Positions 1 to 33,470 of a stretch of 33,470 bases of DNA are shown one piece after another (position 1 is the stretch's first letter; each line of letters begins with the position of its first letter). Below the pieces are notes generated by a model. The model was not told where the DNA came from and did no database searches. It was given only the letters and a program-made list of their open reading frames with translations. The DNA is from Lysobacteraceae bacterium. GTDB taxonomy: Bacteria > Pseudomonadota > Gammaproteobacteria > Xanthomonadales > Rhodanobacteraceae. A program made the translations under genes and the position numbers. The stretch spans positions 1-33,470 of the forward strand of contig JAGWXP010000006.1 of the NCBI GenBank assembly GCA_018969845.1, read 5' to 3'.

Positions 1-1151
1 TGAACCGCGATGGCGAGGTCGTGCGTTCGACATTCCATGCGGCCGTGATGCGCTCACACGCACGCCTGACCTACACGCGCGTCTGGCAGGCGCTGGGCGA
101 AAACGATGCCGCGGCGCGCGCCGAACTGGCCGACGTGTTGCCGTATCTGGAACACCTGCATCAGCTCTACCGGATTCTGGCCAAGGCGCGCCAGCGCCGC
201 GGCGCGATCGATTTCGACAGCCGCGAGGTAAAGTTCCGTCTCGACAAGGCCGGTGCCGTGGTGCAGCTCGGCGCCGAGCCGCGCAATGACGCGCACAAGC
301 TGATCGAGGAGTGCATGATCGCAGCCAATGTCGAGGCGGCGAAATTCCTCGCTCAGCGCAAGATTCCGGCGTTGTATCGCGTGCATGCGCCGCCGCCCGA
401 AGCCAAGTACGAAGACCTGCTCGAATTCCTGCGCGAGTTTCATCTGAAGTTGCCGTCGCACGCGCAGGTGCAACCCAAGGATTTTTCCAGTTTGCTGAAG
501 AAAATTCGCGACCGCGCCGATGCCGGATTGATCCAGTCGGTGCTGCTGCGTTCGCAGTCGCTTGCTGTCTACAGCCCGCAGAATTCCGGGCATTTCGGTC
601 TGGCGCTGGATGCCTACGCGCATTTCACTTCGCCGATCCGCCGTTATCCCGACTTGCTCGTGCATCGCGCGATCCGCCATGCGCTGGCGAAGGGAAAGCC
701 GTCGGAATACATCTACACGCCGGGCGAGATGGCCAGTCTGGCCACGCACTGCTCGCAGAACGAGCGCCGCGCCGACGAGGCCGAACGCGACGTGGACGAG
801 CGCTACAAATGCGCGTGGATGGAAAAACACGTCGGCAGCGAGTTCGACGGCGTGGTGTCCGGCGTGACCTCGTTCGGTCTGTTCGTCGAACTGACGCAAT
901 CGCAGGTGAGTGGATTGGTGCACATCACGCAGTTGCCGAACGACTACTATCATTTCGATCCGGTGCGGCATTTGCTGACCGGCGAGCGGCGCGGACTGAA
1001 ATTCCGTCTCGGCGATGCGGTACGCGTGCAGGTGCTGCGCGCGAGTCTGGAGGATCGCAAGATCGACTTCAGGCTGGCGTCTGAAGCGCGCAACGAAATC
1101 TTCGCCGCTCCCGCCAGCGGGAGCGGCCGGCGCGCGCAGCGCACAGGGTGA
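1..1151 (+). CDS. rnr: Ribonuclease R, C-terminal part (5' end outside window)
   Basis: This is the 3' part of RNase R, a processive 3'-5' exoribonuclease that degrades structured RNA and takes part in RNA quality control. The frame is open from base 3, so the ORF-track GTG at 21 is not a real start. About 380 residues are visible, compared with about 810 for E. coli RNase R. The end of the catalytic RNB domain is seen, including HFTSPIRRYPDLLVHRAIR. It is followed by an S1 RNA-binding domain (FDGVVSGVTSFGLFVEL) and a short basic tail. The last 15 or so codons run into a palindromic intergenic repeat, which encodes the APASGSGRRAQRTG tail and shortly precedes the stop. rlmB follows on the same strand, as in many gammaproteobacteria. 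Family assignment is firm; only the N-terminus is missing. Confidence 0.95.
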   Translation, partial: NRDGEVVRSTFHAAVMRSHARLTYTRVWQALGENDAAARAELADVLPYLEHLHQLYRILAKARQRRGAIDFDSREVKFRLDKAGAVVQLGAEPRNDAHKLIEECMIAANVEAAKFLAQRKIPALYRVHAPPPEAKYEDLLEFLREFHLKLPSHAQVQPKDFSSLLKKIRDRADAGLIQSVLLRSQSLAVYSPQNSGHFGLALDAYAHFTSPIRRYPDLLVHRAIRHALAKGKPSEYIYTPGEMASLATHCSQNERRADEAERDVDERYKCAWMEKHVGSEFDGVVSGVTSFGLFVELTQSQVSGLVHITQLPNDYYHFDPVRHLLTGERRGLKFRLGDAVRVQVLRASLEDRKIDFRLASEARNEIFAAPASGSGRRAQRTG

Positions 1152-1209
1152 GGGTGGATGTGCCACCCACCACTCTCACCCCTTGCCCTCTCCCGCCAGC
1201 GGGAGAGGG
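1105..1209. repeat. Paired palindromic intergenic repeat at the rnr 3' end
   Basis: Two near-identical palindromes are seen. The first, at 1105-1126, has arms ccgctcccgc and gcgggagcgg. The second, at 1186-1209, has arms ccctctcccgc and gcgggagaggg. Each has the same 2-nt centre. Between them, agggtgaggg and a matching ctcaccc tract make the unit partly symmetric. The arrangement resembles a REP/BIME-type element. The first palindrome lies inside the rnr coding sequence and the second between rnr and rlmB. It could fold in RNA and protect or separate the rnr and rlmB transcripts. Confidence 0.7.
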
Positions 1210-1258
1210 GGAGTGATTGTCGCGCTGCGCGCGACTTCTGTATTTCATTGGAGCGGGC

Positions 1259-2005
1259 ATGAGCGGCGAGTTGATTTTCGGAATCCATTCCATCGAAGCG
1301 GCACTGACCCATGATCCGGCGAACGTGCTCGAGCTGTATCTGGAGAGCGACAGCCACAACGCACGCCTGAAGGAGCTATCCGATCGCGCGCGCGACGCCG
1401 GCGTGAAGCCGCATGCGCGCGACAAGGCCGCTCTCGACAAGATGACCGGTGGCGCGCGCCATCAGGGTGCGGTCGCGCGTTACCGCACGCCGCCGCCGCG
1501 CAACGAAAACGAGTTGACGGCGCTGGTCGAGAAAGCCGGTGCGCAGGCGTTGCTGCTCGTGCTTGATGGCGTGACCGATCCGCACAATCTCGGCGCCTGC
1601 CTGCGCAGTGCGGAAGCCGCTGGCGTCACCGCGGTCATCGTGCCCAAGGACAAGGCAGCCGGCATCACGCCCACCGTGCGCAAGGCATCGGCCGGAGCGG
1701 CCGACCGCATCGCCTTCTTCGCGGTGACGAATCTCGCGCGCTCGCTGAAAAACCTGAAGCAGGCCGGCGTGTGGCTGGTAGGTCTCGCCGGCGATGCTGA
1801 ACAGGATTTCTACGCGCTGGATCTGAGAGGTGCAACCGCCATCGTGATGGGCAGCGAAGGCGAGGGCATGCGCCGGCTCACGCGCGAAACTTGCGATTAC
1901 CTCGCCCATATTCCGATGCGCGGCAGCGTCGAGAGCCTCAACGTGTCGGTGGCGACCGGCGTGGCGCTGTTTGAGGCGCTGCGGCAGCGCGGGGCCAAAC
2001 CGTGA
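1259..2005 (+). CDS. rlmB: 23S rRNA (guanosine-2'-O)-methyltransferase RlmB
   Basis: This SpoU/TrmH-class methyltransferase of 248 aa is expected to methylate G2251 in the 23S rRNA P-loop using SAM. An N-terminal substrate-binding domain (about residues 5-80, beginning LIFGIHSIEAAL) precedes the SPOUT domain. The three family motifs are visible: DGVTDPHNLGACLRSAEA (residues 103-120, with the conserved Asn and Arg), IVMGSEGEGMRRL, and IPMRGSVESLNVSVATG. I chose ATG 1259 because it has a ggag-type Shine-Dalgarno just upstream and the family N-terminus starts there. The ORF-track TTG at 1217 would add 14 residues derived from repeat-flanking DNA. The downstream membrane-protein gene overlaps its stop codon. 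Confidence 0.95.
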   Translation: MSGELIFGIHSIEAALTHDPANVLELYLESDSHNARLKELSDRARDAGVKPHARDKAALDKMTGGARHQGAVARYRTPPPRNENELTALVEKAGAQALLLVLDGVTDPHNLGACLRSAEAAGVTAVIVPKDKAAGITPTVRKASAGAADRIAFFAVTNLARSLKNLKQAGVWLVGLAGDAEQDFYALDLRGATAIVMGSEGEGMRRLTRETCDYLAHIPMRGSVESLNVSVATGVALFEALRQRGAKP

Positions 2006-2256
2006 CTATCCAGATGCATTGGCCGGACGCGATCGGGCTGCTCGGCGTTATCCTGATCCTGTTCGCGTATTTTCTGCTGCAGGCCGGACGCCTCCGCGGC
2101 AACGCACTGCCGTATCAATTGCTCAACGCGATCGGCGCGATTCTCGTGTTGGTGTCTCTGCTGTACGCCTTCAATCTGTCGGCGTTCCTGATGGAGTTGG
2201 CGTGGTTGCTCGTCAGCATCTACGGAATGGCGCGGAACCGCAAACGCAGCGCATGA
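2002..2256 (+). CDS. Small CBU_0592-like membrane protein
   Basis: The 84-aa product has three predicted hydrophobic helices: IGLLGVILILFAYFLLQ, LLNAIGAILVLVSLLYAF and LMELAWLLVSIYGMA. It ends in a short basic tail. It resembles the small CBU_0592-type membrane proteins common in Proteobacteria, whose function is unknown to me. GTG 2002 overlaps the rlmB stop in a 4-base GTGA junction, which suggests translational coupling. ATG 2014 is an alternative start four codons later. A role in the membrane is inferred only from hydropathy. Confidence 0.75.
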   Translation: MTIQMHWPDAIGLLGVILILFAYFLLQAGRLRGNALPYQLLNAIGAILVLVSLLYAFNLSAFLMELAWLLVSIYGMARNRKRSA

Positions 2257-2311
2257 TAATTCGCGCCTCCGGTGGATGAGGGTAATGCATGATTTGGCAG
2301 GAGAGGGTATT

Positions 2312-2404
2312 CCGTTCGCGTTGAGCGTAGCTCGCGCGGCGAGCGAAGTCGAAACGCCAAGCCCTTCGACTTCGGCGCTTTGCGCCTACGCTCAGGGCGA
2401 ACGG
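2312..2404. repeat. Intergenic palindromic repeat, family B copy 1
   Basis: This element of about 93 bp has imperfect outer arms, ccgttcgcgttgagcgtag and ctacgctcagggcgaacgg, and internal cgaagtcgaa / ttcgacttcg arms. Related copies are at 4494-4591 and 30817-30909. It lies between convergent genes (the membrane-protein gene and cysK), so it may also act as a bidirectional transcription barrier. Confidence 0.75.
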
Positions 2405-2409
2405 TTCTA

Positions 2410-3360
2410 CTACAAATCCGCCAACTCCACATCCGTACCTTCGTTGATGCCTTCGAACAGGAACGTGGATAGATAACGCTCGCCGGTGTCAGGCAGCATG
2501 GTCAGGATCACGTCGCCGTGGCTGGCTTGCTTTGCCACCTCCAGTGCGGCGGCGAATGTAGCCCCGGAGGAAATGCCGCAGAAGATGCCTTCCTTGTGCG
2601 CCAACGCACGCGCGGTGTCGCGGGCAAGCGTGTCGTCAACCGTGAGGATGCGATCGGCGACCGATTTGTTGAGCACCGCGGGCACGAGGTCCGGCGTCCA
2701 GCCCTGGATCTTGTGCGGCTGCCATGGCTTGCCCGACAGCAATGCCGCGCCGGCGGGCTCGGCCGCGGCGATCTTGATCGATGGGCGGGCCAGCTTGAGC
2801 ATTTCGCCCGCGCCGGTGAGCGTGCCGCCCGTGCCCCAGCCGGTGACGAACCAGTCCAGGCGCTTGCCGGCGAAGTCCTGCAGGATTTCCGGGCCGGTCG
2901 TGCTGCGGTGGTAGGCAGGATTGGCTTCGTTCTCGAACTGCCGCGCCAGAAAGGCGCCATGCTTGGCCGCATAGGCTTCGGCGCGCTTGAGCATGCCGGT
3001 GCCGCGTTCGGCCGCCGGAATGAGGATCACCTTGGCACCGAGGGCGCGCATCAGCTTGCGCCGCTCGATCGAGAACGAATCGCTCATGAAGGCGACGAAC
3101 GGATAACCCTTGGCCGCGCACACCATGGCGAGCGCAATGCCGGTGTTGCCGGATGTGGCCTCGACCACGGTCTGTCCCGGTTTGAGCGTGCCGCGTGCCT
3201 CGGCGTCGAGGATGATGCCGATGGCAAGCCGATCCTTGACTGAGGACATCGGATTGAAAGCTTCGATCTTGACGTAGATGTCGACGCCTTTCGGCGCGAG
3301 GCGATTGATGCGCACGATCGGCGTACGGCCGATGGTTTCGAGTATGTTCTGGTAGATCAT
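2410..3360 (-). CDS. cysK: Cysteine synthase (O-acetylserine sulfhydrylase)
   Basis: This PLP enzyme of 316 aa makes L-cysteine from O-acetyl-L-serine and sulfide in the cytoplasm. The PLP lysine is K42 in NPMSSVKDRL. The Asn loop TSGNTG is at about residues 69-74. The phosphate-binding GTGGTLTG loop and the C-terminal PDTGERYLST are present. Length and motifs match CysK. CysM cannot be fully excluded from sequence alone, but SIERRKLMRALGA and HKIQGW favour CysK. The start ATG has an aggtga Shine-Dalgarno a few bases upstream. It is the last gene of the minus-strand block. A 142-bp leader carries two TTTGGA/TCCAAA dyads that could regulate it. Confidence 0.95.
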   Translation of the reverse strand: MIYQNILETIGRTPIVRINRLAPKGVDIYVKIEAFNPMSSVKDRLAIGIILDAEARGTLKPGQTVVEATSGNTGIALAMVCAAKGYPFVAFMSDSFSIERRKLMRALGAKVILIPAAERGTGMLKRAEAYAAKHGAFLARQFENEANPAYHRSTTGPEILQDFAGKRLDWFVTGWGTGGTLTGAGEMLKLARPSIKIAAAEPAGAALLSGKPWQPHKIQGWTPDLVPAVLNKSVADRILTVDDTLARDTARALAHKEGIFCGISSGATFAAALEVAKQASHGDVILTMLPDTGERYLSTFLFEGINEGTDVELADL

Positions 3361-3460
3361 GGGTCACCTGGATGCGATTGGGAAGCAGATCGAGCGGTCG
3401 GCAGATGGCGATGCGCCAAGCACATCGCCCGAGCCTAGCGCCGCGCCGCCGCAAACGCAA

Positions 3461-3499
3461 TTTGGACGTCCAAATTACCGGGGCTTTGGAGATTCCAAA
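3461..3499 (-). promoter_or_regulatory. Twin TTTGGA dyads upstream of cysK (candidate operator)
   Basis: Two inverted repeats share identical half-sites: TTTGGA-CG-TCCAAA at 3461-3474, which sits in the perfect 18-bp palindrome AATTTGGACGTCCAAATT (3459-3476), and TTTGGA-GAT-TCCAAA at 3485-3499. Their centres are about 24-25 bp apart. They lie between the fmdB-like stop and cysK, roughly 100-140 bp before the cysK ATG. The identical half-sites suggest a dimeric regulator binding twice. A CysB-like or other sulfur regulator is only a guess. Confidence 0.45.
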
Positions 3500-3502
3500 A
3501 AC

Positions 3503-3784
3503 TCATTTGTCGCTGATGTACCTGGGCCCCTTGCCGTAGGCTTTTTCGTAGACACCCTTGCTGGCTCGGCGGTACTGGGTGAAGCCGTGCTTTTCCGCGT
3601 GGCCTTCTTTGAGCAGGTGGGAATTGCCGGCCGCAACATTCGGTGCGCAAATCACGCGCCGTACCGCAGCCCCGCACCGGGGGCATTGCGTCAACGGTGT
3701 CTCGGCGAGCTTTTGCAGCACGTCGAAATGCGCCTCGCAGTGCGGGCAACCTGTGGTGACAGCGGCATATTCGTGGATCGGCAT
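3503..3784 (-). CDS. FmdB-family zinc-ribbon protein
   Basis: This small protein of 93 aa begins MPIHEYA, the usual FmdB/CxxC_CXXC_SSSS family opening. It carries two zinc-ribbon knuckles, CPHC and CPRC, about 22 residues apart. The C-terminal part is basic and Gly/Tyr-rich. The family is widespread and poorly characterised; the name comes from a formamidase regulatory gene and should not be taken as function. I chose the internal ATG at 3784 rather than the ORF-track start at 3805 because the family begins at MPI. It sits 31 bp after rnt, so the two are probably co-transcribed. Confidence 0.8.
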   Translation of the reverse strand: MPIHEYAAVTTGCPHCEAHFDVLQKLAETPLTQCPRCGAAVRRVICAPNVAAGNSHLLKEGHAEKHGFTQYRRASKGVYEKAYGKGPRYISDK

Positions 3785-3815
3785 GCTCACATGGTGGAAC
3801 CGCACCGCGACATTA

Positions 3816-4442
3816 TCAAGCGCCCGCTGCGTCGCTCATGCGCTTCCAGCGATTGACGATCTCGCAAAACAGCAGCGCCGTGCGCTCGGCGTCGTATACG
3901 GCCGAGTGCGCCTCGTCCGCGTTCCAATCGAAGCCCGCGGCCTGCACGGCGCGGCTGAGCACGGTCTGGCCATAAGCCAGGCCGCCGAGCGTGGCGGTGT
4001 CGAAGCAACTGAAAAGATGAAACGGACTGCGCTTGTGGCCGGTGCGGCGGATTGCGGCGTTGAGGAACGACAGGTCGAAGGCGGCGTTGTGGCCGACCAG
4101 GATGGCGCGCTGACAGCCGTATTCGCGCAGCGCCTTGCGGATCGGCCGGAAAATCAGATCCAGCGCCTCGCGTTCGGGAACTGCCGCGCGGAACGGGTGC
4201 GTTGGATCGATGCCGGTGATTTCCAGCGCGCGCGGATCGATGTTGGCGCCGGGAAACGGCTCGACGTGGGTGGAAACGACCGCTGCCGGATGCACCACGC
4301 CCGTCGCATCCATGTCGATCACGACCGCGGCGATTTCCAGCAGGGCATCGCGTTCACAATCGAAACCGCCGGTTTCCACATCGACCGCGACGGGCAGAAA
4401 ACCGCGGAAGCGTTCGGCGTATTTCGGCGCAGGTTCGGACAT
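3816..4442 (-). CDS. rnt: Ribonuclease T
   Basis: This DEDDh 3'-5' exoribonuclease of 208 aa trims the 3' ends of tRNA and other stable RNA and acts in end-turnover of the tRNA CCA. Exo motif I is AVDVETGGF (D21, E23). Exo II is [12 protein letters not shown]. Exo III, with the catalytic His, is [16 protein letters not shown]. The C-terminal [10 protein letters not shown] is typical of RNase T. The start is ATG 4442 ([15 protein letters not shown]). The longer ORF-track version reads through a family B repeat and is not credible. It lies downstream of the M14 peptidase and upstream of the FmdB-like gene. Confidence 0.95.
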
Positions 4443-4493
4443 GCGCCGAGGATACGCATTAGCTCGCACTGCGACAACGCGTTTTGTTTGAAC

Positions 4494-4591
4494 CCGTTCG
4501 GGCTGAGCGTGGCGCCGAAGGCGCGAAGTCGAAGCCCTCCGGTGCGGTAACTTCGACTTCGTCGTTTCACGGCTACGCTCAGTGCGAACGG
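4494..4591. repeat. Intergenic palindromic repeat, family B copy 2
   Basis: This copy has outer arms ccgttcgggctgagcgtgg and a matching ctacgctcagtgcgaacgg, with inner cgaagtcgaag / cttcgacttcg arms. It occupies most of the gap between the M14 peptidase and rnt on the minus strand, so it would be transcribed as a large hairpin between the two. It is homologous to copies at 2312-2404 and 30817-30909. Confidence 0.75.
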
Positions 4592-4613
4592 CTAAACTCG
4601 GATCGTCCAATAA

Positions 4614-7343
4614 TCAATGGCTGGCTGCGGACGTCAGCGCATTCAACACCAACGCATAGCTGCCGATCGTCTCGCCGCGCCAGAACGGATTGCTGGCGAA
4701 CAGCAGCACGCGGCCGCGACCGTAATGCGCTTGCACGACCGCCGCGCGTTGCGCCATCGCCTCGCCCTGTTCGAGCAGGCCCGAGATCAGCAAGTCGTTC
4801 GCGTCGGCCCAGCGCACGATCGCTTCGGGCCGGTCGGCAGCGGGAATCACCAGCGGATTGTTGCGTTCCTGCTCGGCATTCAGCGGCAGCGCTTGCCACG
4901 GCTTGGCCTCTGGCAGCGACGGCGGGGTGGCATAGGGTCGGCCCTCGGGAATGTCGGCATCGTGCGGACCGCCGCGTCCGGTCGGACGCTGGAACTTGTC
5001 GGCGCGCGGCAGATCCTTGTCGCCGCCGATGAGGTTGCTGATCTCGAAGGACAGGCTGTGCGCGCTGTACATGGCGAAGGAGGCAGCGTAGCCGCGCACG
5101 ATCGGACTGGTCTTGTCCACCAGGTCGGCGCGCAGCACACTGCCGACCACACGCACGTTGCCGTGCGGCGTCACCGACACGCCGGGCGCGAGTCCGGCAT
5201 CGATGGCGAATTTCGCGGTGTCTTCGGAAGTAATCAGCAAGCCGCCGTCCGCGACGAAGCGCTTGAGGTTCGTCAGCCCTGCCTCGCCGAGGCCCGGGCG
5301 GATATCCGGCGTCGAATCGATGCGACCGAGATTCGGCGTCAGCTTCGTCGTCTGCCACGGCAGCGGATTGCCGTACATCGGCAGGCCGTCGACAATGTCC
5401 TGCAGGCTGGCGCCGCCGATCGGCCCGAACAGGATGGCGTCGTACTTGCCGCGCAGATTTTTTTCGCGCGCAACGGTCTGCGTGCTGATGTAGTCGTACT
5501 TGACGCCGAGCTTGTCCAGCGCCATGCGCCACCAGCCTTCGGTTTGCGTATCGAGCCAGGTGTGCATGATGGCGATGCGCGGCAGTTTGCCGCTGACGCC
5601 AAGGCCTGCGGGATCGAACGCCGGTGACGTCGGCGCATCGGCACGTTGCATCGGCACGCTCAGCACGGCAGGATCGGCAATGCGCACGACGGTGGTGCCG
5701 AACAGGTCGCCGAACGACCAGCCGGTGTCGTCGTAGGGATGTTTCTGCGGATCGTCCGGGGCCCAGTACTGGCGATCCAGCAGGGTGTCGGCGACGCGCG
5801 AGTAGGGTTGGTCCATGCGCACGATCCAGCTGCCGGCCGGAAAGCGGCGCGCGGCGGTCCTGATTGGCGGCGGCTCGGTCGGCTGCACGGCCGCATCCGC
5901 CGGCGCGGGCGCCTGCGCGCTGAACGCGGCATTGGCGCGACTGAGCTCGACATGCTGCTTCGCCAGCACACGCAGCAATTCCGCCTGCGCACCCGGATGT
6001 GCATCGTCTGCCGGCAACACATAGGCGGCGGGTCCTGCGAGCTGCGGCTTTTCGACCGAGCGCTTCGATTTCAGCCAGAAATTGCTCAGGTATTTGCGCT
6101 CGTTGCGCGCGAAATAGTCGAGCGCGGTCAGCAGTCCCGTCTGTGTGTAGTTGTTGTTGTCGCGTTGCGACCACAGCACTTTGGGCAAGGGCGGATTGGG
6201 CTTGTACCAGGTACGCGCGTATTCGTCGGGAGCAAGGATGCGCTCGACCGTATCGGCACCGTCGTTGCCGAAGGTCTCGTACAAGCGGCTGATGCCGTTG
6301 TGCGTGGCAGCGATGAACATCAGATAGGCCGGGCTCCAGGTATCGAAATTGCCGTGCGTGAACACGCCCGGCATGCCGAACTTGGTCAACTGTTCGACGT
6401 TGTTCCAGCCGAGCTCTTGCCATTCGCTGGTCAGGATCGGATCGATCCAGGCGTTGTACGGGCCCGCGCCGACGGTGTTGTCGTAAAGGAACGGCACCGA
6501 TTCGTGCAGGTCGTGCAGCACCTGCGCATGCCAGCCGACGTAGGTGTCGAGTACATTCCTGGTCAGGTCCAGCGTCACGCCCATCGCATCGCGGTTATTG
6601 TCGTGCGCGACGTAATGACCCCAGTACATCAGTGGCGGATAGTTCTCGTGCGGATGTGCGCGGTGCCAGCGGTACAAATCCACCATGCGATCGCGGCCGT
6701 CCGCTTCCACCACCGGCGTGATCAAGGTGATCACATGCGAGCGGATGTAGCGGATGTAGGGAGCGTCGTCCACGGCGAGGCGGTAAGCCAGTTCCATCAC
6801 CGAGGTCGGCGAACCGGTCTCGGTGGAATGGATGGTCGCCGTGATGTAATAGACCGGCGTGGTCTGTTTGATGATTTGCGCGGCTTTCGCATCATCCATG
6901 CCCAGCGTGCGCGGATCGGCGAGTTGGGCGAGCCGCGCCTTGTTCGCATCCAAATCGTTGATCAAGGACTCGTCGGCGATGGCGACCGCGATCATTTCGC
7001 GGCCCTCTTCGGTGTGGCCGATCGTGAACACTTTCACGCGCGGCGTGGCTTTCTCCAGCATCCGGAAGTAGCGGTACACGTCTTCCGCATAAGGCAGATT
7101 GTTCGGCGCGCCTGCGATGTAGCCCAGCGCTTTTTCCGGCGTCGGCACCGTCTTGGATGCCGGCAGGTAGTCGGTCAGAGGCGAATTGAAGTACGGCTGC
7201 GTCGTGTACTCGGCGATCTTGGCCGTGTAGGCCTGATCCACCGGTTGCTGTGGGTCACGGGCGTAGTGGTCGTCGGCGGTTGCCACGAACGGCCACGTGG
7301 TCGCGCAAGCAGCGAGCAACAATCGCTGAAAGAACAGACGCAT
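4614..7343 (-). CDS. Secreted M14-family zinc carboxypeptidase-like protein
   Basis: This 909-aa protein begins with a signal peptide (MRLFFQRLLLAACATTWPFVATADD), so it is exported. An M14 metallopeptidase domain follows at about residues 65-400. The HxxE zinc motif is H172-E175 in ATIHSTETGS, the Asn-Arg substrate pocket is in HDNNRDAMG, and the third zinc His is probably H280 in DLHESVPFLYD. The C-terminal part (about 610-905) looks like a class I glutamine-amidotransferase/ThuA-like fold (PRIAIMHTWLD, YDAILFGPIGG, GLLITSEDT, GRGRVLLFASNPFWRG). The substrate is unknown. ATG 7343 has a ggag Shine-Dalgarno and a good signal peptide, so it is preferred over the ORF-track start 21 codons upstream. 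Confidence 0.88.
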   Translation of the reverse strand: MRLFFQRLLLAACATTWPFVATADDHYARDPQQPVDQAYTAKIAEYTTQPYFNSPLTDYLPASKTVPTPEKALGYIAGAPNNLPYAEDVYRYFRMLEKATPRVKVFTIGHTEEGREMIAVAIADESLINDLDANKARLAQLADPRTLGMDDAKAAQIIKQTTPVYYITATIHSTETGSPTSVMELAYRLAVDDAPYIRYIRSHVITLITPVVEADGRDRMVDLYRWHRAHPHENYPPLMYWGHYVAHDNNRDAMGVTLDLTRNVLDTYVGWHAQVLHDLHESVPFLYDNTVGAGPYNAWIDPILTSEWQELGWNNVEQLTKFGMPGVFTHGNFDTWSPAYLMFIAATHNGISRLYETFGNDGADTVERILAPDEYARTWYKPNPPLPKVLWSQRDNNNYTQTGLLTALDYFARNERKYLSNFWLKSKRSVEKPQLAGPAAYVLPADDAHPGAQAELLRVLAKQHVELSRANAAFSAQAPAPADAAVQPTEPPPIRTAARRFPAGSWIVRMDQPYSRVADTLLDRQYWAPDDPQKHPYDDTGWSFGDLFGTTVVRIADPAVLSVPMQRADAPTSPAFDPAGLGVSGKLPRIAIMHTWLDTQTEGWWRMALDKLGVKYDYISTQTVAREKNLRGKYDAILFGPIGGASLQDIVDGLPMYGNPLPWQTTKLTPNLGRIDSTPDIRPGLGEAGLTNLKRFVADGGLLITSEDTAKFAIDAGLAPGVSVTPHGNVRVVGSVLRADLVDKTSPIVRGYAASFAMYSAHSLSFEISNLIGGDKDLPRADKFQRPTGRGGPHDADIPEGRPYATPPSLPEAKPWQALPLNAEQERNNPLVIPAADRPEAIVRWADANDLLISGLLEQGEAMAQRAAVVQAHYGRGRVLLFASNPFWRGETIGSYALVLNALTSAASH

Positions 7344-7377
7344 GTGCACTCCGGAAATGTGGGCACGACGGCCCGCG

Positions 7378-7406
7378 AGCATAGCGGCCGGCCGGCGGCG
7401 TGTCAT
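7378..7406 (-). promoter_or_regulatory. Sigma70-like promoter for the M14 peptidase gene
   Basis: Reading the minus strand, ATGACA (7406-7401) is followed after 17 bp by TATGCT (7383-7378). Transcription would start near 7371, giving a leader of about 28 nt that contains the ggag ribosome-binding site. It faces away from the thrS promoter 20 bp to its right. Confidence 0.5.
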
Positions 7407-7426
7407 GGCCGAAGGTCATGGGGCGA

Positions 7427-7455
7427 TTGAAAGCGCCCATACGGCGTGGGAGAAT
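7427..7455 (+). promoter_or_regulatory. Sigma70-like promoter for the thrS leader
   Basis: TTGAAA (7427-7432), a 17-bp spacer and GAGAAT (7450-7455) form a good -35/-10 pair. The predicted start point, 7461-7464, falls on or just before the ATGATG of the thrS leader peptide. The leader mRNA would therefore have almost no 5' untranslated region. Confidence 0.55.
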
Positions 7456-7463
7456 CGCCTCAA

Positions 7464-7535
7464 ATGATGGCGAGGTGGCGCGCGGGTAACCGCCGTCGAG
7501 CGCGCGACATGGAAACTAGAACAGCCAACACGTAA
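7464..7535 (+). CDS. Putative thrS leader peptide (Thr-rich C-terminus)
   Basis: This is a 23-codon ORF starting ATG-ATG. An 8-codon version would start at ATG 7509. It ends M-E-T-R-T-A-N-T-stop. The three Thr codons are ACT, ACA and ACG, not ACC, the codon expected to dominate in GC-rich DNA, and a rare-type AGA Arg codon lies between the first two. The stop is followed 4 nt later by the left arm of a possible antiterminator and then by an intrinsic terminator, 161 bp before thrS. That is the architecture of a ribosome-mediated attenuator. There is no strong Shine-Dalgarno, but the promoter position suits leaderless initiation at 7464. The reading is inference from layout; the ORF is too short for homology. 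Confidence 0.6.
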   Translation: MMARWRAGNRRRARDMETRTANT

Positions 7536-7539
7536 CGGT

Positions 7540-7581
7540 CAGCGCGTTCCGCTCGACGAAAGGGCGCGTTGCGCCCTTTTT
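7540..7581 (+). terminator. Attenuator: competing antiterminator and intrinsic terminator upstream of thrS
   Basis: The terminator is aaagggcgc-gtt-gcgcccttt (7559-7579, reckoning the A/U-extended stem) in a five-T run. A competing stem pairs CAGCGCGUUC (7540-7549) with GGGCGCGUUG (7562-7571), 10 pairs including three G-U, which would consume the left terminator arm. A third pairing joins cgtcgagcg inside the leader ORF (7494-7502) with cgctcgacg (7550-7558) in the antiterminator loop. A ribosome at the UAA (7533) would cover the left antiterminator arm and favour termination. A ribosome stalled at the Thr codons would leave it free and cover the upstream segment. Confidence 0.6.
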
Positions 7582-7605
7582 GTTGCGCGATCAATTGTTG
7601 AATTG

Positions 7606-7726
7606 CGTCATTCGGGCAGGGATTGCCGGAATCCAGACTGCATGGATGCCAACGAGACGCTCGAGCAACCCGAGCTCTTGCCGTCCAGGGCTTCTGGGCT
7701 CCGGCATTGCTTGCCGGAGCGACGAG
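7606..7726. repeat. REP-like repeat, family A copy 1 (CGTCATTCSGGC type)
   Basis: It begins cgtcattcgggcagggattg and continues gccggaatccag; a second hairpin, ctccggcattgcttgccggag, lies at its right end. The same cgtcattccggc...gccggaat core occurs at 28915-28945 and 33138-33224. It fills the space between the thrS attenuator and the thrS ribosome-binding site. Confidence 0.7.
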
Positions 7727-7742
7727 CAACGAGGAATTCCCA

Positions 7743-9641
7743 ATGCTCAGCATCACCCTCCCCGACGGCAGCCAACGCCAATTCGATAACCCGGTTACGG
7801 TCGGCGACGTCGCCGCCGCCATCGGCGCAGGATTGGCCAAGGCCGCGCTCGCCGGCAAGGTCGACGGCAAGCTGGTCGATACCAGCTTCAAGATTGACCA
7901 CGACGCCAGCATTTCGATCATTACCGAAAAATCCCCCGAGGCGCTGGACATTCTGCGCCACTCCACCGCGCACTTGCTCGCGCAGGCCACGCAGCGCCTA
8001 TTCCCGGATACACAGGTGACGATCGGCCCGGTCGTCGAAAACGGCTTTTACTACGACTTCGCGCGCAAGACGCCGTTCACGCCGGAAGACCTCGACAAGA
8101 TCGAGGCCGAAATGAAGAAAATTGTCGCCGAGTCGTTACCAGTGCAGCGTCGCGTGATGCCCAAGGACGAAGCGATCAAATTTTTCAAGGACAAGGGCGA
8201 GATTTACAAGGCGCAGATCATCGACGAGATCATTCCGCCCGGCGAGGAAATCTCGCTCTACGGGCAGGGCGAGTGGGTGGATCTGTGCCGCGGCCCCCAC
8301 GTGCCGAATACTAGCAAGCTGCGCGCATTCAAGCTGATGAAGGTGGCCGGTGCGTATTGGCGCGGCGATGCCAAGAACGAGATGCTCCAGCGCGTCTACG
8401 GCACCGCCTGGCTCAACGACAAGGATCTGAAAGCGTATTTGACCCAAATCGAAGAGGCCGAAAAACGCGACCATCGCAAGCTGGCCAGGCAGCTCGACTT
8501 GTTCCACTTGCAGGAAGAAGCGCCGGGCCTGATCTTCTGGCATCCGAAGGGTTGGTCGATCTGGCAGGTGGTGGAGCAGTACATGCGCCGCGTCTATCGC
8601 GAAACCGGCTATGGCGAGGTGCGCGCGCCGCAGGTGTTGGACGTATCGCTGTGGAAAAAATCCGGCCACTGGGACAACTACAAGGACAACATGTTCTTCA
8701 CCGAGTCGGAGAGGCGCACCTACGCGCTCAAACCGATGAACTGTCCGGGCCACGTGCAGATCTTCAACCACGGCCTGCACAGTTACCGCGACTTGCCGAT
8801 CCGTTACGGCGAATTCGGCGGCTGCCACCGCAACGAACCGTCCGGCGCGCTGCACGGCATCCTGCGCGTGCGCGGCTTCACCCAGGACGACGGTCATATT
8901 TTCTGCACCGAGGATCAGATCGAATCCGAAGTGACCGCCTTCCACGCGCAGGCAATGCAGGTCTATGCGGATTTCGGCTTTTCCGACGTGCAGCTCAAGA
9001 TCGCGCTGCGTCCGCAGCCGCGCCTGGGCGACGACGCCACCTGGGACAAGGCCGAGAACGCCCTGCGTTCGGCGCTGCGTGCAGCCGGCGTGCAGTGGCA
9101 GGAGCTGCCGGGCGAGGGCGCATTCTACGGCCCGAAGATCGAGTATCACCTGAAGGATGCGATCGGCCGCACCTGGCAACTCGGCACCATGCAGGTGGAT
9201 TTCATGATGCCGGAGCGCCTGGGTGCCGAATATGTGGACGAACATTCGCAGCGCCGCCATCCGGTGATGCTGCATAGGGCCATCGTGGGTTCCATGGAGC
9301 GCTTCATCGGGATATTGATCGAACATCATGCCGGCAATTTCCCGGCTTGGCTGGCGCCGGTGCAGGCGGTGGTGATGAACATCACGGATGCGCAAGCCGA
9401 TTACGTTGCGCAGGTCGTTGCCGATCTGCAAAAACAGGGTTTGCGCGTCGAGGCGGACACGCGCAACGAGAAGATCGGCTACAAGATCCGTGAACACACG
9501 CTGCAGAAGGTGCCGTATCTGCTGGTGATTGGCGAGCGCGAGAAGGAGCAGGGACTCATCGCCGTGCGCACGCGCGCGGGCGAGGACCTGGGGCAGATGC
9601 CGCTGGCCAAATTCCTGGAGCGTCTGTACGCGGAGAAATAA
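7743..9641 (+). CDS. thrS: Threonyl-tRNA synthetase
   Basis: This class II synthetase of 632 aa (E. coli 642) charges tRNA-Thr in the cytoplasm. Domains in order are an N-terminal TGS domain (about 1-60), the editing domain with its HSTAH motif at residues 73-77, the catalytic core, and an anticodon-binding domain (about 530-632). The core carries the zinc-site MNCPGHV, the HRNEPSG loop, and motif 3 around [21 protein letters not shown] 7743 follows an aggaa Shine-Dalgarno and begins with the expected TGS sequence. The ORF-track start at 7623 would translate a REP element. It heads the thrS-infC-rpmI-rplT-pheST-ihfA cluster and appears to be controlled by the upstream Thr-codon attenuator. 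Confidence 0.97.
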
Positions 9642-9645
9642 CCCG

Positions 9646-9690
9646 CAAACCCTTGTCGGCGCACGGATTCCTTGCGCCGCCTGGGGTTTG
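9646..9690 (+). promoter_or_regulatory. Hairpin between thrS and infC
   Basis: Outer arms caaaccc/gggtttg and inner arms ggcgca/tgcgcc, separated by a 5-by-5 internal loop, can fold right after the thrS stop. No T run follows, so it is more likely a processing or stability element than an intrinsic terminator. It overlaps the -35 region of the infC promoter candidate. Confidence 0.4.
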
Positions 9691-9700
9691 CCTATAAAAT
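9672..9700 (+). promoter_or_regulatory. Internal promoter candidate for infC operon
   Basis: TTGCGC (9672-9677), 17 bp and TAAAAT (9695-9700, within TATAAAAT) suggest a sigma70 promoter in the thrS-infC gap. It would allow infC-rpmI-rplT to be made independently of thrS, as E. coli does with promoters near or inside thrS. Confidence 0.45.
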
Positions 9701-9786
9701 TCGCAGCCCCGTTTCACCTGCTCATGGCCCCCGCCTGAATGCCTTGCGCAGATCGTTGATTTCGCAGGCTTTGTGGAGGTTGCACT

Positions 9787-10305
9787 ATCAGCACCGAAAA
9801 GACCAACCGCAAGAACACGGAGATTCGTGTTCCGCGGGTACGCGTGATTGGCGCCGAAGGGGAACAGGTCGGCATCTTGTCGCGCGACGAAGCGCTCAAC
9901 ATGGCCCAGGACGCCGGGCTCGACCTGGTCGAAATCCAGCCGAACGGCGATCCACCGGTCTGCCGCATCATGGACTTCGGCAAGTTCAAGTTCGAAATGC
10001 AGAAAAAGGCGCATGCGGCCAAGCGCAAGACCAAGCAGGTCGAGATCAAGGAACTGAAGTTCCGGCCATCGACCGAGGACGGCGACTACAACGTCAAGCT
10101 GCGCAACCTGCGGCGCTTCCTCGATGAGGGCGACAAGGTCAAGATCGTGGTGCGCTTCAAGGGCCGCGAGATGGCGCACACGGAGCTGGGCGAGCAGATG
10201 GTCAAGCGCATCCAGGCCGATATCCGGGAGGAGTCGGTGATCGAAAGTTTTCCGCGCTTCGAAGGCCGCCAGATGGTGATGATGGTGGCGCCGAAACGCA
10301 AGTAG
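9787..10305 (+). CDS. infC: Translation initiation factor IF-3, ATC start codon
   Basis: IF-3 (172 aa) binds the 30S subunit, keeps subunits apart and rejects non-canonical start codons. The N-domain carries IRVPRVRVIGAEGEQVGILS, the linker is rich in Lys, and the C-domain ends MVMMVAPKRK. The ORF track starts at GTG 9844, but that removes the conserved IRVPRVRVIG stretch. The frame is open to ATC 9787, which lies 7 nt after a perfect ggagg (9775-9779) and yields (M)STEKTNRKNTEIRVP as in relatives. A non-AUG start fits the known autoregulation of IF-3, where E. coli uses AUU. Confidence in the gene is very high; in the exact start, high. Confidence 0.95.
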   Translation: MSTEKTNRKNTEIRVPRVRVIGAEGEQVGILSRDEALNMAQDAGLDLVEIQPNGDPPVCRIMDFGKFKFEMQKKAHAAKRKTKQVEIKELKFRPSTEDGDYNVKLRNLRRFLDEGDKVKIVVRFKGREMAHTELGEQMVKRIQADIREESVIESFPRFEGRQMVMMVAPKRK

Positions 10306-10313
10306 TCTGGATA

Positions 10314-10399
10314 TCGGCCGTCCGTGGCCGAATCCAAATGCGGCGAGCAAAAAGCGTGGGTTTTGCTCGCCTTCGTTCCACCGGCAAGCCGGTGGAACG
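10314..10399 (+). promoter_or_regulatory. Three-hairpin leader in the infC-rpmI gap (possible L20 control site)
   Basis: Three consecutive stems occupy the first part of the unusually long 236-nt infC-rpmI gap. They are tcggcc/ggccga at 10314-10331; an 11-bp perfect stem ggcgagcaaaa/ttttgctcgcc at 10342-10371; and a 12-bp perfect stem cgttccaccggc/gccggtggaacg with a 2-nt centre at 10374-10399. In E. coli, L20 represses rpmI-rplT translation by binding RNA structures in this same gap. The sequence here was not matched to that site, so the function is inferred from position and structure. The rest of the gap, 10400-10530, shows weaker pairing only. Confidence 0.5.
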
Positions 10400-10541
10400 T
10401 TGGTCTCTGCGGGGCCAATCGCCCACGAATGGAACGCATCCGGTCACCCGGAAGCACACAAGCTGAGTTCGAGCAGGATGGAAAGCGCGGTGTGAGCCGC
10501 CGCTCGAGCAAGTAATCAAATCAAACGAAAGGAGTTGGGTC

Positions 10542-10739
10542 ATGCCCAAGATCAAGACCAACCGGGCCGCTGCCAAGCGGTTCCGCAAGACGGCGTCCGG
10601 CAAATTCAAGGCCGGCCATGCCTTCAAGAGCCACATCCTCACCAAGAAGGCGACCAAGCGCAAGCGCAACCTTCGCGGTACCAACATCGTGCGCAAGGAA
10701 GACTCCGGTCGCATTGCGCGCATGCTGCCCTACGCCTGA
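10542..10739 (+). CDS. rpmI: 50S ribosomal protein L35
   Basis: This basic protein of 65 aa with [20 protein letters not shown] at the N-terminus and [16 protein letters not shown] in the middle is unmistakably bL35, a small protein of the large subunit. An aggag Shine-Dalgarno lies 7-8 nt before the ATG. rplT follows after 12 nt, so the two are surely co-translated. The 236-nt untranslated region upstream is the natural place for control of the pair by L20. Confidence 0.97.
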
Positions 10740-10751
10740 GGAGACACGACC

Positions 10752-11111
10752 ATGGCACGAGTAAAACGTGGCGTCGTCGCACGTCGCCGGCACAAGAAAA
10801 TCATTTCCCGCGCGAAGGGCTATTACAACGCCCGGCGCAAGGTCTTCCGCGTCGCCAAGCAGGCGGTGATCAAGGCGCAACAGTACGCCTATATCGGACG
10901 CAAGCAGAAGAAGCGCCAGTTCCGCGCCCTCTGGATCGTGCGCATCAACGCCGGTGCGCGCCAGTTCGGCCTGTCCTACAGTCGCCTGATGAACGGTCTG
11001 AAGAAAGCCGGCATCACGGTCGACCGCAAGGTGCTCGCCGACATCGCCGTGCACGACATCAAGGCGTTTGGCGCGCTCGCGGACAAAGCGAAAGCCGGTC
11101 TTTCGGCGTAA
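10752..11111 (+). CDS. rplT: 50S ribosomal protein L20
   Basis: This 119-aa protein is bL20, which binds 23S rRNA early in large-subunit assembly and represses its own operon in several bacteria. The N-terminal basic extension, [20 protein letters not shown], is followed by the globular part ([35 protein letters not shown]). The ATG has a gagga ribosome-binding site. It lies 12 nt after rpmI and 113 nt before pheS. Confidence 0.97.
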
Positions 11112-11126
11112 TCGAAGCAGAACAGC

Positions 11127-12220
<1,094 letters not shown>

Positions 12221-12229
12221 GGGCCGGCG

Positions 12230-14605
12230 ATGAAATTTCCCGAGAGTTGGTTGCGCGAATTCGTCGACCCGCCCGTCGACCGCGATGAATTGTGCCGGCG
12301 CCTGACCATGGCCGGTCTGGAAGTGGAGGTCGTCGACGCACTTGGCGCGGGTCTGGATGGCGTCGTGGTCGGCGAGATCGTCGATTGCGCGTCGCACCCG
12401 AATGCTGACAAGTTGCGTGTATGCCAGGTCTCAATCGGCAAGGACGCCCCGTTGCAGATCGTCTGCGGCGCCCCGAACGCGCGTGCGGGGCTGAAGGCAC
12501 CGCTGGCTACGATCGGCGCGCAATTGCCGAACGGCATCGAAATCAAGAAGGCCGCGTTGCGCGGAGTCGAGTCGAACGGCATGCTGTGCTCGGCGCAAGA
12601 GCTTGCGCTGGATGCCGACGCATCCGGTCTGCTCGAATTGCCGGCCGACGCGCCAGTCGGCAAGCGTCTTGCGGAATACTTGGCGCTGCCCGACGCGCGC
12701 ATAGAATTGAAGCTCACGCCGAACCGGCCTGATTGCCTGGGCTTGCGCGGGCTCGCGCATGATGTTGCCGCGCTGTTCGATGTGGCCGTGAACGAAGCAT
12801 CCGCCACCCCCGTTGCTGCGGTCTCCGCCGCCAGCCGTGAGGTGCATTTGGATGCTGGTGCGGAGTGTCCACGCTACGTCGGCCGCGTGATCGAAGGCGT
12901 GCAGGCCGCAGCCAAGTCGCCACTGTGGCTGGCCGAGCGGCTGCGCCGCAGCGGCATCCGGCCGATCAGCGCGATCGTGGATGTCACCCAATACGTGATG
13001 CTGGAACTCGGTCAGCCGATGCACGCTTACGACATGGCGGCGCTCGACGGTGCGATCCAGGTGCGTCGCGCGCGTGCGGACGAAACAGTGAAATTGCTCG
13101 ACGGCAACGAGCACACGCTGGCGCCGGATTTTCTCGTCATCGCCGATGGCAAGAACGCAGTCGGACTCGCCGGCATCATGGGCGGATTCGATTCGCGCGT
13201 CGTCGATGCCACCCGCGACATCTTCCTCGAAGCCGCACATTTTGCTCCGGCCGCGATCATGGGCCGCGCGCGCAAACTCGGTCTGCACACCGACGCCTCG
13301 CACCGCTTCGAGCGCGGCGTCGATTCCGAGCTGCCGCGGCTGGCGATGGAACGCGCCACGCGCTTGATCCTCGACATCTGCGGCGGCAAGCCGGGGCCGG
13401 TCGTCGAAACGACGCTTGCCGATGCTTTGCCCAAGGCGGTCCCGTTGAAGCTGCGCCGCGCGCGACTGGCGCGCGTGCTCGGCATCGACATCGCCGATGC
13501 GGAGGTCGAACGCATCCTCGGCAAACTCGACATGCGCGTGGAAAAGACCGCCGAGGGTTGGCGCGTAACGCCACCGTCGCGGCGCTTCGACATCGCGATC
13601 GAGGAAGACCTGATCGAGGAGATCGCACGCATCCATGGCTACGACCGGGTGCCCAGGCACGCGCCGGGCGGCGAATTGCATCTGCATCTGCCCTCGGAAG
13701 CCGAACTCTCGCCCGCACGCCTGCGCGCACAGCTCGCGGCGCGTGGTTACCGCGAGGCGATATGTATGAGCTTCGTCGCCCGCGATCTGCTCGAACGCTG
13801 GTCGCTGGACGGCGGATCGGTGGCGCTGGCCAATCCACTGAGCACGGATCTGGCCGTGATGCGCACTTCGCTCCTGCCGGGACTGGTCGAGGCGCTGAAA
13901 TATAACCGCAACCGTCAGCAAGAGCGGGTGCGCCTGTTCGAAACCGGCCTCGTTTTCCGTACCGACAGCGAATTGAAACAGATCCCGCGACTGGCCGCTG
14001 TCGCGTGCGGCCGCGCCGCGCCCGAAGGTTGGGCCACGGCCAAGCGCGACGTGGATTTCTTCGACCTCAAAGCCGACCTCGAAACGCTCGTCGCGCTGGC
14101 GGGCGGCGACCGCAAGTCGATGTTCGAGTCCGCGTCGGAGCCGTGGCTGCATCCCGGCCGCAGCGCGTGGGCTCTGATCGATGGGAAACTGGCAGCCATC
14201 GTCGGCATGTTGCATCCGCGCTTGCTCAAGACCTTGGATCTGGACTGCGACGTTTACGTGTTTGAAGCGGATTTGGCCGTGCTTACGGCCGGCAAGGTAC
14301 CCCGCAGCAAGCCAATTTCGGTATTTCCCATGTTGCGCCGCGACATCGCGGTGGTCGTTCCCGAGGCCATCGATTACGCAGCGATCGAATCCTGCGTGCG
14401 CGAAGCAGTTGGCCAACATCTGACGGAAGTCATTGTTTTTGACCGATACTCCGGCCAGAATCTCGGTTCAGGAACAAAAAGTCTCGCTATAGGCTTGATT
14501 TTGCAGGACGATTCACGCACTCTTACGGTCGAAGATGCGGATCGCTGCGTGGCACAGGCGGTTGCGGTGCTGGAAAGCCAGTGCCAGGCAAAGCTAAGGG
14601 GGTAG
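12230..14605 (+). CDS. pheT: Phenylalanyl-tRNA synthetase beta subunit
   Basis: This 791-aa subunit (E. coli 795) binds tRNA-Phe and edits mischarged Tyr. It begins [20 protein letters not shown]. An EMAP/OB-like tRNA-binding domain follows at about 40-150 ([15 protein letters not shown]), then the B3/B4 editing region (LMLE-type [14 protein letters not shown]), the B5 domain (about 395-475), the core-like region and a C-terminal FDX-ACB anticodon-binding domain (about 698-790, [16 protein letters not shown]). ATG 12230 has a gagg Shine-Dalgarno. ihfA begins one base after its stop. Confidence 0.97.
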
Positions 14606-14606
14606 C

Positions 14607-14909
14607 ATGGCGTTGACCAAGGCGGAGATGGCCGAACGGTTGTTTACCGAAGTCGGCCTTAACAAGCGCGAAGCCAAGGAATTCGTCGATGCCTTCTTCG
14701 ATGCCATTCGCGATGCGCTTGAAAAAGGGGAGCAGGTGAAGTTGTCGGGATTCGGCAATTTCGACCTGCGTCAGAAAAACCAGCGTCCGGGGCGAAACCC
14801 CAAGACGGGCGAAGAAATTCCGATTTCCGCCCGCCGCGTGGTCACGTTTCGCCCAGGTCACAAGCTGAAAATCCGGGTTGAATCCTATGCTGGATCAGGG
14901 CAGCAATAG
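14607..14909 (+). CDS. ihfA: Integration host factor alpha subunit
   Basis: This DNA-bending protein of 100 aa forms a heterodimer with IhfB and acts in recombination, replication and transcription. It has the HU/IHF fold: [20 protein letters not shown] at the N-terminus, [12 protein letters not shown], and the minor-groove arm [14 protein letters not shown] with its intercalating proline. The gene lies one base downstream of pheT, as in E. coli and many relatives, and depends on that transcript. Its 3' end overlaps the MerR-type gene by 23 nt. Confidence 0.96.
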
Positions 14910-15243
14910 CGAATTGCCGGTAATCCCGGCGAAACGTTATTTCACCATCGGCGAAGTCAGCGAATTGTGCGGCGTCAAGCCGCACGTGTTGCGCTATTGG
15001 GAGCAGGAATTTCCCAACCTCAAGCCGGTCAAGCGCCGCGGCAACCGCCGCTATTACCAGCGCCACGACGTGCTGATGATCCGCCAGATCCGCTCGCTGC
15101 TCTACGATCAGGGCTTCACCATCACCGGCGCGCGCGCGCGTCTGGAGGGCCATCAGGCTCGGATGGAAGTGAGCATTTCCAACCAGATCGTGCGTCAGGT
15201 GCGATTGGAACTGGAAGAAGTACTGCAAATCCTGAAGCGCTAG
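14887..15243 (+). CDS. MerR-family transcriptional regulator
   Basis: The 118-aa protein has a MerR winged helix near the N-terminus ([25 protein letters not shown], then [20 protein letters not shown]) and a C-terminal helix, likely a dimerising coiled coil. There are no effector-domain cysteines, so it is not a metal-sensing MerR. A gene of this kind directly after ihfA is common in Xanthomonadales and pseudomonads; its targets are unknown to me. ATG 14887 is the likely start, overlapping ihfA by 23 nt and implying coupling. The ORF-track TTG at 14878 adds three residues. Confidence 0.88.
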
Positions 15244-15280
15244 ACGGGCGCCTCTGTTAGAATCTTTCTTGTTGAAAAAT

Positions 15281-15333
15281 GCAGGCAGGATGCCTGCTTC
15301 GTGATTTTCGCGATCAGGGACGATTGCAAAAAT
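15281..15333 (+). repeat. Two-hairpin GGA-loop element, copy A
   Basis: Hairpin 1, gcaggca-gga-tgcctgc (15281-15297), is followed by a 5-nt linker. A 31-nt segment comes next (15303-15333); it starts gattttcgcgatcagggacg, ends attgcaaaaat, and folds as gcgatc/gattgc around an agggac loop. The same layout is on the minus strand at 17026-17079. Both copies sit just after the stop codon of a gene, here the MerR regulator. Hairpin 1 may also end that transcript. The tRNA-Pro gene starts 6 nt later. Confidence 0.65.
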
Positions 15334-15338
15334 ACAGT

Positions 15339-15415
15339 CGGGGCGTAGCGCAGCCTGGTAGCGCATCTGCCTGGGGGGCAGGGGGTCGTGGGTTCGAATC
15401 CCGCCGCCCCGACCA
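15339..15415 (+). tRNA. tRNA-Pro (anticodon GGG)
   Basis: A 77-nt cloverleaf is visible. The acceptor stem CGGGGCG pairs with CGCCCCG and is followed by an encoded ACCA end. The D-arm is TAGCGCAGCCTGGTAGCGCA. The anticodon stem TCTGC/GCAGG encloses the loop CTGGGGG, giving anticodon GGG at positions 34-36. The T-arm has GGTTCGAATCC. The layout closely matches E. coli proline tRNA with GGG. It reads CCC and CCU proline codons. Confidence 0.95.
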
Positions 15416-15472
15416 ATTTTCTTCGCAATCGCGGCGCCGCCCTCGGCGCCGTTCGCGTTTTCGAGGTGGTCG

Positions 15473-16426
15473 ATGTCAACCGAGCTTCGCGCCCTCTATC
15501 CTGCAATCGAGCCCTTCGACTGTGGCATGTTGCGCGTGTCGGACAGGCATACGCTGTATTACGAGCAATGCGGCAATCCGCGCGGCAAGCCGGCGCTGTT
15601 CGTGCACGGCGGGCCGGGTGCGGGCTGCAACGCCAACAGTCGGCGTTTTTTCGATCCCGCGCATTACCGCATCGTCCTGTTCGACCAGCGCGGCAGCGGA
15701 CGCTCCTCGCCGCACGCGGAACTCGCCGAGAACACGACCTGGGATCTGGTCGCCGACATGGAGCGCTTGCGCGAGCACCTGCGCATCGAACGCTGGCAGG
15801 TGTTCGGCGGTTCGTGGGGCTCGACGCTTGCGCTCGCCTACGCGCAAACGCATCCTGTGCGCGTGACCGAACTTGTGCTACGCGGCATTTTTCTGTTGCG
15901 CCGCTGGGAACTGGAATGGTTCTATCAGAAAGGTTGCGACGCGATCTATCCGGATGCATGGGAAGCGTATCTGGCGCATATCCCGCCGGGAGAGCGCGGT
16001 GATCTGATCGGCGCCTACTATCGCCGCCTGACCGGCCCCGACGCGGCGGTACGCATGGCCGCGGCGAAGGTCTGGTCGACCTGGGAAGGCGCGACCAGCT
16101 ATCTGTATCAGAATCCGGATTACATCGCCTCCACCGGCGCGGACGAATTCGCGCTTGCCTTCGCGCGCATCGAATGCCATTACTTCTTCAATGGCGGGTT
16201 TTTCGAATGCGACGACCAGCTTTTGCGTGATGCACACAAGTTGAAAAACATTCCCGCCGTGATCGTACAAGGCCGCTACGACGTGGTCTGTCCGTTGCGC
16301 AGCGCCTGGGATCTGCACCGCGTCTGGCCGGAAGCGGATCTGCGCATCGTCGCCGACGCAGGCCATTCGGCGTTCGAGCCGGGCAATACGCACGAATTGA
16401 TCGAGGCCACGGACAGGTTTCGCTGA
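15473..16426 (+). CDS. pip: Proline iminopeptidase
   Basis: This alpha/beta-hydrolase of peptidase family S33 (317 aa) removes N-terminal proline from peptides, usually in the cytoplasm. The oxyanion motif HGGPG is at about residues 45-49. The nucleophile elbow is GGSWGS with Ser114. The acid is probably the Asp in GRYDVVCP (about 270), and the His is in AGHSAFEP (about 298). Length and the opening [13 protein letters not shown] match the family. It begins 57 nt after tRNA-Pro, so it may share that promoter. A strong terminator follows its stop. Confidence 0.93.
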
Positions 16427-16430
16427 GCAA

Positions 16431-16458
16431 AAAAAACCCGGCCTTGCGGCCGGGTTTT
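16431..16458. terminator. Bidirectional intrinsic terminator between pip and the psiF-like gene
   Basis: The stem cccggcc-ttgc-ggccggg is flanked by an A run on the left and tttt on the right, so it ends transcripts in both directions. On the minus strand it is followed by eight Ts. It sits between convergent genes. Confidence 0.9.
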
Positions 16459-16486
16459 GTGTCAGCAATGTTGAAGCTAAAAATCT

Positions 16487-16870
16487 TCAGTGCGCTGCGG
16501 CTGCTGGCGCTGCATCGCCCTTCAGGCAGGTGCTCATGAAGGTCTTGCGCGCGGCGCCCTTCAGGGCCTTGGTCTTGGCTTCGGCGTTGCAGTTTTTCAT
16601 CTTCGTCTGCTGGGTTTCCTTGGCGGTCGCTGCCGGAGCCGCGGCGGCGGGTTTGGCGGCTGCGGGCGCGGCGGCTTCGCCGCCCTTCAGGCACGTGCTC
16701 ATGAACGATTTGTATTCGGCGCCCTTCAGGCCCTTGGCGTGAGCATCCTTGGAGCAAGTGCTCATCTTGCTCTGCTGCGCGGTCATGGGCTTGGCGGGCG
16801 TGCCGGCGGCAAACGCGCTGCCGACGGTGGCGGCGAGAACGAAAGCGAGCGAGCTAACGGCGAACTTCAT
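16487..16870 (-). CDS. PsiF-repeat protein, exported
   Basis: The 127-aa protein has a clear signal peptide (MKFAVSSLAFVLAATVGSAFA). It carries two PsiF repeats of about 32 residues, each with two Cys and the pattern MsxCxxxA...LKGaexKxFMSTCLKG. A low-complexity Ala/Pro/Lys linker joins them. PsiF is known in E. coli as a phosphate-starvation-induced protein of unknown function; here phosphate control is not shown, as I did not identify a Pho box. ATG 16870 has an aggag Shine-Dalgarno; the longer ORF-track start has none. Four cysteines suggest disulfides in the periplasm. Confidence 0.85.
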   Translation of the reverse strand: MKFAVSSLAFVLAATVGSAFAAGTPAKPMTAQQSKMSTCSKDAHAKGLKGAEYKSFMSTCLKGGEAAAPAAAKPAAAAPAATAKETQQTKMKNCNAEAKTKALKGAARKTFMSTCLKGDAAPAAAAH

Positions 16871-17025
16871 TGCGATCTCCTGGTGGTGGTGGCGGTGCTG
16901 CCGCCGGAGTCTACGCCGGCACCATTGCCGCACGTAGCTGCAGCGCACAATGATGCCAGCGCGCTGAATCGCGTCTGTAGGAAAGCGCCGACGCGTGTTG
17001 TCCGTTCAGCGCCGATTTTGCCGGG

Positions 17026-17079
17026 ATTTTTGCAATCATCCCTGATTGCGAGAATCAAATAGCGGCCATCCTTGGCCGC
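17026..17079 (-). repeat. Two-hairpin GGA-loop element, copy B
   Basis: On the minus strand, hairpin 1 is gcggcca-aggat-ggccgc (17079-17062), then a 5-nt linker, then a 31-nt segment matching copy A at 28 of 31 positions. That segment folds as gcaatc/gattgc around agggat. Hairpin 1 has a wholly different stem from copy A but the same length class and GGAT loop. It lies immediately after the aminotransferase stop codon. Confidence 0.65.
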
Positions 17080-17089
17080 ACGTTTCAAT

Positions 17090-18580
17090 TTACGCCGCCT
17101 TGGCCATGCGCGGTCCCTGCAGCAGAGCCTGCTTGACGCTGTCGACGACGAGGTCGACCTCCGCCGACGTCACGTAAAACGTCGGCGTGAAGCGCAGCGA
17201 GTTGGCGCCACCATGGATCACGCCGATGCCATGTTCGCGCAGCCATTCCTCGGTGCTGCCGGCGCCGTAGCATTTGAATTCCGGCGCCAGTTCGCAGGAG
17301 AACAGCAGACCCGTGCCCTGCACCTTGGTGATCATGCCCGGCAGTTCGCTCTTGAGCTTGTTGAACTTGTCGAGGAACTCGGCGCCACGGGCGCGAATGT
17401 TCGCCTTCAGTTCCGGAGTGACCAGGCCGAGTGCGGCGCAGGCCACATCCAGCGCGCGCGGGTTGGCAGTCATGGTGTTGCCGTAGATGCCCTTCTTGTA
17501 GAGCGCGGCGGTCTTGTCGGTAACGGCAAGCACGGACAACGGATACTGCCCGCCGTTCAAAGCCTTGGAATAGGTTTCCATGTCCGGCGGATCGAGCTTC
17601 TCGAAGCCGGGGTAATCCACGATCGACAGCACGCCGTGCGCGCGCAGTCCGGCCTGGATGGAGTCGACCAGGAACAGCGAACCGTGGCTGCGCGTGAGCT
17701 CGCGCGCGGTGGCGTAGAACTCCGGCGTGACCGCTCGGCCCGGATCGCCTTCGCCCATCACGGGCTCGAGGAACATGGCCTCGATGAACCAGCCGTTCTT
17801 GTCGGCATCGGCGAACACCTGGCGCAGTTGCGCCACGTTGTACGGTTCGACCGTGAGCAGGCTGTGCTCATCGCGGAAGCTGGCCAGGTTCTGCACATAG
17901 GCCTTGCGCGAGGAATCCGAATACACCGCCGGGCGCTCGGTGCGGCCGTGGAAGGCGCCCTTGACCGCGAGGCGCTTGATCGTGCGCCCGGCATATTTGC
18001 CGCCGGCGTCGGTCATGAGCTTGGCGTTGACATCGGTGATGCGGCAGGCGAGCGAGACGCTTTCCGAGCCCGAGTTCAGACACATGAAACGGGTGTAGGG
18101 ACAGCCGCCGCGGGTGTTGCCGATATTGGCCTTGAGCGCGCGCGTGAAGCGCATCTGGCTCACGCTCGGGGTCATGATGTTGGCCATCGCTTGTGGCTTG
18201 GCCATCGCCGTGAGCACGGCCTTTGGCGTGTGGCCGAAACCAAGCATGCCGTAGCCGCCGGAGTCATGCACCACGGCGCCCTTGAGCGTGATCACCCAGG
18301 GCCCGCGAGCGGCCAAGGCGACATACGGATTGACCGCGTCGTCGGCGTAGAAATTCACGAAGTCGGCCTGCACGCGTGCCAGTTGTGCGGCTTCGTCGAG
18401 TTGGAGCAGGTCGGGAAATTCCGTGGCCAGCGCGTGCCGCACGCTCAGCGCTTCGTCGACGGCTTCAACCAGTTCCGGAAATTGCGCGGCCAATCGCTCG
18501 ACCGTCGCATCGGGCAGGCCCTGTGTGCGCGTCGCGCCGGCGTTGCGGCGCAGTTCTTCAAGCTTGGCGATGACAGACAT
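17090..18580 (-). CDS. Class III PLP-dependent aminotransferase
   Basis: This 496-aa enzyme belongs to the ornithine/acetylornithine/lysine aminotransferase fold type I group. The PLP-binding Asp is in FLVDSIQAGLR and the Schiff-base Lys is probably in METYSKALNGG. NSGSESVSLACR binds cofactor phosphate, and the C-terminus has the usual LRFTPTFYVTSAEVD. An extra N-terminal region of about 60-70 residues makes it longer than typical ArgD or ornithine aminotransferase. The amino donor cannot be told from sequence; lysine or ornithine are possible. ATG 18580 has a perfect ggagg. It appears monocistronic. The 648-aa ORF-track version reads through the upstream intergenic DNA. Confidence 0.85.
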   Translation of the reverse strand: MSVIAKLEELRRNAGATRTQGLPDATVERLAAQFPELVEAVDEALSVRHALATEFPDLLQLDEAAQLARVQADFVNFYADDAVNPYVALAARGPWVITLKGAVVHDSGGYGMLGFGHTPKAVLTAMAKPQAMANIMTPSVSQMRFTRALKANIGNTRGGCPYTRFMCLNSGSESVSLACRITDVNAKLMTDAGGKYAGRTIKRLAVKGAFHGRTERPAVYSDSSRKAYVQNLASFRDEHSLLTVEPYNVAQLRQVFADADKNGWFIEAMFLEPVMGEGDPGRAVTPEFYATARELTRSHGSLFLVDSIQAGLRAHGVLSIVDYPGFEKLDPPDMETYSKALNGGQYPLSVLAVTDKTAALYKKGIYGNTMTANPRALDVACAALGLVTPELKANIRARGAEFLDKFNKLKSELPGMITKVQGTGLLFSCELAPEFKCYGAGSTEEWLREHGIGVIHGGANSLRFTPTFYVTSAEVDLVVDSVKQALLQGPRMAKAA

Positions 18581-18656
18581 GTTGCACCTCCACAAACGGC
18601 AGATACGCGCCGCTCGCGGCGCGTCGAAAGAAAGCGAAACCTCTGTTCCGGCTGGT

Positions 18657-18662
18657 ATTTTA
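18657..18662 (-). promoter_or_regulatory. -10 element candidate for the aminotransferase gene
   Basis: TAAAAT on the minus strand lies in an AT-rich patch (gataaaatacc), about 77 bp upstream of the aminotransferase ATG. The -35 side is weak (GGTTCA at 17 bp). A 7-bp stem, gcgccgc/gcggcgc (18607-18622), falls in the predicted 5' leader. Confidence 0.35.
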
Positions 18663-18813
18663 TCATGCGCAAGCGGTCCTGAACCGGGGCCGCTTCGCGG
18701 TGCAGCCAGTGGTGCCACTTGCTGACACTTGTCACGGCCAAATCCTGACTGTCGCGACTGTGGGTCGGACAACGCAATGCGCACACTGTTTGCGTCCGGT
18801 GAAGAGGTGTGCA

Positions 18814-19725
18814 ATGGCGATGGATACCGATGTAGTGGCAGCACTGCGCGGCGCGAGCAAGCGTTATGGCAAGCTGCTGGCGCTGGATGGCGTGGATCTC
18901 GAGGTGCGGCACGGCCAGATACTGGCCTTGCTCGGTCCGAACGGCGCGGGCAAGACCACGGCGATTTCGCTGCTGCTCGGCCTGCACGATCCGGACGCGG
19001 GCAGTGCGAACCTGTTCGGCGAGCAACCACGCGCACTCGCCGCGCGCTGCCGCATCGGTGCGATGCTGCAAACCACCGCCGTACCGGACACCCTGCAAGT
19101 CGGCGAACTGATCGCGCTGTTTCGCAGCTACTACATGTCTGACAGTAGCCGGCAGCCGCGCACCGTTTTTGACACCGCGCAACTGGCCGGCGTGAGCGAT
19201 TTGCTGAAACGCCGCTACGGCAAGCTTTCCGGTGGTCAGCAGCGGCGCGTGCAATTCGCGCTCGCCATCGCCGGCCGCGTCGAGATCCTGTTTCTGGACG
19301 AACCGACCACGGGCCTGGACATCGAGGCGCGCACGACGATGTGGAAAACCATCCGTACGCTCGTCGCCGAAGGGTGTGCCATCGTGCTGACCACGCATTA
19401 TCTGGAAGAGGCCGAAGCGCTGGCGGATCGGGTGGCCGTGCTCGCGCGCGGGCGCATCGTTGCGCAGGGAAGTGTTGCGCAGATTCGCGCGCGCGTCGGC
19501 CAGCGCCGCATCCGCTGCATTACCGCGGTGGATGTCGCGGCGATCGCGCAATGGTCGCATGTGCGCAGCGCGGTGCGCGATGGCGAGCGCACCGAGATCG
19601 TCAGCGACAGCACCGAAGCTGTGGTGCGCCGCCTGCTCGATCAGGATGCGCAACTGCACGAACTGGAAATCCAGCGTGCCGGCCTGGCCGAAGCGTTTGT
19701 CGAAATCACCAAAGAGGCCGCGTAA
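18814..19725 (+). CDS. ABC transporter ATP-binding protein (ABC-2 exporter type)
   Basis: This nucleotide-binding subunit has 303 aa. Walker A is GPNGAGKTT (residues 41-49), the signature is LSGGQQRRVQFA, Walker B is EILFLDEPTTGLD, and the H-loop is in LTTHYLEEAEAL. A C-terminal domain of about 80 residues follows, as in drug and lipid exporters of the DrrA/CcmA-like group. ATG 18814 has a gaggtg Shine-Dalgarno; the ORF-track start at 18700 lacks support. The permease gene overlaps its stop by one base (TAATG). Next come a sensor kinase and response regulator, so the exporter is probably regulated by, or works with, that system. Substrate unknown. Confidence 0.92.
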   Translation: MAMDTDVVAALRGASKRYGKLLALDGVDLEVRHGQILALLGPNGAGKTTAISLLLGLHDPDAGSANLFGEQPRALAARCRIGAMLQTTAVPDTLQVGELIALFRSYYMSDSSRQPRTVFDTAQLAGVSDLLKRRYGKLSGGQQRRVQFALAIAGRVEILFLDEPTTGLDIEARTTMWKTIRTLVAEGCAIVLTTHYLEEAEALADRVAVLARGRIVAQGSVAQIRARVGQRRIRCITAVDVAAIAQWSHVRSAVRDGERTEIVSDSTEAVVRRLLDQDAQLHELEIQRAGLAEAFVEITKEAA

Positions 19726-20504
19726 TGAACGCCATCGCTGAAACTCGGGCAATTCGCGTGTCCGGCTATCGCGCACTGCCGGCCTACCTGCTCGAAGCCC
19801 GCTACGAATTCCTGCGCTTGTTGCGCACACCGTCGTTCGCCGTGCCGACGCTGTCGTTCCCGCCGTTGTTCTTCCTGTTGTTCGGCCTGCTGCTCAATCA
19901 CGGCAACGCGGGCGCCGCGCATTACCTGTTCGCCACCTACAGCGTGTTCGGCGTGATGGCGCCGAGTCTGTTCGGTTTCGGCGTGGCCGTGGCGATCGAG
20001 CGCGAGAAGGGCTGGCTGGCGCTCAAGCGCGTCGCGCCGATGCCGCCGGGTGCATACCTTGCGGCCAAGCTCGCGATGGCAATGTTGTGCGCCGCGATTA
20101 TCTATCTGATCCTGGCGGCGATGGCGTACGCGCTCGGCGGAGTGCGCCTGCCGGCTGCGCAATGGCTGGTGCTCGGTACTGTCGCGGTCGGCGGCGCACT
20201 GCCGATGTGCGCGCTTGGACTCATCATCGGCAGTCGTGCCAACGCCTCGGCGGCCCCGGCATTCGTGAATCTGATCTATCTGCCGATGTCGTTCCTGTCC
20301 GGCCTGTGGATGCCGCTGTCGATGCTTCCGCACTTCCTGCAACAGGTCGCGCCGCTCTGGCCGGCCTGGCACCTCGGCCAACTCGCGCTGATGACGACCG
20401 GGCAGGCGACAACGGGCAGCGTTGCGGGACACTTGTTGTGGCTGGGCGCGTTCACGGTGATCTGTTTTGCGATCGCGCGGCGCGGATTGGCGCGCGCGGA
20501 TTGA
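19725..20504 (+). CDS. ABC-2 type transporter permease
   Basis: The 259-aa membrane protein has about six hydrophobic helices, beginning VPTLSFPPLFFLLFGLLL and ending LLWLGAFTVICFAIA. The LPMSFLSGLWMPLSMLP stretch before the last helices is typical of ABC-2 permeases. It pairs with the ATPase directly upstream; ATG 19725 sits in the TAATG stop-start overlap, so translation is coupled. The much longer ORF-track reading from 19341 is an out-of-frame run through the ATPase gene. Likely a half-transporter that dimerises in the inner membrane. Substrate unknown. Confidence 0.9.
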   Translation: MNAIAETRAIRVSGYRALPAYLLEARYEFLRLLRTPSFAVPTLSFPPLFFLLFGLLLNHGNAGAAHYLFATYSVFGVMAPSLFGFGVAVAIEREKGWLALKRVAPMPPGAYLAAKLAMAMLCAAIIYLILAAMAYALGGVRLPAAQWLVLGTVAVGGALPMCALGLIIGSRANASAAPAFVNLIYLPMSFLSGLWMPLSMLPHFLQQVAPLWPAWHLGQLALMTTGQATTGSVAGHLLWLGAFTVICFAIARRGLARAD

Positions 20505-20540
20505 TCTTGCGCTAATCTGCACGCGCTTTGGGAGTCAGGC

Positions 20541-21728
20541 ATGCTCGAATCCATTTTCACGCCCACGGATGATTCCATCCTTATCCGTTTTATGAGTCCC
20601 GGCAAGCGCGGCGGGAAACCCGCGCACTGGCTGCCGGCGTTGATGCTAGTGTGGACGGTGTGGGTCTTCTTCGTGCCGATGTTCGAGGCCGATAACCAGT
20701 TTCGACACTGGCTATGGCCGACCTTGGCCAGCTTCGTGATATTCCTCGGTTTGTACTGGCGCGTTTACTACCGCAGCCGTGTGCAGGTGATCTGGAGCGC
20801 TTGGGCCATGGCCGGGCTGGGACTGGCTTTGATGCCGCTCAATCCCGGCGCACAATGCTATTTCATCTATGCCTGTGCCTATTTCCCCTGTTCGGGCACG
20901 ACGCGTCGGGCGACATTGGCCACCTTAACAGCACTGGCGCTCTACAGCATCGAATGGGCTCTGTTGAAGTACGGTTGGGTGTATTGGATCAATGGAGCAT
21001 TGGTCAGCCTGTGCATCGGCTTCATGAACCTGAATTTCGTGCGCAAGGCCGAGCGCGAAGCCGAGCTGCGCATGAGCCACGACGAGGTGCGGCGCCTGGC
21101 CGCCACCGCCGAACGCGAACGCATCGGCCGCGACCTGCACGATCTGCTCGGCCACACGCTGTCGCTGATCACGCTCAAATCCGAACTCGCCAATAAATTG
21201 TTCGACCGTGACACTGCCGCGGCCAAGCGCGAGATGATCGATATCGAACGCGTCGCACGCGATGCGTTGGCGCAGGTGCGGCGTGCGGTCACCGGCATCC
21301 GTGCCGCAGGATTGGCCGCGGAAATGGCCTCGGCAAAACTGTTGCTCGAATCCAACGGCGTGCACATGGAATACGATTTGGCGGACGTCGCCGTTCCGGT
21401 TGAAATCGAAACCGCATTCGCAATGACCGTGCGCGAAGCGGCAACCAATATCCAGCGCCATGCGCGCGCGTCGCGCGCGAGCATCGCACTCACGCATGCG
21501 GATGGACGATTGACCTTGCGTATCACCGACGACGGCCGCGGCGGCGCCATCGAACCGGGCAACGGTCTGAACGGCATGCGCGAGCGCCTCGTCGCGGTCG
21601 GCGCGGAACTGCGCGTGGAATCGCAGCGCGGTCGCGGTACCACGCTCACCGCGAGTCTGCCGATGCCGCGGCAAAACAACGTCGCCGCCGCGATCAAATT
21701 GCGTCAGCAGCAAGCTAATCCTGCATGA
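20541..21728 (+). CDS. DesK-like sensor histidine kinase
   Basis: This 395-aa kinase has five or six membrane helices in the first 165 residues and no obvious extracytoplasmic sensor domain. A linker coiled coil follows, then the HisKA_3 box with the phospho-acceptor H200 in IGRDLHDLLGHTLSL. The HATPase domain has its N-box in REAATNIQRHA and a G-box DDGRGG. This layout matches DesK, which senses membrane state in Bacillus, but the signal here is unknown. The first reading-frame ATG, 20541, has a ggag about 7 nt upstream. Its stop overlaps the response regulator start (ATGA), a usual sign of a cognate pair. Confidence 0.9.
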   Translation: MLESIFTPTDDSILIRFMSPGKRGGKPAHWLPALMLVWTVWVFFVPMFEADNQFRHWLWPTLASFVIFLGLYWRVYYRSRVQVIWSAWAMAGLGLALMPLNPGAQCYFIYACAYFPCSGTTRRATLATLTALALYSIEWALLKYGWVYWINGALVSLCIGFMNLNFVRKAEREAELRMSHDEVRRLAATAERERIGRDLHDLLGHTLSLITLKSELANKLFDRDTAAAKREMIDIERVARDALAQVRRAVTGIRAAGLAAEMASAKLLLESNGVHMEYDLADVAVPVEIETAFAMTVREAATNIQRHARASRASIALTHADGRLTLRITDDGRGGAIEPGNGLNGMRERLVAVGAELRVESQRGRGTTLTASLPMPRQNNVAAAIKLRQQQANPA

Positions 21729-22327
21729 TCCGCGTCCTGCTCGCCGAAGACCAGGCCATGGTGCGCGGCGCGCTGTCGGCCCTGCTCAAGCTTGAATCGG
21801 ATCTCGATGTGATCGGTTGCGCCGCCGATGGCGAGGAGGCGTGGCTGCTCGCGCAAGGTGAAAAACCCGATATCGTCGTCACCGACATCGAAATGCCGCG
21901 CCTCACCGGACTGGAACTCGCGCAACGCATCCGCGAGCGCGGGCTCGGTTGCAAGGTCATCATTCTCACGACCTTCGCGCGGCCCGGATTCCTGCGCCGT
22001 GCGCTGGATGCCGGCGTCGGCGGATATCTGCTCAAGGATGCACCAGCCGAACAGCTCGCCGAGGCGATCCGCAAGGTACACCGCGGCGGCCGCGCGATCG
22101 ATCCGCAATTGGCGCTGGAAGCCTGGTCCGGCGACGATCCGCTCAACGACCGCGAGCGCCAGGTGCTGCGCCTGGCCGGCGAGGGTCTGTCCGCCGGTGA
22201 TATCGCCGCGCAGCTGCATCTGTCGCAGGGCACCGTGCGCAATTACCTGTCCGAGGCCATCGGCAAGCTGGGCGTCAGCAATCGCATCGAGGCCTACCGG
22301 CTGGCACGACAAAAGGGGCTTCTCTAA
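21725..22327 (+). CDS. DesR-like response regulator (NarL/LuxR family)
   Basis: The 200-aa regulator has an N-terminal receiver with the acidic pair in LLAEDQ, the phospho-acceptor D54 in VTDIEMP and the conserved Lys in YLLKDAP. A LuxR-type helix-turn-helix follows (LNDRERQVLRLAGEGLSAGD, then GTVRNYLSEAIGKLG). It overlaps the kinase stop by 4 nt. In many bacteria such DesK/DesR-like pairs sit beside, and control, an ABC-2 exporter, as here. The regulator might bind upstream of the ABC operon near the dyad tgacacttgtca (18724-18735); that is a guess. Confidence 0.92.
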   Translation: MIRVLLAEDQAMVRGALSALLKLESDLDVIGCAADGEEAWLLAQGEKPDIVVTDIEMPRLTGLELAQRIRERGLGCKVIILTTFARPGFLRRALDAGVGGYLLKDAPAEQLAEAIRKVHRGGRAIDPQLALEAWSGDDPLNDRERQVLRLAGEGLSAGDIAAQLHLSQGTVRNYLSEAIGKLGVSNRIEAYRLARQKGLL

Positions 22328-22346
22328 CCGCGTACGCGCGTATCGT

Positions 22347-22352
22347 TACAAT
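22347..22352 (+). promoter_or_regulatory. -10 element candidate immediately upstream of queA
   Basis: TACAAT ends 6 bases before the queA GTG at 22359, so a start point 7 nt downstream of the hexamer falls on the GTG itself. There is no Shine-Dalgarno between them. This suggests a leaderless queA mRNA. The -35 side is not convincing. Confidence 0.4.
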
Positions 22353-22358
22353 TGCGCG

Positions 22359-23399
22359 GTGAAAAAATCCGACTTCCACTACGAGCTTCCGCCGGAACTG
22401 ATCGCGCAGGCGCCGCTGGCGCAGCGTTCGGCGAGCCGTCTGCTCGTGGTCGATGTGCCGGCAAAGGCGTTTGCGGACCGCCAGTTCACCGACCTGACGC
22501 AATTCCTGCGCGCCGGCGATCTGCTCGTGTTCAACGACACCCGCGTGCTGCCGGCGCGGCTGTACGGACGCAAGGAAACCGGCGGCGCGGTGGAAATCCT
22601 TATCGAGCGCGTCACCGGCGCGCACGAAGCCGTCGCCCAGCTCGGCGTGAGCAAGAAGCCCCGGCCGGGCGGGCGCATCCTGCTCGAGGACGGCAGCGCG
22701 CTCGAAGTGCTCGGCCGCGAAGGGGAATTTTATACTTTGCGCCACGACGGTACCGAGCCGCTGGAAAAACTGCTGCTGCGCCTGGGTCACATGCCGCTGC
22801 CGCCGTACATCGCGCGCGCCGATGGGGCGGCCGATGCCGAGCGCTACCAGACGATCTACGCGCGTGCGCCCGGTGCGGTCGCGGCGCCGACCGCGGGCCT
22901 GCATTTCGACGCGCCGCTGCTCGACGCGTTGCGCGGCAAGGGAGTGGATTTCGGTTACGTCACCCTGCACGTCGGCGCCGGCACGTTCGCGCCGCTGCGC
23001 AGCGAGAACGTCGAAGACCACCGCATGCACCGCGAATGGCTCAATGTCGGCGCGGAACTCGTGGAGAAGATGCGCCGCGCGCGCGCGCGCGGCGGGCGCG
23101 TCGTCGCGGTAGGCACCACCGTCGTGCGTGCGCTGGAATCCGCGCTGCGCGATGGGCAAGTCCATCCTTTCGCCGGCGAGACGCAGATTTTCATCTTCCC
23201 GGGCTACCGCATCGCCAGCGTCGATGCGCTGATCACGAATTTCCATCTGCCGGAATCCACATTGCTGATGCTCGTGTCGGCCTTCGTCGGACGCGAGTTG
23301 ATGCTCGATGCCTACCGTCACGCGGTTGCGCAACGCTACCGGTTTTTTTCCTACGGCGACGCGATGCTGATTTTGCCGAACGGCGCGCGGCCGCGATAA
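22359..23399 (+). CDS. queA: S-adenosylmethionine:tRNA ribosyltransferase-isomerase
   Basis: QueA (346 aa) transfers and rearranges the ribosyl of SAM onto 7-aminomethyl-7-deazaguanine in tRNA to make epoxyqueuosine, the step after Tgt. The N-terminus KKSDFHYELPPELIAQAPL, LVFNDTRVLPARLYG, APTAGLHF, VTLHVGAGTFAPL and ITNFHLPESTLLMLVSAF are all family landmarks. The start is GTG 22359, fixed by homology; no Shine-Dalgarno is visible. The ORF-track reading from 21828 is out of frame with the upstream regulator. tgt lies about 0.9 kb downstream, separated by a toxin-antitoxin pair. Confidence 0.95.
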   Translation: MKKSDFHYELPPELIAQAPLAQRSASRLLVVDVPAKAFADRQFTDLTQFLRAGDLLVFNDTRVLPARLYGRKETGGAVEILIERVTGAHEAVAQLGVSKKPRPGGRILLEDGSALEVLGREGEFYTLRHDGTEPLEKLLLRLGHMPLPPYIARADGAADAERYQTIYARAPGAVAAPTAGLHFDAPLLDALRGKGVDFGYVTLHVGAGTFAPLRSENVEDHRMHREWLNVGAELVEKMRRARARGGRVVAVGTTVVRALESALRDGQVHPFAGETQIFIFPGYRIASVDALITNFHLPESTLLMLVSAFVGRELMLDAYRHAVAQRYRFFSYGDAMLILPNGARPR

Positions 23400-23528
23400 T
23401 GTTCTCATCCCTTCTTGCCCGGCAGTAGACAAGTAACCGCACGGCACGTTTGTAGTGCGCGAACAGGGCCGGACGACGGGCCGTTATCTGCCGGCGCAGA
23501 GCGCGAAGACGATTGCCATCCGAGCGGG

Positions 23529-23568
23529 TTGTGACACCGGCGTCGCGGGTGTTACCCTAGTACTACCC
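23529..23568 (+). promoter_or_regulatory. Promoter/operator candidate of the toxin-antitoxin pair
   Basis: TTGTGA (23529-23534), 18 bp and TACCCT form a weak -35/-10 pair. Over and beside the -10 lie a perfect 8-bp palindrome, TAGTACTA (23558-23565), and two TACCC repeats spaced 11 bp apart. Ribbon-helix-helix antitoxins often bind such short repeats to repress their own operon, so this is a plausible operator. Confidence 0.35.
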
Positions 23569-23588
23569 GATTGCCGGACATGCGCGTC

Positions 23589-23873
23589 ATGACCACCACT
23601 TCCCTGAAATTGCCGAACGACCTGAAGACACGCGCCGCCGCGGCCGCGCGTATCCGCGGCGTCACACCGCATGCCTTCATGGTCGAGGCCATCCGCGTGG
23701 TGGCTGCCGCGACGGAACAGCGCGCAAGCTTCATTGCCGATGCCATGGCCGCCGACGCGCAGATGCGCAAGACCGGCAAAGGTTACGCTGCCGACGCCGT
23801 ACACAAATACATCAAGGACAAGGTTGCCGGCGTTCCCGCGCGCAAGCCGAAGGCGATGTCTTGGCGCGGTTGA
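23589..23873 (+). CDS. Ribbon-helix-helix antitoxin (ParD/CopG-like)
   Basis: This 94-aa protein begins MTTTSLKLPNDLKTRAAAAA, the beta-strand and first helix of a ribbon-helix-helix DNA-binding fold, with a second helix in TPHAFMVEAIRVVA. The C-terminal part is basic and would wrap the toxin. It is expected to neutralise the downstream ParE/RelE-type toxin and repress the operon. ATG 23580 is an alternative start three codons earlier; the ORF-track TTG at 23571 is less likely. The toxin gene overlaps its end by 13 nt. Confidence 0.8.
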   Translation: MTTTSLKLPNDLKTRAAAAARIRGVTPHAFMVEAIRVVAAATEQRASFIADAMAADAQMRKTGKGYAADAVHKYIKDKVAGVPARKPKAMSWRG

Positions 23874-24166
23874 TCTATGCCGGCAGGGCGATCGAAGACC
23901 TCGAACGCTTGGTCGAATTCCTGATCGAAAGCGATCCGCGGGCTGCCGCGCACACGGTCGAGTTGGTCGTGGGCGCGTTGCAGATGCTGGGTAATCATCC
24001 GTTGATCGGACGCAGAGCTGACGACGTCTTGCGTGAGCTGGTCATTTCGCGCGGCCGCAGCGGTTATGTCGCGCTCTATCGTTTCGATGCCGAAGCGGAC
24101 GTGGTACGCATACTGACCATTCGCCATCAGCGTGAAGCGGGATATCCCGGGGAAGCCGAGGCGTGA
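23861..24166 (+). CDS. ParE/RelE-superfamily toxin
   Basis: The 101-aa protein shows the ParE pattern. The N-terminal strand and helix are ARLIYAGRAIEDLERLVEFL, with the typical DPRAAAHTVELVVGAL helix. NHPLIGRR and LRELVISRGRSGYVALYRF supply the conserved strand residues, followed by VVRILTIRHQREAGY. The only in-frame start is TTG 23861, inside the antitoxin gene, which favours low, coupled toxin synthesis. ParE toxins inhibit gyrase and RelE toxins cleave mRNA; the sequence suggests ParE but I cannot settle the target. The pair sits inside the queA-tgt interval. Confidence 0.8.
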   Translation: MARLIYAGRAIEDLERLVEFLIESDPRAAAHTVELVVGALQMLGNHPLIGRRADDVLRELVISRGRSGYVALYRFDAEADVVRILTIRHQREAGYPGEAEA

Positions 24167-25426
<1,260 letters not shown>

Positions 25427-25529
25427 GTCCGGCACCAGCCGGGGATGCACAAGCGCCAACGCCATGCCATAATCCGCAGTCTTTTGGCAGGTCCGCCGGT
25501 TCGCGGCGGGCGCACAACGCGAGAACTCC

Positions 25530-25868
25530 ATGGATTTCCTGATTTCCAACGCCTATGCGCAGGCGCCGGCCGCCGGTTCGCCGGACAGCATCGGCCTGCT
25601 CGGTTCGCCGATCGTGTTCATCGCCATCATGGTCGTGATGATGTTCTTCATGTTCCGCTCGCAGTCCAAGCGGCAGAAGGAACTAAAGGCCATGATCGCA
25701 GCGCTGGCCAAGGGCGACGAAGTCGTGAGCAACGGCGGCATGGCCGGGCGCATCGACGACATCGGCGAGAGTTTCGTGACCCTTGAAATCGCGCCGAACG
25801 TCAAGATCAAGTTGCAGAAAACAGCGATCTCGATGGTGTTGCCCAAGGGCACCCTCAAGTCGGTGTGA
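25530..25868 (+). CDS. yajC: Preprotein translocase subunit YajC
   Basis: This 112-aa inner-membrane protein associates with SecDF. It has a short N-terminal region (MDFLISNAYAQAPAA), one transmembrane helix (IVFIAIMVVMMFFMFR), then a small cytoplasmic beta-domain with GDEVVSNGGMAGRIDDIGE. Length and pattern match the family. It lies in the conserved tgt-yajC-secD-secF order, 103 bp after tgt. A CATAAT at 25468-25473 might be a -10, but no good -35 accompanies it. Confidence 0.95.
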   Translation: MDFLISNAYAQAPAAGSPDSIGLLGSPIVFIAIMVVMMFFMFRSQSKRQKELKAMIAALAKGDEVVSNGGMAGRIDDIGESFVTLEIAPNVKIKLQKTAISMVLPKGTLKSV

Positions 25869-25876
25869 AGTTTTCA

Positions 25877-25927
25877 GCCCCCTTGAGTCAAGGGGGCGAT
25901 CAAACTCATGCCGCGCAAGAGTTTGAT
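25877..25927 (+). repeat. Two adjacent hairpins between yajC and secD
   Basis: gcccccttga-g-tcaagggggc (25877-25897) is followed directly by atcaaactc/gagtttgat with an 11-nt loop (25899-25927). There is no T run. It looks like another REP-type palindromic unit, or a processing site separating the yajC and secD messages. The rest of the 129-bp gap shows nothing else clear. Confidence 0.55.
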
Positions 25928-25997
25928 GGGGGTTGTGGAAGTGCGGCTCCGCGATCGAAGACAAATGCGATCGGGCCCTTGTGCAGAGGTTTTGTAG

Positions 25998-27935
25998 ATG
26001 AACGATTTTCCCCGCTGGAAATACATTCTCGTCGCCGTGGTGATCCTGCTCGGCATCGTCTATGCGCTGCCGATCATCTACCCGCAGCAGCCGGCCGTGC
26101 AGATTTCGGCCAACCGTGGCGCCACGGTTGACGCGGCATTGCGCGAGAAGGTGCTCGGCATCCTGCAGACCAAGAAAATCGCGTTCAAGGACGTTGAGCT
26201 CAACGGCGACCGCCTGCTCGCGCGCTTTCCGAATACGGAAGTCCAGTTGGCGGCCTCCGATCTGATCAAAACCGGTCTCGGCGACAAATACATCGTTGCG
26301 CTGAACCTCGCCAGCACCGTACCCGGCTGGCTGCGCACGATCGGCGCGAACCGCATGCCGCTCGGCCTCGACCTGCAGGGCGGCGTGCACTTCCTGATGG
26401 AGATCGACCAGAAGGCGGCGCTCGACAAGATGCAGCAGCGCTACGTCGACGACATCCGCACCGCGCTGCGCAACGCCAAGATCCGCTACGAATCGGTCAA
26501 CCCCGGTGCGCAGGGCATCGTCGTGGTGCTGCGTTCCGCGGCCGACCGCACGGCCGCCGGCAACATCATCGCCAAGGACGTGAACCAGCCGGAGAAGCTG
26601 GGCGCGCCGCCGCCGCTGGATATCACCGACGGCACCACCACGGCGACGAGTTTCGCGCTCAATGCGCGCATCCGCGAGGCGACGCTGCAGGAACAGCAGC
26701 GTTCGATCGTCGACAGCAACCTGACCACGCTGCGCAACCGTGTCAACCAGCTCGGCGTATCCGAGCCGCTGATCCAGCAGCAGGGCGCCAACCGCATCGT
26801 GGTGGAACTTCCCGGCGTGCAGGACACGGCCGAGGCGAAGAAGATTCTCGGTGCGCAGGCAACGCTTGAATACCATGCGGTGGACGAGAACACGAATCCG
26901 ATCGAGGCCGAGAAAACCGGCATCGTGCCGCCGGATTCGCGCCTGTACTACACGCAGCGCCTCGGTCCGGATGGCAAGCCGATGCCGATCGTGCTGAAGA
27001 AGAAAATCATCGTCGGCGGTGACGAGCTGATCGATGCGGCGGCGATTCCCGATCCGCAGACCGGCCTGCCGGCGGTGTCGGTCACGCTCAACGCGCTCGG
27101 CGGCAAGCGCATGCTCGATTACACGCGCGAAAACGTCGGCCACCGCATGGCCGTGGTCTACATCGAACGCATTCCGGAAACCAAGATTGTCGACGGCAAG
27201 GAAGTCCATACCGCCAAGGTCAACGAGGAAGTCATCAACGACGCCACCATCCAGGGCGTGTTCTCGAACAGGTTCCAAACGACGGGGCTTGACAGCCTCA
27301 AGACGGCGAGTGAACTGTCGCTGCTGCTGCGCGCGGGGTCGCTGGCGGCGCCGGCCGACATCGTCGAGCAGAACGTGATCGGCCCGAGTCTGGGTCAGGA
27401 CAACATTGAAAAGGGCGGCCGCGCCGTGTTGCTCGGATTGCTCGCGGTGCTGATCGCCGCGGCGCTCTACTATCACCTGTTCGGCCTGATTGCCGACATC
27501 GCCCTGGTGCTGAACCTGGTGCTGCTGATCGCGGTGCTCTCGATCTTCCAGGCCACCCTGACCATGCCCGGTGTCGCCGGTATCGTGCTGACGCTCGGCA
27601 TGGCGATCGATGCAAACGTGCTGATCTGCGAGCGCATCCGCGAGGAATTGCGCAACGGCTCCACGCCGCTGGCCGCGATCCGTGCCGGTTATGAAAAGGC
27701 CTGGGCGACGATTCTCGATGCCAACGTGACCCACCTGCTGGCCGCATTCGGCCTGTTCGCCTTCGGTTCCGGCCCGATCAAGGGCTTTGCCGTGACCCTG
27801 GCCATCGGTATCGTGACCTCAATGTTCACCTCGGTCACGGTCACCCACGCCATCACCAACCTCATCCACAGCGGCCGCAAGCTCAAGGGCTTGGCCGTCG
27901 GCGGCGGCCACGCGCGCGCCGCTGCAGGAGCCTGA
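25998..27935 (+). CDS. secD: Protein translocase subunit SecD
   Basis: SecD (645 aa) uses the proton motive force with SecF to pull secreted proteins from the SecYEG channel. An N-terminal membrane helix (YILVAVVILLGIVYALPII) precedes the large periplasmic P1 domain with LGLDLQGGVHFLMEID (residues 122-137). The C-terminal membrane region has about five helices and the motif TMPGVAGIVLTLGMAIDANV followed by CERIREEL. ATG 25998 follows a gagg ribosome-binding site. secF begins 4 nt after its stop. Confidence 0.97.
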   Translation: MNDFPRWKYILVAVVILLGIVYALPIIYPQQPAVQISANRGATVDAALREKVLGILQTKKIAFKDVELNGDRLLARFPNTEVQLAASDLIKTGLGDKYIVALNLASTVPGWLRTIGANRMPLGLDLQGGVHFLMEIDQKAALDKMQQRYVDDIRTALRNAKIRYESVNPGAQGIVVVLRSAADRTAAGNIIAKDVNQPEKLGAPPPLDITDGTTTATSFALNARIREATLQEQQRSIVDSNLTTLRNRVNQLGVSEPLIQQQGANRIVVELPGVQDTAEAKKILGAQATLEYHAVDENTNPIEAEKTGIVPPDSRLYYTQRLGPDGKPMPIVLKKKIIVGGDELIDAAAIPDPQTGLPAVSVTLNALGGKRMLDYTRENVGHRMAVVYIERIPETKIVDGKEVHTAKVNEEVINDATIQGVFSNRFQTTGLDSLKTASELSLLLRAGSLAAPADIVEQNVIGPSLGQDNIEKGGRAVLLGLLAVLIAAALYYHLFGLIADIALVLNLVLLIAVLSIFQATLTMPGVAGIVLTLGMAIDANVLICERIREELRNGSTPLAAIRAGYEKAWATILDANVTHLLAAFGLFAFGSGPIKGFAVTLAIGIVTSMFTSVTVTHAITNLIHSGRKLKGLAVGGGHARAAAGA

Positions 27936-27938
27936 CCC

Positions 27939-28910
27939 ATGGAAATCTTCAAGCACGATGCCGCGGTCGACTTTCTCGGCTGGCGCCGGGTGAGTCTGAC
28001 GATCTCGGCGATTCTGGTCGTCCTGTCGATCGGCGCGATCTTCACGCGCGGCCTCAACTACGGCCTCGACTTCACCGGCGGCATCCTGATCGACGTCAAG
28101 TACGCGCAGCCGGTGGACATCAGCGACGTGCGCAGCGCGCTGGACACGGCCGGTTTCGACCACGCCATCGTGCAGAGCGTGGGCGGTGCGCGCGAGGTTT
28201 CGATCCGCCTGCAGCCCGGCCGCGACAAGGCCGCAGCGGCTGCGGACAGCGGCACGGTCAAGCAGAGCGACAAGGTCGCCGCCGACGTCATGACCGCACT
28301 CAAGGCCAAGCGCAGCGACGCCAGCATGACGCGCGATCCGGACTTTGTCGGCCCCGAGGTCGGCGCGGAACTGAAGAGCGACGGCGTGACCGCGGTGATC
28401 TTCGTCATTATCGGCATCATGATCTACATCGGCGTGCGCTTCGAGTGGCGCTTCGCCATCGCCGCGATCGCCTCGGAATTCCACGATACCCTGCTCACGA
28501 TCGGGTTCTACGCGCTTACCCAGCACGAATTCGACATCACCGTGCTGGCTTCGGTGCTGGCCGTGGTCGGCTATTCGATCAACGACAAGGTCGTGGTGTT
28601 CGACCGCGTGCGCGAAATTTTCCGCGCCACACGCAAAGGCGAACCGGTCGATATCCTCAACAAGGCGATCAACGGCACCCTGTCGCGCACCATCATCACC
28701 TCGGTGTTCACGGGCATCACCATGGTCGCGTTGTTCTTCTTCGGTGGTCCGGCGGTGCACGGCTTTGCGCTGACCATGATCATCGGCATCGTGATCGGCA
28801 CGCTGTCGTCGATCTTCTTCGCCAGCCCCATCCTGCTCTGGCTCGGCGTGTCGAAGAAGGACCTGATGCCGGTGACGCGCGACAATCCCGAGTTGGCGCG
28901 CAGGCCTTGA
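27939..28910 (+). CDS. secF: Protein translocase subunit SecF
   Basis: SecF (323 aa) is the partner of SecD in the inner membrane. It opens with a membrane helix and the conserved GLNYGLDFTGGILIDVKY. A small periplasmic domain follows, then about five membrane helices with VLAVVGYSINDKVVVFDRVR. It sits three bases downstream of secD and is clearly co-transcribed. A perfect hairpin lies just after its stop. Confidence 0.97.
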   Translation: MEIFKHDAAVDFLGWRRVSLTISAILVVLSIGAIFTRGLNYGLDFTGGILIDVKYAQPVDISDVRSALDTAGFDHAIVQSVGGAREVSIRLQPGRDKAAAAADSGTVKQSDKVAADVMTALKAKRSDASMTRDPDFVGPEVGAELKSDGVTAVIFVIIGIMIYIGVRFEWRFAIAAIASEFHDTLLTIGFYALTQHEFDITVLASVLAVVGYSINDKVVVFDRVREIFRATRKGEPVDILNKAINGTLSRTIITSVFTGITMVALFFFGGPAVHGFALTMIIGIVIGTLSSIFFASPILLWLGVSKKDLMPVTRDNPELARRP

Positions 28911-28914
28911 GGTT

Positions 28915-28945
28915 CGTCATTCCGGCATTCTCTGCCGGAATGACG
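28915..28945. repeat. REP-like repeat, family A copy 2 (perfect hairpin)
   Basis: cgtcattccggca-ttctc-tgccggaatgacg is a 13-bp perfect stem with a 5-nt loop. It lies between convergent secF and suhB and probably protects or ends both transcripts. There is no T run, so it is classed as a repeat rather than a terminator. Confidence 0.8.
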
Positions 28946-28949
28946 ACAA

Positions 28950-29750
28950 TTAGCCAAGCATCTCCGGCGTTGCATTCGCCGAGATGATTTTCACCATCGC
29001 CGCCGTGAGGTGGTGATTGCCGGCGACGAGGTTGCCGCTGGCGGGCATGCCATCGCGGCCGGCAAAATCGCAGAACGTGCCGCCGGCTTCGCGCACCAGC
29101 AGGCAGCCGGCGGCCATGTCCCAGGGTTGCAGGCCGGGTTCGAAATAGCCGTCCAGACGACCGGCCGCGACGTAGGCCAGGTCAAGCGCGGCCGATCCGG
29201 TGCGGCGGATGTCGTCGGCGTCGCGCAACAGCGCGCGCGTGATCGCGAGTTGCGCATCCAGATGCTGATGCTGGCGCGGCGGAAAGCCGGTGCACAGGAT
29301 CGTGCCGGCGAGGGTCTCGCGCTTGCTCACGCGCATGCGCCGATCGTTGACGAAGGCGCCGTCGCCCTTGCTGGCGGTGAACAGCTCGTCGCGCAGCGGG
29401 TCGTAGATCACGCCGTACACCAGATCGCCGTGGTCCATGAAGCCGATCGACACGCAATAGTGCGGAAAGCCGCGCAGATAATTGTGGGTGCCATCGAGGG
29501 GATCGACGATCCAGACCTTGTCGGACTTGCCGGTCTTGCCCGTTTCTTCGCCGAGGATGGCGTGACCCGGATAGGCGCGGCGCAGCTCCTTGACGATCTC
29601 GGCTTCGGCCATTCGGTCGACTTCGCTGACGTAGTCGTGGCGCGATTTTTCCTCGACGTTGAGCCCTTCCACGCGATGGATGTAGCGCAGAATGACGTTG
29701 CCGGCAGCGCGCGCGGCGCGCACCGCGACGTTGATGGCGGGTCTGGGCAT
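28950..29750 (-). CDS. suhB: Inositol-1-monophosphatase SuhB
   Basis: This Mg-dependent phosphatase of the IMPase family has 266 aa. Metal ligands are E68/E69 in LGEETG, D83 and D86 in IVDPLDGTHN, and the Asp in PWDMAAG. It hydrolyses inositol-1-phosphate; in E. coli SuhB also takes part in rRNA antitermination and RNA turnover. ATG 29750 is the likely start. It appears monocistronic, convergent with secF. Confidence 0.93.
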   Translation of the reverse strand: MPRPAINVAVRAARAAGNVILRYIHRVEGLNVEEKSRHDYVSEVDRMAEAEIVKELRRAYPGHAILGEETGKTGKSDKVWIVDPLDGTHNYLRGFPHYCVSIGFMDHGDLVYGVIYDPLRDELFTASKGDGAFVNDRRMRVSKRETLAGTILCTGFPPRQHQHLDAQLAITRALLRDADDIRRTGSAALDLAYVAAGRLDGYFEPGLQPWDMAAGCLLVREAGGTFCDFAGRDGMPASGNLVAGNHHLTAAMVKIISANATPEMLG

Positions 29751-29821
29751 GACGAGTTCCTGCTTTTATTGTCAAAAAGAACGTGGTGCGGCTAGGCGCG
29801 GTGCAGATTTTAGCAGAAGCG

Positions 29822-29928
29822 AAGCTTCCGTCCGTCCTGCGGCCGGCCGGGTGACTCCCAGAGCCAGAGCTTCCGACCGGTCTGCAACCGGTCGGGTGAC
29901 TTTCTTTTCTCGTGAAAAGAAAGTCACC
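29822..29928. repeat. Tandem repeats and 15-bp hairpin upstream of suhB and trmJ
   Basis: Two tandem units beginning agcttccg and ending gggtgact (about 29823-29855 and 29868-29901) are seen. The second runs into a perfect 15-bp stem, ggtgactttcttttc-tcgt-gaaaagaaagtcacc (29895-29928). The second unit also holds gaccggt/accggtc. This lies in the 302-bp gap between divergent suhB and trmJ; the remainder (29929-30040) shows nothing clear. It resembles a dispersed repeat I associate with this order of bacteria. Confidence 0.6.
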
Positions 29929-30040
29929 AAAGAAACACGTCAAAGCGCGACCGTCCGCGGGAGGAGCTTCACGAAGGCTGGCGAAAGGATGCAAGTTCCA
30001 CTTGCAACTCGTCGATTCTGTGTTGCGGCGGGACACCTGC

Positions 30041-30046
30041 GATAAT
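30041..30046 (+). promoter_or_regulatory. -10 element candidate immediately upstream of trmJ
   Basis: GATAAT ends 6 nt before the ATG at 30053, so transcription would begin at or next to the A of the start codon. No Shine-Dalgarno is visible in between. The -35 side is weak. Confidence 0.4.
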
Positions 30047-30052
30047 CAGAAA

Positions 30053-30835
30053 ATGAGCAAGAATTCGATATCGTCCGTTGCGGGGCCGGACATCCGTTTC
30101 GTCCTCGTGCGTACTTCGCATCCCGGCAACATCGGCGCGGCGGCGCGCGCGATCCGCACGATGGGATTCGCGCGGTTGAGTCTGGTGGCGCCGCACAAGT
30201 TTCCGCATCCGGATGCGGTGGCATTGGCTTCGGGCGCGATCGGCGTGCTGGACGATGCTGCCGTCACTCCGGCGCTGGTCGATGCGGTGTCCGACTGCAC
30301 GCTGGTGCTTGGTTGCACGGCGCGCGCGCGGGCCGTGCAGCTCGAGGAACTGTCGCCGCGGGAAGCGGCCTCACGTGCGCTGGCCGCCAGCACGCACGGT
30401 CCGGTCGCCATCGTCTTCGGCAACGAGCGCACGGGACTGGAAAACGACGAGTTGATGTCTTGTCACGCCGCGGTGCGGATTCCTAGCGTCGAGGATTTCC
30501 CCTCGCTCAATCTCGCCCAGGCCGTGCAGGTTCTGGCCTACGAACTGCGGCTCGCGGTGCTCGAACGCGCGCCGCAGGCCGCGGACGAATCCATATCCGA
30601 TCCGCCGGCCACGGCCGAACAGCTTGAACACCTGTTCGGGCATCTGGCGCAGATGCTCGACGACATCGATTTCCACAAGGGTCGCTCGCCGGTGACGATC
30701 ATGAAGCGCCTGCGCCGGCTGTTCCTGCACGCGGCCCTGGATCAGCGCGAGGTGCGCATTCTGCGCGGGATTTTCGACGATGCGCAGCGTATGGCGCGAC
30801 TGGCGAAAACCACCGACCGTTCGCCCGGAGCGTAG
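30053..30835 (+). CDS. trmJ: tRNA (cytidine/uridine-32-2'-O)-methyltransferase TrmJ
   Basis: This SPOUT methyltransferase of 260 aa methylates the 2'-O of residue 32 in the tRNA anticodon loop. SAM-knot motifs are visible: RTSHPGNIGAAARAIRTMGF, VFGNERTGLENDEL and IPSVEDFPSLNLAQAVQVLAYE. A C-terminal helical extension (about residues 180-250) binds tRNA. ATG 30053 is the family start; the longer ORF-track reading from 29912 runs through repeats. The last few codons (RSPGA-stop) are provided by family B repeat copy 3. Confidence 0.93.
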   Translation: MSKNSISSVAGPDIRFVLVRTSHPGNIGAAARAIRTMGFARLSLVAPHKFPHPDAVALASGAIGVLDDAAVTPALVDAVSDCTLVLGCTARARAVQLEELSPREAASRALAASTHGPVAIVFGNERTGLENDELMSCHAAVRIPSVEDFPSLNLAQAVQVLAYELRLAVLERAPQAADESISDPPATAEQLEHLFGHLAQMLDDIDFHKGRSPVTIMKRLRRLFLHAALDQREVRILRGIFDDAQRMARLAKTTDRSPGA

Positions 30836-30909
30836 GTGCATAGCGCCGAAGTCGAAGGGCCTAGCGTTTCGACTTCGCTCGCGTTGCTCGCTACGCTCAA
30901 CGCGAACGG
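30817..30909. repeat. Intergenic palindromic repeat, family B copy 3
   Basis: It has outer arms ccgttcgcccggagcgtag and ctacgctcaacgcgaacgg and inner cgaagtcgaa / tttcgacttcg arms. It overlaps the last codons and stop of trmJ and ends a few bases before the stop of the convergent CorC-like gene. It probably acts as a transcription barrier for both. Confidence 0.75.
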
Positions 30910-30916
30910 ATTTTTG

Positions 30917-32236
30917 TCAACCGCTTTCCACGCCTTCCGAATCCGGCGGCACGCGCAGGACGAGAATCTTGTCCACGCGCGCTCCGTCCAGGTCGACCAC
31001 TTCGAAACGCCAGCCGCGCCAATCGAAGTGCTCGCCGGGATGCGGAATGCGGCTGAATTGCGCGACGACCATGCCGGCGACCGTGTTGAAATCATGCTCA
31101 TCCTCGGCCGGCAGTTCGGCGAGTCCGAGCAGTTCGCGCAGATCGTCGGTGCCGAGCGCGCCGTCGATCAGCCAGCTGCCGTCGCTGCGCTGCGCGATTT
31201 GCGGGCCTTGCGTCGCCGGTGCCGGCGCGGCGCCCTGTCCGACCACCGCGCCGAGCACGTCGTTGAGCGTGACCAGGCCTTCGATGTCGCCGTATTCGTC
31301 CACCACCAGTGCCAGGCGCGTTTCCGCATCGCGGAATTCCTCGAGCAGATCCAGCGCGCGCGCGGTGCCGGGAACGTACAGCGGCGTCGCCAGTCTTGCG
31401 AACAGATCGATCCGCGCATTGCCGAGCATGGCCGGCAGGCGCTTGAGGCTGAGCACGCCGAGCACGTCCTTGTCGCTGCCGCGATACACCGGATAGCGCG
31501 AATACGGCGTGTCGCGCATGACCGCAAGGTTTTCCTCCAGCGATGCTGACGCATCCAGCCAAGCGATGCGCTGGCGCGGCGTCATCAGGCTGTCCACCGT
31601 GCGGTCGCCCAGGCGCAGCACGCGATTGACCATGTTGCGCTCGTCGGCGTCGATCACGCCCTGATCGGCGCTCTCGGCCACGAGCAGGCGGATTTCCTCC
31701 TCGCTGACCTGGTCGGCGCGGATGCGATCCATGCGCAGGGCGTGCAGGATCGCACGGGTGAGCCAGATCAGCACGAACCCGAACGGCGCGGCCAGCCAGG
31801 TCAGTATGCGCATCGGCACTGCGGTGGCGAGTGCATAGCGTTCCGGATTGACCAGGGCGACGCGTTTGGGCACGAGTTCGCCGAGCAGCATGTTGGCGAA
31901 GGTGATCGCCGAAACGCTCAGCGCCACGCCAAATGCGGGCGCGTAGGGCGCGAGCCAGGCCAGGCGCGTGGCGTCGAGCAGGCGCGCGAAATCCGCGCCA
32001 AGCCGCGCGCCGAGCGCCGTGCCGGTACCGATGCCGATCAGGGTGATGAACACCTGCACGGTGGCGAGGAAACGTTCCGGCGTCTGCGCCAGTTTCAGTG
32101 CGATCTGCGCTCGCCGGCTGCTGCGCGCCAGATGCTTGAGGCGGCTGCGGCGCGAGGTCAACAGGGCCATCTCGCTGAGCGCGAAAAAGCCGTTGAGCAA
32201 GGCGAGCAGGACGATGAGGACGACTTCGACGATCAT
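30917..32236 (-). CDS. CNNM/CorC-HlyC family membrane protein
   Basis: The 439-aa protein has an N-terminal DUF21/CNNM membrane domain (about residues 1-190; ALLNGFFALSEMALLTSRRSRL is the classic start). A pair of CBS domains follows at about 205-335 (MTPRQRIAWLDASAS, VVDEYGDIEGLVTLNDVLG). A C-terminal CorC_HlyC domain is at about 350-435. Such proteins are linked to magnesium or cobalt efflux and, by old annotation, hemolysin; the ion here is not known. Start ATG 32236 has no strong Shine-Dalgarno. It lies 58 bp downstream of the uncharacterised gene on the same strand. Confidence 0.9.
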   Translation of the reverse strand: MIVEVVLIVLLALLNGFFALSEMALLTSRRSRLKHLARSSRRAQIALKLAQTPERFLATVQVFITLIGIGTGTALGARLGADFARLLDATRLAWLAPYAPAFGVALSVSAITFANMLLGELVPKRVALVNPERYALATAVPMRILTWLAAPFGFVLIWLTRAILHALRMDRIRADQVSEEEIRLLVAESADQGVIDADERNMVNRVLRLGDRTVDSLMTPRQRIAWLDASASLEENLAVMRDTPYSRYPVYRGSDKDVLGVLSLKRLPAMLGNARIDLFARLATPLYVPGTARALDLLEEFRDAETRLALVVDEYGDIEGLVTLNDVLGAVVGQGAAPAPATQGPQIAQRSDGSWLIDGALGTDDLRELLGLAELPAEDEHDFNTVAGMVVAQFSRIPHPGEHFDWRGWRFEVVDLDGARVDKILVLRVPPDSEGVESG

Positions 32237-32294
32237 GCGCGTTGGCGTCGCCGCGCGCGACGCGGGCGAACTCGCACTGGCGGTGGCGGTCGCA

Positions 32295-32702
32295 TCAGAG
32301 CGCGTCGCCGCCTGCCGACATGGCCTTTTCCAGACGATCGCCGAGCGGGCCGATTTCGTCGATCAGACGCATCAATTCCTTTGCGGTCAGCAGTTCGTAT
32401 GGCCGGTTCTCGCACAGGTGCAGGTAGGGTGCGCCATCGAGGTCGCTCACGGCGAGATAGCCGACGCGCTGTTCCCAGTTGAAGCGCAGGCAGCGTTTCG
32501 CATCCATGCCGGCAAGCGCGCCGATCGGCGTGGATACGCGCAGGAACTTGCGCCCGTCCTCGCCTTCGATCTCGGCCAGATACAGGCCCTGATGGCGGTT
32601 GCCGCCGTCGAGGGCGAGGTCGAAACAGAGCAGGTAGGGGTCGTTGATGCGCAGCGTGTGGCGTGCCTGGACGCTGGAGCGGATTTCCTCGAACGAGTGC
32701 AT
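32295..32702 (-). CDS. Uncharacterised 135-aa protein
   Basis: This small acidic, soluble protein has no signal peptide or membrane helix. It has alternating strands (YLLCFDLALDGG, HQGLYLAEIEGEDGRKFLRV, QRVGYLAVSDLDGAPYLHL) and a C-terminal helix (AKELMRLIDEIGPLGDRLEKAM). The alpha/beta pattern slightly recalls small YbjN or secretion-chaperone-like proteins, but I do not recognise the family. It starts 46 bp from the divergent alkyltransferase-like gene and is followed on the same strand by the CorC-like gene. Confidence 0.75.
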   Translation of the reverse strand: MHSFEEIRSSVQARHTLRINDPYLLCFDLALDGGNRHQGLYLAEIEGEDGRKFLRVSTPIGALAGMDAKRCLRFNWEQRVGYLAVSDLDGAPYLHLCENRPYELLTAKELMRLIDEIGPLGDRLEKAMSAGGDAL

Positions 32703-32748
32703 TGCGGTGTCCTTGTGAACTTGCCGCGTATGCTAACGTGTCGCGCCC

Positions 32749-33102
32749 ATGAAGTCAGGCACGGCATCGATCCCGCCCGAACACGCTGCCATCCTGCGCG
32801 TGATCCGCGCGATTCCGCGCGGCCGGGTGACGAGCTACGGCGAGATTGCCGCGCGCGCGGGCTTGCCGCGGCGCGCACGGATGGTCGGGCGCATTCTCGG
32901 CGCGTATTCCGCGCTGAAGCTGCCGTGGCAGCGCGTGTTGCGTTCCGATGGACGCATTGCCTTTGCGCGTGGTAGTCGCGGCTACCGCGAGCAGCGCGTG
33001 CTGCTCGTCGACGAAGGCGTCGTGGTGGCGCATGGCCGCGTGGATCTGGCGCGTTACGGCTGGCAGCGCGATCTGGATGCGGAGTTGTGGAAGATGGCGT
33101 GA
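32749..33102 (+). CDS. Alkyltransferase-like protein (MGMT family, no active Cys)
   Basis: The 117-aa protein has the DNA-binding part of O6-methylguanine methyltransferase: AILRVIRAIPRGRVTSYGEIAARAG, then ARMVGRILGAYSALKLPWQRVLRSDG. The PCHRV active-site motif is replaced by PWQRV, so there is no acceptor Cys. Such proteins (ATL, E. coli YbaZ type) bind alkylated guanine and hand it to nucleotide excision repair. The Trp in place of Cys is typical; Gln in place of His is less usual to my knowledge. A TATGCT is found about 15 nt upstream. Confidence 0.88.
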   Translation: MKSGTASIPPEHAAILRVIRAIPRGRVTSYGEIAARAGLPRRARMVGRILGAYSALKLPWQRVLRSDGRIAFARGSRGYREQRVLLVDEGVVVAHGRVDLARYGWQRDLDAELWKMA

Positions 33103-33137
33103 AGCGGCCCGATTCGGGCATCATGTGGCATTCAGCT

Positions 33138-33224
33138 CGTCATTCCGGCAGGGACTGCCGGAATCCAGTGGCCAAGGACGGCATCCATGCAGTCTGGATA
33201 CCGGCAATCCCTGCCGGTATGACG
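33138..33224. repeat. REP-like repeat pair, family A copy 3
   Basis: Two inverted units are seen: cgtcattccggcagggactg followed by ccggaatccag, and then ctggataccggcaatccctg followed by ccggtatgacg. Together they form a BIME-like palindrome. It lies between the alkyltransferase-like gene and the rhomboid gene. Confidence 0.8.
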
Positions 33225-33262
33225 TTAAACAATTGCGATAGTCTCGATAATTCCGGAGCGCA

Positions 33263-33470
33263 ATGTCCAACCTCCCCGCCGTAACCCGTGCCTTGCTGAT
33301 CGCCAATATCGCGATCTTCCTGTTGCAGATGGCCGGTGCCGATTCGGCGATCATCGCGCACTTCGCGCTCTGGCCGCTCGGCCCGCACCAGCTCGTGCGC
33401 ATGGACGATGGCAGTGTGATGTCGCTGGGATTCCAGCCGTGGCAACTGATCACCTACAGCTTTCTGCACG
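33263..33470 (+). CDS. Rhomboid-family intramembrane serine protease, N-terminus (3' end outside window)
   Basis: Only the first 69 codons are in the window. They show an N-terminal membrane helix (ALLIANIAIFLLQMAG) and FQPWQLITYSFLH, the stretch that opens the rhomboid core before the first conserved His helix. The catalytic Ser and His are beyond the window. ATG 33263 follows a ggag ribosome-binding site. Confidence 0.8.
   Translation, partial: MSNLPAVTRALLIANIAIFLLQMAGADSAIIAHFALWPLGPHQLVRMDDGSVMSLGFQPWQLITYSFLH

Follow-up and report, generated by a model that had tools for sequence, protein, structure and literature searches.

Gene order and features at the thrS locus

The window, that is, the whole 33,470-nt stretch that was analysed, carries thrS on the forward strand at 7743..9638 (P0002, 632 aa; stop codon excluded), and the encoded protein is 54-97% identical to the ThrRS of relatives. 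On the 3' side of thrS follow infC, rplT, pheS and pheT, named from their translations. Upstream, a sigma70-type promoter is predicted at 7427..7455 (+), with TTGAAA as the -35 box (7427), a spacing of 17 nt and GAGAAT as the -10 box (7450-7455), from which transcription would be expected to start at ~7462. The same TTGAA...GAGAATC promoter arrangement is present in five relatives (L003, L004, L006, L007 and L008). Between this promoter and thrS lie a conserved 5' element, a short ORF with threonine codons and an intrinsic terminator.

A REP-like palindromic repeat occupies 7606-7724, between the terminator and thrS. It has 59 matches in the window's own genome, and a similar sequence is found at the same position in L006 and L007. 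A GC-rich hairpin lies at 11140-11190, between rplT and pheS. Inspection by eye revealed no Phe-rich leader 5' of pheS in the window.

An eight-codon ORF with early threonine codons precedes thrS

The leader ORF, METRTANT*, spans eight codons at 7509..7535 (+) and contains the Thr codons ACT (7515), ACA (7521) and ACG (7530). An earlier note on this DNA had proposed a 23-codon leader in the frame 7464-7535, which a letter-by-letter check reads as MMARWRAGNRRRARDMETRTANT*. We find that the conserved ORF comprises its last eight codons, beginning at the internal ATG at 7509, while its first 15 codons correspond to the conserved 5' element. We rejected the longer frame as the functional leader: an in-frame ATG within 75 nt upstream occurs in just 6/86 relatives that share the 5' element, and, with transcription predicted to begin at ~7462, the RNA ahead of the ATG at 7464 would be too short to hold a ribosome-binding site. 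As to further copies of the leader in the window's own genome, a slightly relaxed form of the 5'-element pattern matches once, at 7474-7511.

The description of the leader codons as uncommon applies to ACT, ACA and AGA. Across the window's genes, ACT and ACA make up 4/133 (3%) and 6/133 (4.5%) of Thr codons, respectively, and AGA supplies 0/223 Arg codons. It does not apply to ACG, which is common (43% of Thr codons). In the order sample, ACT represents 107/261 leader Thr codons (41%) and fills codon 3 in 80/95 leaders (84%), compared with 24/548 Thr codons (4.4%) in the bodies of the relatives' thrS genes. Codon 4 keeps Thr with differing third bases (ACC 49, ACG 21, ACA 4, ACT 3), which indicates selection on the amino acid.

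The leader and terminator recur across Xanthomonadales

The comparison covers the DNA upstream of 125 thrS genes, drawn from the genus, family and order of the window and representing 12 families (f1-f12). A Thr ORF is present in about 118/125 regions, a count for which the choice of ORF was guided partly by Thr content and in which related sequences are non-independent samples. ORF and terminator occur together in 113/125, among which L112 is doubtful. The typical relative has an ATG-initiated ORF with early Thr codons, usually eight codons long, whose stop mostly lies 21-34 nt before the terminator; the latter is a GC hairpin carrying a T tract and sits shortly before thrS. In L033, L045, L051, L096 and L124 the Thr ORF is present and the hairpin was missed by the strict terminator scan; the terminator of L051 was accepted under a laxer scan. 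The recurrence of the Thr-rich ORF and of both stems across the order is the outcome of the comparison with relatives that the earlier note had proposed as a check.

No recognisable Thr leader was found in L004, L046, L047, L116, L117, L122 and L126. L004 is the closest relative (ThrRS 97% identical), and its leader reads MEYRHP*, with zero Thr codons, possibly through loss or an assembly fault. It retains the promoter and the 5' element. L126 is a second, divergent thrS (54% identity) of genome G021 and lacks the leader. Class B leaders, which are typical of families f3 and f4, are also seen in a few f1 genomes (L056, L057 and L123). This suggests that the thrS region was transferred or replaced there.

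We also searched the genomes of 84,980 species for a pattern made from the 5' element only, GGTGGCNNGCGN{4,14}GNCGAGNGTGYGACATG, which covers class A leaders only. The pattern contains no Thr codons, so the ORFs were not picked by their threonines. At least 119 stretches matched. Among the matches listed, all named records are Xanthomonadales or MAGs labelled only Proteobacteria, and thrS starts 93-296 nt after the leader ATG in 116/116 that had enough DNA downstream to be scored. Among these same listed matches, Thr is codon 3 in 116/116 and codon 4 in 105/116, and the leader is eight codons long in 102/116. None of 300 genomes from the order contains the pattern more than once.

Such a leader is absent from 60 thrS upstream regions of other gammaproteobacterial families, with the exception of two genomes from one family, f118 (L141 510-640; L154 about 330-220, minus strand). 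Here, the leaders before thrS are MTPRTTSEMYFSC and MTPRTQEITLPAF, a downstream GTTCGCG complements CGCGAAC in the leader, and a terminator is also present. This may be an independent Thr attenuator.

A hairpin with covariation separates the SD-like sequence from the leader AUG

The 5' element begins with the SD-like sequence GAGGTGG at 7472..7478 (+). Its consensus in relatives is [A/G]AGGUGGC, and class A relatives share GGTGGC without variation (alignment A1, 80 sequences). It is followed by a hairpin, GGCG-c-GCGG-GUAA-CCGC-CGUC, at 7477..7497 (+), with loops that are mostly GNRA tetraloops or short in relatives. Across its eight pairs, 95.2% of cells are paired and double changes occur in 4/8 pairs. 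The covariation score is 0.233, against 0.141 +/- 0.006 in shuffles, and 0/500 shuffles were as high for either percent paired or covariation score. The strip before the ATG, at 7498..7508 (+), is near-invariant in A1 (consensus GAGNGUGYGAC; GAGCGCGCGAC in the window). This covarying hairpin between the SD-like AGGUGGC and the leader AUG is new in this analysis. The 5' element looks like a split ribosome-binding site, comparable to that of E. coli thrS (PMC3858243), minus the tRNA-like loop.

Other families differ in this part of the leader. Class B members (f3 and f4) have another small hairpin, GUUC-GAAA-GAAC, which covaries to GCCC/GGGC and GUCC/GGAC, and many of them carry a tRNA gene just 5' of thrS. 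Family f12 has no hairpin, and GAGGTGGCAC or GAGGUGGCAC stands immediately 5' of its leader ATG. An alternative mini-hairpin, GUCG-AGNGUG-CGAC, whose loop resembles an NGU anticodon, was rejected: more than half of the relatives have GCCG, which gives a C-A mismatch. The larger hairpin accounts for the C/U variation (columns 7/28; GC in 48, GU in 32).

Pairing between the spacer and the terminator is favored over shuffled sequences

An intrinsic terminator, AAAGGGCGC-GUU-GCGCCCUUU followed by T5, is recognised by its sequence at 7559..7581 (+), and terminators of like type are present in 113/125 relatives. The antiterminator 5' arm, CAGCGCGUUC (7540..7549, +), begins 5 nt after the leader stop. 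It can form 10 bp with GGGCGCGUUG (7562-7571; RNAduplex -13.8 kcal/mol), which overlaps the left arm of the terminator; a letter-by-letter check bore out the earlier note on both the pairing and the overlap. A further 9-bp pairing had been proposed between the leader region and the antiterminator loop. The complementarity of CGTCGAGCG (7494-7502) to CGCTCGACG (7550-7558) is perfect, but it is not conserved (at least 8 bp in 6/86 relatives, against ~2% in shuffles), and we dropped it.

Antiterminator pairing is favored by the statistics over relatives. The window's own pairing can form but is not individually significant, ranking 0.14 among shuffles. Its predicted terminator probability at equilibrium hardly shifts, from 0.93 to 0.95, between a ribosome on the first Thr codon and one on the stop. 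The energies of the two hairpins are close (antiterminator -13.0, terminator -13.8), and this near-equality makes a kinetic switch possible in the window.

Across the order, the distance from the leader stop to the beginning of the antiterminator arm has a median of 5 nt (quartiles 3-7). In this geometry, a ribosome at the stop would cover the arm, while a ribosome at codons 3-5 would not. Comparing the antiterminator region with shuffles by minimum free energy alone is uninformative (mean z -0.53), which the dominance of the GC-rich terminator arm probably explains; we used pairing-specific tests instead. With relatedness among the sequences left in these tests, the spacer between stop and terminator pairs with the terminator left arm and loop at a mean of -15.4 kcal/mol, versus -12.7 for shuffled spacers, and the mean rank of the pairing with the left arm is 0.22 among shuffles.

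Mean predicted terminator probability is 0.48 when the ribosome is placed at the first Thr codon and 0.75 when it is placed at the stop, and the size of the rise depends on the assumed footprint (0.48 to 0.55 for 9 nt; 0.46 to 0.85 for 15 nt). This shift of 0.27 compares with 0.07 for shuffled spacers and 0.15 for swapped spacers. Values for the stalled state fall toward the low end of the shuffle distribution (KS p = 3e-16, with relatedness left in). The predicted switch is near-complete in L026, L066 and L088, from 0.00-0.02 to 0.79-0.97. A 1:2 pause or protector hairpin, typical of trp and his attenuators and treated here as non-essential, is not conserved in the relatives (mean rank 0.41 for pairing of the leader codons with the spacer). 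Pairing between the 5' element and the spacer is weak (mean rank 0.37).

A predicted threonine attenuator and its alternatives

We propose that the region is a ribosome-mediated transcription attenuator of thrS that senses the supply of Thr-tRNA(Thr), a reading to which we assign a probability of roughly 0.8. Order-wide conservation, codon bias and geometry are observed, and alternative pairing is seen in statistics over relatives. The region has a conserved short ORF rich in cognate codons, predicted to be translated, with an intrinsic terminator between it and the structural gene. Statistically over 113 relatives, it also has an antiterminator that excludes the terminator and whose 5' arm would be covered by a ribosome at the stop and left free by one at the regulatory codons. 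From these features we infer transcription, leader translation, stalling and a regulatory response. RNA polymerase would start near 7462 and a ribosome would begin METRTANT. With ample Thr-tRNA(Thr), the ribosome would reach the stop and cover 7540-7549, the terminator at 7559-7581 would form, and thrS would not be reached. With Thr-tRNA(Thr) scarce, through low threonine or low ThrRS, the ribosome would stall at the early Thr codons, and the free arm would pair with the left arm of the terminator, allowing transcription into thrS. The core proposal of the earlier note, control of thrS by a Thr leader peptide together with a terminator and an antiterminator, draws support from order-wide recurrence, with the mechanism itself a prediction.

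Autorepression in the E. coli style, in which ThrRS would bind the SD/AUG hairpin and act on translation of the leader ORF, is quite improbable. It would account for a covarying hairpin that has near-invariant flanks and separates a start codon from an SD-like sequence, which recalls the bipartite ribosome site of E. coli thrS with its ThrRS-binding hairpins (PMC3858243). However, the GNRA or short loops show no anticodon-like sequence, and the tRNA-Thr anticodon-like loop near the thrS start that marks an E. coli-type operator was not found. The element precedes the leader ORF rather than thrS, f12 does without the hairpin, and class B has a different one. Moreover, blocking leader translation would favor the antiterminator and so produce positive feedback, and the Thr codons would be unaccounted for.

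A constitutive terminator with partial read-through, behind a small ORF that is translated and does not sense threonine, is similarly improbable. Intergenic terminators are common, and the weakness of the window's own antiterminator fits such an arrangement, but neither the presence of Thr at codon 3 in every motif-selected leader listed (116/116), with its rare ACT codons, nor the complementarity between spacer and terminator would be expected from it. An ordinary 5' UTR with a Thr-rich ORF and hairpins arising by chance can practically be dismissed: DNA of 64% GC readily yields short ORFs and GC hairpins, and the window region by itself folds no better than shuffles (z = -1.21), but order-wide conservation, including that of the ORF in relatives, speaks against chance.

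The attenuator may also have two inputs, with the SD/AUG hairpin itself regulated by ThrRS, by a ribosomal component or by folding. This extension is conceivable and rather doubtful. If it were true, leader initiation and stalling at Thr codons would together set read-through into thrS.

Relation to known leaders and significance

E. coli pheST is controlled by an attenuator with the leader peptide pheM. The two systems share a leader rich in the cognate amino acid and a terminator before an aminoacyl-tRNA synthetase gene, whereas pheM is longer, senses Phe rather than Thr, and belongs to another gene and lineage. We know of no conserved hairpin between SD and AUG in pheST/pheM. E. coli thrL, upstream of thrABC (Rfam RF00506, Thr_leader), likewise combines Thr codons in a leader peptide with a terminator and antiterminator, but it controls biosynthesis, also senses Ile, and is longer. 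No match to Thr_leader or any other Rfam family above the gathering score was found for the region, and in seven relatives the only matches were tRNA genes.

Attenuation of gamma-proteobacterial pheST has been mentioned, and that of trpS and leuS has been proposed in Streptomyces (PMC1262725). In the E. coli thrS operator, ThrRS-binding hairpins accompany a bipartite ribosome site (PMC3858243). Control in the 5' region of thrS and a hairpin within a bipartite ribosome site are common to both, but the E. coli hairpins are tRNA-like and act on thrS translation, whereas transcription termination and a leader ORF would be involved here.

The earlier note was not aware of a description of this form of thrS control. 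The idea itself has a precedent, since RNA-seq of Streptomyces lividans TK24 led to the proposal of a Thr-containing leader peptide, thrL, ahead of thrS (PMC8079986). That leader differs in having 18 codons with two Thr, a leaderless start and, according to its authors, no U-tract terminator (PMC8079986), and it has no visible sequence relation to the Xanthomonadales leader. For Xanthomonas and Xanthomonadales, we found no publication on thrS leader peptides in the open-access literature.

In the order to which Xanthomonas, Stenotrophomonas and Lysobacter belong, an essential tRNA synthetase appears to be under leader-peptide control. In E. coli, the textbook case for thrS, control is by protein feedback on translation. 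The attenuator proposed here would be very compact, with just eight codons and a near-fixed geometry. The uniform position of Thr, the codon choice and the spacing make models of stalling position and codon choice directly testable. The thrS leader, which no Rfam family covers, merits annotation.
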